64,000 nt of DNA from Cupriavidus sp. U2 (GTDB lineage: Bacteria > Pseudomonadota > Gammaproteobacteria > Burkholderiales > Burkholderiaceae): positions 310,001 to 374,000 of the forward strand of contig NZ_RCOG02000006.1 of assembly GCF_009663685.2 (NCBI RefSeq), in the 5' to 3' direction. Below are positions 1 through 64,000 of this stretch, piece by piece. A program made the translations under genes and the position numbers. The notes below the pieces were generated by a model. The model was not told the origin of the DNA and did no database searches. It saw nothing but the letters and a program-made list of their open reading frames with translations. Every line of letters starts with the position of its first letter. Within the stretch, counting starts at the first letter, position 1.

Positions 1-250
1 GCGGCGCTGGGCCATCGACGGACGCGGCATCGCGTACAAGTCGTGGATAGATGTCTGTGCCGACGTCGAGCAGGGCCGGCTGGAACTGCTGCTGCCCGAG
101 CAGCCCGGCGAGCCGGTGCCGCTCAATCTGGTGTGCCCGCACCGCCGACAGTTTTCGCCGGCCGTGCGGTACCTGCACGCAATGCTGCGTGAGCGATTGC
201 TGGAGATGAGCGAAAAGATGCGTACCTACACGCGCTATCCCGTGGGCTGA
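1..250 (+). CDS. LysR-family transcriptional regulator, C-terminal fragment (cut by window edge)
   Basis: The reading frame is open from base 2 to a TGA at 248-250 and encodes about 82 residues. They match the last part of a LysR effector-binding domain: a GRGIAYKSW stretch, then LNLVCPHRRQFSPAVR, and a short final helix. This ending is typical of the CrgA-like subgroup of LysR proteins, which bind DNA in the cytoplasm and respond to small metabolites. The DNA-binding half and the start lie upstream of the window, so neither the target nor the ligand can be judged. Confidence 0.8.
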   Translation, partial: RRWAIDGRGIAYKSWIDVCADVEQGRLELLLPEQPGEPVPLNLVCPHRRQFSPAVRYLHAMLRERLLEMSEKMRTYTRYPVG

Positions 251-343
251 GTGTGGGCGACAGGTTCGCGGGAAACGCCGTCCGCGACTGCCGCGTCACC
301 CACTGATAGCCTGTATGAAGGTGCCGGACGTCAGCTGGCGCGA

Positions 344-670
344 TCACCCCGCGCCGACCGGCTCGAACACCACATCGCCGGTCGGGCAGGCCACGCAGGG
401 CAGGATGTACCCGTCGTCCTTCTCGTCCGGGCTCAGCCCCGGCCATTCGATCCGATACCGCACGCTTCCCGCGTGCAGCTTGCTCATGCAGGCGCGGCAG
501 GTGCCATTGCGGCAGGAACTGGGCAGGCTCACGCCATCGAGCAGGGCGCTTTCGAGCAGGCTCAGCGACGCCGGCGCGGCAAAGCGTACCTGGCTAGGCA
601 GCACCTGCGCGGTGAATTCCCGGTTGTCGTCCAGGATGTCGGCTGGCATGCCGTATTGCGATTCGGCCAT
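344..670 (-). CDS. 2Fe-2S ferredoxin
   Basis: A 108-residue protein with a plant-type 2Fe-2S cluster motif. SSCRNGTCRAC gives C-x4-C-x2-C, and the fourth cysteine lies in LPCVACPTGD near the C-terminus. The length and the ending in DVVFEPV fit a free-standing soluble electron carrier. The start is the ATG at 668-670 (MAESQYGM); the frame stays open further upstream, but that part overlaps the neighbouring gene. It lies 4 bases downstream of the IMPACT-family gene on the same strand, so the two are probably co-transcribed. No dedicated oxygenase or reductase is next to it, so the electron partner is unknown. Confidence 0.85.
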   Translation of the reverse strand: MAESQYGMPADILDDNREFTAQVLPSQVRFAAPASLSLLESALLDGVSLPSSCRNGTCRACMSKLHAGSVRYRIEWPGLSPDEKDDGYILPCVACPTGDVVFEPVGAG

Positions 671-674
671 GGGG

Positions 675-1280
675 CTAGTCCTCGTCGGCCGGAAAGCCGG
701 CGCGCCCGTGGGTGGCGTCACGCAGGGCTGTCTGCGCCTGCTCGCGAAACGCGGCCGGCAGGCGGATGACCAGCGTGGCCAGCGTGCCATAGCGGGTCTC
801 GGCCAGCGTGCAGCCCGCATCGGCCGATTGATCGATCCAGCGGCGCACGCGCGGTTCGTCGGGGTAATCGACCAGCACGGTCAGCGTGGCGTAGGTGATG
901 CGCTCGATCCGCTCCGCATCCTTGAGCGCGCCCGCGATGGCGTCGGTATAGGCCCGCACCAGTCCCCCGGCGCCCAGCTTGACGCCGCCGTAATAGCGCA
1001 CCACGGCGGCCAGCACGCCATCCAGGTCGTGATGGCGCAGTACCTCCAGGATAGGGCGGCCGGCCGTGCCGGACGGCTCGCCGTCATCGGACATGCCCGA
1101 CTGGCCGCCGGCCAGCAAGGCCCAGCACACGTGCGTGGCCGTGGGATGCCGGGCGCGCAGGTCCGCGATCACGCCCATGGCCGCCTCGCGATCGGGCACC
1201 GGCACGGCCAGCGCGATAAAGCGGCTTTTGCGTATCTCGATGTCGGCGTGTACCGGGGCGGCTAGCGTGAAGGTTGGCAA
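675..1280 (-). CDS. IMPACT (YigZ/UPF0029) family protein
   Basis: Roughly 201 residues with the IMPACT N-terminal domain. Visible motifs are IEIRKSRFIA, THVCWALL, SDDGEPSGTAGRPIL and VVRYYGGVKLGAGGLVRAY; the SDDGEP-GTAG and RYYGG-KLG-GGL blocks are diagnostic. The C-terminal third resembles the YigZ extension. YigZ relatives have been linked to translation control and nucleotide binding, but the bacterial role is not settled. I chose the TTG at 1278-1280 (LPTFTLAAPV) because it gives the usual length and N-terminus. Longer versions need 38 unconserved arginine-rich residues. It is likely transcribed with the ferredoxin gene just downstream. Confidence 0.8.
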   Translation of the reverse strand: MPTFTLAAPVHADIEIRKSRFIALAVPVPDREAAMGVIADLRARHPTATHVCWALLAGGQSGMSDDGEPSGTAGRPILEVLRHHDLDGVLAAVVRYYGGVKLGAGGLVRAYTDAIAGALKDAERIERITYATLTVLVDYPDEPRVRRWIDQSADAGCTLAETRYGTLATLVIRLPAAFREQAQTALRDATHGRAGFPADED

Positions 1281-1345
1281 GACAGGGCAGGAAATTCGAC
1301 AGGCAGGAGGGCGAGTGTAGCGCAGCCGGCCAGGGCACCAAATGC

Positions 1346-1382
1346 GTGACAGTTTGCCGACCGTCAAACATCTGTCATGAAA
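1346..1382 (+). promoter_or_regulatory. Pho-box-like repeats upstream of the PhoX-type phosphatase
   Basis: Two 11-bp units stand head to tail at 1361-1371 (CCGTCAAACAT) and 1372-1382 (CTGTCATGAAA). This is the layout of a PhoB site: CTGTCAT-like half-sites 11 bp apart, each followed by AT-rich bases. A reverse-oriented half-site (GTGACAG) lies at 1346-1352. The following gene encodes a phosphatase of a family often controlled by phosphate starvation. PhoB control is inferred. Confidence 0.5.
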
Positions 1383-1475
1383 GCGCCTTACCATCCGGAC
1401 GGGCAGATGTCGTTCCTGCCACCCGCCATCGCTTCATAAGAACTGCCAGACACCCACAGAGCCCACTTCGATCCC

Positions 1476-3461
1476 ATGTCCGACCAGACCGTCAATGCCC
1501 GTCGCCGCGCCCTGAAAATCCTGGGTGGCGCCCCGATGCTGCCGCTTGGTGCCGCTGCCGCCAGCCTGGCCGGCGGCATGTCCGCGATGGAGGCCGCCTT
1601 TGCCGCCGCGCCCCGCCGCAAGGCCGCTGCCTTTACATCCGCCACGTTCACCGGCATGGCCGCGCCCACGCTGGACAACGCGGCGGCCATGGCCACCACG
1701 ACGGTGGGTTCGTCGCTGAACGTGTCGTACGCCGACGGCACCAGGCAGGACTACACGCTGGCCTACCAGCCGTTCTTCGTCACCGGCGACCTGGTGCCGG
1801 ACGGCAAGGGCGGCAAGGTGCTGGCCGGCGGGTATTACGACATCCAGAACCGTCCGATCATGGACGACTCGGTGCCGGGCAAGGCGCGTCAGTTCTATTC
1901 CGATGCCCCCGACGGCAGTTCGCTGCTGACGCTGCGCAACGCCAGGGTGCGTGGCGTCAAGGGCAACACGGTGTTCGCGGTGGTGCAGTTCGAGTACACC
2001 ACGCGCGACCAGGCCGATGCCGAGATGCATGGCATGCTGCCGTCGCCCATCGCCGTGCTGACGCTGGACCAGGACCCCAAGACCGGCAAGCTGAGCCTGG
2101 TGCAGTATCACAATGTGGACACTTCAGGCGTGAACGGCCTGTGGATCACCTGCGGCGCAAGCCTGTCGCCGTGGAACACGCACCTGTCGAGCGAGGAATA
2201 CGAGCCCGACGCGGCCAAGGCCGCCACCGACAAGAAGCTGCGCGGCTTCAGCCGGCACCTGTATGGCGATGCAGGCCGCGCCAATCCGTATCACTACGGC
2301 CACCTGCCGGAGGTGACCGTGCACCCCGACGGCACCGGTTCGATCCGCAAGCACTATTGCCTGGGCCGCATCTCGCACGAACTGGTGCAGGTGATGCCCG
2401 ACGAGCGCACCGTGCTGATGGGCGACGATGCCACCAATGGCGGGCTGTTCCTGTTCATCGCCGACCGTCCGCGCGACCTGTCGGCAGGCAGGCTGTATGT
2501 GGCCAAGTGGCACCAGACATCGGGCGCCGGCCCGGGCGCGGCCACGCTGTCGTGGATTCCGCTGGGCAGTGCCAGCAGCGACGAGATCCGCAGGCTCGTG
2601 GACGGCGGCATCCAGGTCACCGACATCATGGACCTGAAGTTCAAGGACCCGGAGGATGCGAGCTTCACGCGCATACTGTTGGACGGCAAGCCGAACTGGG
2701 TGAGGGTCAAGCCGGGGCAGGAGAAGGCCGCCGCATTCCTGGAAACCCACCGCTACGCCGCGCTGGTGGGCGGCAGCCTGGGCTTCACCAAGATGGAAGG
2801 CACGACCGTCAATATCGCGGACAAGAAAGCGTACTCGGCCATCTCGCGCATCGAGACCAGCATGCTGGCCGGCCACGCCGCCAATGCCGGCGATATCCGC
2901 GTGGAAGGCCCGTACTCGGGCGCGGTCTACGAACTCAACCTGCGCGGGGCGCAGTCGGACCGGGCGGGCGCGCGCATGGACAGCGAATGGGTGCCGGTCG
3001 ACATGGCGGCCGTTCCGGCACTGGTGTCGGAAGACCTGGGCGGCGGCCCGAAGAAGGCGCAGGACGCGCTGGGCAACTACGCCAATCCGGACAAGGTGGC
3101 CACGCCGGACAACCTCAAGTTCTCGGAGACACTTCGTACGTTGTTTATCGGCGAAGACAGCAACACGCATGTGAACAACTTCCTGTGGGCCTACAACGTG
3201 GACACGAAGCAGCTGTCGCGCGTGCTGTCGTGCCCGGCGGGCGCGGAATCCACCGGGCTGCACGCGGTGGACGAGATCCACGGCTGGACCTACATCATGA
3301 CCAACTTCCAGCATGCCGGCGACTGGGAAAAGGGGCTGCATGACAAGGTGAAGGGCACGCTGGACCCGCTGGTGCGCGCCAACTACAAGGACCGCTTTGG
3401 CGCGGCGGTCGGCTACCTGACAGCAACGCCGTCGGCGCTGCGGCTGAACCGCCGCGCCTAA
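1476..3461 (+). CDS. PhoX family (DUF839) phosphatase, Tat-exported
   Basis: A 661-residue protein starting with a twin-arginine signal (NARRRALKILGG, then a hydrophobic Ala/Gly-rich stretch to about residue 48). This suggests export in folded form to the periplasm. The rest matches the PhoX/DUF839 beta-propeller family, with stretches such as LWITCGASLSPWNTHLSSEEYEPD and ETSMLAGHAANAGDIRVEGPY. PhoX enzymes are Ca/Fe-dependent phosphomonoesterases that release phosphate from organic esters. The gene stands alone between a divergent gene and a methyltransferase. A Pho-box-like element sits about 95 bp upstream of the start, which supports regulation by phosphate limitation. I did not map the metal ligands one by one. 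Confidence 0.85.
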   Translation: MSDQTVNARRRALKILGGAPMLPLGAAAASLAGGMSAMEAAFAAAPRRKAAAFTSATFTGMAAPTLDNAAAMATTTVGSSLNVSYADGTRQDYTLAYQPFFVTGDLVPDGKGGKVLAGGYYDIQNRPIMDDSVPGKARQFYSDAPDGSSLLTLRNARVRGVKGNTVFAVVQFEYTTRDQADAEMHGMLPSPIAVLTLDQDPKTGKLSLVQYHNVDTSGVNGLWITCGASLSPWNTHLSSEEYEPDAAKAATDKKLRGFSRHLYGDAGRANPYHYGHLPEVTVHPDGTGSIRKHYCLGRISHELVQVMPDERTVLMGDDATNGGLFLFIADRPRDLSAGRLYVAKWHQTSGAGPGAATLSWIPLGSASSDEIRRLVDGGIQVTDIMDLKFKDPEDASFTRILLDGKPNWVRVKPGQEKAAAFLETHRYAALVGGSLGFTKMEGTTVNIADKKAYSAISRIETSMLAGHAANAGDIRVEGPYSGAVYELNLRGAQSDRAGARMDSEWVPVDMAAVPALVSEDLGGGPKKAQDALGNYANPDKVATPDNLKFSETLRTLFIGEDSNTHVNNFLWAYNVDTKQLSRVLSCPAGAESTGLHAVDEIHGWTYIMTNFQHAGDWEKGLHDKVKGTLDPLVRANYKDRFGAAVGYLTATPSALRLNRRA

Positions 3462-3581
3462 GCGCGGCACAAGACGCGCATCAGAGCCGTCCTGCGCTGT
3501 CTGACCACGCAGGTACGGCGGGCCTGCTACCCTGTGGGCTGGCGCCCGGCACATCGTCGGCGCACGCCCACAGGAATCCCC

Positions 3582-4205
3582 ATGACACAGCCCGCCGCAG
3601 ACCTGACCGCGCGCCGCATGGCGCCCGCCACCGACCGCAACCGCGCGCCTATCCTGGCCGTCTTGCGCGACGCCCTGCCGAAGACCGGCACGGTGCTCGA
3701 GATCGCCAGCGGCACCGGCCAGCATGCGGTGTACTTCGCGGCCGCGCTGCCCGGGCTCACCTGGCAGCCCAGCGACCCCGATGCCACGTACCGCGAATCG
3801 ATCGCGGCCTGGACGGCCCACGACAAGGCCACGAACGTGCGGCCGCCGCTGCCCATCGACGTGAGGCAGGAGCCCTGGGGCATCGACGCGGTGGATGCCA
3901 TCGTCTGCATCAACATGATCCACATCGCGCCCTGGGCCGCCGCCGAGGCGCTGTTCGCCGGCGCCGGCCGGCACCTGTCCCCCGGTGGCGTGCTGTATCT
4001 CTACGGCCCCTACCGCCGCAACGGCGCGCATACCGCACCCAGCAACGAAGCGTTCGACCGGCAGCTGCGCGTGGCCGATGCCGATTGGGGCGTACGCGAC
4101 ATGGAAGCCGTCATCGCCCTGGGTGCGGCGCACGGCTTGACCTGTGCGGAGCCGATTGCCATGCCGGCCAACAACTTCAGCCTGGTGTTCCGCAAGGCCG
4201 GTTGA
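3582..4205 (+). CDS. DUF938 SAM-dependent methyltransferase-like protein
   Basis: A 207-residue protein of the DUF938 family. It has a class I SAM-binding fold: LEIASGTGQHAVYFA is motif I, WQPSDPD ends beta-2, and INMIHIAPWAA is the motif-IV region. The C-terminus MPANNFSLVFRK is also typical. The substrate of this family is not known. The ATG at 3582 was chosen because the conserved N-terminus (TARRMAPATDRNRAPI) follows it closely; an earlier in-frame start adds 16 unconserved residues. It follows the phosphatase gene by 120 bp on the same strand, with no terminator that I can see. Confidence 0.85.
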   Translation: MTQPAADLTARRMAPATDRNRAPILAVLRDALPKTGTVLEIASGTGQHAVYFAAALPGLTWQPSDPDATYRESIAAWTAHDKATNVRPPLPIDVRQEPWGIDAVDAIVCINMIHIAPWAAAEALFAGAGRHLSPGGVLYLYGPYRRNGAHTAPSNEAFDRQLRVADADWGVRDMEAVIALGAAHGLTCAEPIAMPANNFSLVFRKAG

Positions 4206-4213
4206 GGGCGGCG

Positions 4214-4253
4214 CGCAACGGAATGTTGCGGAAGGGTTAAGGATTGCCATAAT
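4214..4253 (+). promoter_or_regulatory. Promoter and overlapping palindrome of the RES toxin-antitoxin pair
   Basis: A perfect inverted repeat, CGCAAC-GGAAT-GTTGCG, spans 4214-4230. Its right arm overlaps a possible -35 box (TTGCGG, 4226-4231). A possible -10 box (CATAAT, 4248-4253) follows after 16 bp. An operator over the -35 is what an autoregulating antitoxin would need. A strong Shine-Dalgarno sequence, AGGAGGT at 4315-4321, precedes the antitoxin ATG. Confidence 0.45.
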
Positions 4254-4325
4254 CCAGTTGCGGTGCTTGAGCGGCCCCCATGGCATGCGTAGCCTTGGTC
4301 TCGTGGTGACAACCAGGAGGTCAGT

Positions 4326-4865
4326 ATGTTTGCCGAAGCCGTAGCGATAGTCCAAGCGCAGGAGGTTCGCAGCGTTTCGCGAAACAGCCGCGCCGCCAAT
4401 GTGGCTGGCGATCTTTTGAAGGCAATGCGGGAATTGTCCGTATTGCCGCTGACAACGCTGACGCCTGCGGAAGTTATCGAAAGCCACTTCGCCGGCATGT
4501 CGATGGATGATCTGGTGCGCGAGTTGGCGGCGGGGCGGCTCTGTGGAGGGCGCGGCCGGGAGGCAAGCGACCTGGAATTTCCTGCATGGCAGTTCGTCGA
4601 GCCGGCTCGGCAACTGTTGCCGCCCGTCATGCGGGCGGTACACGAGGCGGGCGGCGTAGATCCGCGCTACTTCTGGACTATCCGGTACGAGGGACTCTTC
4701 GACTTGACGCCGGCGGAACTCCTTTGCGGAAAGCTCTTTGTGACCCGCCGCTCCGTCTCAATGGAACAGGCCGACTATCTCGCCAGGTCTGATAAAGAAC
4801 GTCAACGGATCGTGGTGGCACATCATGAGGCACTGCTGGCGGAGCGGGACGGGCCTCACGCATGA
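4326..4865 (+). CDS. Putative antitoxin of a RES-type toxin-antitoxin pair
   Basis: A 179-residue protein starting at an ATG behind a perfect AGGAGGT. The central-to-C-terminal part (EFPAWQFVEPARQLLPPVMRAVHE... then LTPAELLCG) resembles the Xre/MbcA/ParS toxin-binding domain (DUF2384-like) that partners RES toxins, notably the FPAWQF and TPAELL motifs. I do not see a clear Xre helix-turn-helix at the N-terminus, so DNA binding is uncertain. Its stop overlaps the toxin start by 4 bp (ATGA at 4862-4865), so the pair is translationally coupled. An upstream palindrome suggests autoregulation. The role is inferred mainly from the neighbour plus the partial domain match. Confidence 0.6.
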   Translation: MFAEAVAIVQAQEVRSVSRNSRAANVAGDLLKAMRELSVLPLTTLTPAEVIESHFAGMSMDDLVRELAAGRLCGGRGREASDLEFPAWQFVEPARQLLPPVMRAVHEAGGVDPRYFWTIRYEGLFDLTPAELLCGKLFVTRRSVSMEQADYLARSDKERQRIVVAHHEALLAERDGPHA

Positions 4866-5545
4866 ATGTCACCAATTCCGCGAGCCTCGGAATCGAGATG
4901 CCAGCTCGCGCGCATCTGAAGGAAGTCCTTGCTGCCGGTGTGTGTGTACTGCGTCGTGGCACGTGGCTTGTCAGGGCAGCCCGAGCGCAGGCATCCGTGT
5001 TACCGGACACGGTCAAGACAGCATACCGGTGGGGACCTCCAGATTCAGCGCGAGGCAACGATGCCCGCTTGCCCTTCCACTGGCTATATGTTGCTGAAGA
5101 TCCGAACACGGCGATCTGGGAAGGACGCTTCTGTGAGCGCAGTGAAGAACGTCCAGGGTTCTTTCATGTGCAACCGGATGTGGTGGAGCGAGGCATTATC
5201 GCGCTTTTCCGGCTGGAGGCCGATTTTCGGCTACTGGAACTCGGCGGGCCAACAGCGGCCCGGCTCGGCATATACGACCAGATATCCGAGCCCAACCACA
5301 CCTGGTGCCAGCACTTCGGCGTCGAGCTGCACCACGTCCTTGCCGAGCTCCATGCAGACACCGGCGCCATCGGCATACGCTATCCTTCGCGGAAGCTACG
5401 CAATCGCTCGGCCATTGCCATTCATTCCGAATACCTGAGTGCCTGGCGGCGTGCGATCACGATACGCACGGTCAGATTCGAGGATATGCCAATTCACCGG
5501 CAACTGTGCCGCGATCCGTGCTATCTCCCACAGGACCGCCGATAG
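4862..5545 (+). CDS. RES domain toxin
   Basis: A 227-residue protein with RES-domain features: arginines before LPFHWLYVAEDPNTAIWE (Y76 and E87), then IIALFRLEADFRLLEL, and the serine-containing GIRYPSRKLRNRSAIAIHS near the end. RES toxins resemble ADP-ribosyltransferases and deplete or modify cellular NAD+ or a protein target. It is longer than many RES proteins (about 150-230 residues), and a CVLRRGTW segment precedes the core. It overlaps the upstream gene by ATGA, the usual antitoxin-toxin order for this class. Base composition and codon use are a little less GC-biased than in neighbours, which fits acquisition by transfer, although I did not calculate it. Confidence 0.7.
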   Translation: MNVTNSASLGIEMPARAHLKEVLAAGVCVLRRGTWLVRAARAQASVLPDTVKTAYRWGPPDSARGNDARLPFHWLYVAEDPNTAIWEGRFCERSEERPGFFHVQPDVVERGIIALFRLEADFRLLELGGPTAARLGIYDQISEPNHTWCQHFGVELHHVLAELHADTGAIGIRYPSRKLRNRSAIAIHSEYLSAWRRAITIRTVRFEDMPIHRQLCRDPCYLPQDRR

Positions 5546-5566
5546 CCGTGCTGCGTGGCAGGCCGC

Positions 5567-6331
5567 CTACCCCCGCACCAGCATCACCACCGCCGTTGCA
5601 ATCAGGCATATCGCGAACGCTGCGCGAAGGCGCCGTTCCGGCATGCGGTGGGCCAGTGCCACCCCCCAGGAGATCGTCAGCATGCCGCCCAGCGACAGCG
5701 GGATGCCGCTGGTCCAATCCACATGGCCGGCGTGTGCATAGGTGAGCAGCGCTACCACCGCGCCCGGTGTGACAAGGGCCAGGGCCAGTCCCTGGGCGGC
5801 GGCCTGGCGCATGCCGAACAGGCCGACCAGGGCAGGGGCGGCGACCACGCCGCCGCCTACGCTGAAGAATCCGGAGAACGCGCCGCCGACCACGCCGACG
5901 GCCGGAATCCAGGATGCCGATACCCGTGCCTGCTGGTGTGTCGCGGCGCGGCCGGGCAATAGCCGCCAGAGAAAGTAGAGGGCCAGGCCGATCATGAACA
6001 CGGCGAAGATGCGGCGCAGCAGTGCAGCGTCGATCGACGTGGCGAGCCTTGCGGACAGATAGGTGGACAGCATGGCGGACAGCCCCAGGACGATTGCCGT
6101 CTTGAGGTCGATGTCGGCGCGCTTGCGGTATTGCCAGAAGCCGATCACCACGTTGGGCGCGATCATGACCAGCGAGGTGCCCTGCGCCAGTTGCTGGTCC
6201 ATGCCGTAGAGGAGGCCCAGCGCCGGAATGGCGATCAGGCCGCCGCCGATGCCGAACAGGCCGCCCACCCCACCGAGCAGCCCTCCAAGTCCGAAGATAA
6301 GCAGGGCGGACAACAAAGAATGGTCAGGCAT
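5567..6331 (-). CDS. Sulfite exporter TauE/SafE family membrane protein
   Basis: A 254-residue integral membrane protein with the TauE/SafE pattern: two related halves, each with a Gly-rich first helix (GGLLGGVGGLFGIGGGLIAIPAL and GGAFSGFFSVGGGVVAAPAL). About seven to eight membrane segments are visible. Family members export or take up sulfonates, sulfite or other organic anions by facilitated transport. No sulfur-metabolism gene is next to it, so the substrate stays open. It ends 21 bp from the stop of the convergently transcribed toxin gene. Confidence 0.85.
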   Translation of the reverse strand: MPDHSLLSALLIFGLGGLLGGVGGLFGIGGGLIAIPALGLLYGMDQQLAQGTSLVMIAPNVVIGFWQYRKRADIDLKTAIVLGLSAMLSTYLSARLATSIDAALLRRIFAVFMIGLALYFLWRLLPGRAATHQQARVSASWIPAVGVVGGAFSGFFSVGGGVVAAPALVGLFGMRQAAAQGLALALVTPGAVVALLTYAHAGHVDWTSGIPLSLGGMLTISWGVALAHRMPERRLRAAFAICLIATAVVMLVRG

Positions 6332-6536
6332 GGCGAATCAGGGGCGGGGTACGGATCAGGCAAGCGCACGATGATACGCGGACATGGCGCAGACATTCGG
6401 GAAATCATCGACACGATGCCGGTCGCGCAGGGCCCGGATCGGCGGCCGACGCTCCATTCCCGCGGCAGGAGAGCAGAGCGCCGTACTACGGCTGAAGCCG
6501 ATGGAAGCGGTCCGGGCGAGCCGTGCCGGGCGCGGC

Positions 6537-7505
6537 TCAGTCCACCTGGGCCCCCGACTGCTTGACGATCTTCGCCCACTTGTCGATATCGGCGCGCAGC
6601 GTGGTGGCCAGCTGCTGCGGCGTGCCGCCGAGCGTTTCGGCGCCCTGCGCGGCCAGCTTGTCGCGCAGCGATTTGTCGGCCAGTGCGGCCTGCATGGCCG
6701 TGGACAGCTTCTGGACGACCTCCTTCGGCGTGCCGCGCACCGCGAACAGGCCGACCCACAGATCGCCGCTATAGCCGGGCACGGTCTCGCCGATGGCGGG
6801 GATGTCGGGCGCGAACGGCGACCGTTTGGCCGAGCTGACGCCCAGTGCGCGCACCTTGCCGGCCTTGATGTGCGAAAGCACCGACGGCAGGCTCGCAAAC
6901 GCCATCGGCACCTGGTTGCCCAGCACGTCGTTCAGCGCCGGCGCCACGCCCTTGTAGGGCACATGCTCCAGCTTGATGCCGGCCATCGTGTTCAGCATCT
7001 CGCCCAGCAGGTGGTTCAGCGTGCCATTGCCCGCCGATCCATAGCGATAGAAGTCGGGCTTGGCCTTGGCCATCGCGATCAGTTCCGACATCGATTTGGC
7101 CGGGAAGGCCGGATTCACCACCAGCACATTGGGCACCGTGGCCACCAGCGAAATCGGCTCGAAATCCTTGACCGGGTCGAACGGCACGCTGCGGTACAGC
7201 GACGGATTGATGGCCTGCGTACTGCTGATGGTCATCAGCAGCGTATAGCCGTCGGGCGTGGCGCGCGCGGCGGTCTGCGTGCCGATGTTGCCGCCGGCAC
7301 CGGGGCGGTTTTCCACCACCACCTGCTGGCCGATCCGCTGCGACAGGTCGGCCGCGACCAGCCGCGCGACGATGTCGTTGGATCCACCCGGCGCCTGCGG
7401 CACGATCATCTGGATCGGCTTCGAGGGGTAGGTGTCTGCCTGGGCGTGGCCGATGGCGGCTGCCGCCATTGCCACGCCGGCCAGGGCGCGAAGGGTACGG
7501 GTCAT
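6537..7505 (-). CDS. Bug family tripartite tricarboxylate transporter substrate-binding protein
   Basis: A 322-residue periplasmic binding protein with a signal peptide (to about residue 23, ending HAQA). Bug-family hallmarks are present: YPSKPIQMIVPQAPGGSNDIVAR, ENRPGAGGNIGTQ, and LEHVPYKGVAPALNDVLGNQVPM. Such proteins bind carboxylates or related ligands and deliver them to a TctAB-type membrane transporter, which is not encoded nearby. This is usual for orphan Bug genes in Burkholderiales. It stands alone on the minus strand and the ligand cannot be predicted. Confidence 0.9.
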   Translation of the reverse strand: MTRTLRALAGVAMAAAAIGHAQADTYPSKPIQMIVPQAPGGSNDIVARLVAADLSQRIGQQVVVENRPGAGGNIGTQTAARATPDGYTLLMTISSTQAINPSLYRSVPFDPVKDFEPISLVATVPNVLVVNPAFPAKSMSELIAMAKAKPDFYRYGSAGNGTLNHLLGEMLNTMAGIKLEHVPYKGVAPALNDVLGNQVPMAFASLPSVLSHIKAGKVRALGVSSAKRSPFAPDIPAIGETVPGYSGDLWVGLFAVRGTPKEVVQKLSTAMQAALADKSLRDKLAAQGAETLGGTPQQLATTLRADIDKWAKIVKQSGAQVD

Positions 7506-7629
7506 GCTGTCTCCTGATGAAAGCGGCCCGGCCCGTGTTCTGGGGTCTTGCCGGGTGTTGTGGGGCCCACTCTAGCCCAGCCCCGCACGCAGGAGAAATT
7601 CAATCGGCGACTGGCGCCATAAGCTTTTC

Positions 7630-9051
7630 TTATTGGCCGCTCCCGCCAGCCGGCTGCCAGCCGCCGCCCATCGCCTGGTACAGGGCCACGCTGGCATTGA
7701 GGCGGTCGGCGTGAGTCTGGATCAGGTTCAGTTCGGCACTGAACAGCTGGCGCTGGGCGTCCAGCTGTTCCAGATAGGGCGAGTACCCGGCGCGATAGCG
7801 GTTGGTGGCATGGCGCAGGGCCGCCGCCAGCGCGTCGCGCTGCTCGCGCAGCCGCGCTTCCTGTTCGCCCAGCTTCTGCACCGCGGCCAGGTTGTCGTTG
7901 ACTTCGCGGAAGGCGGTCAGCGCCACGCGGCGGTAGGCATAGGCGGCCTCGTCGCGCTGTGCGGCGGCGGCATCGGCGCCGGCCACGATGCGGCCGCCCT
8001 CGAACAGCGGTGCCAGCACGCTGCCGCCGAGGGTCCAGATTCGGACCGGATTGGCCAGCCCCGTTGCGTAGACCAGTCCGGCCGAGGCGGTCAGCGGAAT
8101 GCGGGGCAGGTAGGCCTTGCGGGCGGCGGACAGACCGGCATCGGTGGCGGCCAGCGTGTATTCGGCCTGGGCGATGTCCGGCCGCCGCCGCAGCAGTTCG
8201 GACGGCAGGCCCGCCGGCACGGGCGGCTGCTGCAGCGCCTGCAGCGGCAGGCCACGCGCGATGGCACCCGCATCGGGATTGCCCACCAGTACACCGAGCG
8301 CGTTTTCCTGCCGTGCCACGGCCAGTTCGGCCTGGGGTACGGCCTGGGCGGTCGATTCATATTCCGCCCGCGCCTGTTCGTATTCGAGCTGGGACGTGTA
8401 CCCGGCCCGCGCACGGTCGCGCGCCAGCCGCAGCGCTTCGGCGCGCGACGTCAGCGTCTGGCGCACCACATCGAGCTGGGCATCGAGCGCCCGCAGCGTG
8501 ATATACCCGCGCGCGGCGGCCGCCGATACGGACAGGATGGTGGTGTCGCGCGCCGCCTCGCTGGCCAGCAGGCTGTTGCGCGCGGCCCCCACCGAATCGC
8601 CGATACGGCCGAACAGATCGACCTCGTAGGAAGCATCCAGCGCCAACTGGCCGGTGTTGGCGGTGCCGGCCTTGCCGAATGCGTTGATGGCGCGGGCGCG
8701 TGTGCCACCGGCCGTGAAGTCCAGCGTCGGGAACAGCGCGGCGCGGGCGATGCGTGCCTGGGCATCGGCCTGGCGCACGCGCGTCACGGCGATGGCGATG
8801 TCGTCGTTCTGACCCAGCGCCTGCGCCACCAGCGCGGTCAGCGCAGGGTCGCCGTAGGTCTGCCACCATTCGCGCTCGATGGCGACGGTGGGGCCGGGCT
8901 CCACACGCCAGGCTACCGGCGGCGCGACGGGCTCCGGCACGGGCGGGCGCGGTCCCATGCAGCCGGCCAGCAGCAGGCCGATGGCGGGCAGCACGGCGCG
9001 GCGCGTCAGGCGCAGCGCGATGCAGGCGGAAGGACCAGGCGTGTGCGTCAT
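7630..9051 (-). CDS. Outer membrane efflux lipoprotein (NodT/OprM-like) of a tripartite drug efflux system
   Basis: A 473-residue outer membrane factor. The N-terminus is a lipoprotein signal (LLLAGC lipobox, then MGPRPPVPEP), followed by the two repeated coiled-coil/beta segments of the TolC superfamily (REWWQTYGDPALTALV, ARAALFPTLDFTAGG, RRRPDIAQAEYTLAA). It should form the outer-membrane channel for the adaptor and MFS pump encoded just upstream. The three genes overlap by 4 bp at each junction, so they form one operon, with this gene last. Confidence 0.9.
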   Translation of the reverse strand: MTHTPGPSACIALRLTRRAVLPAIGLLLAGCMGPRPPVPEPVAPPVAWRVEPGPTVAIEREWWQTYGDPALTALVAQALGQNDDIAIAVTRVRQADAQARIARAALFPTLDFTAGGTRARAINAFGKAGTANTGQLALDASYEVDLFGRIGDSVGAARNSLLASEAARDTTILSVSAAAARGYITLRALDAQLDVVRQTLTSRAEALRLARDRARAGYTSQLEYEQARAEYESTAQAVPQAELAVARQENALGVLVGNPDAGAIARGLPLQALQQPPVPAGLPSELLRRRPDIAQAEYTLAATDAGLSAARKAYLPRIPLTASAGLVYATGLANPVRIWTLGGSVLAPLFEGGRIVAGADAAAAQRDEAAYAYRRVALTAFREVNDNLAAVQKLGEQEARLREQRDALAAALRHATNRYRAGYSPYLEQLDAQRQLFSAELNLIQTHADRLNASVALYQAMGGGWQPAGGSGQ

Positions 9052-10238
9052 CGCGTGGGTGGCGGATTGGTGCGGGTGTCGACTTCGGCCTGCACCGACA
9101 TGCCCGGACGCAGGCGATCGGCCATCGGCTGATCGGGGTCGATGGCAATGCGCACCGAGATGCGCTGCGCCACCTTGACGAAATTGCCGGTGGCGTTATC
9201 GGCGACGATCACCGCGAATTCGGAACCGGCCGCCGGCGACAGGCGCTCCACGCGGCCGGTCAGGCGCGCGTTGTCCAGCGCATCGACGCGGAACGTGGCC
9301 CGCTGGCCCGGCGCCATGCGGGCGGTCTGGGCTTCCTTGTAGTTGGCGATGACCCAGCGTTGCGGCGGCACCAGAAACATCAGCTGCGAGCCCGACGTCA
9401 CGTACTGCCCCAGCCGCGCGCCGATCTGGCTGAGCCGGCCGTCCTGTGGCGCGATCACGACCGTGTTCGACAGGTCGATGTCGGCCAGTTGCAGGGCGGC
9501 ACGCGCCTGTTCGACGGCAGCCTTGAGGCCCTCGCGGCCCACGATGATGGCTTCCACGTCCTGCCGGGCGATCTCCACCGCGGCGCGCGACTGCTCGACG
9601 GCAGCCTCCGCCTGGCGCAGCGCCGCCCGGGTCTGGTCGCGTTCGCGCAGCGACACCGAACCGTCGGCCACCAGTTCGTCCACACGCTTCATGTCGGCCT
9701 GGGCGCGCAGCAGCTGGGCGCGGGCGTTGTCGGCATTGGCCAGCTGTGACTTCACGGTGGCCTCGCGGGCGCGCTGGGTCTGGTCGGCGTTCGCCAGATT
9801 GGCAATCTGCGTGTTCAGCGATGCGCGCGCCTGTGCCACGCGTTGGCTATAGATACGGTCGTCGATCCGCAGCAGCACCTGACCCGTCTTGACCAGGTCG
9901 AAGTCATGCACCGGCACCTCGGTCACATAGCCGCTTACCTGCGGGCTGATGATGGTGGTCTGGCCGCGCACATAGGCGTTGTCGGTGCTCTGGATCGACG
10001 GCGAGAACGGCGGCAGGCCCCAGGCGTACAGGATGATCAGCACGCTGGCCAGCGCCACGACGACGATCAGTGCGGTCAGCCGGCGCGATCCGCGCGGCGG
10101 CGCCCAGCCCTTGGGCGAAGCATCGACCTCCACCGGGTCTTCAAGCCGTTCGGGTTTGCCGGCCGGGGGCTGGGCCGGGGTGCGATCAGGCTGCGCTGGC
10201 GATTCGGGCGGTTCTGGCGGGTCGGGCGGCGGGGTCAA
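9048..10238 (-). CDS. HlyD/EmrA-like periplasmic adaptor
   Basis: A 396-residue membrane fusion protein. The first 45 residues are proline-rich and cytoplasmic, then one membrane helix follows (LTALIVVVALASVLIILYAWGL). After it come a lipoyl-type beta domain (QSTDNAYVRGQTTIISPQVSGYVTEVPV), a long coiled-coil hairpin, and the second lipoyl half (VIAPQDGRLSQIGARLGQYV). The DNAYV-G motif is typical of EmrA. It links the MFS pump to the outer membrane channel. It overlaps both neighbours by 4 bp, so the three proteins are probably made together. Confidence 0.9.
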   Translation of the reverse strand: MTPPPDPPEPPESPAQPDRTPAQPPAGKPERLEDPVEVDASPKGWAPPRGSRRLTALIVVVALASVLIILYAWGLPPFSPSIQSTDNAYVRGQTTIISPQVSGYVTEVPVHDFDLVKTGQVLLRIDDRIYSQRVAQARASLNTQIANLANADQTQRAREATVKSQLANADNARAQLLRAQADMKRVDELVADGSVSLRERDQTRAALRQAEAAVEQSRAAVEIARQDVEAIIVGREGLKAAVEQARAALQLADIDLSNTVVIAPQDGRLSQIGARLGQYVTSGSQLMFLVPPQRWVIANYKEAQTARMAPGQRATFRVDALDNARLTGRVERLSPAAGSEFAVIVADNATGNFVKVAQRISVRIAIDPDQPMADRLRPGMSVQAEVDTRTNPPPTR

Positions 10239-11893
10239 GTGCCTTTCTCCGTGGGGGGCGGGGTTGGCGATGGCGTCTTCTCTGGAATATGTCCCGGCAC
10301 CACCCGGTTCAGGTACAGCGCCAGCAGCCAGACAAAGGTGACGGTGGACAGGATGCCGATCACCAGGAAGACGTCATTGAACGCCAGCACGTTGGCTTCG
10401 CGCGTGACCTGCTGCGCCAGCGCCATGGCGCCCTCCGTCTGGCGCAGCACCGGGTCGGCCAGCACGCGGCTGTAGACGTTGGCTAGCAGTTGCAGGCGCG
10501 CGGCGTCGAGCGGGTCGGACAGGCTGATGCCTTGCACCAGCGCATGCGAATGGAACTTCTCGCGCCAGGTCTGGAACGTCCCCAGCAGCGCCGACCCCGC
10601 CAGCCCGCCCAGCGACTGCGTGATGCTGAACAGCGCCGAAAAACTGACGAAATGGCTCATGCCGCGCTGCAGCGCGCTGCCCATGCCGATCAGCAGCGTC
10701 GGCCCCAGGAAATAGACTGCCGCAAAGGCGATCAGCGACTGCGTGAAGTACATGTTCTGCGGCCGCGTCAGGTTCGTCGAGCCGGCATCGACAAACGCGC
10801 CGATCGCGATCAGGATCAGCGAAATGCGGATTGGCCGCCCGAGGTTCTGCGGATTCAGGGTCAGGGCGCTGGCCGCGATGCCGGCCACCGTGGCCATCGA
10901 CACGACGATATACAGCGAGATCAGCTGGTCGTTGCCCATGCCCAGCGCCGTCAGAAGGCCCACCGCGCCATACGGCTGTTCGGACAGCAGGATGCGCACC
11001 GACGTGGCCACCACGGCAAAGCGGATGATCGCCATGCTGCCCAGCCAGCGCGTATTGAGCAGCGGATTCACGCGGTTGTGCTCGATCCACAGCGCCGCCG
11101 CGATCAGGATCACCGCGCCGCATAGCGCGTAGCCCAGCCACGGCGCCTCGGTCCACCACAGGATGCGGCCCTGGCCCAGCACCGCGCACAGCAGCGCCAT
11201 GCCCGGCGCGAACAGCGCGAAGGTGACGAAGTCGAGCGGCTCGAAGGCCTTGATCCGCTCGCTGGGCGGCAGCGGCAGCAGGGCCACCGTTACCAGCGAC
11301 AGCAGCGACAGGCCGAATTCGAACTGGTACAGCGTCTGCCAGTTGCCGGCTTCGAGCATGCCCGTGGAAAACGTCCGCGCCAGCGGCGTGGCCAGTTGCG
11401 GCACGCCGAAGCCGATCACCACTGCACGCATGCGATGCCGCGCCGGCAGCGACTGGATGATGTAGTAGAGCGCCAGCGTGGACATGCCACTGGCGGCGAT
11501 GCCGTTGGCGGCGCGCGCCAGCAGGGCGGTGCCGAAGGTGTGGGTCAGCAGGTGGGCGCCCGTGATCAGCGCGTAGGAAAGCAGGAAGACCTTGGTGAAC
11601 CGCTGCAGGCCGTACTGCTGGCGGAACTTGATCACCAGCATCGACATGCAGACATTGGTCATGACATAGACCGTGGACAACCACGCGGCTTCGTCGCTGT
11701 ACAGGCCGAACACGCCCTGGATGTTGTTGAGGTTGGCCACCACCAGCGCGTTGCCGAAGGCGCCGGTCAGCCCGATCAGCACGCCCACGCAGAAGTAGGC
11801 GACGCGCCGTGGCGTGGGGTGGTCCGGCGTGGCGGGTGACCCCGGCATCGACGGCCGTTCATGCGGCTTGAACGCGTAGCTGGCAGTTGCCAT
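10235..11893 (-). CDS. MFS multidrug efflux pump, DHA2/EmrB-like
   Basis: A 552-residue major facilitator with about 14 membrane helices, the number expected for the DHA2 drug:proton antiporters. Early features are the ALVVANLNNIQGVFGL helix and the segment AAWLSTVYVMTNVC. A C-terminal cytoplasmic tail is rich in proline and threonine. It is the first gene of an operon with the adaptor and the outer membrane factor, forming an EmrAB-TolC-like pump across both membranes. The substrate is unknown. The LysR gene upstream is on the same strand 105 bp away and could regulate this operon as well as its divergent neighbour. Confidence 0.88.
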   Translation of the reverse strand: MATASYAFKPHERPSMPGSPATPDHPTPRRVAYFCVGVLIGLTGAFGNALVVANLNNIQGVFGLYSDEAAWLSTVYVMTNVCMSMLVIKFRQQYGLQRFTKVFLLSYALITGAHLLTHTFGTALLARAANGIAASGMSTLALYYIIQSLPARHRMRAVVIGFGVPQLATPLARTFSTGMLEAGNWQTLYQFEFGLSLLSLVTVALLPLPPSERIKAFEPLDFVTFALFAPGMALLCAVLGQGRILWWTEAPWLGYALCGAVILIAAALWIEHNRVNPLLNTRWLGSMAIIRFAVVATSVRILLSEQPYGAVGLLTALGMGNDQLISLYIVVSMATVAGIAASALTLNPQNLGRPIRISLILIAIGAFVDAGSTNLTRPQNMYFTQSLIAFAAVYFLGPTLLIGMGSALQRGMSHFVSFSALFSITQSLGGLAGSALLGTFQTWREKFHSHALVQGISLSDPLDAARLQLLANVYSRVLADPVLRQTEGAMALAQQVTREANVLAFNDVFLVIGILSTVTFVWLLALYLNRVVPGHIPEKTPSPTPPPTEKGT

Positions 11894-11998
11894 GGCTGAC
11901 TGGTAGGCGACGAACGACGTGGGATGTGGCGATGATGCGGGAGGAACCGGCGCGTGGCAAGCGCGGCCCGGGGCGCCCTGCCGGGCGGTTGCCCAGGG

Positions 11999-12934
11999 TC
12001 AGCGCTTTTGCAATGCGGGCGGCGCCAACGAACCGCCTTCTGCAATTCTCTCCTTGACGATGTCGCGCAGGACGTCGGCAACGGCTTCCGCCGCGTTCGA
12101 ACGTGGCAGCGCACGCGGCCAGCACAGCGACAGCGTGCGGCGCAGTTCGGGCACGATCCGCCGGCGCGGCACGGCGGCATCGCTTTCGTCCAGCGACGAG
12201 GCCGGCAGGATCGTGCAGGCCAGCCCTTCGCGGGCGGCGGCCAGCAGGAACGGCAGCGAATCGAGGTCGGCCACCACGTTCAGGGCGATGCCGGCCTGGG
12301 CGAAGCGCCGCTCCACCACCTCGCGCAGGCCCTGCGATCCGCTGGGCAATACCAGTGGCAGCGCGTCGAGCGCCTTGAGCGCCACCGTCTCGGTGGCCTT
12401 GCCGCGCGGCGCTGGGCCGGGTGGGGCGCCAATCAGGTAGAGCGGTTCGCTGGCCAGCGGCTCGGGCTCCACCGCGCGCGACGGTGTGTCGCGGAACAGG
12501 ATGGCAAAGTCGAGCCGGTTCTGGTTCAGCAGTTCGGAGATATAGCCGCTCATGCTTTCGAAGAGCTGCAGCCGCACCTGCGGATAGCGTTGGCGTACGG
12601 CCCGCACCAGGGCCATGCCGAAGGCGGCGGCAGCGGTGGTGGGCAGCCCGATGGCCACGGTGCCCGAGACCTCGGTGCCGGCCACGCGTACGTCGGCCCC
12701 GGCAATCTCGATCTGGCGCAGGATATTACGCACATGCCGGTACAGCGTCTTGCCGGCCTCGGTGGGTCGCACGCCCTTGGCGCCGCGATGCACCAGCGGC
12801 ACGCCGAACTCGTCCTCCAGCGCGGCCAGCTGCTGCGACAGCGCGGGCTGTGCCACGCACACCACCTCGGCGGCCCGCGTGAGGCTGCCGTGGTCGACGA
12901 TGGCCACGAAATAGCGCATGGCGCGGATGTCCAT
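11999..12934 (-). CDS. LysR-family transcriptional regulator
   Basis: A 311-residue LysR protein with an N-terminal winged helix (MRYFVAIVDHGSLTRAAEVVCVAQPALSQQLAALE) and a periplasmic-binding-like effector domain. The sequence is close to the Nac/CbbR-like branch that begins MDIRAMRYF. It faces the CoA-transferase/CitE-like gene pair across 156 bp, the classic arrangement for a regulator of the divergent operon. The efflux operon lies downstream on its own strand, so that is a second possible target. I found no convincing palindrome in the intergenic region. Confidence 0.88.
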   Translation of the reverse strand: MDIRAMRYFVAIVDHGSLTRAAEVVCVAQPALSQQLAALEDEFGVPLVHRGAKGVRPTEAGKTLYRHVRNILRQIEIAGADVRVAGTEVSGTVAIGLPTTAAAAFGMALVRAVRQRYPQVRLQLFESMSGYISELLNQNRLDFAILFRDTPSRAVEPEPLASEPLYLIGAPPGPAPRGKATETVALKALDALPLVLPSGSQGLREVVERRFAQAGIALNVVADLDSLPFLLAAAREGLACTILPASSLDESDAAVPRRRIVPELRRTLSLCWPRALPRSNAAEAVADVLRDIVKERIAEGGSLAPPALQKR

Positions 12935-13090
12935 GATGGTGGGTCTCTCCCCTTCGACTTATCAGATATGAAAACGCCAGGGTATTGATTCTACTTATGG
13001 TGCCTTCCGCATTCCCTATTTCACACGGCCGGCGGCGGCAGGTAGATTGTCGGCATCGCGCCATGCGCATCTTTCGCCCCCGACACTGCC

Positions 13091-14263
13091 ATGTCCAGAC
13101 CGCTTGAAGGCATCACCGTAGTCTCGCTCGAACAGGCCATTGCCGCGCCGTTCTGCACCCGCCAGCTGGCTGACCTTGGGGCGCGCGTCATCAAGATCGA
13201 ACGTCCCGGCCCCGGGGATTTCGCGCGTGCCTATGACGGCCGGGTGCGGGGGCTGTCGTCGCACTTCGTCTGGACCAACCGTTCGAAGGAAAGCCTGACG
13301 CTGGACGTCAAGGCGCCCGGCGCGGGGCCGGTGCTGGAGGCGTTGCTGGAAAAGACCGACGTGCTGGTGCAGAACCTGGCGCCCGGCGCTTCCGCGCGGC
13401 TGGGGCTCGACTATGAAACGCTGTCGAAACGCTATCCGCGCCTGATCGTCTGCGATATTTCGGGCTACGGCGGCGATGGCCCCTATCGGGACAAGAAGGC
13501 GTACGACCTGCTGGTGCAAAGCGAGTCGGGCTTCGTGTCCGTCACCGGCACGCCGGAAGAGGGCGTCAAGGCGGGCGCATCGGTGGCCGACATCGCGGCT
13601 GGCATGTACGCCTACAGCAACGTGCTGGCGGCGCTGATCGAGCGGGGCCAGACCGGGCGCGGCAAGCGCATCGACGTGTCGATGCTCGAATCGATGGTCG
13701 AGTGGATGAGCTTTCCGATGTATTACGCGTTCGAAGGCGCCGAGCCGCCGCCCCGCGCGGGCGCCGCGCACGCCACGATCTATCCGTACGGGCCGTTCCC
13801 GACCGGCGACGGCAAGACCGTCATGCTGGGCCTGCAGAACGAGCGCGAATGGGCGGTGTTCTGCAAGGTGGTGCTGCAGGAGCCCGATCTGGCCACGCAG
13901 GCTGACTTCGCCACGAACAGCCTGCGCAGCGCAAACCGCGCGCAGCTGCGCGCCCGCATCGTCGAGGCCTTCAGCCGGCTTAGCGCCGCCGAGGTGGTGC
14001 ACCGGCTGGAAGAGGCCAGGATTGCCAATGCCAGCGTCAATACCATGGCCGATGTGTGGCATCACCCGCAACTGGCCGCCCGCGCGCGGTGGCGCCAGGT
14101 GGACACGCCGGCCGGACCGATTCCGGCGCTGCTGCCGCCAGGCATGACGGATGCGCGGATGGATGCCGTGCCGGGCGTCGGCCAGCACACCGATGCCATC
14201 CTGGCCGAAGTGGGCTGCAGCGCGGCGCAGATCGCCAGCCTGCACGCCGACGGCGTGGTCTGA
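13091..14263 (+). CDS. CaiB/BaiF (class III) CoA-transferase
   Basis: A 390-residue class III CoA-transferase. Family motifs are clear: LEGITVVSLEQAIAAPFCTRQLADLGARVIKIE at the N-terminus, and GASVADIAAGMYAYSNVLAAL, where Asp167 matches the catalytic aspartate (Asp169 of formyl-CoA transferase). These enzymes move CoA between carboxylic acids. The next gene, 9 bp downstream, encodes a CitE-like lyase, so a pathway in which a hydroxy- or dicarboxylic acid is activated and then cleaved is likely (citramalate, itaconate and malate types are possible). No hydratase is encoded here. The LysR gene opposite is the likely regulator. Confidence 0.9.
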   Translation: MSRPLEGITVVSLEQAIAAPFCTRQLADLGARVIKIERPGPGDFARAYDGRVRGLSSHFVWTNRSKESLTLDVKAPGAGPVLEALLEKTDVLVQNLAPGASARLGLDYETLSKRYPRLIVCDISGYGGDGPYRDKKAYDLLVQSESGFVSVTGTPEEGVKAGASVADIAAGMYAYSNVLAALIERGQTGRGKRIDVSMLESMVEWMSFPMYYAFEGAEPPPRAGAAHATIYPYGPFPTGDGKTVMLGLQNEREWAVFCKVVLQEPDLATQADFATNSLRSANRAQLRARIVEAFSRLSAAEVVHRLEEARIANASVNTMADVWHHPQLAARARWRQVDTPAGPIPALLPPGMTDARMDAVPGVGQHTDAILAEVGCSAAQIASLHADGVV

Positions 14264-14272
14264 GGAGGCGGC

Positions 14273-15115
14273 ATGAGCGCAACTCCTGCCCAGGTGCGCG
14301 TCCCGCGCAGCTATCTGTTTGTGCCGGCGTCGCGGCCGGATCGCATCGGGAAAGCCATCGCGGCCGGTGCCGATGCGGTCATTGTCGATCTGGAAGATGC
14401 CGTCGCACCCGACGCCAAGGCCCAGGCGCGCGACGGCTTGCATGCAGTATGGCGCACACTTCAACAGCAGGCCGACGCGGCGGGCGTGGCGCTGCTGCTG
14501 CGCACGAACGGCGCGGATACGCCGTATTTTGGCGACGATCTGGCTTTCTGCCGCACGCAGGCGGTCCAAACCATCGTGTTGCCCAAGGCAGACAATGCGT
14601 CGCTTGAGGCACTTCGCGCTCGGTTGCCGGATACCCCTTGCCATGCCTTGCTGGAAACCGCCGCCGGGTTTGCCGATTTGCCGGACGTGGCGCGGGCGCC
14701 AGGTGTCACACGTCTGCTGTTCGGCAGCATCGACCTGATGTTCGACCTCGACGTGGGCGACGACGACCTTCCGCTGCACTCCTGCCGCAGTGCCCTGGTG
14801 CTTCATTCCCGGGCGGCCGGCCTGCCGGCTCCGGTGGACGGCGTCTGCACCGCCATCGGCGACGCCCAGGCGCTGGCGGCCGATACGTTACGTGGGCGTC
14901 GCTTTGGGTTCGGCGCGAAGCTGCTGATTCATCCGAGCCAGGTAGCCGGCGTGCACGCGGCGCTGGCGCCCGCCGATGCGGAAGTGGCATGGGCGCGCCG
15001 CGTGGTGGAGCAGGCTGCGGCAGCGCAGGGCGCCGCCATTGCGGTGGACGGGAAAATGGTCGACCGACCCGTTCTTGATCGCGCGCAACGTATTGTCGCG
15101 GCGGCAGGCCGTTAA
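14273..15115 (+). CDS. HpcH/HpaI aldolase / citrate lyase beta-like (acyl-CoA lyase)
   Basis: A 280-residue CitE-family TIM-barrel protein. It shows RSYLFVPASRPDRIGKAIAAGADAVIVDLEDAV near the N-terminus (substrate and metal region), LLRTNGADTPYF, a LFGSIDLMFDLD metal-binding stretch, and GFGAKLLIHPSQV at the end. Free-standing CitE-like proteins cleave beta-hydroxyacyl-CoA esters such as citramalyl-CoA or malyl-CoA. It sits 9 bp after the CoA-transferase gene, so the two probably act in sequence: CoA loading, then C-C cleavage. The exact substrate cannot be read from the sequence. Confidence 0.88.
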   Translation: MSATPAQVRVPRSYLFVPASRPDRIGKAIAAGADAVIVDLEDAVAPDAKAQARDGLHAVWRTLQQQADAAGVALLLRTNGADTPYFGDDLAFCRTQAVQTIVLPKADNASLEALRARLPDTPCHALLETAAGFADLPDVARAPGVTRLLFGSIDLMFDLDVGDDDLPLHSCRSALVLHSRAAGLPAPVDGVCTAIGDAQALAADTLRGRRFGFGAKLLIHPSQVAGVHAALAPADAEVAWARRVVEQAAAAQGAAIAVDGKMVDRPVLDRAQRIVAAAGR

Positions 15116-15201
15116 TGTTTCGCTAATAAAGCCCTGACGCAGCCATTTGCGTCCGTACGGCGCCAATCGGTGTTTTCCCTGACCGGTGGGTTCGATGCAA
15201 A

Positions 15202-15219
15202 TGTCGAAATTTATCGACA
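15202..15219. promoter_or_regulatory. 18-bp palindrome upstream of the metal efflux operon
   Basis: A perfect inverted repeat, TGTCGA-AATTTA-TCGACA, lies about 190 bp before the first gene of the RND efflux operon, in a 290-bp gene-free region. It is a candidate binding site for a metal-responsive regulator, but no such regulator is encoded beside the operon. I could not identify a convincing -35/-10 pair near it. Confidence 0.35.
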
Positions 15220-15405
15220 GGATGAAAGCAATTTGTAATGGGGTTGCTGTCAAATGCGCATGGGAGATCGTGCGCTGCCATGCATGCGGTATTAATGGAC
15301 TGGACGCCGGGTAAAACAGAACGATAAAAGTCACTTACCCGGTCCACCATTCGGCTGGCACGGTCGTTTACTCCAGACCGCAAGTCGAATTGAGCCAGAC
15401 CGATC

Positions 15406-16773
15406 GTGCATTTTCCTGCTGTTTACCGTGCCGCCGCGGCAACGCTGCTTGCCCTGGTGGCCAGTGCTGGTCACGCCGCCAGCACGCCAATGCCGCCCGA
15501 CGGCCCCTGTGTGCCACCCCCGCCCAAGGCTGCCCTGACGCTGGCGCAAGCCCGGCTTGACGCGTTGCGCTGCAACCGCGACATCATCGCCGCCCGCCGT
15601 AACGAAGAGGCCAGCCAGGCCGACATCCAGATTGCTTCCCAGCGGCCCAACCCGGTGCTGAGCCTGGGCGTGGCCAATATCAACCCGCACCTTGGCGTGG
15701 GCGCAGGCAACCTGCGCAGCAAGACGGTGGATTCGACCGTTCGCGTGGACCAGGTCATCGAGACGGCCAACAAGGGCAACCTGCGTACCGAGGTCGCCCG
15801 CAAGGCCAGTGCCGCCGCCGGCGAGCAGACCCAGGCGGTGGTGGCCCAGCAGCTGGGCGCCGTGGACCAGGCCTGGTACGAAGCCGTGGTCAGCCAGACC
15901 CGCGTGGAGGTGCTGACCGAGACCGTGGGACTCTACGGCCGGACCCAGCAGGCCAACGAGGCGCGGCTCAAGGCGGGCGATGTGTCGCGCGCGGACGTGA
16001 CCAAGCTCCAGCTCGAAACGTTGCGCGCCCAGAACGACCTGCGCGCGGCCATGGCCGACCACAGCAGCGACAAGGCCGCGCTGGCCGCCGCCATGGGCGT
16101 GCCCGGCACGCTGATGGACAACCGCCTGGTGGCGGACTGGCCGGCCCCCGATGCGCCGGTGCCGCCGTTCGATCCCGAAGTGCTGCAGCGCCGCCCGGAC
16201 GTGACCGCCGCCGAAGCGCGGCTGGCCGCCGCGTCGTCGCAGCGCGACCTGGCCCGTGCCGGCCGCGTGCCCGACGTGACCGTGGGTGTGCAGTACGAGC
16301 ACTATCCCGTTTCCGAAACCAACACCACCGGCAGCGGCAACAGCTACGGCGCGTTCGTGTCGATCCCGCTGTTCGTGCGCCACAGCTTCGGCGGCGAGGC
16401 GCGCCGGGCCGAGGTCGATTACTACGCGGCGCTGGACGACCGCAATCGCATCCTGCTCGAGGCCCAGAACGAGATCGGCCGGCTGCGTGCGCAACTGGAC
16501 GCCGCCCGGGCGTCGCTCCAGCAGATGCGTGAGTCGGTGCTGCCGGCGGCCGAAAGCGTGGCCAACAGTGCGGAATTCGCCTATTCCAAGGGGGCCAGCG
16601 GCGTGCTGGACCTGCTGGACGCACGCCGCGCGCTGCGCCAGACCCGTGTGGATGCCGTGGAAGCGCAGGGCAACTATGCCAAGGCCCTGTCGGCCTACCT
16701 GACCGCGCTGCAATCCACCCAATCCGATATCAACAAGCTTCCCCAGGTTCGTACCGATGCGTCGCGCCCATAA
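15406..16773 (+). CDS. Outer membrane factor of an HME-RND metal efflux system (CzcC-like)
   Basis: A 455-residue TolC-superfamily protein with a cleavable signal (to about AGHAAS, residue 26). Two OEP repeats follow, with CzcC-like stretches (RPNPVLSLGVANINPHLGVG, RVDQVIETANKGNLRTEVA, RRPDVTAAEARLAAASSQRDLARAGRVPDVTVGVQYEHYP). It should form the outer-membrane exit duct for the adaptor and RND pump encoded next. It overlaps the adaptor gene by 17 bp, so the two are tightly coupled. It is first in the operon, giving a C-B-A gene order as in czcCBA. Confidence 0.9.
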   Translation: MHFPAVYRAAAATLLALVASAGHAASTPMPPDGPCVPPPPKAALTLAQARLDALRCNRDIIAARRNEEASQADIQIASQRPNPVLSLGVANINPHLGVGAGNLRSKTVDSTVRVDQVIETANKGNLRTEVARKASAAAGEQTQAVVAQQLGAVDQAWYEAVVSQTRVEVLTETVGLYGRTQQANEARLKAGDVSRADVTKLQLETLRAQNDLRAAMADHSSDKAALAAAMGVPGTLMDNRLVADWPAPDAPVPPFDPEVLQRRPDVTAAEARLAAASSQRDLARAGRVPDVTVGVQYEHYPVSETNTTGSGNSYGAFVSIPLFVRHSFGGEARRAEVDYYAALDDRNRILLEAQNEIGRLRAQLDAARASLQQMRESVLPAAESVANSAEFAYSKGASGVLDLLDARRALRQTRVDAVEAQGNYAKALSAYLTALQSTQSDINKLPQVRTDASRP

Positions 16774-17956
16774 TTTCCCGTCTTTCTCCGGCCGTTTCCG
16801 CATGGCCGCCGTGGTGTCTCTGTGCGCGCTGGCGTTGGCCGGCTGTGGCAAGAAGGAAGTCCCGGAAAACGATGACGAGCCGAAGATCACCGGCCAGACC
16901 ATCACGTATCCGGCCAGCGTGAAGGCGCTTTCCGGGGTGGTTGGCCAGCCCGTGCAAAGCGGCGGCGACCGCATGCTGAGCATGCCCGGCCGCCTGGTCT
17001 GGAACGAGGACAAGACCGTGCGCGTGGCCACGCCGTTCGTGGGCCGCGTGATGGAGATCATGGTGCAGCCTGGTGCCACGGTGAAGGCCGGCCAGGCGTT
17101 GGCCATGCTGACATCGCCCGACTTTGGCGTGGCGCAGGCCGACGCCCGCAAGGCTGCGGCCGACAGCGCCGTGGCCGCCAAGGCACTGGCCCGCCAGCGC
17201 GAGCTGTACCAGGCCGGCGTGATCGCCCAGAAGGACCTGGAGCAGTCGCAGGCCGACAACGCCCGTGCCGCCGCCGACCTGGCCCGCACGCAGGCCGCGC
17301 TGCGCATGTATGGCGCGGGCAGCGGCGACGCCGTGAATCAGCGTTTCGCGCTGCGCAGCCCGATCGACGGTCTGGTGGTGGAACGCAATATCAATCCCGG
17401 CATGGAAGTGCGCCCGGACCAGCAGCCCAATGCGCCGCTGTTCCTGATCACCGATCCCAGCACGCTGTGGGCCCAGCTCGACGCCGCCGAGGCCGACCTT
17501 GGCCTGTTCAAGCCGGGCATCAACGTCCAGCTGGTCAGCGCCGCCTATCCCGGCGAGACCTTCACGGGCACCGTGGTCAAGATCGCCGACTATGTCGATC
17601 CCGCCTCGCGCAGCGTGAAGGTGCGCCTGGTGGTGCCCAACGCCGACCGGCGCCTGAAGGCCGAGATGTTCGTGACGGCCAAGCTCCAGGCCGCGTCTTT
17701 CCAGGGGATTGCGGTGCCGTCCAAGGCCGTGTTCCTGGCCGACAACAAGAACTACGTGTTCGTGCGCACGTCGGCCACGCCGTTCGTGTTCGAGCGCCGC
17801 GAGGTCAAGCTGGGCGTGTCGCTGCCGGGCACGACCGAAGTGGTGGCGGGCCTGAAGGACGGTGACGTTGTCATCACGGATGGCAACCTCTACCTGCAGG
17901 ACATCCTGCGCGATGCCACCGCGGTGAATGCCGCGCGTGCGGCCGCCAAGCAATAA
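16757..17956 (+). CDS. Periplasmic adaptor lipoprotein of an HME-RND efflux system (CzcB-like)
   Basis: A 399-residue membrane fusion protein with a lipoprotein signal (ALALAGCGKKE lipobox). Lipoyl halves (VATPFVGRVMEIMVQPGATVKAGQ and LRSPIDGLVVERNINPGMEVRPDQ) flank an alpha-helical hairpin, and a beta-barrel and C-terminal domain follow (AVPSKAVFLADNKNYVFVR). The protein bridges the RND pump and the outer membrane factor. It lacks the long metal-binding N-terminal extension of the plasmid CzcB. The RND gene begins 10 bp downstream. Confidence 0.9.
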   Translation: MRRAHNFPSFSGRFRMAAVVSLCALALAGCGKKEVPENDDEPKITGQTITYPASVKALSGVVGQPVQSGGDRMLSMPGRLVWNEDKTVRVATPFVGRVMEIMVQPGATVKAGQALAMLTSPDFGVAQADARKAAADSAVAAKALARQRELYQAGVIAQKDLEQSQADNARAAADLARTQAALRMYGAGSGDAVNQRFALRSPIDGLVVERNINPGMEVRPDQQPNAPLFLITDPSTLWAQLDAAEADLGLFKPGINVQLVSAAYPGETFTGTVVKIADYVDPASRSVKVRLVVPNADRRLKAEMFVTAKLQAASFQGIAVPSKAVFLADNKNYVFVRTSATPFVFERREVKLGVSLPGTTEVVAGLKDGDVVITDGNLYLQDILRDATAVNAARAAAKQ

Positions 17957-17966
17957 AGGCGGCCCG

Positions 17967-20900
17967 ATGATCCAACGTATCGTTAGCTTTGCGCTGCACC
18001 AGAAGCTGTTCGTCTGGCTCGGCCTGATCATCTTTGTCGCGGGCGGCCTGGCCGCCTTCAAGAACCTGCCGATCGAGGCCTTCCCGGACGTCTCGGACAT
18101 CCAGGTCAACATCATCACGCTGTACCCGGGCCGTGCCGCCGAGGAGGTGGAGCGCCAGGTCACGATTCCGATCGAAACGGCACTGGCCGGCACGCCGAAT
18201 TCGGTGCGGGTGTTCTCGCACACCCAGTTCGGCCTGTCGTTCATGATGGTGACCTTCAACGACAAGGCCACCGACGTCACCGCGCGCCAGCAGATCATCG
18301 AGCGGCTGCGTAGCGTGGACCTGCCCGACGGCGTGCAGCCGGAGCTGGCGCCGCTGTCCACCGCCATCGGCGAAATCTTCCGTTTCCGCCTGACCGGCAA
18401 GGGCTATACGGCGCAGGAACTGCGCACGCTGCAGGACTGGGTGGTCGAAAAGAACATGCGCCAGGTGCCGGGCGTGGCCGACGTGGTGACCATTGGCGGG
18501 TCGATCAAGCAGTACGAGGTGAACCCCAACCTGGGCCGCATGCGCGACGCCAAGATCTCGCTGTCGCAGCTGTTCACGGCGCTGCAGCGCGGCAACTCGA
18601 ACGCCGGTGGCGGCGCGGTGGCCCATGGCCGCCAGCAGTACCTGCTGCGTTCGCTGGGCAGCTTCCGCTCGTCGGCGGACATCGCCAACGTGGTGGTGGC
18701 CGAGAACAACGGCACGCCGATCCTGGTCAAGGACATTGCCGAGGTGAAGGTCGGCTCGGCGCCGCCGCAGGGCCTGATGGGCCAGGACAACGAGGACGAC
18801 ATCGTGTCGGGCATCGTGGTGATGCGCAAGGGCGAGAACCCGTCGGTGGTGCTTGAGGCACTGAAGCAGAAGATCGAACTGCTGGACTCGCAGATCCTGC
18901 CCAAGGGCGTGAAGATCGTGCCGTACTACGATCGCTCCACGCTGATCGACAAGACGCTGCACACGGTATTCGGCAACCTGGTGGAAGGCGCGCTGCTGGT
19001 GCTGGCCGTGCTCTACCTGTTCCTGGCCAATGTGCGCGCGGCGGCGATCGTGGCGCTGGTGATTCCGCTGTCGCTGCTGTCGACGTTCATCGGCCTGACG
19101 TGGGTCGGCATTCCGGCCAACCTGCTGTCGCTGGGCGCGATGGACTTCGGCATCATCGTCGACGGCGCGGTGATCGTCGTCGAGAACATCTTCAAGCGGC
19201 TGGGCGAGCTCAAGGAGCAGCAGATCAAGGACAGCCGCGCGCGGCTTTACGCGATCCTGCAGGCCACCACCGAGGTGGGCCGGCCCACCGTTTTCTCGAT
19301 GATCATCATCATCGCGGCGCACATCCCGATCTTCACGCTGCAGCGCCACGAGGGCAAGATCTTCGCGCCGATGGCGTACACGGTGACCGGCGCGCTGATC
19401 GGCTCGCTGATCCTGTCGCTGACCGTGGTGCCGCTGCTGTGCCACCTGCTGCTGACCAAGAACATCGCCCACGACGACAACTTCGTGGTGCGCTACTGCA
19501 AGCGCCTCTACGAGCCGATGCTGGCCTGGGCGCTGGACAACAAGAAGAAGGTGGTGGGCATTGCACTGGGCCTGCTGGTGGCGACCGTGGGCGTGGGCAA
19601 GTTCCTGGGCAGCGAATTCCTGCCCGAGCTGGACGAAGGCTCGATGTGGGTCAGCTTCGACCTGCCGGCGTCGGTGTCGCTGGTCGAGGCGCGCGACCAG
19701 GCCCGCATCCTGCGCAACGTGATCCGCAAGACGCCCGAGGTAAACACCACGATTTCCAAGGTGGGCCGACCCGACGACGGTACCGATCCCAAGCTGATCA
19801 ACACGGTGGAGATCCTGGTCGACCTGAAGGCCGACAAGCAGTGGCGCGCGGGCTTCGACAAGCGCAAGATCATCAACGAGATCAACCACAACCTGCGTCA
19901 GCTGCCGGGCATCGAGCCGAATTTCTCGCAGCCGGTGCGCGACAACATCCTGGAAAGCATCTCGCAGATCAAGGGCCAGATCGTGATCAAGGTGCAGAGC
20001 GACAGCCTCGAGCACAACAAGAAGGTGGCCGACCAGATCCTGGCGAACGTGCAGTCGGTCAAGGGCGTGATGCGCGCGTTCATCGACCGCGACGGTGAGC
20101 TGCCGCAGTACGTGCTGGAATTCGATCGCGCCCAGGCGGCCCGCTACGGCATCAACGTGGCCGATGTGCAGGACCTGATGGAAAGCGCGCTGGCCGGCAA
20201 GGCCGCCACGGAACTGTGGGAGGGCGAAAAGCACTTCAGCGTGGTGGTGCGCCTGAAGCCGGGCGAGCGCGAACTGCCGAACCTGCCGAACATCTTCATG
20301 CAGACCGCCGACGGCGCGCAGGTGCCGCTGTCGCAGCTGGTGACGTTCCGGGCGGCGTCCGGCGCGATGAACATCAGCCGCGAGAACGGCCAGCGCACCA
20401 CGTCGATCGGCATCTTCATCCACGACCGCGACATGGGCAGCGTGGTGAAAGACATGCAGCAACTGGTGAAGAAGAACGTGAACGCCGAGGACGTCAAGAT
20501 CAGCTGGTCGGGCGAATTCGAGAACCAGGAACGTGCGATGGCGCGGCTGTCGATCGTGGTGCCGCTGTCGGTGCTGCTGATCTTCCTGCTGCTGTTCAAT
20601 GCGTTCCAGTCGTTCAAGAGCGCGGCGCTGATCATCTCGAACATTCCGTTCGCGCTGATCGGCGGGGTGTTCGCGCTGTTCCTGACCGGCATTCCGCTGT
20701 CGGTGTCGGCGGCCATCGGCTTTATCGCGCTGTTTGGCCAGGCCGTGCTGAACGGGGTGGTGATGGTGACGTACTTCAACCAGCTGCGCCAGGAAGGCAT
20801 GCCGGTGCGCCAGGCCGTGCTGACCGGTTCGATGGACCGCCTGCGCACGGTGCTGATGACAGCCATGCTGGCCATGCTGGGTCTGTTCCCGATGGCCATC

Positions 20901-21089
20901 TCGCGCGCCATCGGCTCGGAAACGCAGCGTCCGCTGGCCATCGTCATCATCGGCGGCCTGATTACGGCCACGCTGCTGACGCTGATCGTGCTGCCGACGC
21001 TCTACGAGTGGATGGTGGGCCGCAACTGGCCGGACGAGGAAGGCCAGTCGAACAACGAGAACCGCCTGAACGACTCGATGGCGCATTGA
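17967..21089 (+). CDS. Heavy-metal efflux RND transporter (CzcA family)
   Basis: A 1,040-residue inner membrane proton antiporter of the HME-RND family, with 12 expected membrane helices in two halves. In helix IV the motif DFGIIVDGAVIVVEN carries D393, D399 and E406, in the same spacing as the proton-relay residues of CzcA. This points to divalent cations such as Zn, Co, Cd or Ni rather than the Cu(I)/Ag(I) of CusA-type pumps. The start at 17967 (MIQRIVSFALHQKLFVWLG) matches the family; an in-frame upstream start would overlap the adaptor gene. A strong intrinsic terminator follows the gene. No two-component or sigma regulator is adjacent. Confidence 0.92.
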   Translation: MIQRIVSFALHQKLFVWLGLIIFVAGGLAAFKNLPIEAFPDVSDIQVNIITLYPGRAAEEVERQVTIPIETALAGTPNSVRVFSHTQFGLSFMMVTFNDKATDVTARQQIIERLRSVDLPDGVQPELAPLSTAIGEIFRFRLTGKGYTAQELRTLQDWVVEKNMRQVPGVADVVTIGGSIKQYEVNPNLGRMRDAKISLSQLFTALQRGNSNAGGGAVAHGRQQYLLRSLGSFRSSADIANVVVAENNGTPILVKDIAEVKVGSAPPQGLMGQDNEDDIVSGIVVMRKGENPSVVLEALKQKIELLDSQILPKGVKIVPYYDRSTLIDKTLHTVFGNLVEGALLVLAVLYLFLANVRAAAIVALVIPLSLLSTFIGLTWVGIPANLLSLGAMDFGIIVDGAVIVVENIFKRLGELKEQQIKDSRARLYAILQATTEVGRPTVFSMIIIIAAHIPIFTLQRHEGKIFAPMAYTVTGALIGSLILSLTVVPLLCHLLLTKNIAHDDNFVVRYCKRLYEPMLAWALDNKKKVVGIALGLLVATVGVGKFLGSEFLPELDEGSMWVSFDLPASVSLVEARDQARILRNVIRKTPEVNTTISKVGRPDDGTDPKLINTVEILVDLKADKQWRAGFDKRKIINEINHNLRQLPGIEPNFSQPVRDNILESISQIKGQIVIKVQSDSLEHNKKVADQILANVQSVKGVMRAFIDRDGELPQYVLEFDRAQAARYGINVADVQDLMESALAGKAATELWEGEKHFSVVVRLKPGERELPNLPNIFMQTADGAQVPLSQLVTFRAASGAMNISRENGQRTTSIGIFIHDRDMGSVVKDMQQLVKKNVNAEDVKISWSGEFENQERAMARLSIVVPLSVLLIFLLLFNAFQSFKSAALIISNIPFALIGGVFALFLTGIPLSVSAAIGFIALFGQAVLNGVVMVTYFNQLRQEGMPVRQAVLTGSMDRLRTVLMTAMLAMLGLFPMAISRAIGSETQRPLAIVIIGGLITATLLTLIVLPTLYEWMVGRNWPDEEGQSNNENRLNDSMAH

Positions 21090-21111
21090 GCCGAGGAGGG
21101 CCGTAACGAAG

Positions 21112-21139
21112 ACCGGGGCAACGCGCCCCGGTTTTTTTT
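21112..21139 (+). terminator. Intrinsic terminator of the metal efflux operon
   Basis: An 8-bp perfect stem (ACCGGGGC / GCCCCGGT) with a 5-base loop is followed by a run of eight T residues. It lies 22 bp after the RND stop codon. Confidence 0.9.
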
Positions 21140-21172
21140 CGTCGCTGTGCGGCGCAGATGACCGGCCCGGCT

Positions 21173-22432
21173 TCAGCGGCTGGCTGGCCGCGGAAAGAGC
21201 GGCCAGGCGCCGAGCGCCACCACGGCCGTCGTTGCCCAGACGACTGGCCATGAAGTCAGCGCCAGCCAGTGCGGCAGCGCAAGCGGCGTGACGAAGAAAC
21301 CGAAGAACACCACCGTGTTGGCCATGCCGAGCGAGGTGCCCGCCCGGTCGGCGCCGGCCATGGCCGCCAGTTCGGTGTAGCCGACGCCGTGCCAGGCGGA
21401 TACCGCGATACCGGCAAGCGTCAGCACCACCGGGAGCAGCGCCATCCACCGGCCATCCGCCGCACTGCCGTGCACGCAGCCGGCCAGCAGCAGGAAGGCA
21501 ATCGCCGCGATCAGCGTGCAGGCACGCAGATAGGTCCGGCGATTGCCGTGCCGGTCGGTCCAGCGGCCGCTCCAGATGCGCGTGAGCATCGCGCCGGCCT
21601 GGATCGTGACCAGCGTGGTCGTGATCACACCCAGCCCGGCCTGTGCGTAGTCATGCAGAAAGATCGAGGTGAAGGCCAGCACTGCGAATTGCGGCACGCA
21701 AAGCAGACCGATGGCCAGCACGATGCGCCAGATGCCTGCCCGGCCGAGCGGGTTCGGGCTGCGCAACTGCGCCACGGAGGTGGCCTGGAAGTCGGGCGGT
21801 TCATGGAGCCAGCACCAGGTCAGGAGGGCGGAGACGCCGCACAACAGCGCGAGCCACCCATAAGCCCAGGTAAAGCCGACGGTTGACGCCAGCCATGGCA
21901 GGGTCAGCGCCCCGATGCCGCCGCCCATCGGCACGGCAGTCTGGCGGATGCTCATGGCGAGCCCGCGTTCGCCTTCGTGAAACCAGCGCATGACCGCGCG
22001 CCCGCTGGCGCCGTTGACGCTGCCGCCCACCAGCCCGACCAGCGTCATGGCCACCACCAGCCACGACAGTGAGGGGATATGCGCGGAGGGCCCGGTCATG
22101 GGCGACAGCCAGAGGGCCATCGCCAGCAGCGCCGCGCTGGTGGCGGCCAGTCCGCCCAGCAGCACCGGGCGGTCGCCCCAGCGGTCGGCGGCCAGGCCCC
22201 ACGGCAGTTCGGACAGCGCGGTACCCAGGCCGATCGCGCCGACGGCCAGGCCGACTTGCGCGGTGTCCAGGTGGTAGCCCGTGCGCATCCAGACGGCTGT
22301 GGTCGGAATGCCGCCCACGGCGGCCAGTACGCTGGCGTTGGCCGCCACGCCGACGCCCAATACCTTCCAACGATGGGAAGGGGTCAGGCGCCGGGCCGGC
22401 GGTACGGGAAGCGGAACGGTTTGCGAGGACAT
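21173..22432 (-). CDS. MFS transporter
   Basis: A 419-residue major facilitator with about 12 membrane helices. Features are GLGTALSELPWGLAADRWGDRPVLL, a variant of the MFS loop 2-3 motif, and GGGIGALTLPWLASTVGFTWAYGW. It resembles the CynX/NNP-like group of 12-helix carriers, and the substrate is unknown. It faces a LysR gene across 111 bp, so that regulator probably controls it. An inverted repeat (GGTGACAG...CTGTCACC) starts two bases upstream of its start codon. Confidence 0.85.
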   Translation of the reverse strand: MSSQTVPLPVPPARRLTPSHRWKVLGVGVAANASVLAAVGGIPTTAVWMRTGYHLDTAQVGLAVGAIGLGTALSELPWGLAADRWGDRPVLLGGLAATSAALLAMALWLSPMTGPSAHIPSLSWLVVAMTLVGLVGGSVNGASGRAVMRWFHEGERGLAMSIRQTAVPMGGGIGALTLPWLASTVGFTWAYGWLALLCGVSALLTWCWLHEPPDFQATSVAQLRSPNPLGRAGIWRIVLAIGLLCVPQFAVLAFTSIFLHDYAQAGLGVITTTLVTIQAGAMLTRIWSGRWTDRHGNRRTYLRACTLIAAIAFLLLAGCVHGSAADGRWMALLPVVLTLAGIAVSAWHGVGYTELAAMAGADRAGTSLGMANTVVFFGFFVTPLALPHWLALTSWPVVWATTAVVALGAWPLFPRPASR

Positions 22433-22433
22433 A

Positions 22434-22480
22434 GGTGACAGGCGATCCCGGAGCTGTTTGACGTGATCCAGTCTGTCACC
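22434..22480. promoter_or_regulatory. Inverted repeat between divergent MFS and LysR genes
   Basis: GGTGACAG (22434-22441) and CTGTCACC (22473-22480) form perfect 8-bp arms with a 31-bp spacer, next to the MFS start codon. It may be a binding site for the adjacent LysR protein. The spacing is wider than in a simple LysR T-N11-A box, so two half-operators are possible. Confidence 0.35.
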
Positions 22481-22543
22481 GAGAATTCATCCTGAAAATC
22501 GGAAAATTCTTCACGATTCGTTCGATAAAACAGGATGGTTGCG

Positions 22544-23488
22544 ATGTCCCGAACCAATCTCGATCTGGCTGCGTTGCGCAGCTTGCTGGCCGGCATGGAA
22601 CTTGGCAGCTTTGCCCGCGCGGCGGATCGCGTGGGCCGGTCCACATCGGCCATCAGCGCCCAGATCCGCAAGCTCGAAGAACAGGCCGGCACGCCGCTGT
22701 TCCGCAAGGCCGGGCGCGGGTTGGCGCTGACGGCCGCGGGCGAGGCGATGCTGGGTTACGCGCGCCGTCTTGTGGAGCTCAACGACGAAGCGGTCAGCGC
22801 GGTACGCGGGGTTGACCTGTCGGGCGGCATCCGCCTGGGGCTCCAGGAGGAATTCGGCGAAGGCTTGCTGCCAGAAGTGCTGGGCCGCTTCGCGCGCGCC
22901 CACCCAAGGGTGCGCATCGAGGCGGTGGTGTCCCGCAATGCCGACTTGCTGGAGCGGATCGACAGCGGACGGTGCGATCTGGCGCTGGTGTGGGCCGACA
23001 TGCATCCCGCCGTATCGGACGATGTGGCCGGGTACGCGATGGGGCACCGGTACGTGGAACGGATCGACGACGTGCCGATGTGCTGGGTCGGCGCCGCAAC
23101 CGGCGCGGCGACGATGCCTTGGCAGCCGGACGATGGCGAGCCGTTGCCGCTGGTGGCCTTCGACCGCCCATGCCAGTTTCATTCGGCCGCGGTGGCGGCG
23201 CTGGACCGTGCAGGTATTCCGTGGCGAATCACGTTTTCGAGCCCGAATCTTGGCGGGCTGTGGGCTGCCGCCGCTGCGGGGCTGGGCTTGACGGTGCGCT
23301 CGCGCTACGGATTGCCCGCGGGCGTGCGGGCGCTGCAGGCCGGCGAACATGGCCTGCCTGCGCTGCCGTCGATGTCGCTCGCGATGGTGCGCGCGTCGGC
23401 CACGATGCCGCCCGAGGTGGAGCGGCTTGCCGACATCCTGCGCGCGGCGCTGCCCGGCACGCCGGTGCCGGACGCCCTGGCAGCCTGA
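22544..23488 (+). CDS. LysR-family transcriptional regulator
   Basis: A 314-residue LysR protein with a winged helix (LDLAALRSLLAGMELGSFARAADRVGRSTSAISAQIRKLE) and an effector domain beginning about residue 90. The ATG at 22544 was preferred because AGGA lies 9 bases upstream. An ATG at 22535 would add three residues. The protein resembles LrhA/HexA-type regulators at the N-terminus. It is divergent from the MFS transporter gene, its probable target. Base 23488 ends the gene 26 bp before the convergent DUF883 gene. Confidence 0.88.
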   Translation: MSRTNLDLAALRSLLAGMELGSFARAADRVGRSTSAISAQIRKLEEQAGTPLFRKAGRGLALTAAGEAMLGYARRLVELNDEAVSAVRGVDLSGGIRLGLQEEFGEGLLPEVLGRFARAHPRVRIEAVVSRNADLLERIDSGRCDLALVWADMHPAVSDDVAGYAMGHRYVERIDDVPMCWVGAATGAATMPWQPDDGEPLPLVAFDRPCQFHSAAVAALDRAGIPWRITFSSPNLGGLWAAAAAGLGLTVRSRYGLPAGVRALQAGEHGLPALPSMSLAMVRASATMPPEVERLADILRAALPGTPVPDALAA

Positions 23489-23514
23489 TTCAGCCAGCCG
23501 CCAGGGCCCGCGCG

Positions 23515-23871
23515 TCAGTCATCGTAGCGCTCGCCATGCCGGGTCGGCCGGCATAGCAACGCGCCCAGCAGGACGCCAATTCCCAGCGCCATGCCCAGCG
23601 CCTTGATCGGCTCCCGGTGCGTATAGTCGGTCACGCATTCCTGGCCGCGCGACACGCTGTCGCTGACCGATGCCTTGATCGATGCCAGCTTGTCCGTTCC
23701 CTGCGCGGCCTTCGCCAGGAAGGTCTGCTTGGCGGTTTCGATGGCCTCGCCGGTCAGGTTTGGCAGCTGGGCCAGCAGGTCATCGAGATCCTTGGCAAGC
23801 TGCCGGGTATCGGCCTGGAGCTTCTGCTGGTTGCTGGATACATTGGTGTCGTTGGGGTCAAAGGCGGCCAT
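23515..23871 (-). CDS. DUF883 family (ElaB/YqjD-like) membrane-anchored protein
   Basis: A 118-residue protein with a helical, coiled-coil-like body (NQQKLQADTRQLAKDLDDLLAQLP) and one C-terminal membrane helix (PIKALGMALGIGVLLGALL) followed by a short basic tail. This is the layout of ElaB/YqjD proteins, tail-anchored inner-membrane proteins. The E. coli members bind ribosomes in stationary phase. The start at 23869-23871 has a good GAGGAGA ribosome site, which decides it over longer upstream starts. One cysteine (QECVTDY) precedes the helix. It is a single gene. Confidence 0.85.
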   Translation of the reverse strand: MAAFDPNDTNVSSNQQKLQADTRQLAKDLDDLLAQLPNLTGEAIETAKQTFLAKAAQGTDKLASIKASVSDSVSRGQECVTDYTHREPIKALGMALGIGVLLGALLCRPTRHGERYDD

Positions 23872-24205
23872 GGCGTCTCCTCGCTGGGTGCGTATGCGGA
23901 AATCTGCTGGCGCAGGTTTCATACCAGCGGCCAATGCACGGGCGCCGCGTGGCTTGCGGCCACTTGACCGGGCAACTGGCAGCGCCGACTTACCGACGTT
24001 TGTAATTTGCGCCATGGCGCGCTGGGTGCACGCGACCATGGGGTCGTCGTGTGCCTCGCGGCATATGAGAGCAATCTGAATCTGGCCGCGATGAGACAAA
24101 TACGATATCGGCTTTCCGGCCGCTGCGGTATGGTTGTTCCGTGTGATGAAGTCCGCCCAAAACGGCGCGGGCCACCGACGGGCAACTTTCGTTCAGGGGT
24201 CAATC
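23872..24205. other. Gene-free region between divergent genes
   Basis: This 334-bp region separates the start of the DUF883 gene from the start of the coiled-coil membrane protein gene. It must hold both promoters, but I see no convincing -35/-10 pairs. The only clear structure is a 12-bp palindrome, GCGCCATGGCGC, at 24009-24020. The minus strand is open through part of it, but that stretch has no recognisable protein character. Confidence 0.5.
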
Positions 24206-24691
24206 ATGAGGATTCTTCGAACTGCCGAAATGGCAGAACACTGCGCCAACGACGCCATCGATGCGAAGCCGCGCCGGGGCAGGTCGCGGGCACCGGGCGA
24301 TGCAGGCGGGCCGCCACCGGGCCGCTTCGGTGTGGCGGAGTGGGCGCCCGTTCTGGCGATGGTCGGCGCAGGCGTGACGTTCGTGCTCTACATCATGACC
24401 ACGATCAACGCGTCGATGGCAGACAAGCTGGTTGCCGTGACGCGGAGCATCGAGGAACTGGACAAGCGCATCAATATGCGTTTCGACGAGATGGACAAGC
24501 GGTTCAACGGCCAGCTGGCTGCCATGGACCAGCGTTATGACGGCAGGTTCGCTGCCATGGACAAACGGCTGGAACGCCTGGAAGTGCGAGCCGACCGGAC
24601 CGACGAGCGGTTGAACAAGGTCGAGGTGCAACTGACAACGATGGACGCCAAGCTGGATCGCGTCCTCGATCACGTCGCCAGGCGCCGCTAA
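24206..24691 (+). CDS. Hypothetical membrane-anchored coiled-coil protein
   Basis: A 161-residue protein of unknown function. Residues 1-40 are soluble and basic, then a single membrane helix follows (WAPVLAMVGAGVTFVLYIMTTI). The rest is a long charged helix built on an imperfect heptad/11-residue repeat around MDKRFN, MDQRYDG and MDKRLERLE. This predicts a coiled coil facing one side of the membrane. The ATG at 24206 has an AGGGG upstream; a start at 24134 would add 24 unlikely residues. Proteins of this form are scattered in Burkholderiales, but I know no established role. It ends 35 bp before the convergent MarR gene. Confidence 0.6.
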   Translation: MRILRTAEMAEHCANDAIDAKPRRGRSRAPGDAGGPPPGRFGVAEWAPVLAMVGAGVTFVLYIMTTINASMADKLVAVTRSIEELDKRINMRFDEMDKRFNGQLAAMDQRYDGRFAAMDKRLERLEVRADRTDERLNKVEVQLTTMDAKLDRVLDHVARRR

Positions 24692-24726
24692 CTACGCCGG
24701 TGCCCCAGTGGCTGGCGACGGTGCTG

Positions 24727-25248
24727 CTATGCCTTGCCGGGGCCCGTGCAGATCCCGTGCAGCTTGCGCAGGCCAGCATAGAGACCCTGCCGCTCCTCGG
24801 GCGTGAGCAGCCGGATCACGGAAGCCTGGCCGCGCCGCGCCAGTGGAATCACCTGTGCATGAAGGGCCGCCCCCGCTTCGCTGATCTTGCAGGACAGGCG
24901 CTTGCGCGGCGTCGTGCCCTCCGATTCCAGCGTGACGAGGCCACGGTCTTCGAGCAATCGCAGCGTGCGGCTGACCAGGGCCTTGTCCGACGTCGATTGC
25001 TTGACCAGTTCCGCGAAGGACATCGGCTCGCCGTGGGCCAATAGCGCCAGAATGCGCCATTCCGGCACGGTCAGGTCGAATTGCGTCGCATACGGCTCGG
25101 TGACGCTGCTGCGCAGGGCGGTCACAAGCTGGCTCAGCATGGTGGTCAGGAAGTCGTTGACGTTCAGCCCGGTGCCGGCTTCGTCGAGGTGCGACCAGGG
25201 ATCGATGCCCTCGGTGGTAGCCGGAATGTGCTGGGTAGTGCTGGACAT
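24727..25248 (-). CDS. MarR-family transcriptional regulator
   Basis: A 173-residue MarR-type winged-helix protein. The core is LTVPEWRILALLAHGEPMSFAELVKQSTSDKALVSRTLRLLEDRGLVTLE, with the wing region TPRKRLSCKISEAG after it. MarR proteins are dimeric repressors that release DNA on binding phenolic or oxidising ligands. No gene faces it closely: 223 bp of non-coding DNA and then the SDR gene lie upstream. The N-terminal 35 residues are variable. Confidence 0.88.
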   Translation of the reverse strand: MSSTTQHIPATTEGIDPWSHLDEAGTGLNVNDFLTTMLSQLVTALRSSVTEPYATQFDLTVPEWRILALLAHGEPMSFAELVKQSTSDKALVSRTLRLLEDRGLVTLESEGTTPRKRLSCKISEAGAALHAQVIPLARRGQASVIRLLTPEERQGLYAGLRKLHGICTGPGKA

Positions 25249-25471
25249 GTACGGGGCGTTAAAAAGGTATGCCGGGCAATGGCCCGGAAAACGCCTGCGA
25301 TTGTCTCACACCGCTTGTTGTTCGCAACTTTGTGGCGCCGTACGTGTTGCAACTGCCCCGCATGCGTGCGCGCATGACGGTCAATGGCCCCTCGACCGCA
25401 AGCGGCGGAGGGGCCATGCTGACCGGAACGACGATGCCGGAGCTTGCGCGCCGGGCGACCGACGCAAGGCG

Positions 25472-26212
25472 TTACGCCGCGAAGCCGCCGTCCACGTTCA
25501 GGCTGGCGCCGGTGACGAAGCTGGCTTCCGGGCCCGCCAGATAGGCGACCATGCTTGCGATTTCATCCGGGTGGCCATGGCGCGGCAGGGCCATCAGACC
25601 ATGCAGCGATGCGGCGAAGTCGGAGTTCTCGGGGTTCATGTCGGTGTTGACTGGGCCGGGCTGCACGTTGTTGACCGTGATGCCCTTCGGGCCCAGATCG
25701 CGCGAGAGGCCTTGCACCAGGCCCTTCAGGGCGGACTTGCTCATGGCGTAGGCGGCGCCGCCGGCGAACGGCATGCGGTCGGCGTTGGTGCTGCCGATGT
25801 TGATGATGCGGCCACCTTCGCCCATGTGCGACAGCACGGCCTTGCTGGCCACGAACACGGCGCGGACGTTGACGGCCAGCGTCTTGTCGAAGTCTTCCAG
25901 CGAGAAGTCCTCGACCGCGCCCAGGAACAGCACGCCGGCGTTGTTGACCAGGATGTCGATCTTGCCGAAATGCACGGCGGCATCGTTGATGGCGTCGGTG
26001 AGCGCGGCGGCGTCGGCTGCATCGGCGCGATAGGCCTTGGCGCGGCCGCCGGCTGCCTGGATCGACTCCACCAGTTCCTGCGCGGCGGCGCCGGAGCTCT
26101 GGTAGGTGAAGGCGACGGCGGCGCCGTCCCGGGCCAGGCGGCGTACCACGGCGGCGCCGATGCCGCGTGCACCGCCGGTTACGAAGGCAACTTTGTTCGA
26201 GAGCGAGGTCAT
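25472..26212 (-). CDS. Short-chain dehydrogenase/reductase (SDR)
   Basis: A 246-residue classical SDR. It has the NAD(P)-binding TGGARGIG near the N-terminus, NNAG (ILVNNAGVLFLG), the catalytic-region serine before GGAAYAMSKSAL (the Y-x3-K pair), and PGPVNTDM after it. The C-terminus (EASFVTGASLNVDGGF) is typical of 3-oxoacyl-reductase-like SDRs. The start at 26210-26212 has AAGGAACC upstream and fits the family. The LysR gene opposite, 113 bp away, probably regulates it. The substrate is unknown. Confidence 0.9.
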   Translation of the reverse strand: MTSLSNKVAFVTGGARGIGAAVVRRLARDGAAVAFTYQSSGAAAQELVESIQAAGGRAKAYRADAADAAALTDAINDAAVHFGKIDILVNNAGVLFLGAVEDFSLEDFDKTLAVNVRAVFVASKAVLSHMGEGGRIINIGSTNADRMPFAGGAAYAMSKSALKGLVQGLSRDLGPKGITVNNVQPGPVNTDMNPENSDFAASLHGLMALPRHGHPDEIASMVAYLAGPEASFVTGASLNVDGGFAA

Positions 26213-26325
26213 GATCGGTTCCTTGTTGAGAGAGGGTGGGTGAACGAAGTATGGTTTGTGCGATCCCCTACCGGTAGTCATAAATCCGGATCAACTTTTT
26301 CAACCATTGGTATAAGCTTGCCGCC

Positions 26326-27249
26326 ATGGAAGCCTTGAACCTGCTCGAATCGTTTATCCAGAGTGCCGAAACTGGCAGCTTTTCGGCTGCAGCCCGCCGG
26401 CTCGGCCTGACGCCGGCCGCCGTGAGCAAGAACGTGGCCCGGCTCGAGGACCACCTCGGGCTGCGGCTGTTCCAGCGCAGCACGCGCAAGCTCACGCTGA
26501 CCATGGGCGGGGAGCAGTTCTTCCGGCAGGTGTCCGACCCCTATTCCACGTTGCGCGATGCGTTTGCCAGCGCCGCGCAGGATGACGGCAAGCCCGCCGG
26601 GGTGCTGAAAGTCAGCATGGGCGTGGCGTTTGGGCGCGAATACCTGGTGCCATTGCTTGGCGAGTTCCTGGCGATGTATCCGGCCATCGTTCCCGACTGG
26701 CATTTCGAGAACCGGAGCGTGGACCTGATTGCCGGCGGCTTCGACGCGGCCATCGGCGGCGGCATCGAACTGACCGAGGGCGTGGTGGCGCGCGAACTGG
26801 CGCGGACCTACGTGGTGGCGGTAGCCTCCCCCGCCTATCTGGCAGGGAAGACCCTTCCGAAGCATCCGGCTGACCTGTCCGCGTTTGACGGCATCGTGCG
26901 CCGGTCTGCCTCCACCGGCCGCCTGCGGCTGTGGAACCTGCGCAACCAGATTGGCGAGGAAGCCCTGGCCGAGCCGCGTACCCGGCTGATCTTCGACGAC
27001 CCCGAAGCCATGGCCCACGCCGCGATGCAGGGCCTGGGCGTGGCGCTGCTGCCGATGCCGCATGCCGCGCCATGGCTGGAACGTGGCGACCTGGTGCGCC
27101 TGGTGCCTGGCTGGTGTGCTGACAACGGCCCTCTGGCGCTTTACTATCCCAACCGCAAGCTGCTGCCGCCCAAGACGCGCGTGTTCATCGAATTCGTCGT
27201 CGATGCCTTCCAGCGCAAAGGCCTGGCGCGCAGATTCGACGGACGCTGA
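26326..27249 (+). CDS. LysR-family transcriptional regulator (AaeR/DmlR-like)
   Basis: A 307-residue LysR protein: winged helix (LNLLESFIQSAETGSFSAAARRLGLTPAAVSKNVARLEDHLGLRLFQRSTRKLTLT) and effector domain. The order of motifs (FQRSTRKLTLT, HFENRSVDLIAGGFDAAIGGG) is that of the large CrgA/DmlR group, which often controls a divergent oxidoreductase gene. That is the layout here with the SDR. It ends 40 bp before the HD-GYP gene, with no terminator visible. Confidence 0.9.
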   Translation: MEALNLLESFIQSAETGSFSAAARRLGLTPAAVSKNVARLEDHLGLRLFQRSTRKLTLTMGGEQFFRQVSDPYSTLRDAFASAAQDDGKPAGVLKVSMGVAFGREYLVPLLGEFLAMYPAIVPDWHFENRSVDLIAGGFDAAIGGGIELTEGVVARELARTYVVAVASPAYLAGKTLPKHPADLSAFDGIVRRSASTGRLRLWNLRNQIGEEALAEPRTRLIFDDPEAMAHAAMQGLGVALLPMPHAAPWLERGDLVRLVPGWCADNGPLALYYPNRKLLPPKTRVFIEFVVDAFQRKGLARRFDGR

Positions 27250-27289
27250 ACTGTCATTTCACGAAGCACCCCACATCGGGAGGGGCTGT

Positions 27290-30199
27290 ATGGCAACGGC
27301 AGTGCGACGGAGCGTGCGGCTCCATTTCCATATCTGGACGTGGTTCGGCTCGCTGGTGCTGCTGGTGGGGGCGCTGATTTGCAGCATCAACTACGTGATG
27401 ACCAAGGACGCGCTAGAGCGGTCCGTCACGGACACCACCCAGCGCGTCAGCCGCGAGAGCCTGGAGGAAGTCGAGAACCTGTTGCAGCCCGCCCAGATGG
27501 CGGTCCGGCTGCTCAGCCACAGTTCGCTGGCCGATGCCAGGTGGCTGGCGCAGCGCAAGCAGCGCATGGCGCTGATGCGCGACGCGCTGGAAAGCTCGCC
27601 GATCCTGCAGGCGCTGTATATCGGCTACGCGGACGGCAGTTTCTTCTATATGCGCCCGCTGCGCGACGAGGGCGAGCGTGCCGCCTACAAGGCGCCGCCG
27701 CGCGCGGCATTCCTGGTGCAAAGCGTGGACCGCGACAGCGGTCGCGCAGTGGGTCGGTACTATTACCTGGCGTCTGACCTGGATGCGGTCGGCGAGGCCG
27801 ATGCCGCCGACTTTGCCGGGCGCTACGACCCGCGCACGCGGCCCTGGTACGCCTCGGCCATGGCGTCCGGAACGCTGGTGCGCACCGATCCGTACATGTT
27901 CTATTCCGACCGCGAATCGGGTGCCACGCTGGCCTTGCGCACCGCTGACGGGCAGGCCGTGGTTGGCGGGGACTTCCGGCTGGACGCGCTGGGCCAGCTG
28001 TTGAACCACGAAACGCTGACGCCACGCGCGGTGCTGGCGCTGCTGGACCGCAAGGGCAAGCTCGTCGCCATCAACCGTACGACGCCCGATTCCGTGGCCG
28101 CGCCCGATACCGTGATCATGGATCCGGCCGGTCGTCCCGAGGACTACGGCCTGGCCGTACTGACCGGCCTTGCCGTCAAGGTGGCGGCGCCCGGCGACCC
28201 GCAGGCCGTCGCCCACCCCATGCTGCTGGAACGCGCCGATGGCGAAGACTGGTACACGTCGGTGGACTGGCTGGACCCCAAGGACCCCAATTCGCTGCTG
28301 CTGGTATCCGCCATTCCGCAGGCCGAGCTATTGCACGATGCCCGGCAACACGCCGCGTGGGGCATGGTCATGACCGGGCTGGTGCTGCTGCTGGCGTTGC
28401 CGGTCACCTGGCTGGTCGCGCGCAGCGTGGCGCGGCCGCTGCAATCGCTGGCCGCCGAGGCCGACGCCATCCGCCGCTTCGATTTCGTGCGTCCCGTGTC
28501 GGTCCGCTCGCAAATTGACGAAGTGAACGATCTGGCCATAACGATGGACCAGATGCGCGGCACCATCCAGCGCATGCTGCACGTCATGGGGGCCGTATCG
28601 GCCGAGCACCGCCTCGACCGGCTGCTGCCGCTGCTGCTGCAGGAGACGCTGAGCGCCGCAGGCGGACAGGCCGGGGCGCTGTACCTGGCCGCCAGTGAGG
28701 ACGAAGGCCTGCGTCCCGCCGTGGGCTTCGACCGTAGTGGCACCGAAGTGACCACGATGCGCGAGACGCTGGCGCACGACACCTTGGCGCTGGTGCGCAC
28801 GGCCGTGCGCGAAGGCACGGCGCGCGCCGGCCATCTGACATCGGCCGACGTGGCCGCCGCGCGGCTCGATGTGCTGGCGGGCGCCGCGCCGGTACACGCC
28901 GCCGTCATTCCGCTGATCAACCGCCAGCAGGCGCTGCTGGGCGTCGTGCTGGTGCTGCGCGATACGCCGATCGAAGCCGCGCAGCTGGCATTTGCCAGCA
29001 CCATGGCCAGCCTGTCTGCCGGCGCGCTGGAGGTGGGCGAGCTCACCACGGCGCAGCGCGACCTGTTCGATGCGTTCATCCGCCTGCTGGCAGGCGCCAT
29101 CGATGCCAAGAGCCCGCACACCGGCGGTCACTGCGCGCGCGTGCCGGAACTGGCCAAGCTGCTGGCCCGGGCCGCCTGCGATGCCACCGAAGGGCCGTAC
29201 CGGTCGTTCGACCTGACCGAAACGGAATGGGAGGCGCTGCACGTGGCCGCGTGGCTGCATGACTGCGGCAAGGTCACCACGCCCGACTACGTGATCGACA
29301 AGGCCACCAAGCTCGAAACGCTGCACGACCGCATCCACGAAGTGCGCATGCGCTTCGAGGTGCTGAAGCGCGACGCGGAAATTGCCTGCCTGCAGGCCGT
29401 GGCCGATGGCGAAGACCCGCAGGCCGCGCGCGAGCGGCGGGATGGGCTGCTGCGCCAGCTTGACGAGGAGTTCGCGTTCGTGGCGGCGTGCAATGTGGGC
29501 GGCGAACAGATGGATGCCGGGGACCAGGCCCGCCTGCGACAGATCGCCACGCGGACCTGGCGGCGCACGCTGGACGACCGGCTCGGCGTCTCGCACGAGG
29601 AATTGACCCGCCGGAACAGCATGCCGGCCGTGCCGCTGCCGGTCATGGAGCCGCTGCTGGCCGACCGTCCGGATCATCGGATCGAACGTGCCGCAAGGGA
29701 CCAGATCGCCGACATCAATCCGTGGGGGTTCCGCCTTCGCACTCCCGAGTTTCTCTACGACCGTGGCGAACTGCACAACCTGACGATATCGCGCGGTACG
29801 CTGACCGCCGAGGAGCGATTCAAGATCGAGGACCATATCGTGCAGACGCAGATCATGCTGTCGCGCCTGCCGTTTCCGAAGCATCTGCGCGATGTGCCGG
29901 AGATTGCCGGAGGGCATCACGAGAAGATGGATGGCACCGGCTATCCGCGTGGTCTCAAACGCGACCAGATGAGCCCGTTGGCCAGGATGATGGGGATCGC
30001 CGATATCTTCGAGGCGCTGACGGCTGCCGACCGCCCATACAAGAAGGCCAAGACCCTGTCCGAAGCCGTGGGCATCATGACCCGGCTGCGCGACCAGCAG
30101 CATATCGACGCCGAGCTGTTCGACCTGTTCATCGCGGCGGGCATCCATCGCACCTACGCCGAACGCTACATGGACCCCGCGCTGATCGATATGGCCTGA
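27290..30199 (+). CDS. Membrane sensor c-di-GMP phosphodiesterase: Cache-HAMP-GAF-HD-GYP
   Basis: A 969-residue protein. Domains in order are: a membrane helix near residues 18-38; a periplasmic Cache-like sensor to about 355; a second helix (MVMTGLVLLLALPVTWLVA); HAMP; a GAF-like domain around 440-585; then HD-GYP. The catalytic block includes H657-D658 (LHDCGK) and G884-Y885-P886 (HHEKMDGTGYPRGL), followed by MMGIADIFEALTAADRPYK. HD-GYP enzymes hydrolyse c-di-GMP to GMP or pGpG. About 150 residues lie between the LHDCGK block and the later HIVQTQIMLSRLPFP block, longer than in a minimal domain. The ATG at 27290 follows a GGGAGGGG site. An external small molecule is the likely signal. Confidence 0.9.
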   Translation: MATAVRRSVRLHFHIWTWFGSLVLLVGALICSINYVMTKDALERSVTDTTQRVSRESLEEVENLLQPAQMAVRLLSHSSLADARWLAQRKQRMALMRDALESSPILQALYIGYADGSFFYMRPLRDEGERAAYKAPPRAAFLVQSVDRDSGRAVGRYYYLASDLDAVGEADAADFAGRYDPRTRPWYASAMASGTLVRTDPYMFYSDRESGATLALRTADGQAVVGGDFRLDALGQLLNHETLTPRAVLALLDRKGKLVAINRTTPDSVAAPDTVIMDPAGRPEDYGLAVLTGLAVKVAAPGDPQAVAHPMLLERADGEDWYTSVDWLDPKDPNSLLLVSAIPQAELLHDARQHAAWGMVMTGLVLLLALPVTWLVARSVARPLQSLAAEADAIRRFDFVRPVSVRSQIDEVNDLAITMDQMRGTIQRMLHVMGAVSAEHRLDRLLPLLLQETLSAAGGQAGALYLAASEDEGLRPAVGFDRSGTEVTTMRETLAHDTLALVRTAVREGTARAGHLTSADVAAARLDVLAGAAPVHAAVIPLINRQQALLGVVLVLRDTPIEAAQLAFASTMASLSAGALEVGELTTAQRDLFDAFIRLLAGAIDAKSPHTGGHCARVPELAKLLARAACDATEGPYRSFDLTETEWEALHVAAWLHDCGKVTTPDYVIDKATKLETLHDRIHEVRMRFEVLKRDAEIACLQAVADGEDPQAARERRDGLLRQLDEEFAFVAACNVGGEQMDAGDQARLRQIATRTWRRTLDDRLGVSHEELTRRNSMPAVPLPVMEPLLADRPDHRIERAARDQIADINPWGFRLRTPEFLYDRGELHNLTISRGTLTAEERFKIEDHIVQTQIMLSRLPFPKHLRDVPEIAGGHHEKMDGTGYPRGLKRDQMSPLARMMGIADIFEALTAADRPYKKAKTLSEAVGIMTRLRDQQHIDAELFDLFIAAGIHRTYAERYMDPALIDMA

Positions 30200-30299
30200 G
30201 CCAGGCTCCAGGGTGCCGCGCCGATGGCGCGCCCTCACGCGGAACCGGTGCGTGGACTATGCTTCGGGAGTTCGCGCAACGCGTGTCGAGGGGGCGGTG

Positions 30300-31517
30300 A
30301 TGAGCGTCGAGAAAATCGAGATTCCCGGCAGTCAGGGCGGTACGCTGTCCGGCCGGATGGAATGGCCCGACGGCCCGGTGCGCGCGCATGCGCTGTTTGC
30401 GCACTGCTTTACCTGTGGCAAGGACAGCCTGGCGGCCACGCGCATCGCGCGGGCACTGACGGCCCAGGGCATTGCCGTATTGCGTTTCGATTTCACGGGC
30501 ATCGGCGCCAGCGAGGGCGATTTCGCCAGCACCAATTTCTCGTCGAATCTGGCCGACCTGGAGGCCGTGGCCATGTATATGCGTGCGCGCGGCCAGGCGC
30601 CCACGCTGTTGATCGGCCATAGCCTGGGCGGTGCCGCCGTGCTGGGCGTGGCCCGCCGCCTGCCCGAACTGCGAGCCGTGGTTACGATCGCCGCGCCCAG
30701 CGATCCGCGCCATGTGCTGGGGCTGCTGGGCGACAACGTCGAGCGCATTCGCGCCGAAGGCGAGCTGGAGGTCAAGCTGGCGGGGCGTCCGTTCCGCATC
30801 GCGCGGCAGTTCATCGACGATGTTTCCAGTCACACGCTGCTCGACGAGGTGGCCCACCTGGGCAAGCCGCTGCTGGTCCTGCAGTCGCCGACCGACGACA
30901 CGGTGGAAGTGCAGAACGGCCTGGCAATCTTCGAGGCCGCCGCGCAGCCCAAGAGCTATGTGGCGCTGGACGGCGCCGACCACCTGCTGCAGAATCGCGC
31001 CGGCGCGGCGTATGCGGCCAGCATGATCGCGGCATGGGCGCAGCATTACCTGCCGACGCTGACCGAGGACGTCCAGGCCGAAATTCCCGAGCCGGGCGTG
31101 GTGGTGGTGGCCGAGCGCCATCGGGGCCGATACCAGCAGACCGTACGCGTGGGCGGCCATGCATTCGTTGCCGACGAGCCCGCTGCGCTGGGCGGCGACG
31201 ATGCCGGCCCGAATCCCTATGAGCTGCTCTTGTCGGCGCTGGGTGCCTGTACGTCGATGACGATGCGCATGTACGCCGAACGCAAGGCATTGCCGCTGGA
31301 ACACGTGGCCGTGCAGTTGCGGCACGAAAAGATCCACGCGAAGGACTGCGCCAACTGCGAGACCACCGCGGGCATGGTGGACCGGATCGAGCGGCGCATC
31401 GCGATCAGTGGCGAGCTGACCGCAGAGCAGCGCGCCTCGCTGATGGCCATCGCCGACAAGTGCCCGGTGCATCGCACGCTGGAATCCGAGGTCCACATCG
31501 ATACGATGCAGGCCTAG
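30300..31517 (+). CDS. Bifunctional alpha/beta hydrolase / OsmC family protein
   Basis: A 405-residue fusion. The first 250 residues are an alpha/beta hydrolase with nucleophile S108 in GHSLGG and the acid and histidine in SPTDDTVEV and GADHLLQ. The last 140 or so are an OsmC/Ohr-like domain with the two peroxidatic-type cysteines C317 (GACTSMTM) and C388 (CPVHRTL). OsmC domains reduce organic hydroperoxides. The hydrolase part may act on esters that are, or become, substrates of the OsmC part. The fusion itself is known in proteobacteria. The ATG at 30300 follows GAGGGGGCG. Confidence 0.88.
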   Translation: MSVEKIEIPGSQGGTLSGRMEWPDGPVRAHALFAHCFTCGKDSLAATRIARALTAQGIAVLRFDFTGIGASEGDFASTNFSSNLADLEAVAMYMRARGQAPTLLIGHSLGGAAVLGVARRLPELRAVVTIAAPSDPRHVLGLLGDNVERIRAEGELEVKLAGRPFRIARQFIDDVSSHTLLDEVAHLGKPLLVLQSPTDDTVEVQNGLAIFEAAAQPKSYVALDGADHLLQNRAGAAYAASMIAAWAQHYLPTLTEDVQAEIPEPGVVVVAERHRGRYQQTVRVGGHAFVADEPAALGGDDAGPNPYELLLSALGACTSMTMRMYAERKALPLEHVAVQLRHEKIHAKDCANCETTAGMVDRIERRIAISGELTAEQRASLMAIADKCPVHRTLESEVHIDTMQA

Positions 31518-31539
31518 CCACCTGCGCTAGCCACGCGCC

Positions 31540-32490
31540 CTAGCCGATTCCCAGCACACGCCGGCGCGCGGCGTCGAATGCCGCGCCCTCGGCCACCAGC
31601 CAGGCTTCCACTTCGGCCACCTGGGCGGTCTGCCCGTGCGCGCAGACAAAGTGGTACGACGCGTGGCTGCGTGCGTGGATGCCCCACAGGTCCACCAGGC
31701 GGCCCGATTCTAGGTCTTCCAGCACCAGCGCGGAACGTCCCATGGCGACGCCTTGCCCGGCCAGCGCGGCATTGATGGCCAGTTGCGACAGGTTGAATCG
31801 CTGGCCGGCCGATGCATCGGGCAGGGTCAGGCCGGCGTGCCGCAGCCAGCATTGCCATTCCTCGAACTCGCCGGCGCCGTCCCACGGGGTTACGTCGTGC
31901 AGCAGCATGCCGGCGCGCAGGCCTTCGGGCGATTGCAGTTCGGGGTGCGCGTCGAGGTAGGCGGGGCTGGCCACGGGGATCAGCCATTCCTCCAGGAACT
32001 GATGCGCCTTCAGGTCCGGATAGCCACCGGGATCGAAGCGCACGGCGGCCTCGGTGCCGTCGCGCAGCATGCGCGAGCGGTCGAGCGCGTGGAATTCGCC
32101 ATAGACGCGCAAGCCGATGTCCGGATGCTGGCGGAAGAAGCTGCCCAGCCTTGGCGTGAGCCACACCATCGCGAATGACGGCGAGCACGACAGCGCGATG
32201 GGCTGCTTGTCGCGCGGCCTGCGCAACTGCGTCAGCGTGCCTTCGATGGCCTGGAACGACTCGCGCAGCACAAAGCGCAGGCGCTCACCTTCCGGCGTCA
32301 GCACCAGCGCGCGCGGCGTGCGCAGGAACAGCGGCCGGTCCAGCCATTGCTCCAGCTGCTTGACCTGCTGGCTGACCGCGCCCTGGGTCACGCACAGTTC
32401 GGCAGCCGCCTGCGTGAAGTTGCAATGTCGGGCCGCCGCCTCAAAACAGCGCAGCCAGCCCAATAATGATGCAGAAAGCGTGTTGGCCAT
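31540..32490 (-). CDS. LysR-family regulator, probable activator of dsdA
   Basis: A 316-residue LysR protein of the GcvA/DsdC-like branch: LGWLRCFEAAARHCNFTQAAAELCVTQGAVSQQVKQLE, then an effector domain with SCSPSFAMVWLTPRLGSFF. It is divergent from the D-serine ammonia-lyase gene, the same pairing as DsdC-DsdA in enterobacteria. A perfect palindrome, ATTAGTCAGGCTAAT, overlaps its start codon. That position fits autoregulation together with activation of dsdA. No clear Shine-Dalgarno precedes the ATG, so the start is less certain. The D-serine link is inferred from the neighbour. Confidence 0.85.
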   Translation of the reverse strand: MANTLSASLLGWLRCFEAAARHCNFTQAAAELCVTQGAVSQQVKQLEQWLDRPLFLRTPRALVLTPEGERLRFVLRESFQAIEGTLTQLRRPRDKQPIALSCSPSFAMVWLTPRLGSFFRQHPDIGLRVYGEFHALDRSRMLRDGTEAAVRFDPGGYPDLKAHQFLEEWLIPVASPAYLDAHPELQSPEGLRAGMLLHDVTPWDGAGEFEEWQCWLRHAGLTLPDASAGQRFNLSQLAINAALAGQGVAMGRSALVLEDLESGRLVDLWGIHARSHASYHFVCAHGQTAQVAEVEAWLVAEGAAFDAARRRVLGIG

Positions 32491-32503
32491 TAGTCAGGCT
32501 AAT
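32489..32503. promoter_or_regulatory. Candidate LysR operator in the dsdA control region
   Basis: ATTAG-TCAGG-CTAAT is a perfect 5-bp inverted repeat of the T-N11-A LysR type. It overlaps the start codon of the divergent regulator and lies about 85 bp before dsdA. A similar sequence, ATTAGTCTAGCTGAT, recurs at 32715-32729 inside dsdA. Confidence 0.5.
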
Positions 32504-32585
32504 GCTCGGATCAGTACAAATGGTTTGTCACGACGGTGCAATGGGACAAGAATGAAGTCACCCCTCTCCCGCTTCTCCTTGCTTC

Positions 32586-33914
32586 ATGCCGACCGATTTT
32601 TCCGCTTTCCCGCAACAACTGCTCGCCGATCTGCAGGCCGCCCGCCCGGTCTTCTGGGGCAACCCCCACCGCAGCGACGCTGCGGCCGTCCCCACCGTCG
32701 TGGAAGGGCGCGGCATTAGTCTAGCTGATGTGAAAGCCGCCCGGGCGCGCTTCGACAGATTTGCGCCGCTGCTGGCGCGGCTGTTTCCCGAACTGCAGGG
32801 CAGCGCAGGGCGGATCGAATCGGACCTGCTGCCAGCGCCGGCCATGCAGCGTACGCTTGGTCTGCCGGCCTCGGCCGGCGCGCTGTGGATCAAGGCCGAT
32901 CACAGCCTGCCCGTGGCCGGTTCGATCAAGGCGCGCGGCGGCATTCATGAAGTGCTGGAGTTTGCCGAGTCGCTGGCGCTCGAACACGGCCTGGTGACGC
33001 GTGACGCCGACTACGGCGTGCTGGCCGAAACCCCGGCGCGCACGCTGTTCGGCCGCTACCAGGTGGCGGTGGGCTCCACGGGCAACCTCGGGCTGAGTAT
33101 CGGCGTGATGGCCTCGGCGCTGGGCTTCCGGGCGGCCGTCCACATGTCGGCCGACGCCAAGGAATGGAAGAAGGCCCGGCTGCGGGCGCGCGGCGTGGCC
33201 GTGGTGGAACACACGGGCGACTATGCCGCAGCCGTCGCGGCCGGCCGCCGCGAGGCCGACGCCGACCCGTACAGCTATTTCGTCGACGATGAACGGTCGC
33301 TGTCGCTGATGCTGGGCTACAGTGCCGCCGCCCTGCATCTGCACGACCAGCTGGCCGGCGCAGACGTGAAGGTCGATGCCGCGCACCCGCTGTTCGTCTA
33401 CCTGCCATGCGGCGTGGGCGGCGCGCCAGCCGGCATCGCCTTCGGATTGCGCCAGCTTTATGGCCCGCATGTGCATCCGGTCTTTGTCGAGCCCACGCAG
33501 TCGCCGTGCTTCCTGGTGGAAATGCTGGCACCCGGCGCAACGGTGTACGACGTGGGCCTGACCAACCGCACCGAGGCCGACGGGCTGGCCGTGCCGCAGG
33601 CGTCGGCGCTGGCCGCGCAGGCCATGCGTGCGCTGCTGGCCGGGGTCTGCACCGTGGCCGACGACACCCTGTTTGCCGACCTCCATCGCGTGCGCGAAGC
33701 CGAAGGCTTGCGCATCGAGCCATCCGCCGCGGCCGGCTTCAGCGGTCCGGGCATGCTGACCGGCACCGAAGCTGGGCGCGCCTACCTGACACAGCACCAC
33801 CTGGACGGCGCGATGGCCCATGCCACCCATCTGGTGTGGACGACCGGCGGCCTGTTCGTGCCGCCCGAGGAATACGCGCGCTTTGCCGAACGTGGCGCGG
33901 CGCTGGCCGCCTGA
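32586..33914 (+). CDS. dsdA: D-serine ammonia-lyase
   Basis: A 442-residue PLP enzyme that converts D-serine to pyruvate and ammonia. It closely resembles Dsd[19 protein letters not shown] with the Schiff-base lysine at K115, [11 protein letters not shown] as the phosphate-binding loop, and [16 protein letters not shown]. Length matches E. coli DsdA. It faces a LysR gene with a palindromic operator, as dsdC-dsdA do elsewhere. Downstream on the same strand, after 47 bp, is a Bug-type gene that appears frameshifted. There is no dsdX-like permease next to it. Confidence 0.92.
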
Positions 33915-33961
33915 TTGTCCCCTGAACCAATCTTTCGATTGCATCGTTGCGGAGCTTGATC

Positions 33962-34941
33962 ATGACCCGTTTGCCTTCCCGAATTGCCCACGCCGTCGTT
34001 GCGTGCACCCTCGCAGCCGGTGCCTCGCTGGCGTTTGCGGACACCTTTCCGTCCAAGCCGATCCAGCTTGTGATTCCGTTCCCGCCCGGTGGCGCCACGG
34101 AGGTGATCGGGCGCCTGGTCGGCAAGAAGCTTGGCGACAAGCTTGGCCAGACCGTGGTGATCGACAACCGCCCCGGCGCAGGCACCATCGTCGGCGCCAG
34201 CTACGTCGCCAAGGCCGCGCCGGACGGCTATACGCTGCTGGCCAGTTCGGGCACCACGTTCACGGTGAACCCGGCCATCCAGCCAAGCTGCCGTACGACC
34301 CCGTGAAGAGCTTCGAGGCGATCGGGTTTATGGGCCGCACCGGCCTGATCCTGCTGGCCAACAAGGACCAGCCCGTCAGCAACCTGAAGCAGCTGGTGGC
34401 CGCCGCCAAGGCGCAACCGGGCAAGCTGACGTACGGGTCGTTCGGCAGCGGCACCACGGCCCAGTTCGCCGGCGAGATGCTGTTCAACCTGGCCGGCGTG
34501 AAGCTGCTGCACGTGCCGTACAAAGGCAGCGCGCCGGCCATGACCGATCTGATCGGCGGGCAGATCCCGTTCACGGTGGATACCGTGGCCGCCGCGATCC
34601 CGCAGGTGAAGTCGGGCAAGGTCAAGGCCATTGCCGTGACCACCGCCAGGCGGTCCGCGCTGCTGCCTGACGTGCCGACGGCCGCCGAAGCCGGCTATCC
34701 CGGCATCGACGCCGACACCTGGCTGGCGCTTGTGGCGCCGCGCGGCCTGCCGGCCGACGTGAAGCTGAAGCTCGAAAAGGCACTGGCCGACGTGATGGCC
34801 GACCCGGAGACGCGCAAGGCGCTGACCCATGCGGGCTTCGAACCGCTGGACGGCAACGGCGCGGCGGTGTCCGCATTGATTGCGAAGGAACTGCCGCTGA
34901 TGCGCGCCACGGCACAGCGTGCGAACATTACGGCCGATTGA
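33962..34941 (+). pseudogene. Bug family substrate-binding protein gene, interrupted by a frameshift
   Basis: The gene encodes a normal signal peptide (VVACTLAAGASLAFA) and Bug motifs (FPSKPIQLVIPFPPGGATEVIG, IDNRPGAGTIVGASYVAKAAPDGYTLL) for 114 residues, then stops at 34304-34306. The family sequence resumes in another frame with KLPYDPVKSFEAIGFMG from about 34285 to the stop at 34941. One base is missing near 34283-34287. The joined product would be about 325 residues, the usual length. No slippery sequence supports programmed frameshifting, so this is either a recent mutation or a sequence error. Confidence 0.8.
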
Positions 34942-34961
34942 GACGGCCTCTGGAGACAGTC

Positions 34962-36491
34962 GTGAACGAAGCACAGAAGACGCTGGTGGCGCGCCCGGCC
35001 ACCGAGCTGCGGCGCATGATCGGCAGCAAGGAGATTTCGCCTGTCGAGCTGCTGGACGCGTGCATCGCGCAGATCGGACAGGTGAACCCGTTCCTCAACG
35101 CGGTGACCGCCACCTGCTTCGACCGCGCCCGCGAGGAAGCCCGCGCCGCCGAACGGGCGGTGCTCGATGGCAGGCCGCTGGGCCTGCTGCACGGCCTGCC
35201 GCTCGGCGTGAAGGACCTGGAGGCCACGGCGGGCCTGCTGACGACGTACGGCTCGCCGCTGTACCGCGACAACGTGCCGGCCGAAGACAATGTGCTGGTG
35301 GCGCGCCTGCGCGCTGCGGGAGCCATCGTGGCCGGCAAGACCAACATCCCGGAAATGGGCGCCGGTGCCAATTCGCGCAACGACGTCTGGGGCGCCACGG
35401 GCAATCCGTTCAATCCGAACCTCAACGCCGGCGGATCGTCGGGCGGCTCGGCTGCCGCGCTGGCGGCAGACCTGCTGCCGGTCTGCACGGGCTCGGACAC
35501 CGGGGGGGCGCTGCGCATCCCGGCCGCGAAGTGCGGGGTGGTGGGCTTCCGTCCGTCGCCGGGCGTGGTGCCGAGTTCGCGCAAGCTGCTGGGCTGGACG
35601 CCGATCTCGGTGGTGGGACCGATGGGCCGCACCGTGGCCGATGCCTGCCTGCAGCTGGCGGCCTCTGCCGGGGTATCGGCAGGCGATCCGCTGACCTACC
35701 CGCTCGATCCGCTGTCGTTCCTGGCGCCGATGCCGGTGGACCTGGGCAGCCTGCGCGTGGCGTACACCGAAGACTTTGGCTGTTGCGATGTCGATGACGG
35801 CATCCGCCGCACGTTTCGCGAGAAGATCGCCGCGATGCGTCACCTGTTCCGCAGTTGCGACGCCATCGATATCGACCTGGGCGAAGCGCACCGCTGCTTC
35901 GACGTGCTGCGCGCGGAAAGCTTCGTGGCCGGCATGCGCGACGCCTACGCGCGCGACCCGTCGAAGCTGGGCCCGAACACGCGGGCCAACTACGAGATGG
36001 GCGCGCGCATGTCGCTGGTGGACAGCGCCTGGGCGCAGGCCGAACAGACGCGCATCCTGCAGCGGTTCCAGCCGTTGTATCGCGACTACGACGTGATCCT
36101 GTCGCCGACCACGCCGGTGTCGCCGTTCCCGTGGACATCGCTCTACGCCGAATCGATCAATGGCGTGCGCCAGGAGAACTACTACCGCTGGCTGTCGCTG
36201 ACGTATGTGGTCACGCTGACCACGCATCCGGCGCTGTCGCTGCCGTGCGGCCGCGATCACGCGGGCATGCCGTTCGGCCTGCAGATCGTGGGGGGTTTCC
36301 GCAAGGACCACGAGACGCTGGGCGTGTCCCACGCGATGGAGCAGGCATTCGCCGCCATTCCGTCGCTGCGCCGCCCGCTGCCGGACCTGGCCGCGCTCAA
36401 GCCGGCCGAGCCCGCGCTGACGTCGATCGTTACCGCGCCGCCGGTGCTCGACGCCAGGGTGAAGCAGGGCAAGGAAGCGTCGGCGGTCTAA
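34962..36491 (+). CDS. Amidase signature family protein with altered nucleophile
   Basis: About 509 residues, starting at a GTG 6 bases after GGAGA; a TTG start at 34938 would add 8 residues. The family core is present: GLPLGVKDLEATAG with K84, and NAGGSSGGSAAAL with the cis-serine S159. Amidases normally have serine in the DxGGSxR motif as nucleophile. Here it is SDTGGALRIPA, with Ala183, so the acyl-enzyme serine is missing. The codon is GCG after seven consecutive G residues; TCG to GCG is a single change. It is either inactive, a sequence error, or has another role. It follows the frameshifted Bug gene. Confidence 0.85.
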   Translation: MNEAQKTLVARPATELRRMIGSKEISPVELLDACIAQIGQVNPFLNAVTATCFDRAREEARAAERAVLDGRPLGLLHGLPLGVKDLEATAGLLTTYGSPLYRDNVPAEDNVLVARLRAAGAIVAGKTNIPEMGAGANSRNDVWGATGNPFNPNLNAGGSSGGSAAALAADLLPVCTGSDTGGALRIPAAKCGVVGFRPSPGVVPSSRKLLGWTPISVVGPMGRTVADACLQLAASAGVSAGDPLTYPLDPLSFLAPMPVDLGSLRVAYTEDFGCCDVDDGIRRTFREKIAAMRHLFRSCDAIDIDLGEAHRCFDVLRAESFVAGMRDAYARDPSKLGPNTRANYEMGARMSLVDSAWAQAEQTRILQRFQPLYRDYDVILSPTTPVSPFPWTSLYAESINGVRQENYYRWLSLTYVVTLTTHPALSLPCGRDHAGMPFGLQIVGGFRKDHETLGVSHAMEQAFAAIPSLRRPLPDLAALKPAEPALTSIVTAPPVLDARVKQGKEASAV

Positions 36492-36684
36492 GCCCGCTGC
36501 GCGATGGCTATCGCGGAAGGCCGAAAGCCGACGTCGATGCGCTAGTCGATGCTATCGTGGCGTTTTCGCGGATGGCGGTCGCCTTGGGGCCACGTCCGTG
36601 GAAGCCGGGATCAACCCGGTGTTTGTGCTGCCGGCGTCCCCGGGCGTTCGCGCGGCGGACGGCGTGGCGGTGCTCGGCGCGTAA
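36492..36684 (+). pseudogene. C-terminal relic of an NDP-forming acyl-CoA ligase
   Basis: Between the amidase stop and the hydrolase gene, translation gives SPLRDGYRGRPKADVDALVD and AIVAFSRMAVALGPR in one frame. It then gives VEAGINPVFVLPASPGVRA, ending in AADGVAVLGA and a TAA at 36682-36684, in another. Joined, this matches the C-terminus of acetate-CoA ligase (NDP-forming)/ATP-grasp acyl-CoA synthetase proteins, with the conserved E-INP-FV-P block. One base is lost near 36596. There is no start and no N-terminal region, so most of the gene is gone. Confidence 0.65.
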
Positions 36685-36702
36685 CGGACAGGAGAGCGCA
36701 GG

Positions 36703-37623
36703 ATGACGGATGTGGCCGCCAGTGAAGCGGAATCGATCGACACCATTGCAGCCGCAGGCGCGGCGGATGTGCGCCAGGCGGCCGGCTTCGTGCACCGGCT
36801 GACGCAGCACGGGCATATCCATTCCACCGATGTCGACGGCTGCCGCATCGTCTGGCGCCGCTTTGGCGCGGGGCCGCATGTGCTGCTGGTGCATGGCGGG
36901 CACGGCAGCTGGCTGCACTGGGCGCGCAATATCGAGGCGCTGTCCGCGCGGCATACGGTCTGGGTGCCCGACCTGCCCGGCTTTGGCGCCTCGGGCGATC
37001 CGGCCGACGGCGAGATGGCGACGCTGGTGGCCACCGTGGCGGCCGGCTTCGCGCAACTGCCGGTGGAAGGGCCGGTCGATCTGGTGGGCTTTTCGTTCGG
37101 CGGGTTGACGGCGTCCTACCTGGCCAGCGCACTGCCCAACGTGCGTGGCCTGGCGCTGATGGGGCCCGGCGGCCACGGCGGCGTGCGGCGCCAGACCATC
37201 GACCTGGTGGACTGGCGGCGCGCTGGCGATGCCGCCGCGCTGACCGGGGCGATGCGTCACAACGTGGCGGCGTTCATGATCGCGGACCCCGACAAGATCG
37301 ATGCGCTGGCGCTGCTGGCCTACACCGAGTCTTGCCGGCACACGCGTTTTGGCAGCAAGCAGATTTCTCGCGCGGGCGGCCTGGCTGCCGCGCTGGACCG
37401 CTTTCAGGCCCAGTCCCAGGCCCAGGCCGGTGGCGCCGTACTGATCGCCTACGGCGAACACGATGTGACCGCCGACCCGTCGGCCGTGCTGGCGGCATTG
37501 GTCGATGGCCGGCCACACCGGCAGGGCGTGGTGATCGATGGCGCCGGGCACTGGGTCCAGTACGAGGCCCACGACGCGATCAACACCTTGCTGCTGGACT
37601 GGCTGGCACGCCAGGCAGCCTGA
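36703..37623 (+). CDS. Alpha/beta hydrolase
   Basis: A 306-residue alpha/beta-fold hydrolase. The catalytic triad is readable: S131 in GFSFGG, D254 in GEHDVTAD, and H283 in GAGHWVQYE. The oxyanion region is HGGHGSWLHW. It resembles MhpC-like C-C hydrolases and esterases. The substrate is unknown. It begins 18 bp after the ligase relic, with an AGGAGAG site upstream, and ends 50 bp before the convergent DUF1275 gene. It may once have belonged to a larger catabolic operon with the amidase and the lost ligase. Confidence 0.88.
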   Translation: MTDVAASEAESIDTIAAAGAADVRQAAGFVHRLTQHGHIHSTDVDGCRIVWRRFGAGPHVLLVHGGHGSWLHWARNIEALSARHTVWVPDLPGFGASGDPADGEMATLVATVAAGFAQLPVEGPVDLVGFSFGGLTASYLASALPNVRGLALMGPGGHGGVRRQTIDLVDWRRAGDAAALTGAMRHNVAAFMIADPDKIDALALLAYTESCRHTRFGSKQISRAGGLAAALDRFQAQSQAQAGGAVLIAYGEHDVTADPSAVLAALVDGRPHRQGVVIDGAGHWVQYEAHDAINTLLLDWLARQAA

Positions 37624-37672
37624 ATCCGTGGACGCCACCGATGCGCAGCGCCGGGCGCGGGACCAAACCTGA

Positions 37673-38533
37673 TCAGTCTCGAGGTGGTGGCGGTGGCCCG
37701 ATGAACTGGCGTCGCGCGCCCCAGCGGCGCGCGCGCCTGACCAGGTGGTGCCGGTGCGCGCGCAGCAGCGCACGCGTCAGCACGTCGTCGGCCACCGGCA
37801 TGATGGCAACGACCAGCAGCAATGCCGCCAGCGGCAAGGTGGCCGAATAGCCGATGGCGCTGAAGGCCTGCGCGCCGACCACTCCGCCCAGGAAGAACAG
37901 TCCCACCAGCACGGCCAGCAGCCGCAGCTTCTGCCGGTCGGCCATCACCGGCTGCGGTCCGGAGCGCGCTCCAGCGGGCGCGCCGGATCGCGCCAGGCCG
38001 TTCCAGTAGCACAGCTTGCCGAGTTCGATGCCGATGTCGGTGACCATGCCGGTCACGTGGGTGGTGCGGATTTCCGCATTCGACAGCTTGGTGATCAGCG
38101 CATTCTGCAGCCCCATCATGAAGCACAGCAGCATCACCGTGGCGGGCACGAACAGCCATTCCATGTCGTCCAGGTGCGTGCCGAGCAGGCCGAAGCCCAC
38201 CAGCAGCAAGGCTTCGAGCAGCAGCGGAATGGCGTATTCGCTGCGCAGCCGCGCGCGGCGCGCCCAGTGGATCAGCATGGCGGAACAGGCCGCGCCGCCG
38301 ATGAACGACGCCAGCGCGCCGATGCCGTTGAGCACCATGCCATAGCGATGGAGCACCAGCTCGTCGGCAATGGAGGACACCACCCCTGACATGTGCGAGG
38401 TGTATTGATGGACCGCCAGGAAGCCGCCCGCGTTGGCGGCGCCGGCCACGAAACACAGCACCCTGGCCAGCCGGCGGTTTGACACCGGGTTGCGGCGGTG
38501 GGCGGTCAGACTGCGCAGATACCCGAGTGGCAT
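37673..38533 (-). CDS. DUF1275 (YoaK) family membrane protein
   Basis: A 286-residue protein with about six membrane helices and the family pattern VLCFVAGAANAGGFLAVHQYTSHMSGVVSSIAD near the N-terminus and NAEIRTTHVTGMVTDIGIELG in the middle. The function of YoaK/DUF1275 proteins is unknown. The C-terminal tail is arginine-rich and ends in a run of prolines. I chose the ATG at 38531-38533 (MPLGYLRSLTA), which matches relatives. In-frame ATGs at 38564-38569 would lengthen it by 10-12 residues, and no ribosome site is strong. Confidence 0.85.
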   Translation of the reverse strand: MPLGYLRSLTAHRRNPVSNRRLARVLCFVAGAANAGGFLAVHQYTSHMSGVVSSIADELVLHRYGMVLNGIGALASFIGGAACSAMLIHWARRARLRSEYAIPLLLEALLLVGFGLLGTHLDDMEWLFVPATVMLLCFMMGLQNALITKLSNAEIRTTHVTGMVTDIGIELGKLCYWNGLARSGAPAGARSGPQPVMADRQKLRLLAVLVGLFFLGGVVGAQAFSAIGYSATLPLAALLLVVAIMPVADDVLTRALLRAHRHHLVRRARRWGARRQFIGPPPPPRD

Positions 38534-38650
38534 GGCGGTAAGGGCGGGGGCGACGGAAGCCCCCATCATACGACCGCGAGGGCAGCGTGTGCATCCCGCT
38601 CGAGCACGGGCAGTTGCGCGCCGCATACAGGCCTGCGGCCAGCGGAGGCT

Positions 38651-39604
38651 TCAGGTCAGGCGCGTGTGTGTCACCGCCACCACCCTGGCCCATCGCGTGA
38701 TCTCGCCCTGCAGGAACTGCGTGAACTGTGCGGCGCTGTTGCCAACCGGGTCGAGCCCCTCGCCGGTCAGCCGCTTGCGCATGGCCGGCGATGCCACTGC
38801 CGCTGCGGCGGCGGCTTCCAGTTCCCTGACCGTTTCGGGCGCCATGCCGGCCGGCCCGAGCAGGCCATACCACGACCGGTAATCGAAATTCGGGATCACA
38901 TCGGCAATTGGCGGCAGGTTCGGAAACGCCGGCAGCCGCTGCGGGCAGCTGACCCCCAGCCCCTTGATCTTGCCGGCCTGCAGCAGCGGCTGCACGGTGG
39001 CCACGTTGCCCAGCAGCAGGTCGGCCTGGCTGCCCACGACGTCGGCCACGGCCGGGCCGGCACCCTTGTACGGGACGCTGACGATATCGACGCCGGCCTC
39101 GTGCTTGAGCATCTCGCCGGCCAGGTGGTTGGCGCTGCCCACGCCGGCCACGGCCAGGCTGATCTTGCCGGGCTTGGCCTTGGCCAGCGCGATCAGCTCG
39201 CGCACATTGTTCGCCTCCAGGCCGGGGCGGGCCACCAGGATCAGCGGGGAACTGGCAATCAGCGAAATCGGCGTGAAGTCCTTGATCGGATCGAACGGCT
39301 TCTTTTCGAACAGGGCCGGGTTGATGGCATGGCTGGTGTAGCTGAGCAGCAGCGTGCCGCCATCGGGCTCGGCCTTGGCCACCGCCACGGCGGCGATATT
39401 GCCGGCCGCGCCGCCACGGTTCTCGACGATGAACGGGTGCTTGAGGCGCTGTTCCAGGTCGGCCGCCAGCGAGCGGGCGACGATGTCGGTGCCGCCGCCC
39501 GGCGTGGCCCCGACCAGCAGCCTGGTCACGGACGCGGCGGCGTGAAGGTCGGGGGGCAACACCAGCGCCGCCGAGAGCAGCGCCAGAAAGTCGCGTCGTT
39601 GCAT
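38651..39604 (-). CDS. Bug family tripartite tricarboxylate transporter substrate-binding protein
   Basis: A 317-residue periplasmic binding protein. The N-terminus MQRRDFLALLSAALVLPPDLHA is a signal with an RR pair. Bug motifs are VENRGGAAGNIAA, LFEKKPFDPIKDFTPISLI and VSVPYKGAGPAVADVVGSQADLL. It follows the TauD dioxygenase gene by 100 bp on the same strand, so it may bring in that enzyme's substrate. No membrane partner is present. Confidence 0.88.
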   Translation of the reverse strand: MQRRDFLALLSAALVLPPDLHAAASVTRLLVGATPGGGTDIVARSLAADLEQRLKHPFIVENRGGAAGNIAAVAVAKAEPDGGTLLLSYTSHAINPALFEKKPFDPIKDFTPISLIASSPLILVARPGLEANNVRELIALAKAKPGKISLAVAGVGSANHLAGEMLKHEAGVDIVSVPYKGAGPAVADVVGSQADLLLGNVATVQPLLQAGKIKGLGVSCPQRLPAFPNLPPIADVIPNFDYRSWYGLLGPAGMAPETVRELEAAAAAAVASPAMRKRLTGEGLDPVGNSAAQFTQFLQGEITRWARVVAVTHTRLT

Positions 39605-39704
39605 GGGTTGTCTCCGTTTCTCTTTATGAAGCCGGCGCCTCGTCAGTCGGGCGCCGTGAGGGGTACGTCACGGCAGCAGGCCGCCGGCCGCCTTCTCTGC
39701 GATA

Positions 39705-40838
39705 TCAGGCGGTGGTCGCCGCCGTGCTGGCGGCGGCGCGGTCCGCAGGACTTGCCGGCCAGGGCATCAACGGCATGCCCATCGTGGCGGCCTGGCGTTG
39801 CTCGAAGGCATCGAATGCCGCGCTGCGGGCGCTGCCACGCAGGCCGCCACGCACGGCGCCGGCGCGCACGTCGGTGAAGTAGACGGCCCAGTCGTCAGGC
39901 AGCGGCTGCGAACCGGGCACGGCCAGCCACAGGCGCAGCAGGTGACGCTTGCGGTCGAATTCCTCGTAGTCCTCGAAATTGGTGCGCGAATGCACGGTCA
40001 CGTAGTTGTTCAGCAGCTGCATGTCACCCTGTTCGAGCTGCATGGCAAAGCAGAGCTCGGGATCGGTCAGCAAGGTGTCGAGCAGGTCCAGTGCCTCGAT
40101 CTGCGCCGGGGTCAGGCGCGGCACGTCGTCGAAGTCGCGCTGCGCGGCCACCACGTTCTTGCGGTTGATGCGGAACGCGAAGGCCGTCGGGTGGCTGCCC
40201 AGGATCGGCAACGGGTAGTAGGGCGGCTGGGACGGGTCCTGCGCGCCCTGGTAGCTGTAGTAGAACGGCTGCTGCAGTACCGGGATCAGGTCGGGGCGGC
40301 GCTGGGCCACCGCGTCACGCAGGGCGATCGAGCTGACCACCTTGCTTTCGCCGCCCGATTTGGCGGCGCGGCGGCAGATCAGGCCCACGATATCGCCCGA
40401 ATCGGTATGGAAGTCGAGCCCGGCGTTGGTGTTGTAGCCGCGGCCGTTGGTGGTCTTGTAGGCCGCACCCACGTCGCGCACATCGTTCATGAAATCGCTG
40501 GCGCGGTTCTGCGTGCGGGCCACGCCCATATGCAGGCCCATGCCCCAGTAGGCCAGACGGGTGTCGTCCTCGCTCCATCGATCCACCGGAAAGCCCTTGA
40601 CCAGGCACATGCCCCAGCGGCCCTGCGTCATGTCCACCGCGCGCGCCAGCGTCTGGCGTGCGCCGTCGTCGAGCGGGAAGTCGTCACGGGTCATGTCCAG
40701 CGGCGCCTTGCCGACGGCCTTGGCGTGGGCCAGGGCGTGATCGAAGCTGGCCACGTCGGCGGCCGTCAGGCGCAGGATCCAGGAGGTGTCGCGCTGGGCA
40801 TCGGCAGCGCGCCAGGCTTGGGGGCGTTGTGCAGGCAT
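39705..40838 (-). CDS. TauD/TfdA family Fe(II)/2-oxoglutarate dioxygenase
   Basis: A 377-residue dioxygenase of the TauD superfamily, in the larger group seen beside Bug genes. The iron ligands are readable: H144 and D146 in FHTDSGD, and H283 in VTVHSRTNFED. An arginine for 2-oxoglutarate (RHLLRLWLAVP) follows. Enzymes of this fold hydroxylate carboxylic or sulfonic acids. It faces a LysR gene and is followed by a Bug gene, so the three look like one uptake-plus-oxidation unit under LysR control. The substrate is unknown. Confidence 0.88.
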   Translation of the reverse strand: MPAQRPQAWRAADAQRDTSWILRLTAADVASFDHALAHAKAVGKAPLDMTRDDFPLDDGARQTLARAVDMTQGRWGMCLVKGFPVDRWSEDDTRLAYWGMGLHMGVARTQNRASDFMNDVRDVGAAYKTTNGRGYNTNAGLDFHTDSGDIVGLICRRAAKSGGESKVVSSIALRDAVAQRRPDLIPVLQQPFYYSYQGAQDPSQPPYYPLPILGSHPTAFAFRINRKNVVAAQRDFDDVPRLTPAQIEALDLLDTLLTDPELCFAMQLEQGDMQLLNNYVTVHSRTNFEDYEEFDRKRHLLRLWLAVPGSQPLPDDWAVYFTDVRAGAVRGGLRGSARSAAFDAFEQRQAATMGMPLMPWPASPADRAAASTAATTA

Positions 40839-40921
40839 CGGTATCGTCTTCTTTATCGGTTCAGGCCAGGGGTTGAGTGGGGCTGTGACAGCCTTGCGCG
40901 ATGTCGTGAAGCCAGTCTATG

Positions 40922-40937
40922 CTTGGCTGGTACCAAG
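40922..40937. promoter_or_regulatory. Candidate LysR operator between TauD and LysR genes
   Basis: CTTGG-CTGGTA-CCAAG is a perfect 5-bp inverted repeat with a T-N11-A core, in the 139-bp space between the divergent dioxygenase and regulator genes. It lies about 40 bp before the regulator start. Confidence 0.4.
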
Positions 40938-40977
40938 AAAAAGTGATGTTGTTTGACGTCCTTGATAAGGAATCTTG

Positions 40978-41871
40978 ATGAAGCTGGAGACCTTCGCCAC
41001 GCTGGCGGCGGTGATCGAGGAAGGGTCGTTCGCGGCGGCGGCCGCCACCATGCATCTGACGCCGAGCGCGGTCAGCATGCAGATGAAGCAGCTGGAGCAA
41101 TACCTGGGACAGCCGCTGTTCGATCGCTCCGGGCTGCAGGTGCGCCCCAATGCGCTGGCGCGCGAGGTATCGGCGTCGATGGAAGGGGGGCTGCGGCACC
41201 TGAACACGCTGCGCCGGCGGGCCAGCGTGGCGGTGGAAGGCGCGGTGCGGCTCGGCGTGATCGAATCGATGCAGCCGGTGCTGCTGCCGGGTACGTTGCG
41301 CTACGTGCGCGAACGCTATCCGCGCCTGACGGTCAAGCCGCTGCGGGGCCGCAGCACGGGCCTGATGGAGATGGTCAAGGCCGGCCAGCTCGACGCGGCG
41401 GTGGTGGCGCGCCCCGAATCGGGCCGCGTGGCCAGCCTGCGCTGGTATCCGGTGGCGACCCGCGAACTGATGCTGATTGCGCCGCCCGACGCCGGCAGCC
41501 GCAACGAATCGCCGGCCGAACTGCTGGCGCGCTACGACTGGATCCGTTATGACCGTGCCACCGTGTCGGGTGCGATGGCGGCGCGCCACGTCCACGGACT
41601 GCTGCCGGACAAGCGCAGCGCGATGGAATTCGACAGCGTGACGGCCATCGTGGCGATGGTCAGCGCGGGCCTGGGGGTGTCGGTGGTGCAACTGATGGAC
41701 CCCACCGTCGTGGACCGCTACCCGGTGCGCCGCATCCGCCTGGGGCCGGACGCGCCGGTGCTGCAGATGTCGCTGGTGCTGCGCAAGGCGGACGAGGACA
41801 GCCGGCTGTTGCAGGCGCTGCGCGAGGCGGTCGAGGCCACGTTGAAAACGCCGCGCGACCAGATGCTGTGA
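40978..41871 (+). CDS. LysR-family transcriptional regulator
   Basis: A 297-residue LysR protein: MKLETFATLAAVIEEGSFAAAAATMHLTPSAVSMQMKQLEQYLGQPLF is the winged helix, and VRLGVIESMQPVLLPGTLRYVRERYP begins the effector domain. ATG at 40978 is preceded by ATAAGG; a TTG lies immediately before it. It is divergent from the dioxygenase-Bug pair, its likely target. After its stop come 163 bp without a gene, containing a strong inverted repeat, and then the convergent end of the malonate operon. Confidence 0.9.
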   Translation: MKLETFATLAAVIEEGSFAAAAATMHLTPSAVSMQMKQLEQYLGQPLFDRSGLQVRPNALAREVSASMEGGLRHLNTLRRRASVAVEGAVRLGVIESMQPVLLPGTLRYVRERYPRLTVKPLRGRSTGLMEMVKAGQLDAAVVARPESGRVASLRWYPVATRELMLIAPPDAGSRNESPAELLARYDWIRYDRATVSGAMAARHVHGLLPDKRSAMEFDSVTAIVAMVSAGLGVSVVQLMDPTVVDRYPVRRIRLGPDAPVLQMSLVLRKADEDSRLLQALREAVEATLKTPRDQML

Positions 41872-41966
41872 TTTCTTGGCCCTTCTGGGCGGGCAGGGGT
41901 GGAGGGGGCGTTGCGCGTCGACATGCGATATGTCGGCAAGCAGGGCGTCGTTGCCCTCTCCCCCAG

Positions 41967-41992
41967 CCCCTCTCCCACGAGTGGGAGAGGGG
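41967..41992. repeat. Perfect 12-bp inverted repeat, possible bidirectional terminator or REP-like element
   Basis: CCCCTCTCCCAC and GTGGGAGAGGGG are perfect arms around a 2-base loop (GA). It lies between convergent genes. Similar C/T-rich hairpins occur in many copies in proteobacterial genomes. It has no T run, so if it ends transcription it does so without a classic U tract. Confidence 0.6.
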
Positions 41993-42034
41993 AGCCGCAA
42001 TCGATGGGCCGCAGGTGGGAGTGGAAAGCCGCGA

Positions 42035-42958
42035 TCAGGCCGCTGCCTCGCGTGCCATCAGCAGCCGCACGCTGTCCGCGCGGGTTTCCGCCAGTGCCAG
42101 TGCTTGCGGAAACAGCGGCTGGCACAGGCGGGTCAGCACATTGCCGGGCGGCATTTCCACCGCCAGCCGCATGTCGCAGGCGCGTGCCAGCAGCATCGTT
42201 TCATGCCAGCGCACCGGCAGCGCCATGTTGCGCGCCAGGTCTTCGGCAATGCGCGCCGGGTCGCGCAGTTCGCGCGCCGCGCTGGCGCTGAAGTAGCGTA
42301 GCGTCGGGCGGCGGCACGCGATGTCCGCAAAGGCGCGCTGCAGCGTCGCGGCGGCATCGTCCAGCAACGCGCAATGCGACGGCACCGCAATCGCCACCCG
42401 CTGCACCGAGCGCGCGCCTGCCGCCAATGCCAGCGCCGCCACGCGCGCCATGGCCGCGTCCGATCCGGCGACGACCAACTGGGTGTCGGCGTTGTAGTTG
42501 GCGATATAGACCGGCATGCCGGGCCGATGCACATCGGCGACCACGGCTTCCAGCGGCCCTTGTTCCAGCCCCAGGATCGCAGTCATGCCAAAGCCCGACG
42601 GATAGGCGGCCTCCATCAGCCTGCCACGCTGTGCAACCAGCCGTACGGCATCGGCAAACGGCAGCACGCCGGCCGTGACCGCTGCCGCATAGGCGCCAAT
42701 CGACAGCCCGGCCACGGCATGGGCCTCGGCGCCATCGTCGAGCAGGGCGCGGGCGCTGGCCACGCCCGCCACCAGCAGGCAGAGCTGTACCGATACCGTG
42801 GGCGCCAGATACGTGGCATTGTCGTGCAGCAGGATGTCCGCGCCCAGCACGTCGCTGGCTTCGGCCAGCGTACGCGCCGCGGCGGGATGATCGGGCAGCG
42901 CATGGAGCATGCCGGGGCGCTGGGCGCCCTGGCCGGGAAAGGTCAGCAGGGTTGGCAT
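42035..42958 (-). CDS. mdcH: Malonate decarboxylase: malonyl-CoA transacylase
   Basis: A 307-residue acyltransferase. FPGQGAQRPGML is at the N-terminus, the nucleophile serine lies in GLSIGAYAA, and the histidine is in VPSHCALLDD. MdcH loads malonyl groups from malonyl-CoA on to the MdcC carrier to prime the enzyme. It is the last gene of the operon and overlaps mdcG by 16 bp. A longer in-frame start would run deep into mdcG, so the ATG at 42956-42958 is preferred. Confidence 0.9.
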   Translation of the reverse strand: MPTLLTFPGQGAQRPGMLHALPDHPAAARTLAEASDVLGADILLHDNATYLAPTVSVQLCLLVAGVASARALLDDGAEAHAVAGLSIGAYAAAVTAGVLPFADAVRLVAQRGRLMEAAYPSGFGMTAILGLEQGPLEAVVADVHRPGMPVYIANYNADTQLVVAGSDAAMARVAALALAAGARSVQRVAIAVPSHCALLDDAAATLQRAFADIACRRPTLRYFSASAARELRDPARIAEDLARNMALPVRWHETMLLARACDMRLAVEMPPGNVLTRLCQPLFPQALALAETRADSVRLLMAREAAA

Positions 42959-43599
42959 GGCGCGCGCCAGGGGTCGTCGCAGAGCACGGGGCCGGTGTCG
43001 GTCTTCAGCAGCACGCGCCCCCCGGTACGCAACCGTTCGCGCAGCGCAAAGGCGCCGTACGGGGTGGCCACCTGGATGTCGAGCCGCACGGTATCGGTAT
43101 GGGTATCGATCACCGATTGCAGTGTTGCCAGCGTGGCGGGCGATAGCGGCTCGGACGCGTCCAGCAGCAAGTCGATATCGCTTCCGGTGTGCAGCACGTC
43201 GATGCCGGAAGCCAGCGTAAAGCCGACGGCGCCCGTCACGCCCCACGGTTGCGGCAATGCGCCCAGCTGCCGGGCGAGTGCATCCAGCGCGTGCAGCGCC
43301 GGAATCTCGTCACGGCGCGGATGCAGGCGCCAGAAGCCTTCACGGGCGATGTCGAATGGCGAGACCACCGTCGCGCACTGGTTGGCGTCGATCCAGCCGG
43401 CGTACCGCTGCGCGCGAGTGCGGCCCCGGACCCCTACCGGGATACGCGCCGGAAGGCGCCCGGCCGTGTCGCGGTCGCGGCGCACCACCAGCGGCGCCTG
43501 CGCCAGCCAATCCGCATCGGCCCATTCCGGCAGCGATCCCTCGGCGATGAACGCCGCGGGATCGCGCAGCCAGATCAGGTCGTGCGGCCGGACGTGCAT
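42943..43599 (-). CDS. mdcG: Phosphoribosyl-dephospho-CoA transferase (malonate decarboxylase holo-ACP synthase)
   Basis: A 218-residue nucleotidyltransferase-type enzyme. MHVRPHDLIWL starts it, and TGSDIDLLLDA carries the metal-binding aspartates. It attaches the triphosphoribosyl-dephospho-CoA prosthetic group to the serine of MdcC. The neighbours on both sides are mdcE and mdcH. The mdcE stop is one base upstream of its start, so it is translated in the same unit. Confidence 0.9.
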   Translation of the reverse strand: MHVRPHDLIWLRDPAAFIAEGSLPEWADADWLAQAPLVVRRDRDTAGRLPARIPVGVRGRTRAQRYAGWIDANQCATVVSPFDIAREGFWRLHPRRDEIPALHALDALARQLGALPQPWGVTGAVGFTLASGIDVLHTGSDIDLLLDASEPLSPATLATLQSVIDTHTDTVRLDIQVATPYGAFALRERLRTGGRVLLKTDTGPVLCDDPWRAPCQPC

Positions 43600-43600
43600 G

Positions 43601-44443
43601 TCAGTCCCGGCCCTGCCACTGGCTGGCCAGCAATGCGCGGGCCTGACGCGTGGCGCTGCGGTTTTCGCCGTGAAGGCGGCTGCGCAGGTTGCGCTGCGGA
43701 TCGGCGTCGATGTCGGCCAGTGCCTCGGCAAGCTGGCCCTGCACGGCGGCCAGGTCCTGCGCGGTGGGGGCGGCGGCGTCCTGCACGGCGACGGTGCGCC
43801 ACAGCAGCCCCAGCGTGGCGTAGTTGTCGAGGTCGTAGGCCATCGGCGGCACGGTGGCGGCAAACGCCTCCAGGTCTTCGACACTGCGCAGCGTGATGCG
43901 CGCGGCGGCTTCCTTGCCCATCGCGTGGACCTGTACGCCCGGGTCGCGCAGCGCCAGGATGCGGTTGGCCTGGTAGCCGTGCGCCAGGAACGCCCCCGAC
44001 ATTGCCTTGCCCACCAGCAGCGCAATCACGGGATGCCCTTGCAGCCGCGCCGTGGCATAGGCAGCGGCCGCGCTGGCCAGGGCCTGATGGATGCCGAATG
44101 CTTCCTCGCGGCGGCCATAGGCCTGGCTGGGTGTGTCGACAATGGCGACGATGGCGCGCTTGACCGGGAGATCGCGGTCGGCGACCACGGCGTCATGCAC
44201 GGCGCGCGCCAGCGACCAGCCTTCGAGCAGTCCTACCTCGCCCTGGCGGGCGCGCGGGAACGGGCTGGCGGCATCGGGTACCACGGCGATCAGGCGCGCG
44301 GTGCGGCCGGCGGCCTCCACGTCAGCCACCTGGACTGATGCCGGATAGCCGGGCAGTCGCGCGGCGTTGCCGCTCAGGGCGGCCAGCCAGGTGTCGCCCC
44401 GGCTCGGGGCGTGTGGTGCCGATTGTGTGGGCGTGGCGCTCAT
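43601..44443 (-). CDS. mdcE: Malonate decarboxylase, gamma subunit
   Basis: A 280-residue crotonase-like carboxyltransferase subunit. Motifs are VDTPSQAYGRREEAFGIHQALA and VGKAMSGAFLAHGYQANRI. With MdcD it decarboxylates malonyl-S-ACP to acetyl-S-ACP in the biotin-independent enzyme. The first 20 residues are variable. It overlaps mdcD by 4 bp (ATGA) and lies one base before mdcG, so mdcD-E-G are tightly coupled. Confidence 0.92.
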   Translation of the reverse strand: MSATPTQSAPHAPSRGDTWLAALSGNAARLPGYPASVQVADVEAAGRTARLIAVVPDAASPFPRARQGEVGLLEGWSLARAVHDAVVADRDLPVKRAIVAIVDTPSQAYGRREEAFGIHQALASAAAAYATARLQGHPVIALLVGKAMSGAFLAHGYQANRILALRDPGVQVHAMGKEAAARITLRSVEDLEAFAATVPPMAYDLDNYATLGLLWRTVAVQDAAAPTAQDLAAVQGQLAEALADIDADPQRNLRSRLHGENRSATRQARALLASQWQGRD

Positions 44444-45294
44444 TGACGGTCTCCATAGAGGCGGCGCACGGTGGCCGGGTCCGGTTGATGGACGGCGTCG
44501 CCAGCGATGTAGGCGGCGATGCGTTGCAGATAGTCGGCGTAGCGTTCGCTGCGCGCGGTGTCCTGCACGGGCGCGGATGCCAGTTCGGCCACCACGTCGC
44601 GGATCGCAGCGGCGTCGTCGTCGACATAGCGGTCGGCCAGGCCCGTGGCATGGCGTTGCTCGCCGCCGGTCAGGCCCCAGATGAACGGGCGGTCGCGCGA
44701 ATCGTATTCGCCCACGCCGGCCTCCTGTTCGATCACGGCCGGACCGTTCAGGCCCAGGCGCGCCTCGCGCGTGACCACCAGCGCGCTGCACAGGCCGGCG
44801 GCAATCGACATGCCCCCGAAACAGCCCACCTGGCCGGCGATCACGCCGATCACGGGCTGGTAGCGGCGCAGGTCCACGATGCCGGCATGGATCTCGGCAA
44901 TCGCGGCCAGCCCCAGGTTGGCCTCCTGCAGGCGCACGCCGCCGGTTTCGAACAGGATGACGGCACGCGTGGGCACGCCGTGGCGGTTGTCGTCGGCGGC
45001 CAGTTCCAGCGCGCCGGCAATCTTGGCGCCACCCACTTCGCCCAGGCTGCCGCCCTGGAACGAACCTTCGATGGCCAGCACCACGGCGGGCTGCCCGTCG
45101 ATCCGGCCCTTGGCGACGATCACGCCGTCGTCGCCTTGCGGCACGACGCCCTGGCGTTCCAGCCACGGCGAGGTCAGGCCATCGAACGGCCCGGCCAGTT
45201 CGCGGAAGGTGCCGGGGTCCAGCAGGGCGCGGGCGCGTTCGCGTGCGCCAAGTTCGACAAAGCTTTCGCGGGAGAGCAGGGCGGCGCGGGTCAT
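44440..45294 (-). CDS. mdcD: Malonate decarboxylase, beta subunit
   Basis: A 284-residue subunit with the carboxyltransferase fold. The stretches RGTFRELAGPFDGLTSPWLE-like, FETGGVRLQEANLGLAAIAEIHA and GQVGCFGGMSIAAGL are typical of MdcD. It pairs with MdcE for decarboxylation. It overlaps mdcC and mdcE by 4 bp each. No change in key regions was seen. Confidence 0.92.
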   Translation of the reverse strand: MTRAALLSRESFVELGARERARALLDPGTFRELAGPFDGLTSPWLERQGVVPQGDDGVIVAKGRIDGQPAVVLAIEGSFQGGSLGEVGGAKIAGALELAADDNRHGVPTRAVILFETGGVRLQEANLGLAAIAEIHAGIVDLRRYQPVIGVIAGQVGCFGGMSIAAGLCSALVVTREARLGLNGPAVIEQEAGVGEYDSRDRPFIWGLTGGEQRHATGLADRYVDDDAAAIRDVVAELASAPVQDTARSERYADYLQRIAAYIAGDAVHQPDPATVRRLYGDRQ

Positions 45295-45599
45295 GTCGGC
45301 TCCTTGTCGTCGAGGGCTTCGAACGCCTCGGCCAGGCGCATGCCCACCACGCCGGGCGTGGCGCCGAAGTCGTGGATGCGGATCTTCATCGCGGGGCGCG
45401 GCCCGGCGCCGAACACGCGGTTGAGCTGGGCATCCCAGACGCGGCCGTATCCGTTGATCGACGTGGTCACATCGATCAGCGTCTTGCCGGCCTCACCGGG
45501 CTCGATGATGACTTCCAGGTCGCCAGAGCCGACCACGCCCACCAGTACGCGGTGCGGGGCCGGGGCGCCTGCGGCGTATTCGAAACGGAGCTGTTCCAT
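45291..45599 (-). CDS. mdcC: Malonate decarboxylase acyl carrier protein (delta subunit)
   Basis: A 102-residue carrier protein. S25 in VVGSGDLEVII sits exactly where the prosthetic-group serine of the Klebsiella MdcC is. Acetyl and malonyl groups are carried on triphosphoribosyl-dephospho-CoA at this serine. An upstream in-frame start (nine extra residues) would overlap mdcB, so the ATG at 45597-45599 is preferred. It overlaps mdcB by one base and mdcD by four. Confidence 0.92.
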   Translation of the reverse strand: MEQLRFEYAAGAPAPHRVLVGVVGSGDLEVIIEPGEAGKTLIDVTTSINGYGRVWDAQLNRVFGAGPRPAMKIRIHDFGATPGVVGMRLAEAFEALDDKEPT

Positions 45600-46513
45600 C
45601 AGTGTTCTCCAGATGGCGCGGCCCAAAGCCTGCCAAGCCGATCAAGAAAGAGGGTGGCGGCCAGCAGGTCGGCGCTGCCGCCCGGCGATGCACGGCGCGC
45701 GTGCATCGTGGCTTCGAGGTCGTGCAGGCGCCGGCGTCCGGCCAGCGTGCCGATGCCGCCGGCGTCCAGCACGGCCTCGGCGCCGGCCTGTACGTCGGCC
45801 AGCCCGGCACGGCCGGCACGCGCCAGCACGCAGGTGTCGTCGAGCCGCGCCATGATGGCCAGCAGCGCGTTGACCTGCGCCGTGGGTTCGGCGTCGCCGC
45901 GCGCGCGGGCCTCTCGCAACATTGGCAGGCCGATGCCCATCACGTGCGGAAAGCCGGCCTCGGCCTGTTCGCGCGCGCCGCCCACACCGTAGGCCGCACG
46001 GGCCAGCTCGCCCTTGTTGCCGGTGTGGGCCGGACGATGGCGATCGGGCATGCGGGCGATGACCGCCGCCATCTGGGCGATGGCCTTCGCGTGGGGCACG
46101 GCGCCGCGCGTCTTGCCAAGCCAGCCCGCCGCACCGGCCAGCAGGCCCAGTGCCCAGATGGCGCCGCGATGCGTGTTCACGCCGCCTGTGGCGCGCAGCA
46201 TGGCCGTTTCGGCCTCACGACCCAGTGCGCCCAGCCGCTCGCGCAGCGCCACGTCGATGCGGCGCGCGTGCTGCCCGGCCAGGGCCATGGCCGCGAAGCT
46301 GTCGCCCAGACTGTGCGCCGAAGCAATCATCAGCGTCAGCGACATGTCCGCATGGGTGCCGTTGCCGCGGGCGTCCACCAGGCCGGGCTTGGGCGCCAGC
46401 CGGGCTTCGTCGACCAGCACGGCGACGGCCAGGCCGCCAATGGCGCCGGCCAGGCCGGACGGCGCGACATCGCCATGGGCGGCCAGTGGGAGAGGGGCAA
46501 GCGCAGCAGTCAT
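45599..46513 (-). CDS. mdcB: Triphosphoribosyl-dephospho-CoA synthase
   Basis: A 304-residue CitG/MdcB enzyme that makes the prosthetic-group precursor from ATP and dephospho-CoA. LAPKPGLVDARGNGTHADM near residue 40 and GVNTHRGAIWALGLL later are the family motifs. One-base overlaps with mdcA before it and mdcC after it show tight coupling. The N-terminus is Ala-rich but not a convincing signal. MdcB acts in the cytoplasm. Confidence 0.92.
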   Translation of the reverse strand: MTAALAPLPLAAHGDVAPSGLAGAIGGLAVAVLVDEARLAPKPGLVDARGNGTHADMSLTLMIASAHSLGDSFAAMALAGQHARRIDVALRERLGALGREAETAMLRATGGVNTHRGAIWALGLLAGAAGWLGKTRGAVPHAKAIAQMAAVIARMPDRHRPAHTGNKGELARAAYGVGGAREQAEAGFPHVMGIGLPMLREARARGDAEPTAQVNALLAIMARLDDTCVLARAGRAGLADVQAGAEAVLDAGGIGTLAGRRRLHDLEATMHARRASPGGSADLLAATLFLDRLGRLWAAPSGEH

Positions 46514-48171
46514 CACCAGCTCCTGAAGCGGGCCGGCGGGTTGTAGAGGCCGCCCGACCATTCCACCAGGTCGGCCATGCTGCGCGCGGCCAGCAGCGAT
46601 CGCGTGGCCTGCGCGCGATGCACGCCCAGGTCTTCGGGCAGCGCGATCAGGCCGTCGCTGCGCATCTGGCGCGTGGTGGCCGGATCGTGCCGCATGCCGA
46701 TCGGCGTGACGCCGGCCACGGCGGCGATCATGCGGCGCCGCTCTTCCAGCGAACGCGCCTTGTACAGGTAGGCGATGCCCTCCTCGGTCAGCACGTGCGT
46801 GACGTCGTCGCCGTAGATCATGACCGGCGCCAGCGGCATGCCGCTGTCCCTGGCCACCTGCACGGCATCCATCGATTCCACGAAGGTCGGCTTGCCGCCG
46901 GCCTGGAACGTCTCCACCATCTGCACCACGAGCTTGCGGCCCCGGGCCAGCGGGTCGTCGGTTTCGATCAGGTCCAGCCAGGCGGGCGTGGCGTGGCGGC
47001 GGCCGCCCGGGTTGTGGCCCATGTTCGGCGCGCCGCCGAAGCCGGACAGCCGGCCGCGCGTGACCGTGGACGAATGGCCGTCGCCGTCGATCTGCAGCGT
47101 GGAGCCGATGAACAGGTCCACGGCGTACTGGCCCGCCAGCTGGCACAGCGCGCGGTTCGAGCGCATGCTGCCGTCGCGGCCGGTGAAGAACACGTCGGGG
47201 CGCGCGGCCACGTAGTCTTCCATGCCCAGTTCGCTGCCGAAGCTGTGCACGCTTTCCACCCAGCCCGATTCGATGGCCGGGATCAGTGTCGGATGCGGGT
47301 TCAGCGTCCAGTACTTGCAGATCTTGCCCTTCAGGCCCAGCTGCTCGCCGTAGGTGGGCAGGATCAGTTCGATGGCGGCGGTGTTGAAACCGATGCCGTG
47401 GTTCAGCGACTGGACGTTGTGGCGCTCGTAGATGCCGCGAATCGCCATCATCGCCATCAGGATGTGCACCGGCTTGATCAGCCGCGGATCGCGCGTGAAC
47501 AGCGGCTCGCAGAAGAACGGCTTGTCGGACTGCACCACGTAGTCGATCCAGGAGCCCGGGATGTCCACGCGCGGCAGGTCGGCCGGGTCATCGACGATCT
47601 CGTTGACCTGGGCGATCACGATGCCGTCGCGGAACGCCGCGGCTTCCACCAGGGCCGGCGAATCCTCGGTGCTGGGGCCGGTGTACAGGTTGCCCTCGCG
47701 GTCGGCCTTGTAGCCGGCCGTGAGCACGATCTGCGGCGTCAGGTCGACATAGAGCCGCGAATACAACTCGATATAGGTGTGGATGGCACCCACTTCGAGC
47801 AGGCCGTCTTCCAGGAACTGCGAGATTCGCACGCTCTGTGCGCCCGCGTAGGCGAAGTCGAGCTTGCGGGCGATGCCGCGCTCGAACAGGTCCAGGTGTT
47901 CCACCCGGCTCACGCTCGGGATGATCATGTGCAGGTCATGCACGCGCGACGGATCGGCCTCGGCCAGCGAACGCGACAGGAAATCGGCCTGCTTCTGGTT
48001 GTTGCCCTCCAGCACCACGCGGTCGCCGGGGGCCGTGATGGTTTCGAGAAAGCGCACGATGTCGCCGGTGGGCACCACCTTGCCCGTGGCGATCTTCGCG
48101 CCCAGGTCCTGGCGGCGCCGCTTTTCGGTGCGGCGCGTGTCCCATTGTCGTTCCGGTATCGGATTCAGCAT
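46513..48171 (-). CDS. mdcA: Malonate decarboxylase, alpha subunit
   Basis: A 552-residue acetyl-S-ACP:malonate ACP transferase, the first gene of the operon. It has MdcA features: TGDIVRFLETITAPGDRVVLEGNNQKQADFLSRSL near the N-terminus and NPGGRRHATPAWLDL later. It swaps acetate for malonate on the MdcC thioester. The 249 bp upstream, shared with divergent madL, hold repeated TTACG/CGTAA half-sites. It ends with a one-base overlap with mdcB. Confidence 0.93.
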   Translation of the reverse strand: MLNPIPERQWDTRRTEKRRRQDLGAKIATGKVVPTGDIVRFLETITAPGDRVVLEGNNQKQADFLSRSLAEADPSRVHDLHMIIPSVSRVEHLDLFERGIARKLDFAYAGAQSVRISQFLEDGLLEVGAIHTYIELYSRLYVDLTPQIVLTAGYKADREGNLYTGPSTEDSPALVEAAAFRDGIVIAQVNEIVDDPADLPRVDIPGSWIDYVVQSDKPFFCEPLFTRDPRLIKPVHILMAMMAIRGIYERHNVQSLNHGIGFNTAAIELILPTYGEQLGLKGKICKYWTLNPHPTLIPAIESGWVESVHSFGSELGMEDYVAARPDVFFTGRDGSMRSNRALCQLAGQYAVDLFIGSTLQIDGDGHSSTVTRGRLSGFGGAPNMGHNPGGRRHATPAWLDLIETDDPLARGRKLVVQMVETFQAGGKPTFVESMDAVQVARDSGMPLAPVMIYGDDVTHVLTEEGIAYLYKARSLEERRRMIAAVAGVTPIGMRHDPATTRQMRSDGLIALPEDLGVHRAQATRSLLAARSMADLVEWSGGLYNPPARFRSW

Positions 48172-48252
48172 GACGTCTCCGGTGTGCTGCGGTCGTTACG
48201 GCAAAGATAGGCCACGCGGCGGCGGGCGAACAATCAACGTCGGCGACGGACC

Positions 48253-48311
48253 GTTACGGCGGGCGTAACTAAACCCCCCCACGGTAACGGGACGATTAAC
48301 CGGACCGTAAC
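48253..48311. promoter_or_regulatory. Repeated TTACG half-sites in the mdc-mad control region
   Basis: GTTACG-GCGGG-CGTAAC (48253-48269) is a perfect 6-bp inverted repeat with a T-N11-A LysR core. GTAACGG (48284-48290) and CCGTAAC (48305-48311) lie after it, and another GTTACGG is at 48195-48201, just upstream of mdcA. The spacing of about 20 bp between half-sites suggests several bound dimers. The nearby mdcR-like protein is the likely binder. Confidence 0.55.
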
Positions 48312-48331
48312 GATCGTGCGCCGCTGGTTGA

Positions 48332-48360
48332 TTGATGCGGCGCGCCGCCGTTCCTAGAGT
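48332..48360 (+). promoter_or_regulatory. Candidate promoter of madLM
   Basis: TTGATG (48332-48337) and TAGAGT (48355-48360) are separated by 17 bp and lie about 60 bp before madL. The last TTACG-type half-site ends about 20 bp upstream of the -35, a usual position for a LysR activator. Confidence 0.45.
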
Positions 48361-48420
48361 TGTCTGCAAATGTCCGCCCCACCGAGGATGCGGCGCCCGC
48401 CCTACCAACTGGAGACAACC

Positions 48421-48816
48421 ATGATCATCTACGGAACCGCTTTACTGGCCATCTGCCACCTGGTGGGCCTGTACCTGGGCGACCTGCTCGGCGCCGCCAT
48501 CGGCGTCAAGTCGAATGTGGGCGGGGTGGGCATTGCCATGCTGCTGCTGATCTTCATCCGGCTCTACCTGCATGACCGGGGTCTGATGCCCAGGGAGACC
48601 GAGGCCGGCGTGGGCTTCTGGGGGGCGATGTACATCCCCGTGGTGGTGGCCATGGCGGCCCAGCAGAATGTGGTGGCCGCGCTGCGCGGCGGACCGGTGG
48701 CCGTGCTGGCGGCCATCCTGGCCGTGGCGGCCTGCGCGTGCCTGATCGCGCTGCTCAGCCGCACCGGCGATCACGAGCCGCTGCCGCCGCTGCCGGCCGA
48801 AGCCGTTTCGCAATAA
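48421..48816 (+). CDS. madL: Malonate transporter subunit MadL
   Basis: A 131-residue membrane protein with about four helices, starting MIIYGTALLAICHLVGLYLGDLLG. It matches MadL, the small subunit of the MadLM sodium- or proton-coupled malonate importer. It lies 14 bp upstream of madM on the same strand and is divergent from mdcA. GGAGA lies upstream of the start at the usual distance. Confidence 0.9.
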   Translation: MIIYGTALLAICHLVGLYLGDLLGAAIGVKSNVGGVGIAMLLLIFIRLYLHDRGLMPRETEAGVGFWGAMYIPVVVAMAAQQNVVAALRGGPVAVLAAILAVAACACLIALLSRTGDHEPLPPLPAEAVSQ

Positions 48817-48830
48817 GCCGGGAGATCGCC

Positions 48831-49613
48831 ATGACTATCGCTGCTCCGGCCATGATGTTCGACAACGTCCTGCTCCACAACGGCCTGGTGACCGCCTTTG
48901 CCACGGTTGGCATCGTGATGTGGGTGTCTTCGCAGATTTCAAGGCGGCTGACGAAAGGGCGCCTGCATGCGTCGGCCATCGCCATCATGATTGGCCTGGG
49001 GGTGGCCTATTACGGTGGCGTGGTCACCGGCAAGGAAAAAGGCCTAGCCGATTTTGCGCTGTTCTCAGGCATCGGCCTGATGGGCGGCGCCATGCTGCGC
49101 GACTTCGCCATCGTTGCCACGGCCTTCGAGGTGCAGGTGCGCGAGGCGCGCAAGGCGGGGATGGTGGGCGCCGTGTCGCTGCTGCTGGGCACCGTGGTGC
49201 CGTTCATCGTCGGCGCGCTGGTGGCGCGGGCGTTCGGCTACAGCGACGCCGTCAGCATGACGACCATCGGCGCGGGTGCGGTGACCTATATCGTGGGCCC
49301 TGTCACCGGCGCGGCGCTTGGCGCCAGTTCGGACGTGATTGCGCTGTCGATCGCCACCGGACTGATCAAGGCCATCATCGTGATGGTCGGCACGCCATTC
49401 GCCGCGGGCTTCCTGGGCCTGAACAACCCGCGCGCCGCCATGGTGTTCGGCGGGCTGGCCGGCACGGTCAGCGGGGTCTCGGCCGGACTGGCCGCCACGG
49501 ACCGCCGGCTGGTGCCCTATGGCGCGCTGGTGGCCACGTTCCACACCGGGCTGGGCTGCCTGCTCGGGCCGTCGGTGCTGTACCTGGCCACCAAGGCGAT
49601 CGTGGGCGGCTGA
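48831..49613 (+). CDS. madM: Malonate transporter subunit MadM
   Basis: A 260-residue integral membrane protein with about seven helices. Features are GLMGGAMLRDFAIVATAFEVQVREARKAGMVG and TTIGAGAVTYIVGPVTGAALGASSDVIALSI. With MadL it imports malonate for the decarboxylase encoded divergently. Its start at 48831 has GGGAGA upstream. It ends 11 bp from the stop of the convergent regulator gene. Confidence 0.92.
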   Translation: MTIAAPAMMFDNVLLHNGLVTAFATVGIVMWVSSQISRRLTKGRLHASAIAIMIGLGVAYYGGVVTGKEKGLADFALFSGIGLMGGAMLRDFAIVATAFEVQVREARKAGMVGAVSLLLGTVVPFIVGALVARAFGYSDAVSMTTIGAGAVTYIVGPVTGAALGASSDVIALSIATGLIKAIIVMVGTPFAAGFLGLNNPRAAMVFGGLAGTVSGVSAGLAATDRRLVPYGALVATFHTGLGCLLGPSVLYLATKAIVGG

Positions 49614-49624
49614 TTCCGGGGGGA

Positions 49625-50551
49625 TCAGCAGGGCGGGCGGCCGCCGGACTGCGTCAGCATGCGACAGACGGCGGCCAGCGCCAGCAGGTTCGGGTCGCGC
49701 TCGCGGCGGCGCAGGAAGCTGAGCCCGATGGTCTGCTTCATGCCGTAGTCGGCCGTCAGCGGCACGAAGGCCACGTTGCGCGCGAACACGTCGCGCACGC
49801 GGCCCGGCAGCAGCGAGTAGCCGATGCCGCCGCCCACGAGGTTCATCAGCGAGAAAATGTCGCCCACCTTCATCACCACGTTGGGCGTGAAGTCGGCAAT
49901 GCGGAAGGCCTCGGCAAACCCACTCGAAGTCACGAACCCGTCACCGAGCGACACGAATGGCTCGTCGCGGCACAGGCGCAAGTCCACGGCGGGCAGCTTC
50001 GCGTAGTGCGAGTCGGCCGGCGTGGCAAAGAAGATGTCGTCCTCGAACATCGGGATCGACTCGATCTCGGCACTCGGCTCGGGCAGCCCCATCAAGGTGG
50101 CATCGATGGTGCCCTGGCGCAGCTTGTCGAGCAGGTCGGCGTTGGAACCGAGCACCAGCTCGGTCTGCAGTTCGGGGCGGCGCATCTTGATGCCGATCAC
50201 CACCTGCGGCACCGTCCGGATCGTCAGCGAATAGAGCGAGCCGATCTTGAGCTGGTCGGCCGAATAGCCGGCGGCCTCGCGCGTCACGCGTACGCCATCG
50301 GCCATGGTCTTAAGCACGTCGCGCGCCACATCGGCAAGCACGTGGGCCGCTTCGGTGGGCAGCAGGTTGCGGCCCTCGTGGCGGAACAGTGCACAGCGCA
50401 ACCCTTCCTCCAGCGAATGCAGGGCCCGGTGCACGCTGACGGTGCTGACCTCCAGCACCTCGGCGGCCTTGGCCAGGTTGCCCGTGTCCATGAACGCGAG
50501 CAACGCTTCGAGCTTGCGGAACGTGATGTCTTCGCTGATGCGTTCGGGCAT
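49625..50551 (-). CDS. mdcR: LysR-family regulator of malonate utilisation (MdcR-like)
   Basis: A 308-residue LysR-type protein: ITFRKLEALLAFMDTGNLAKAAEVLEVSTVSVHRALHSLEEGLRCALF is the winged helix. The effector domain starts about residue 90 (IGSLYSLTIRTVPQVVIGIKMRRP). It lies tail to tail with madM, as the last gene of the malonate cluster. MdcR proteins activate mdc genes in response to malonate and repress their own gene in Klebsiella. Target sites are expected among the TTACG repeats about 1.2-2.4 kb away, since nothing similar lies at its own promoter. Confidence 0.8.
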   Translation of the reverse strand: MPERISEDITFRKLEALLAFMDTGNLAKAAEVLEVSTVSVHRALHSLEEGLRCALFRHEGRNLLPTEAAHVLADVARDVLKTMADGVRVTREAAGYSADQLKIGSLYSLTIRTVPQVVIGIKMRRPELQTELVLGSNADLLDKLRQGTIDATLMGLPEPSAEIESIPMFEDDIFFATPADSHYAKLPAVDLRLCRDEPFVSLGDGFVTSSGFAEAFRIADFTPNVVMKVGDIFSLMNLVGGGIGYSLLPGRVRDVFARNVAFVPLTADYGMKQTIGLSFLRRRERDPNLLALAAVCRMLTQSGGRPPC

Positions 50552-50708
50552 GGTCTGGGGGCGGCGGGACGGAAGTCGGGACAGGCCCCGATGATCGCAC
50601 ACCGGGCCGGCGATGTGCATGGCGCACGCGGCGGGACAGCGTCCGCCGGCCAATCATGTCGCCCGGTTACACCAGGCCGGCGTGACATATCCCGACATGA
50701 ATGCCAGG

Positions 50709-50737
50709 GCGACAGCCAGCGCTCCGCCTCCTAGAGT
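50709..50737 (+). promoter_or_regulatory. Candidate promoter of the repeat-protein gene
   Basis: GCGACA (50709-50714) and TAGAGT (50732-50737) are 17 bp apart, about 50 bp before the ATG. The -10 lies in CCTAGAGTT, which also occurs at the madLM promoter. The -35 is a weak match. Confidence 0.35.
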
Positions 50738-50787
50738 TCAGCCCGTCGACGCAACACCACGCGTCAATCGAACCGAGAGGACACACC

Positions 50788-51720
50788 ATGGCCAACCGCC
50801 TCCTGATTGCCGCAGCCGGATCGCTGATGCTGCTTGCCAATGCTTCGGCCTTCGCCTGGAGCGGCGGTCACTTCAATGCCTATACGCCGCGCGGCGAGTT
50901 CAGCGGCGGCCATGCGATGTCCTGCGGCGGTGGCAGTTGCTCGCATGCCGGCGGTGCTGTGGGCCCCTGGGGGCGGACGGCCACCAACACCGGCACGGTG
51001 ACGCGCAACGCACCGGGCCAGTTCTCGAATGCCGGTACGGCGGTCGGGCCGAACGGTCGTTCGGTGCAGCACGACGGCAGCACCAGCTGCGCGGGCGGCA
51101 CCTGTGACCATACGGGCGACATGACCGGTTCGAACGGCCGCACAGCCAGGACCAGCGGCAGCGTCACGCGCGACGGCCCCGGGCAGTACAGCTCGTCGGG
51201 CACCGTGACCGGCGGCAATGGCAACAGCTGGAACCATTCGGCCGGGACGAATTGCGCCGGCAACACCTGCGATCGGTCCGGCACCGTCAGCAACAGCGAT
51301 GGCGGTAGCGTCACCCATTCCGGCAGCGCCACCCGCGTGGCGCCTGGCGTGGTGACGACCGGCGGCGGCAGCACCGTCTACCACGGGGCGACGGTCAGCA
51401 CCGGCGGCACGGTGGTAGTGGGTGCGGCGCCGATCTATGTGCCGCCCCCTGCGCCGGTGGTCGTGGCGCCGGTGCCGGTGCCGGTGATAGTGCCGCCGCC
51501 CGCACCCATGGCAGTCGTGGCTCCGGCCGCTCCCGTCCTGCCGCCGCCTCCGCCGCCCGTGGTGGTGCCTGCGCCGGTGGTCGTCACACCGCCCCCGCCG
51601 GTGCGCGTGGCGCCCGTCGTGGTGGCCCCGCCGCCGGTCTATGTGGCGCCGGCCCGGGTGGCCGTGCTGGTGCCGGGCCACTGGGTGGGCCGCGTCTGGG
51701 TGCCGGCGCATTACGCCTGA
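50788..51720 (+). CDS. Secreted protein with 55-residue cysteine repeats and Pro/Val-rich tail
   Basis: A 310-residue protein of unknown function. A signal peptide ends near residue 23 (ANASAFA). Cysteine pairs C-x4-C lie at 46/51, 101/106 and 156/161, an exact 55-residue period. Each unit carries a C-x(4)-C head, then G-R-T, TGTVTR or SGSVTR, and PGQF/PGQY; the third is cut short. Residues from about 210 are a Pro/Val-rich stretch (VPPPAPVVVAPVPVP and similar). The C-terminus VPGHWVGRVWVPAHYA has a paired VPxHx ending. It is likely surface or periplasmic, and may span or bind the cell wall. It probably starts the unit that includes the EF-hand gene. Confidence 0.75.
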   Translation: MANRLLIAAAGSLMLLANASAFAWSGGHFNAYTPRGEFSGGHAMSCGGGSCSHAGGAVGPWGRTATNTGTVTRNAPGQFSNAGTAVGPNGRSVQHDGSTSCAGGTCDHTGDMTGSNGRTARTSGSVTRDGPGQYSSSGTVTGGNGNSWNHSAGTNCAGNTCDRSGTVSNSDGGSVTHSGSATRVAPGVVTTGGGSTVYHGATVSTGGTVVVGAAPIYVPPPAPVVVAPVPVPVIVPPPAPMAVVAPAAPVLPPPPPPVVVPAPVVVTPPPPVRVAPVVVAPPPVYVAPARVAVLVPGHWVGRVWVPAHYA

Positions 51721-51802
51721 GCGGCGGCGTTCGCCGCAACGATTTCAACCTCGCCGGCCAGGGCAAGCACGCCAGATGCCGGCAAACCAGCGGAGTTGCA
51801 TC

Positions 51803-52102
51803 ATGAAGAAGATGATCACGGTAATGATCTTGTGTATTGTTTCTGCAGGAGCCGGTGCGCAAGGCCTGGCGGGCAGCGGCGGTGAAAACCGCATGGCACG
51901 AACCGAGCAGGTGCTGTCCGAACTGCAGACCCGCTTTGCCAACGCCAACACCACGCGGGACGGCAAGCTGACGCGCGCACAGGCGCAGGCGGGGATGCCG
52001 ATGGTGGCGCGGCACTTCGACGAGATGGACACGCACCATGCGGGTTATCTGACGCTGCCGCAGATCGAGGCGTTCATGGCCCAGCGCATGCGGTCGCGTT
52101 GA
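51803..52102 (+). CDS. Small secreted EF-hand domain protein
   Basis: A 99-residue protein with a signal peptide (MKKMITVMILCIVSAGAGA). Its EF-hand-like region is ANTTRDGKLTRAQAQAG, where D and G sit at calcium-loop positions. A second, weaker hand, DTHHAGYLTLPQIEAFM, follows. Such small EF-hand proteins are common next to two-component genes in Cupriavidus and Ralstonia. A calcium-sensing or periplasmic role is possible but untested. The response regulator gene follows by 63 bp on the same strand. Confidence 0.75.
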   Translation: MKKMITVMILCIVSAGAGAQGLAGSGGENRMARTEQVLSELQTRFANANTTRDGKLTRAQAQAGMPMVARHFDEMDTHHAGYLTLPQIEAFMAQRMRSR

Positions 52103-52165
52103 GGGGGCATTGCCGGGGTCGGCAGGTCAGTCCAGGATCAGAAGCACAAGAACCGGAGGGACGGC

Positions 52166-52879
52166 ATGGACCAGGGACACCGCATCATCGTGCTCGACGA
52201 CGAGGCCGAGCTGCGCAACATGCTGCAGCGTTTTCTGACCGGCCATGGCTTTCAGGTGCGGGCCGTGGCCGATGGCAAGCAACTCAACCGCTACCTGCAG
52301 CGCGAGCCCTACGACCTGCTGGTGCTGGACCTGATGATGGAACCCGAGGACGGGCTTTCGATCTGCCGCCGGCTACGGGCCGAAGGCCAGACGCTGCCCA
52401 TCCTGATGCTGACGGCCAAGGGCGACCCGGCCGACCGCGTGGTCGGCCTGGATACCGGCGCCGACGACTACCTGGCCAAGCCGTTTCTGCCCGATGAACT
52501 GGTGGCGCGTATCCGCGCGCTGCTGCGGCGCCAGAAGATCGCCGCGGGCGACCCGACGGTGACCCGCCAGACCCTGAGCTTCGGGGAATTCCGCTTCGAT
52601 GTCGGCAAGCAGACGCTGACGCGCGGCGGGGCGCCCGTGGAAGTTCACTCGGCCCAGATGCTGTTGCTGCACGCGCTGGGGTCCTCGCCGAACCGCGCGG
52701 TCAGCCGCGAGAACCTGCTGGCGCGCGCCCGGGGCCGCGACCACGACGCGCTGGACCGCAGCATCGACGTGCAGATCCTGCGGCTGCGCCAGATCGTCGA
52801 GGAAGATCCGTCCCGGCCACGCTTCATCAAGACCGTCTGGGGCGTCGGCTACATGCTGGTGGCGGGCGTGGACGCATGA
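52166..52879 (+). CDS. OmpR-family response regulator
   Basis: A 237-residue response regulator. Receiver domain: D11/D12, the phospho-acceptor D55 in LVLDLMM, and K105 in LAKPF. C-terminal winged helix of OmpR/PhoB type: SAQMLLLHALGSSPNRAVSRENLLARARGRD and ending IKTVWGVGYMLV. Its stop overlaps the kinase start by 4 bp, so it forms a two-component pair with the next gene. Likely targets are the neighbouring envelope genes, but this is inference. Confidence 0.92.
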   Translation: MDQGHRIIVLDDEAELRNMLQRFLTGHGFQVRAVADGKQLNRYLQREPYDLLVLDLMMEPEDGLSICRRLRAEGQTLPILMLTAKGDPADRVVGLDTGADDYLAKPFLPDELVARIRALLRRQKIAAGDPTVTRQTLSFGEFRFDVGKQTLTRGGAPVEVHSAQMLLLHALGSSPNRAVSRENLLARARGRDHDALDRSIDVQILRLRQIVEEDPSRPRFIKTVWGVGYMLVAGVDA

Positions 52880-54186
52880 TGCGTCGCATGCTGCCGCGAT
52901 CGCTGCTGGCGCGCAACATCGTCCTGCTGGTGATCCTGGTCTTCCTGACGCAGGCCTGTTCGCTGTTCGTGCTGCTGCACTACGTGCAGCGTCCGCGCGT
53001 GGAGCGGGCCGCCGCCGTGTTTTCGCAATACGTCATGCTGATGGACCGCGCGCTCGGCACCATGCCCGCCGGCGAGGCCCACGCGGCCGTGGCGCGCATG
53101 GGCGGCCAGGCCGATCCGCCGCCCGACGATCCACCCGGCGCCGACACGGCCCACCCGTTCCGCACGTGGCAGCGCGACGTGTTCATGCGCGCGTTGCGGC
53201 GCGACCTGGCGCGTGACACCGATGTGCGCTGGCAGGGCGGCGGCGATGACGAAAAGCTGTGGATCCAGGTGCATGCCGCCGGATCGCCCACGTGGATTGC
53301 GCTGCCGATGACGGCCGACGCACAGGCCAGCGGCATCACGGCCGCCATTGCGCTGTCGGCGGCGCTCGCGCTGCTGGCGGCGTTGACCGGCTACCTGCTG
53401 CAGCGCCATCTCAACCGGCCGCTGCAGGACCTGGCGCAGGCAGCCAACCGCATCCATGCGGGCGAGATACCCGAGGCCTTGCCGACCAACGGCCCCACCG
53501 AAATCGCCGAGGTCAGCCGTGCCTTCAACGACATGACCGAGGCATTGCGCCAGGCCGAGAAGACGCGCGCGCTGATGCTGGCGGGCGTCTCGCACGACAT
53601 TCGCACGCCGCTGACCAAGCTGCGCCTGGCCATGGCGATGACGCTGCCGCGCGGCACGGACGACGCATTCGTGGCGTCGGTGGAAGGGTATCTCGATCAC
53701 ATCGACATGATCCTGCAGCAGTTCATGGACTACGCCGGCAGCGGCGAGAAAGAGACGCCGCAGCCAGGTGATCTCAATGCGCTGGTGCGCCAGCTGGCGG
53801 CCGATTTCGCAGGGCTGGGGCACGAATTCGAGCTCGACCTGGGGCCGCTACCCCCGGTGGTGTATCGGCCCACGAGCATGCTGCGCATGCTGATGAACCT
53901 GATGCAGAACGCGATCAAGTACGGCAAGACGGGCCTTTTGGTGCGCACCTGGCAGGACGGCCGGCAGGCCCATGTGGCGATCTGCGACCGCGGCACGGGC
54001 CTGGGCGCGGCGGATCTGGAGCTGTTGCGCGCACCGTTCAGCCGGGGCAGCAATACCCATGGCGAAGGCGGCACGGGCCTGGGGCTGGCCATCGTCGATC
54101 GCATCGCGCGGCTGCACGGCGGCGCGCTGTCATTCCGCGAGCGCGAAGGCGGTGGGCTGGAGGTTGTGGTGTCGCTGCCCGCGTGA
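52876..54186 (+). CDS. EnvZ-like sensor histidine kinase
   Basis: A 436-residue membrane kinase. Two helices (SLLARNIVLLVILVFLTQACSLFVLL, and ITAAIALSAALALLAALTGYLL) flank a periplasmic sensor of about 130 residues. HAMP follows (NRPLQDLAQAANRIHAGEIPEAL), then the HisKA dimerisation domain with H240 in AGVSHDIRTPLTKLR, and the ATPase domain with NAIKYGK, DRGTGLGA and GTGLGLAI. The periplasmic part is not obviously like EnvZ, so the signal is unknown. It is last in the two-gene unit. Confidence 0.92.
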   Translation: MMRRMLPRSLLARNIVLLVILVFLTQACSLFVLLHYVQRPRVERAAAVFSQYVMLMDRALGTMPAGEAHAAVARMGGQADPPPDDPPGADTAHPFRTWQRDVFMRALRRDLARDTDVRWQGGGDDEKLWIQVHAAGSPTWIALPMTADAQASGITAAIALSAALALLAALTGYLLQRHLNRPLQDLAQAANRIHAGEIPEALPTNGPTEIAEVSRAFNDMTEALRQAEKTRALMLAGVSHDIRTPLTKLRLAMAMTLPRGTDDAFVASVEGYLDHIDMILQQFMDYAGSGEKETPQPGDLNALVRQLAADFAGLGHEFELDLGPLPPVVYRPTSMLRMLMNLMQNAIKYGKTGLLVRTWQDGRQAHVAICDRGTGLGAADLELLRAPFSRGSNTHGEGGTGLGLAIVDRIARLHGGALSFREREGGGLEVVVSLPA

Positions 54187-54296
54187 CATGGGATGAAATA
54201 GTTATCGCCTGGCCTGTTGCGCGGCTTCGTCCAATACTGGGTCTGCCGGCGCCGATGTCCGGTGCCAACCAAAACTACCAGCAAGGACTCCTTATC

Positions 54297-55058
54297 ATGA
54301 CGACCACTTTCAAGACCCTCTCGCGCACCGCCAGGCAACTGACCATCGCCGCCGTGGCTGCGGCATCGATGATGATGGCTGGCGGCGCGTCGGCCACGAC
54401 GATGATCTCGGAAGCGTCGGTGCCGGCGTCGCTGTCGCACGTGCAGGCCGACGTGGTCTATGTGCGTGGCTTCGACGTGAGTGCCAGCCAGGTCAAGGTC
54501 GACAACACGATGATGCACCGGATCAAGGCGATGGCTTCTGGCGACGCCGGCGGCGGTGCCCAGGACCAGGCCGCGCTGGCCGCGCGCAATGCCACGGCCG
54601 ACGAGATCGTCCGCCAGCTTCAGGCCAAGGGGCTGCATGCCGTGCGTCTCGACGGCCCGGTGCCAGCCGATGCCAACGCCCTGATCGTGGAAGGCCGCTT
54701 CGACAGGATCGACGAAGGCAATCAGCGCCGTCGCACAATGATCGGTCTGGGCGCGGGCAAGAGCGATGTGTCGGCATCGGTCCAGGTGCTGTACCAGCCG
54801 GCACATGCCCAGCCGATTCCGCTGGCGCTGTTCGATACCAGCGCCGACAGCGGCCATATGCCCGGCGTGGCCGAGATGGCCGGCGTGGGCGCGGCGGCCA
54901 GCCACGTGGCCACGTCGGCGGCGGCCAGCGCCGGCTTGCACGGGGCGACCGAAGCCCGGCGCGACAGCGTTGCCGGCGAAGCGCAGCGCGTGGGCGATGC
55001 CGTGGTCAAGCAGGTGATGGCCGTGCTGGACCAGCCGGGCGGGGCCGCACGTATCTGA
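54297..55058 (+). CDS. DUF4410-type periplasmic protein
   Basis: A 253-residue protein with a signal peptide (ending ASAT) and a DUF4410-like body: VYVRGFDVSASQVKVD, then ADEIVRQLQAKGLHAVRL and EGRFDRIDEGNQRRRTMIGLGAGKSDVSASVQVLY. The family is described as periplasmic or lipoprotein, with unknown function. The C-terminal third is Ala-rich. A terminator lies 31 bp downstream. It is 110 bp after the kinase gene, so it may or may not be in that unit. Confidence 0.7.
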   Translation: MTTTFKTLSRTARQLTIAAVAAASMMMAGGASATTMISEASVPASLSHVQADVVYVRGFDVSASQVKVDNTMMHRIKAMASGDAGGGAQDQAALAARNATADEIVRQLQAKGLHAVRLDGPVPADANALIVEGRFDRIDEGNQRRRTMIGLGAGKSDVSASVQVLYQPAHAQPIPLALFDTSADSGHMPGVAEMAGVGAAASHVATSAAASAGLHGATEARRDSVAGEAQRVGDAVVKQVMAVLDQPGGAARI

Positions 55059-55089
55059 ATCGTCCGCTCTGAAACGGATCGAAACGGAA

Positions 55090-55117
55090 GACGCCCCCGT
55101 GGCGTCCTTTTCTTTTT
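55090..55117 (+). terminator. Intrinsic terminator after the DUF4410 gene
   Basis: GACGCC-CCCGT-GGCGTC forms a 6-bp stem, followed by TTTT, one C, and TTTTT. Confidence 0.7.
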
Positions 55118-55136
55118 CTGACGCCTCAGATACATT

Positions 55137-55163
55137 GGCATTTCCTGATTTGCCTGAAATGCC
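55137..55163. promoter_or_regulatory. Inverted repeat abutting the MarR start codon
   Basis: GGCATTTC and GAAATGCC form perfect 8-bp arms with an 11-bp spacer, and end at the base before the GTG start. This is a typical place for an autorepressor site of a MarR protein. Confidence 0.55.
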
Positions 55164-55604
55164 GTGAAACACTACACACGCGAAAACTTCCAGCTAACGC
55201 AAAGTGTCGGCTTTCACCTGAACCGGGCACGCAACAGCCTGCTCATGGAGATGGATGCCGCGCTGCGCCCGCTGGACATTACCGCCCAGCAGATGGGCAT
55301 CCTGCTGTCGCTGATGCGTGGGATGGCCAGCACGCCGCTGGAGGTCAGCCGGCTGCTGGGCATCGACACCGGCCTGATGACGCGCATGCTGGACAAGCTC
55401 GAAAACAAGGGCTTGCTCCAGCGCCAGCGCAGCGACGAGGACCGCCGCGTCATCCACCTGATCCTGACCGACAAGGGCAGGGACGTGGCGGCGCAACTGC
55501 CGCATATCGCGCCCGAAGTGCTCAATCATCGCCTGCGCAATTTCTCCGAGGCCGAATTTGGCGAGTTCATGCGCCTGCTGCAGAAGTTTGCCGACGGCAG
55601 CTGA
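55164..55604 (+). CDS. MarR-family transcriptional regulator
   Basis: A 146-residue MarR-type protein. Core: LDITAQQMGILLSLMRGMASTPLEVSRLLGIDTGLMTRMLDKLENKGLLQRQRSDEDRRVIHLILTDKG, with a DRR wing. The start is GTG at 55164; there is no strong ribosome site upstream, but earlier in-frame ATGs are absent. A palindrome abuts the start codon. The next gene, an MFS pump on the other strand, converges with only 15 bp between stops, so the target is not obvious beyond itself. Confidence 0.88.
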   Translation: MKHYTRENFQLTQSVGFHLNRARNSLLMEMDAALRPLDITAQQMGILLSLMRGMASTPLEVSRLLGIDTGLMTRMLDKLENKGLLQRQRSDEDRRVIHLILTDKGRDVAAQLPHIAPEVLNHRLRNFSEAEFGEFMRLLQKFADGS

Positions 55605-55619
55605 GGCCGCCGTCCGGAT

Positions 55620-56882
55620 TCATGCCTGGCCTCGCTCCGGGGCCGTCCGCCGCACGGTGAAGTCTGCCGCGAACGCGACGGCCATGGCCACGGCGCCGCA
55701 CGCGAAGATCAGCGTGTAGTTCTCGTGGGTATGCGAGAACAGCCACGCATAGCCGTAGCCGCCCAGTGCCTGGAACAGCGCGAACGATGCCGTGGCACGG
55801 CTCCACGCGGCGCGCTGCGCCGTGGGGTCATTCGGCAGCAGTTCCTGCACGCGGCCCAGCACCATCGGCACGATGCCAGGGGTGAAGGCGCCGAGTACGA
55901 TGGTGGCTGCCCACAGCGCCGCCGTGTGGTGCGACAGCGCCAGCAGGCTCACCGCCAGCCCCTGCAGCACCATGGCAATGCGGTAGCCGTTGCCGAAGCC
56001 CATCCGGCCGCCCAGCCAGCTGCTGACCACCGGACCCGCAATCGCGGCGATGCCGTACAGCACCCAGTATCCCGCACCGACAGAAGCGCCCTGGCCCAGC
56101 CCGCGCGCCACGTAATCCACCAGCAGCACCATCGCCGGCACGAGTCCCAGGGCATTGGCCGCGTACTGGATATAGATCACGCGCAATGCGCGACGATGCG
56201 ACGCCAGCGCGCCGTCGGCCGCATGGTGGCCGGCCGAGGTGGCCGCCGGCATGCCCGGCGGCGTGTCGGTGGCGGGCCAGCCCGTCCAGCTCAGCGCGGT
56301 CAGCAGCAGCGACACGGCGCCAAGGCCGAACCACGTGGTACGCAGGCCGAGCTTGAGCAGTTCCGGCACCAGCGTGCCCGATGCGGCGATGCCGATACCG
56401 AGCCCGAGGAAGATCATGCCGCTGACAAAGGCGCGCCGGGCCGGCGCGATATGCGGCAGGATGGCCGTGGCCACCAGCACCATGATGGCGCCGCCCGACA
56501 GGCCAGACAGGAAGCGCCAGACAAAGAACCAGCCAACCGACAGCGGAAACGCGCACGCAAAGAACGCTGTGGTGACGGCCACCATCAGCCAGCGCAGTGC
56601 ATGACGGTTGGACATCCGCGCGGCCAGCGGCCGCCCCAGCAGCGCGCCGGCCAGGTAGCCGGCAAAGTTGGCGGCGCCGAGCGTGACCGTATCGGCCGCG
56701 CTGAACCAGTGGGCCTGGATCAGCGCCGGAATCAGCGGCGTGTAGGCAAAGCGGGCCAGACCGATGGCCACGAGGCTGGCGGACAGGCCGGCAAATGCGG
56801 CATGGAGGGCGCGCGTGTCGAGCGATCGGCTGTCGGATGGGGCGCCCGGAACGGGAACGGCGGCGGGTGCATCTTGTGACAT
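55620..56882 (-). CDS. YbfB/YjiJ family MFS transporter
   Basis: A 420-residue major facilitator with 12 expected helices, of the YbfB group: SLVAIGLARFAYTPLIPALIQAHWF near the N-terminus and FLSGLSGGAIMVLVATAIL. A variable 27-residue cytoplasmic N-terminus precedes the first helix. The substrate is unknown. It lies 93 bp downstream of the TetR gene on the same strand, which suggests one unit under that regulator. Confidence 0.85.
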   Translation of the reverse strand: MSQDAPAAVPVPGAPSDSRSLDTRALHAAFAGLSASLVAIGLARFAYTPLIPALIQAHWFSAADTVTLGAANFAGYLAGALLGRPLAARMSNRHALRWLMVAVTTAFFACAFPLSVGWFFVWRFLSGLSGGAIMVLVATAILPHIAPARRAFVSGMIFLGLGIGIAASGTLVPELLKLGLRTTWFGLGAVSLLLTALSWTGWPATDTPPGMPAATSAGHHAADGALASHRRALRVIYIQYAANALGLVPAMVLLVDYVARGLGQGASVGAGYWVLYGIAAIAGPVVSSWLGGRMGFGNGYRIAMVLQGLAVSLLALSHHTAALWAATIVLGAFTPGIVPMVLGRVQELLPNDPTAQRAAWSRATASFALFQALGGYGYAWLFSHTHENYTLIFACGAVAMAVAFAADFTVRRTAPERGQA

Positions 56883-56975
56883 GGTTTTTCCTTCACGAAG
56901 GTCGGGGCGAACGTCTCCGCCACGCGGCGCCGGGCCGCGTGGGAGCGTGTCGAAAATCGGGGGAGTGGGGCGGTT

Positions 56976-57584
56976 CTAGGCCGGCGGGCCGTCTGCCGCC
57001 TGCAGGCCCAGCGACGCCAGTGCGGGGCGCACCGAGGCCTCCAGCAGCGCGCGTTCCGGCATGACGCGCGACAGCACGCGCATGCCGACCTGCAGCGACA
57101 GCAGCATGGCTGCGGCGTCGTCGGGGTCATGGACGTCCGCGATGGTGCCTTCTGCCTGCGCCGCGCGGATCACGCGCCCGAAGAACGCGCGCAGCAGCGA
57201 CAGTTCCAGCGCCACGGCGGCCTTCAGTTCGGGGTCTTCGTTCGAGGCCTCCAGCGCCGTGTTGATCAGCATGCAGCCACGGTGCGGCAGCTCGTTGGCG
57301 CCGCGTTCGACGCTTTCGGCAAAGAACTGCACCAGCGCCTGCGCCGGCGGATAGCTGGCCTCGATGCGGTCGATGCGTTCGCGCAGCGTGCGGTTCAGGT
57401 AGTCGTCCAGCGCCTGCATGAACAGTTGCCGCTTGTCGCCGAATGCGTTGTACAGGCTTGGCTGGGTCAGCCCCATGGCCTGGGTCAGCTCACGCGTGGA
57501 CGTGGCGTGATAGCCCTTGGCCCAGAACGTGGCCTGGGCTGCGGACAGCGCCGCGTCCGCATCGAATTGTCGGGGTCGTGCCAT
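56976..57584 (-). CDS. TetR-family transcriptional regulator
   Basis: A 202-residue TetR-type repressor. The helix-turn-helix is AQATFWAKGYHATSTRELTQAMGLTQPSLYNAFGDKRQLF. The start is MARPRQFDADAALSAAQ (57582-57584). A 14-bp inverted repeat lies just upstream of the start. Genes of this type often repress themselves and the efflux pump beside them, here the MFS gene. An ORF-like extension further upstream (MACAGSW...) is not credible because it crosses the operator and has no family match. Confidence 0.88.
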   Translation of the reverse strand: MARPRQFDADAALSAAQATFWAKGYHATSTRELTQAMGLTQPSLYNAFGDKRQLFMQALDDYLNRTLRERIDRIEASYPPAQALVQFFAESVERGANELPHRGCMLINTALEASNEDPELKAAVALELSLLRAFFGRVIRAAQAEGTIADVHDPDDAAAMLLSLQVGMRVLSRVMPERALLEASVRPALASLGLQAADGPPA

Positions 57585-57594
57585 GGAGGATCTC

Positions 57595-57651
57595 GTTTTG
57601 TATCGATCTGTATGAAACGTAGCGCTGATTATAGATCGATCGATACAAAAC
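57595..57651. promoter_or_regulatory. 14-bp inverted repeat upstream of the TetR gene
   Basis: GTTTTGTATCGATC (57595-57608) and GATCGATACAAAAC (57638-57651) are perfect arms with a 29-bp spacer, starting 10 bases before the start codon. This is a strong candidate for a TetR operator pair covering the promoter. The spacer includes AT-rich GATTATAGAT. Confidence 0.6.
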
Positions 57652-57780
57652 GCAAGTTCGTTCGGGCTCATCCCCTTCAGTATTCGTGAAGTGGTCGTCT
57701 TGGAATGTGACTTTGCGGCGCGGCCCCGCCATCCCTTATAGTCTGCGGGTACCGCCTGACCCATAAGGAGAGAAAAGTAC

Positions 57781-58593
57781 ATGATCAAGACCAACTGGAT
57801 GGCGGCGGGCGCTGCGGCGGCAATGCTGCTGGCGCCGGGCGTCCATGCGCAGTCCACTGCCCAACTACCCGCGCAGGCCACGGCACAGGCGCCCGATCTG
57901 CACGTGATGATTTCTGGCGGATTTACGGCCGCCTACCAGAAGCTGGCGCCGGGCTTCACGGCGCAGCACGGTGCCCGGCTAAAGACCGAGCACGGGCCGT
58001 CGATGGGCAAGTCGCCCGAGGCCATTCCGAACCGGCTGGCGCGCGGCGAGCATGCCGACGTGGTCATCATGGTGGGCTATGCGCTGGACGACCTGATCAA
58101 GAAGGGCATGGTCGATCCGCAGTCGCGCGTGGAACTGGCGGACTCTCGCATCGGCATGGTGGTGCGCCAGGGTGCGACCGTGCCCGATATCCGTACCGTG
58201 GACGCCTTGCGCCAGACACTGACGCAGGCGAAGTCGATCGCGTATTCGGACAGCGCAAGCGGAGTCTATGTGGAGCGCGAGCTGTTCACGAAGCTTGGGG
58301 TTCCGGCGCTGGCGGCCAAGGCAAAGAAGGTGGAAAAGATTCCGGTGGCGTCGACGGTGGCCAATGGCCAGTACGAGATCGGCTTCCAGCAGGTGGCCGA
58401 ACTGCTGCCCGTACCCGGTGTGACGTTTGTGGGCCGCATTCCCGAGGAAGTGCAGTCCGTCACGCGTTTCGCGGGCGGCGTGCCGGTCAAGGCAGAGCAC
58501 CCCGCCGAGGCGAAGGCCCTGCTGGAATTCCTGGCGGCGCCTGCCGCGCAGGCTGTGGTGAAGGAAACGGGTCTCGACTCCGTGCCTCACTGA
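57781..58593 (+). CDS. ModA-like periplasmic substrate-binding protein
   Basis: A 270-residue protein with a signal peptide (MLLAPGVHAQ). The body resembles molybdate/tungstate-binding ModA: HVMISGGFTAAYQKLAPGF, then a middle stretch with IAYSDSASGVYVERELFTKLGV, and a C-terminal ALLEFLAAPAAQAVVKETGL. Related proteins are seen as lone genes in Cupriavidus and Ralstonia. Whether it binds an oxyanion is not shown, and no ABC partner lies nearby. A strong terminator follows. The 196 bp upstream hold the TetR operator near the other gene. Confidence 0.8.
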   Translation: MIKTNWMAAGAAAAMLLAPGVHAQSTAQLPAQATAQAPDLHVMISGGFTAAYQKLAPGFTAQHGARLKTEHGPSMGKSPEAIPNRLARGEHADVVIMVGYALDDLIKKGMVDPQSRVELADSRIGMVVRQGATVPDIRTVDALRQTLTQAKSIAYSDSASGVYVERELFTKLGVPALAAKAKKVEKIPVASTVANGQYEIGFQQVAELLPVPGVTFVGRIPEEVQSVTRFAGGVPVKAEHPAEAKALLEFLAAPAAQAVVKETGLDSVPH

Positions 58594-58631
58594 ACGCGAC
58601 GCCGTTTTTCAAGGGCTGCAGTCATTGCCCG

Positions 58632-58656
58632 GGGCCGGCTAATGCCGGCCCTTTTT
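58632..58656 (+). terminator. Intrinsic terminator after the ModA-like gene
   Basis: GGGCCGGC-TAAT-GCCGGCCC is a perfect 8-bp stem with a 4-base loop, followed by TTTTT. Confidence 0.9.
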
Positions 58657-58890
58657 CATTGGCCGCCACATCATGCCGCATGGCGTGCACGCCGGCCCGC
58701 TTTGACGCTTGCATTAAGCAAATGTGATGCTGTGGGAATTGTCTTACGAATGTTTCAGCAGCGGCCTTCTGCTTCGACGGGGTGGCAAAACATAACCTGC
58801 AACTACAGCGGGGCCACAACGCAATCCAGCAGCTTGCAACGCGGAGATTGCCGGGCCCGATAAGTATCCACCTCGAGAAAGGAGCACGAC

Positions 58891-59466
58891 ATGATCGCAA
58901 AGAAGTGGCTGAGTGCAGCAGTATGTTCGTTGATGGTGGCCGCGCCGATGGGCATGGCCTATGCGCAGGCGGGTTCGAAGGCGGACTATGACGCCGCCGT
59001 GAAGCAGGCCGATGCCGACTACAAGACCGCCAAGAGCAAATGTGACGGGATGTCCGGCAATGCCAAGGACGTCTGCAAGGCCGAAGCCAAGCGCGACCAC
59101 GATGTGGCCAAGGCCAACGCCGAAGCCAAGCGCGACGGCACCGAGAAGGCGCACGCCAAGGCTTTGAAGACCAAGGCCGACCGCGACTATGACGTGGCCA
59201 AGGAAATGTGCGACGACAAGAAGGGCAACGACAAGGACGTGTGCGTGAAGGAAGCCAAGGCATCGCACGAACGCGCCCTGGGTGAAGCCAAGGTCGACAA
59301 GGCCGCCGCCACGGGTACCAGCACTGACGTTGCCGAGGCCCGCGCCGATGCCCGCAAGGACACGACCAACGCCGCCTACAAGGCCGACAAGGAAAAGTGC
59401 GACGCGATGTCCGGCGACGCCAAGGACAAGTGCCAGGCCAACGTGAAGGCCAAGTACGCCAAGTAA
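58891..59466 (+). CDS. Hypothetical exported charged-helix protein with C-x10-C repeats
   Basis: A 191-residue protein. The signal peptide ends at MAYAQ; the mature part is rich in Lys, Asp and Ala and is predicted helical. Three cysteine pairs share C-x10-C spacing: CDGMSGNAKDVC, CDDKKGNDKDVC and CDAMSGDAKDKC. Each sits in a repeat that contains a KADxDYxxAK-like stretch. Periplasmic cysteine pairs could form disulfide-stapled helical hairpins. Relatives are annotated only as hypothetical. The start has AAGGAG upstream. The CsbD gene follows. Confidence 0.7.
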   Translation: MIAKKWLSAAVCSLMVAAPMGMAYAQAGSKADYDAAVKQADADYKTAKSKCDGMSGNAKDVCKAEAKRDHDVAKANAEAKRDGTEKAHAKALKTKADRDYDVAKEMCDDKKGNDKDVCVKEAKASHERALGEAKVDKAAATGTSTDVAEARADARKDTTNAAYKADKEKCDAMSGDAKDKCQANVKAKYAK

Positions 59467-59569
59467 GACCAACGCAAGCCAGCCCGCTATGGGCAGACGC
59501 GCGAACCGGCACGTATGTGACGCCGCAACGCAATGATCCACAGTCCACTGACACACGAAGGAGCCAGAT

Positions 59570-59773
59570 ATGAACTGGGACCAGATCGAAGGCAAATGGG
59601 ATCAGGCCAAGGGCAAGATCAAGGAAAAGTGGGGCAAGCTGACCGACGACGACATCACCGTCATCAACGGCAAGCGTGACCAGCTGGCCGGCCGGATCCA
59701 GGAACGCTACGGCTATACGAAGGAACGGGCGGAAGAGGAAATGAAGGCCTGGGAGCGGGACGTTCGCTGGTAA
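59570..59773 (+). CDS. CsbD family stress protein
   Basis: A 67-residue protein: MNWDQIEGKWDQAKGKIKEKW, then GKLTDDDITVINGKRDQLAG and RIQERYGYTKERAEEEM. CsbD proteins are small, charged, and expressed under general stress in many bacteria; their biochemical role is unknown. GAAGGAG precedes the ATG. A terminator follows after 65 bp. It may be expressed with the C-x10-C gene 103 bp upstream. Confidence 0.92.
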   Translation: MNWDQIEGKWDQAKGKIKEKWGKLTDDDITVINGKRDQLAGRIQERYGYTKERAEEEMKAWERDVRW

Positions 59774-59837
59774 GCCAGCACGTCCCGGCCCACATGGCCG
59801 GACCACGCGTCATGCGCGGACACGTGTGACGATCAAC

Positions 59838-59866
59838 AGGCGGGGCCCTCGGGCTCCGCCTTTTTT
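59838..59866 (+). terminator. Intrinsic terminator after csbD
   Basis: AGGCGG...CCGCCT with a paired GGCCC/GGGCT core forms a hairpin of about 11 bp, followed by a T run. Confidence 0.85.
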
Positions 59867-60110
59867 CGTTGATCGGGCAACGGTTGCCTGCCGGGATTGT
59901 TACGGGCTTGTCGATGATTTGTAACAGTGTCAACCGACAATATTTCAACGCGTTACGGATTATTACGAGCCGGGCCGCCTTCCCCACGAACAAATCCAAC
60001 AAAGGCGGTCGGCCGCGTTGCGGCGGATACCGGCCGCGAATGCGAGGGTCGTCACTGCGTGATCAGGTCTCGAAGAAAGACCGGCATGCCAACCAGGGGA
60101 GCAGTTAGTC
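59867..60110. other. Gene-free region upstream of the VirK/DUF535 gene
   Basis: Together with the preceding csbD tail and terminator, this makes about 340 bp without a gene. The AT-rich stretch TTTGTAACAGTGTCAACCGA-CAATATTTCAACG near 59919-59952 is likely to hold the promoter for the following gene, but I could not place -35 and -10 boxes with confidence. An AGGGGAG lies at 60095-60101, next to the GTG start. Confidence 0.45.
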
Positions 60111-61130
60111 GTGCATGGACCAGTTTCATGTCTGCAGGGCCTTCAGGGCCACGCAGGGGGATTTCTTCATCTTTTTCCGGCCGATTATGTGCGCTATCTC
60201 GGCGCCGTCGCGTCAGTTTCAACGTTTTGCTATCCGACCGGCAGCCGCAAATGGCTGTCGCGGCGCATCAAGCTTGTGGCGCTGTCGGCCATCCGGCGCA
60301 GTACGGCACAGTCCTGGCTGAGTGCGGCGTCTTCATGCGCCCTGCTGGAGCGGGTGATTGCGGCACGTCCGGTGGTGCTGGAAAAGCCGTTTCGGCCGCT
60401 TGGGGCCTACGGCCTGTGCTTTGGTGAGCGCGCCCGGCTGGTGCTGGAGCATTTTTCGCTCATGGACGATGCGCTACCGGCTGGCGTCTGCGACCGTATC
60501 TATCTGGGCGGCGGACTGGACTGGGCTTTCGGCGATGGCCGCTACACGCTGCGGCTGACCGACTCCGGGCCGAATCCCAAGGAAGGCGAACTCGGGCTTT
60601 ACTGGATCGACAACGAAACGGGGGCCAGCCTGGCGCAACTGAGCTTTTACCTGCGACGTGCCGCCGATGGCGTTGAACTCTATATAGGCGGGCTGCAGGG
60701 CCCGATGCACGACGCCAGCCGGGACTGGATCCGCGCCGCCACCAAGGCGTGCGAAGGTCTTCGGCCGAAGGACGCGCTCATGCAGGCGCTGCTGGCCCTG
60801 GCCGGCCAGATCGGCGCGCGCCGGATCGTGGCGGTGTCGCGCGCCAATCACGTCGGACGCCAGCGCCACCGTCCCCGCGAAATCCAGGCGGACTACGAAA
60901 GCTTCTGGGCTGAATACCACGGCACGGTGCTGTCCAGCGGCAACTTCGAACTGCCGGTGCAGCAACCCGAGCGCGACATTGCGGAGGTGGCGTCGAAGAA
61001 GCGTTCGGCGTGGCGGCGCAAGCAGGCGCTGGCGGCATCGATCCGCCACGCGGTCGCGCTTGGCCTGTGTCCGCAGGCCGATGCGGCCAGCAACGATGGG
61101 TCTGCGCTGGCGGTCATTCCGGCAGCCTGA
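60111..61130 (+). CDS. VirK/YbjX (DUF535) family protein
   Basis: A 339-residue protein of the DUF535/VirK family. Family regions are ALLERVIAARPVVLEKPFRPLGAYGLCFGERARLVLEHFSLM and LYIGGLQGP, then RRIVAVSRANHVGRQRHR near the end. In enteric bacteria VirK and YbjX help virulence and resistance to antimicrobial peptides, perhaps in the envelope. The start is GTG at 60111, 9 bases after AGGGGAG. There is no clear signal peptide. It is a single gene. Confidence 0.85.
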   Translation: MHGPVSCLQGLQGHAGGFLHLFPADYVRYLGAVASVSTFCYPTGSRKWLSRRIKLVALSAIRRSTAQSWLSAASSCALLERVIAARPVVLEKPFRPLGAYGLCFGERARLVLEHFSLMDDALPAGVCDRIYLGGGLDWAFGDGRYTLRLTDSGPNPKEGELGLYWIDNETGASLAQLSFYLRRAADGVELYIGGLQGPMHDASRDWIRAATKACEGLRPKDALMQALLALAGQIGARRIVAVSRANHVGRQRHRPREIQADYESFWAEYHGTVLSSGNFELPVQQPERDIAEVASKKRSAWRRKQALAASIRHAVALGLCPQADAASNDGSALAVIPAA

Positions 61131-61195
61131 ACGCTGGCCGCCAATCTGGGTGTGCTGGGCCCGCATGGCAGAACGGCCGGGGCGTAAACCCTAGT

Positions 61196-61213
61196 AGTCT
61201 AGCCAGCTAGACT
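61196..61213. promoter_or_regulatory. Palindrome upstream of the GntR gene
   Basis: AGTCTAGC-CA-GCTAGACT is a perfect 8-bp inverted repeat with a 2-base centre, 72 bp before the GntR start and over an AT-rich TTTTAATAGAG stretch. A GntR autoregulation site is likely. Confidence 0.55.
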
Positions 61214-61285
61214 TTTAATAGAGTCCGGTATCGGCCGGAAGCGCCGGTGCAGTCATGCGCCGGCCGGCCGCGCCATGTACCCCCG

Positions 61286-62035
61286 ATGCCGGACGCCACC
61301 GACCTTCTTTCCCGCAGCCGCGAGCCCGTCTACCTGCAGCTCGCCACGATATTCCGCCGCCAGATCGAGAGCGGCGCTTGGCGTCAGGGCGAGCAGTTGC
61401 CATCGCTCGATGCCCTGTGCCGCCAGTACGGCGTGGCGCGCATGACAATGCATCACGCCATTTCCCAGCTCGATGCCGAAGGGCTCGTGGCGCGCTCGCG
61501 CGGCCGCGGCACCTTCGTCAAGACGGCCGGCCGTTCGCGCCGCCCGCTGGCGCTGCCGATCAGCTGGGACCAGGCGGTGGCGGTGGGTGACCAGCTATCC
61601 ACCGAGGCCATGGTGGAATCCACTGCCGATGTGCATCTGCCCGACGATCTGGGCATGCCTTGCGCCGCCCGGCGCGCCGACGCCTACCATTTCCTGCGCC
61701 GCGCGCATCGCCTGGAAGGCCGGCCGTTCGCCGTGGGCGAGGTCTATATCGCCGCCGATGTGTTCGCGCGCGAGCCCGAGGCGTTCCGCCAGGGCGCGTC
61801 GGTGCCCGTGCTGGACCGCTTTCCCGGCCTCAAGGTCAATGCCGCCCGGCAGCGCCTGTCCATCGTGCCGGCTGGCGCGGAATGCGCCGGGGCGCTGGCG
61901 CTGGCCGTGGGCGCGCCCGTGGCCGAACTGCGCCGCTTTGCCTGCGTCGACGATGTGATCGTCTATTACGCGCGTATCGAATTTCCCACCGAGTACGTCT
62001 GCCTGGATTTCGACCTGCTCGCCAATCGTTGCTGA
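61286..62035 (+). CDS. GntR-family regulator with UTRA domain
   Basis: A 249-residue HutC-type regulator. Helix-turn-helix: PVYLQLATIFRRQIESGAWRQGEQLPSLDALCRQYGVARMTMHHAISQLDAEGLVARSRGRGTFV. A UTRA ligand-binding domain follows (about residues 95-240). A start 13 residues upstream is possible, but MPDATDLL fits better. It is followed by an ALS-like ThDP enzyme gene and shows a palindrome upstream. It probably represses this two-gene unit until the pathway's substrate binds. Confidence 0.9.
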   Translation: MPDATDLLSRSREPVYLQLATIFRRQIESGAWRQGEQLPSLDALCRQYGVARMTMHHAISQLDAEGLVARSRGRGTFVKTAGRSRRPLALPISWDQAVAVGDQLSTEAMVESTADVHLPDDLGMPCAARRADAYHFLRRAHRLEGRPFAVGEVYIAADVFAREPEAFRQGASVPVLDRFPGLKVNAARQRLSIVPAGAECAGALALAVGAPVAELRRFACVDDVIVYYARIEFPTEYVCLDFDLLANRC

Positions 62036-62079
62036 CCACCGCCAACCGCATGGAACCCAAGATGGAGACACAAGACAAG

Positions 62080-63621
62080 ATGAACGGCGCAGAGAGCCTG
62101 GTGAAGACGCTGCTGGCCTGCGGCGTGGATACCTGCTTTGCCAACCCCGGCACGAGCGAGATGCATTTCGTGGCCGCTCTGGACCGCATCCCGGGCATGC
62201 GCTGCGTGCTGGGCCTGTTCGAGGGCGTGGTGACCGGCGCCGCCGACGGCTACGCGCGGATGGCGGACAAGCCCGCCGCCACGCTGCTGCATTGCGGTCC
62301 CGGCCTGGCCAACGGCCTGGCGAACCTGCACAACGCCCGCCGCGCACAGACGCCGATCGTCAACATCATTGGTGACCAGGCCACTTACCATCGCCCGCTG
62401 GATGCGCCGCTGACCGCCGATACCGAAGGCTGGGCGCGACCCGTGTCCGTGTGGACGCGCACCGCCACGCATGCCGCGTCGGTGGGTGCCGACGCCGCCG
62501 TGGCCGTACAGGCTGCATGCAGCGCGCCCGGTGGCGTGGCCAGCCTGATCCTGCCGTCCGACGTGTGCTGGGACGAGGGCGGCCAGGTGGCCGCGCCGTT
62601 GCCCCCGCTGGCCGTGCCGAAGGTGTCCCCGGACGCCGTGCAAAATGCCGCGCGCATCCTGCGCAGCGGGCAGCCGACGCTGATCGTGCTGGCCGGCAGC
62701 GCGCTGCGCGAAGGCGCGCTGGCCGACGCCCACCGCATCGCTGCTGCCACCGATGCCCGCCTGATCACGCCGATGTCGAACGCGCGCGTGACGCGCGGTC
62801 GCGGCCGGCTGGCGATCGACCGGATTCCGTACTCGGGCGATGCCGCGCGCCAGAAGCTGGCCGGCATCCGCAACGTGATCCTGGTGGGTGCGCCGCCTCC
62901 GGTCACGTTCTTCGCCTACCCCGGCAAGTCACCGCGCCCGTATCCGGAAGACGCCACGATCCATGTGCTGGCCCGCGCCGAGGAAGACCTCGGCGAAGCC
63001 CTGGCGCGCCTGGCCGACGAACTGGGTGCGCGCCAGGCACAGCTGCCTGCGTCGGCCGCGATGCCAGTGGCGGCCGCAAAGGGCGCGATCACGTCCGAGG
63101 CGGTGGCCCAGTCGCTGACCGCGCTGCTGCCCGAGCAGGCCGTGGTGGTGGAAGAAAGCGTGAGCTTCGGCCGTGCGTTCTATCCGGGTACCGTCCACGC
63201 CGCGCCGCATGACTGGCTGCAGCTGACCGGCGGCGCGATCGGTGCCGGCCTGCCGCTGGCCACGGGCGCGGCCATCGCGGCGCCGGACCGCCGCGTGGTG
63301 GCGCTGCAGGCCGATGGATCGGGCATGTACACGCTGCAATCGCTGTGGACCATGGCCCGCGAAAAGCTCGACGTGACCATCGTGCTGCTGGCCAACCGCA
63401 AGTACGCCATCCTGCTGGGCGAACTGGCTGGCGTGGGCGCCAACCCAGGCAAGACGGCGATGGACATGCTGGACATCGGCAATCCGGACCTCGACTGGGT
63501 CAAGATGGCCAACGGGATGGGCGTCGAAGCGGCACGCGCCGACAACATGGACGCGTTCAACGACCTGTTCCAGCAGGCCAACCAGCGCAAGGGGCCGTTC
63601 CTGATCGAACTGGTGATCTGA
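62080..63621 (+). CDS. Acetolactate synthase-like ThDP-dependent enzyme
   Basis: About 513 residues. ThDP enzyme of the acetolactate synthase/benzoylformate decarboxylase type: NPGTSEMHFVAALD, catalytic E48 in GLFEGVVTGAADGYARM, and ThDP-magnesium motif ADGSGMYTLQSLWTMA with the second half ANRKYAILL. Residue A411 replaces the usual first Gly of GDG, a variation seen in this subfamily. It likely decarboxylates a 2-oxo acid; the substrate is unknown. ATG at 62080 has GGAGA 11 bases upstream; ATGs at 62050 and 62062 are alternatives. The GntR gene lies 44 bp upstream. Confidence 0.85.
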   Translation: MNGAESLVKTLLACGVDTCFANPGTSEMHFVAALDRIPGMRCVLGLFEGVVTGAADGYARMADKPAATLLHCGPGLANGLANLHNARRAQTPIVNIIGDQATYHRPLDAPLTADTEGWARPVSVWTRTATHAASVGADAAVAVQAACSAPGGVASLILPSDVCWDEGGQVAAPLPPLAVPKVSPDAVQNAARILRSGQPTLIVLAGSALREGALADAHRIAAATDARLITPMSNARVTRGRGRLAIDRIPYSGDAARQKLAGIRNVILVGAPPPVTFFAYPGKSPRPYPEDATIHVLARAEEDLGEALARLADELGARQAQLPASAAMPVAAAKGAITSEAVAQSLTALLPEQAVVVEESVSFGRAFYPGTVHAAPHDWLQLTGGAIGAGLPLATGAAIAAPDRRVVALQADGSGMYTLQSLWTMAREKLDVTIVLLANRKYAILLGELAGVGANPGKTAMDMLDIGNPDLDWVKMANGMGVEAARADNMDAFNDLFQQANQRKGPFLIELVI

Positions 63622-63668
63622 GCGGGCCGTCACCGGCAGCCCGGCCCCCGCATGGGCCGCGGCTGACC

Positions 63669-63690
63669 CATGATGTTCCATGATGTTCCA
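63669..63690. repeat. Short tandem repeat, 2 x 10 bp
   Basis: CATGATGTTC is repeated twice in tandem, ending in CAT. It lies after the ThDP enzyme gene, with no evident function. Confidence 0.4.
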
Positions 63691-63752
63691 TTGCCCCCGG
63701 GCCGGGCACGCAGCAGCATGACCCTGCGTACTTCGTCCAAAGGGGGCACATC

Positions 63753-64000
63753 ATGAAGAACTCGGGAATGCAGTGGGCCGCAGTGTGCTGCGGCCTGGCG
63801 ATGACGGGCGGCGTGTCCGCGCAAACGGTGGCCAACGCCGATGCCACGGTCATCTGCGAGTATTCGCACACGCTGGCGGACGACCCGATCGTCTACCCGG
63901 GCAAGCCCGGCATCGCCATGATCCACGACTTCCTCGGCAACACGACGGCCAACGCCTTGTCGACGCCTGAGACGCTGCGCGCCGAACATGGCACGACCTG
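63753..64000 (+). CDS. DUF1996 domain protein, 5-prime part (cut by window edge)
   Basis: The first 82 residues of a longer protein. A signal peptide ends near GGVSAQ. The mature start, ATVICEYSHTLADDPIVYPGKPGIAMIHDFLGNTTANA, matches the beginning of DUF1996, a family of secreted proteins with conserved His and Asp residues found in fungi and bacteria. Its role is not known. AAGGGGG precedes the ATG at 63753. Confidence 0.75.
   Translation, partial: MKNSGMQWAAVCCGLAMTGGVSAQTVANADATVICEYSHTLADDPIVYPGKPGIAMIHDFLGNTTANALSTPETLRAEHGTT

Follow-up and report, generated by a model that had tools for sequence, protein, structure and literature searches.

What is the role of an exported protein that carries three repeats of a C-x4-C unit, and can its surroundings in the genome help to define it? 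The question is raised by a gene, here called E, within a stretch of 64,000 nucleotides (the window) from the 6.45-Mb genome of Cupriavidus sp. U2. The closest named records are Cupriavidus pauculus and a Ralstonia sp. record, with the best segment being 93% identical. An earlier note on the same DNA had described protein E as a secreted repeat protein, and its claims are taken up below where the results bear on them. The features of the locus are collected in Table 1, in which the genes downstream of E are designated F to I.

Table 1. Gene E, its control region, the parts of its product and the genes that follow it; positions refer to the window except in the last line, where the loci are named.
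Feature	Positions	Strand	Remarks
Tandem regulator box GACAT-ATCCC-GACAT, upstream of E	50684..50698	+	sole exact GACATN5GACAT in the 64-kb window
Presumed -10 element TAGAGT	50732..50737	+	
Exported C-x4-C repeat protein gene (E)	50788..51720	+	open reading frame, 310 aa counted from ATG
Putative export signal, residues 1-23, A-x-A cleavage region	50788..50856	+	judged by eye
Repeat 1, residues 46-100, Cys 46/51	50923..51087	+	
Repeat 2, residues 101-155, Cys 101/106	51088..51252	+	
Repeat 3, residues 156-210, Cys 156/161	51253..51417	+	C-terminal part of low confidence in the model
Pro/Val/Ala-rich tail	51418..51672	+	low confidence for the most part; no regular structure modelled
Conserved end PGHWVGRVWVPAHYA, consensus WVPGHWVGRVWVPAHWA	51673..51717	+	
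Small exported EF-hand-like protein (F), degenerate loop	51803..52102	+	EF-hand_6 E 0.0031, below cut-off
OmpR-like response regulator (G)	52166..52879	+	best NCBIfam match OmpR, 302 bits, cut-off 331
EnvZ-like histidine kinase (H)	52876..54186	+	best NCBIfam match EnvZ, 286 bits, cut-off 415
DUF4410 protein (I), after the kinase	54297..55058	+	PF14366 E 2e-30
Tail-only protein (export signal, Pro/Val tail and WVPGHWVGRVWVPAHYA), directly upstream of the regulator and replacing protein E there	L093 4770-5174; L192 3294-3698		

An export-type N-terminal sequence is recognizable by eye in the open reading frame, in agreement with the description of the protein as secreted, and the cysteine pairs are found where the earlier note had placed them (46/51, 101/106 and 156/161). 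The chain also includes a T/G-rich linker, which is followed by roughly 100 residues of Pro/Val tail (the last 112 residues contain 33 P and 34 V) and by the VPGHWVGRVWVPAHYA end; both the tail and the VPGHW..VPAHY ending had been correctly recognized. The pattern GR-T...TR..PGQ(F/Y), which had been ascribed to each cysteine pair, is present in repeats 1 and 2 but not in repeat 3, which reads GGSVTHSGSATRVAPGVV. The period of 55 residues is clear, as 34.8% of the residues are identical at a shift of 55, compared with 23.9% in the best of 2000 shuffles. The repeat that had been called exact is therefore exact in its spacing but not in its sequence, since the copies in the window protein are 29-49% identical: 27 residues per 55 are shared by repeats 1 and 2, 16 by repeats 1 and 3, and 19 by repeats 2 and 3, with 85, 76 and 77 identical bases per 165, respectively. 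The copies had also been regarded as close and their duplication as recent, a view that the comparison between species does not bear out. Indeed, the mean identity between repeats inside one protein is 52% (1/2), 38% (1/3) and 42% (2/3), whereas the equivalent repeat in different species is on average 82, 75 and 71% identical (repeats 1, 2 and 3), and for none of 231 repeats does the nearest repeat in another protein lie at a different position. Judged from these comparisons, the repeats of protein E are old.

The cysteines are the most constant element of the family. A scan of genome contigs yielded 72 loci, which belong to Cupriavidus, Paraburkholderia, Caballeronia and Trinickia or to records given as Burkholderia sp. 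and Ralstonia sp. When open reading frames were matched to these loci by the repeat domain, Cys was present at all six places in 71 of 71; these frames were gathered without any Cys pattern, the prior locus search having included some Cys-containing peptide words. The only named locus without a matching frame is L093, where the whole repeat domain is absent. The earlier note had tied its reading to the conservation of the cysteines in homologues, and in this set they are conserved throughout. A previous count of 77 out of 77 had chosen the sequences by Cys spacing and is thus circular for the first two pairs; that set retained 77 of 78 unique sequences, with the damaged copy in L018/L021 left out and none from L002, L019 and L093, and contains no extra Cys inside the repeat region. 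Six Cys are also found in each of the diverged members, with pair spacings of 55/54 in L112 and L113 and of 55/55 in L114. In L113 (genome G530) and L112 (G487) the distance of 54 residues separates the second and third Cys pairs, and the L113 frame lacks the usual Trp/His end.

The fold was predicted by two AlphaFold runs, one on the mature protein with 70 sequences and one on the repeat domain with 26 sequences; the homologue alignment comprised 69 homologues after removal of duplicates and of X-containing and short sequences. Both runs return a 13-strand up-and-down beta-meander whose strands agree to within one residue, with a block pLDDT of 75-92 and 75-89 across most of the repeats. The pTM values of 0.47 and 0.58 leave the overall shape uncertain, and the sheet may be open or closed; confidence is low for the linker and a large part of the tail. 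One face of the modelled sheet is mostly Ser/Thr/Asn/Asp/Gln, the other Gly/Val/Ala/His/Cys/aromatic. The structural neighbours listed for the models are porins, such as CymA (Z 16.8, rmsd 2.7, 188 residues) and OmpG (Z 16.1, rmsd 3.0, 188 residues), which align across the whole domain and could suggest that protein E is an outer-membrane beta-barrel. Such a reading is barely credible: not one of 167 ten-residue windows in the repeat domain shows a face with 3 of 5 large hydrophobics, while nine porin frames from this genome have 32.4 to 38.7 such windows per 100 residues, the C-terminal aromatic is absent, and the best Foldseek E-values are 0.0039 and 0.013. A membrane beta-barrel was thus rejected on composition, the strands being too polar. 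An envelope-spanning or surface protein, as suggested in the earlier note, is not evident: no anchor or lipobox is apparent by eye, the strands have no lipid-facing face and the tail is mostly low-confidence in the model. No MORN or G-box structures occur among the structural matches listed, which carries no weight either way.

In the models the two cysteines of each pair, at i and i+5, flank a two-residue turn, and the alternate tips on the same edge are Pro-Gly turns. This position across a two-residue hairpin turn is one that fits a cross-strand disulfide, and in exported proteins cross-strand Cys pairs at i,i+5 typically form disulfides. As the cysteines are also conserved as pairs, we infer that the C-x4-C pairs form cross-strand disulfide staples. 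The same residues could instead be viewed as part of C-x4-C-x-H metal sites by which protein E would buffer or sense metals, since all 70 aligned sequences keep the motif in repeats 1 and 2. This is very unlikely, because the place of the His is taken by Arg in repeat 3 of all 70 sequences, and in repeat 2 of the diverged L113, while the Cys are unchanged. All in all, protein E is best seen, on the models, as an exported hydrophilic beta-sheet of repeated hairpins, each with a conserved Cys pair.

As to the spread of the repeat, for which the earlier note had proposed a search, the family is present in 98 of 299 sampled Burkholderiaceae genomes and in 7 of 25 genera. Among 369 sampled genomes of the window's class, the matches were limited to the window's own genome and a weak partial one in G342, where no open reading frame passed the filter. 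In a search of 398 genomes across the phylum, the 55-residue profile gave matches in eight, of which three belong to Burkholderiaceae; among the other matches are small exported proteins in which C-x4-C occurs once (L131, L133, L134). A relative with two C-x4-C pairs is encoded at 4803-5132 of L157, where the contig end cuts the gene; its pairs are 27 residues apart, which suggests that a double strand of 27/28 residues is the basic unit. In the window's class, L135 (1102-1720) encodes an exported protein with GPNG-type repeats that are free of Cys and with one Cys pair near the end. In Cupriavidus campinensis (L093), a short protein upstream of the regulator has the export signal and the tail and no repeats, and the same sequence occurs in G473 (L192); the repeat block is thus a separable module. 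Damaged copies of gene E, out of frame, split in the tail or broken off, are seen in L018, L055, L074 and L116, and some of these genomes keep the kinase.

Protein E has no match in NCBIfam at E <= 1, none in PADLOC and PHROGs at E <= 0.1, and no sequence match in the PDB. Its one Pfam match is sub-threshold, DUF3659 (PF12396) with 14.5 bits against a cut-off of 24.8, and this domain is found at E <= 0.1 in 14 of 70 members. A literature search, mostly of sources outside subscription journals, gave, among the best matches, no title that describes protein E or the system. With nothing above threshold in the libraries searched, the protein family can be regarded as new, exported targets of two-component systems being an already known kind.

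A first indication of the context of protein E comes from its neighbours. The regulator G and the kinase H are referred to as OmpR/EnvZ-like, and not as members of these families, because both score below the curated cut-offs. The regulator adjoins gene E in 22 of 71 named loci, E lying elsewhere in the others, as in Paraburkholderia xenovorans LB400 (L037), and the gene order of the window is found in Cupriavidus metallidurans CH34. AgrR of C. metallidurans was taken to be a different regulator, as it has an inverted ATTACA repeat for its box and, by their numbering, its genes adjoin efflux genes; FeuN/FeuQ was considered as a model and not adopted. The EF-hand-like protein F has a weak PHROG match (E 0.0042), and a relative of it adjoins the regulator in 15 of 20 loci examined. 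Its calcium loop looks degenerate in Cupriavidus (NTTRDGKLTRAQ), whereas a diverged relative has a canonical one (DVNHDGKLTRSE, L210), a hint that a calcium link may have been lost. In several loci the kinase gene is followed by that of the DUF4410 protein, which may belong to the same regulon.

The relationship between gene E and the kinase extends beyond their vicinity. The kinase was searched for in 42 chosen genomes and then in the same 299 Burkholderiaceae genomes, with a threshold of E <= 1e-60. Both genes are present in 96 genomes, only E in 2, only the kinase in 14 and neither in 187, giving a phi of 0.89 overall and of 0.90 within 40 Cupriavidus; in four of the 96 (G457, G472, G487, G530) the kinase match is just 41-44% identical. 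The two genes lie within 4 kb of each other in 53 of the 96 genomes. The 43 other pairs comprise 10 on one contig at a greater distance (one at 4.2 kb) and 33 on different contigs, some of them of drafts, so that some of these pairs may truly be linked; even so, the association seems not to need physical linkage. One could argue that gene E is a mere passenger whose co-occurrence with the kinase reflects shared phylogeny. Indeed, an unrelated control gene, mdcA, present in 176 genomes, correlates as well (phi 0.53 overall, 0.55 in Cupriavidus), and this control outweighs any p-value because the genomes are related and the counts are not independent events. The association of E is stronger than that of the control, however, and persists within one genus and where the genes are not adjacent; together with the shared box and the similar neighbourhood in another class described below, this makes the passenger explanation highly improbable.

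The exceptions to the co-occurrence point in one direction. In the two genomes with E only, the gene is damaged: in G605 a stop precedes the first Cys pair and similarity ends inside repeat 1, and in G638 the tail is out of frame. Such damage is not proof alone, because damaged copies also occur where the kinase is present (G023; the copy of G528/L055 looks split in the tail). Thus, in none of the 299 genomes was an undamaged E found in the absence of the kinase, while 14 keep the kinase without E (the loci of 12 of these, L192-L203, were examined). This one-way dependence favours E as an output over E as an essential part of the sensor. The earlier statement that no function is known for the protein still holds for its molecular activity, but the regulatory context now supplies a concrete lead.

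A common control site provides further evidence. An exact GACAT-N5-GACAT is found upstream of the F-G-H operon in 11 of 19 loci; the eight loci without one include some imperfect boxes and some doubtful start codons. A matrix was built from the 11 exact boxes, 19 of 20 operon loci having been used and L192 left out; the box of L204 lies just inside the start taken for the frame, and the training boxes of L209 and L210 come from genomes where E lies no more than about 3 kb from the operon. Upstream of E, the matrix scores above the 99th percentile of shuffled sequences in 22 of 23 linked loci, where the box may serve the whole operon, and in 44 of 49 loci without the regulator in the flanks examined. 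In 44 of these 49, moreover, the top-scoring box in the locus as a whole (for most loci about 10.5 kb) falls within 400 nt upstream of the start of mature E, for which chance would account in about 4%. The five loci without a good box in the 400 nt scored include L078, where a strong box is present at -438. In the de-duplicated regions upstream of E, a -10-like CTATAGT is seen in 38 of 46. Window sites with up to 2 mismatches are not commoner than expected (40 against 34.8 by chance). The whole genome holds one exact copy of TGACATN5GACATG, upstream of E, and 28 with one mismatch, that is 29 places against 4 for the reversed control pattern, so that other targets of the box may exist. Three overlapping or adjoining near-matches, partly palindromic, are clustered at G000:C28:331257-331288, possibly another target or the site of a different regulator.

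A similar arrangement is also present in another class of the phylum, that of G784, which is probably the Alphaproteobacteria. A search of 240 of its genomes with a minimal-unit profile gave matches in seven, not all of them real. At six of nine loci examined, from three genera, a one-C-x4-C relative is divergent from an OmpR-like regulator and kinase; the remaining three are one without such a pair in 10 kb, one at a contig end and one spurious. L146 holds a unit without a nearby kinase, and the match in L161 is spurious, in an Arg-rich frame. Between the divergent genes, a tandem GTTACA-type repeat with a 10-bp period is found at 6 of 6 loci, with the variant halves GTAACA in L160 and GTTACG in L144. 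GTTACAT is one base apart from the GTGACAT of the window's box, and a direct repeat with a 10-bp period, the mark of OmpR-type tandem sites, is seen in both the GTTACA-type repeat and GACAT-N5-GACAT. In addition, PMC9861516 gives similar tandem sequences of Acidithiobacillus, GTTACAACTTGTTACATAAG among them, as predicted OmpR boxes. At L144, a small exported Cys-containing protein (4516-4839) is encoded beside the unit gene and the regulator-kinase pair.

Conserved cysteines, co-occurrence with the kinase, a shared box and adjacency in two classes support the view that protein E is probably the dedicated exported output, made on demand, of the OmpR/EnvZ-type system whose genes follow downstream together with that of the small EF-hand-like protein. 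In the proposed sequence of events, the EnvZ-like kinase would sense an envelope signal, and the OmpR-like regulator would bind the tandem GACAT-N5-GACAT about 50 bp upstream of the presumed transcription start and thereby switch gene E on. The protein would then be exported to the periplasm or beyond and oxidized, the three C-x4-C pairs closing as cross-strand disulfides at the hairpin tips. The chain would form a long antiparallel beta-sheet of hydrophilic character, to which a flexible Pro/Val arm and a conserved end of the W-x-P-x-H-W type are attached, and would most likely act in the structure or protection of the envelope or matrix.

Adjacency, co-occurrence and a common control site also recall the cpxP gene, which sits beside cpxRA. 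Protein E might accordingly be mainly an accessory or feedback regulator that tunes the EnvZ-like kinase by binding to its sensor domain, as CpxP binds CpxA according to PMC4160245. This is the main alternative, but we consider it unlikely, as the dependence is one-way, E and the kinase are not adjacent in 43 of 96 genomes, and the regulator has the EF-hand-like protein as its closer neighbour.

If protein E is instead the output of the system, as preferred here, an anonymous hypothetical protein becomes the predicted output of a signalling system that can be defined by its DNA box, its kinase and the genomes that naturally lack it, and that is open to testing in common soil bacteria. As E is tied to the kinase and shares its control site, its job can be tested through that sensor-regulator switch. 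If confirmed, the box offers a route to the remaining members of the regulon and to the signal in Cupriavidus, Paraburkholderia and Caballeronia, among which several are of plant or insect origin. More speculatively, and with little confidence, these systems might constitute an unnamed two-component class, spread over at least two classes of one phylum, whose main OmpR/EnvZ-like output is an exported hairpin-repeat protein with one to three Cys-stapled units, forming a water-soluble, porin-sized sheet or barrel with the staples along one rim. If so, the oxidation state of the envelope could gate the output of an OmpR-type response.

Comparison with known systems places protein E beside several of them. 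Like CpxP with CpxRA in E. coli, it is an exported protein whose gene adjoins a two-component system of the OmpR family and has a control site in common with it, to which the regulator would here be expected to bind. The CpxP/Spy family consists of helical LTxxQ proteins, whereas protein E is all-beta in the models, with Cys-stapled repeats and no such Pfam match, and is often not adjacent to the kinase. The Pro/Val tail and the Trp/His-rich end are reminiscent of the PXPV repeat (PF12778) and of YXWGXW-type tails, but PXPV is found at E <= 0.1 in just 2 of 70 members, with no YXWGXW family among those matches. DUF3659 bears a weak likeness over one hairpin, protein E remaining below its cut-off. 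OmpG/CymA-type porins share the predicted up-and-down strand order and curvature, and differ in having a hydrophobic outer face and a C-terminal aromatic. Finally, the free-standing beta-sheets of MORN repeats and of the CPAP G-box would resemble protein E, if its predicted meander is an open sheet, in that beta-hairpins are joined head to tail in one extended sheet with many turn glycines. The MORN repeat has 23 residues with GxG and YEGEW motifs, as given in PMC7725318; no MORN family is among the Pfam matches of the 70 members at E <= 0.1, and no YEGEW is found in the alignments. Protein E differs from both in its 27/28-residue hairpin units arranged in 55-residue pairs, its predicted Cys staples and its export, and would extend the few known soluble single-sheet folds by an exported beta-repeat with disulfide staples.
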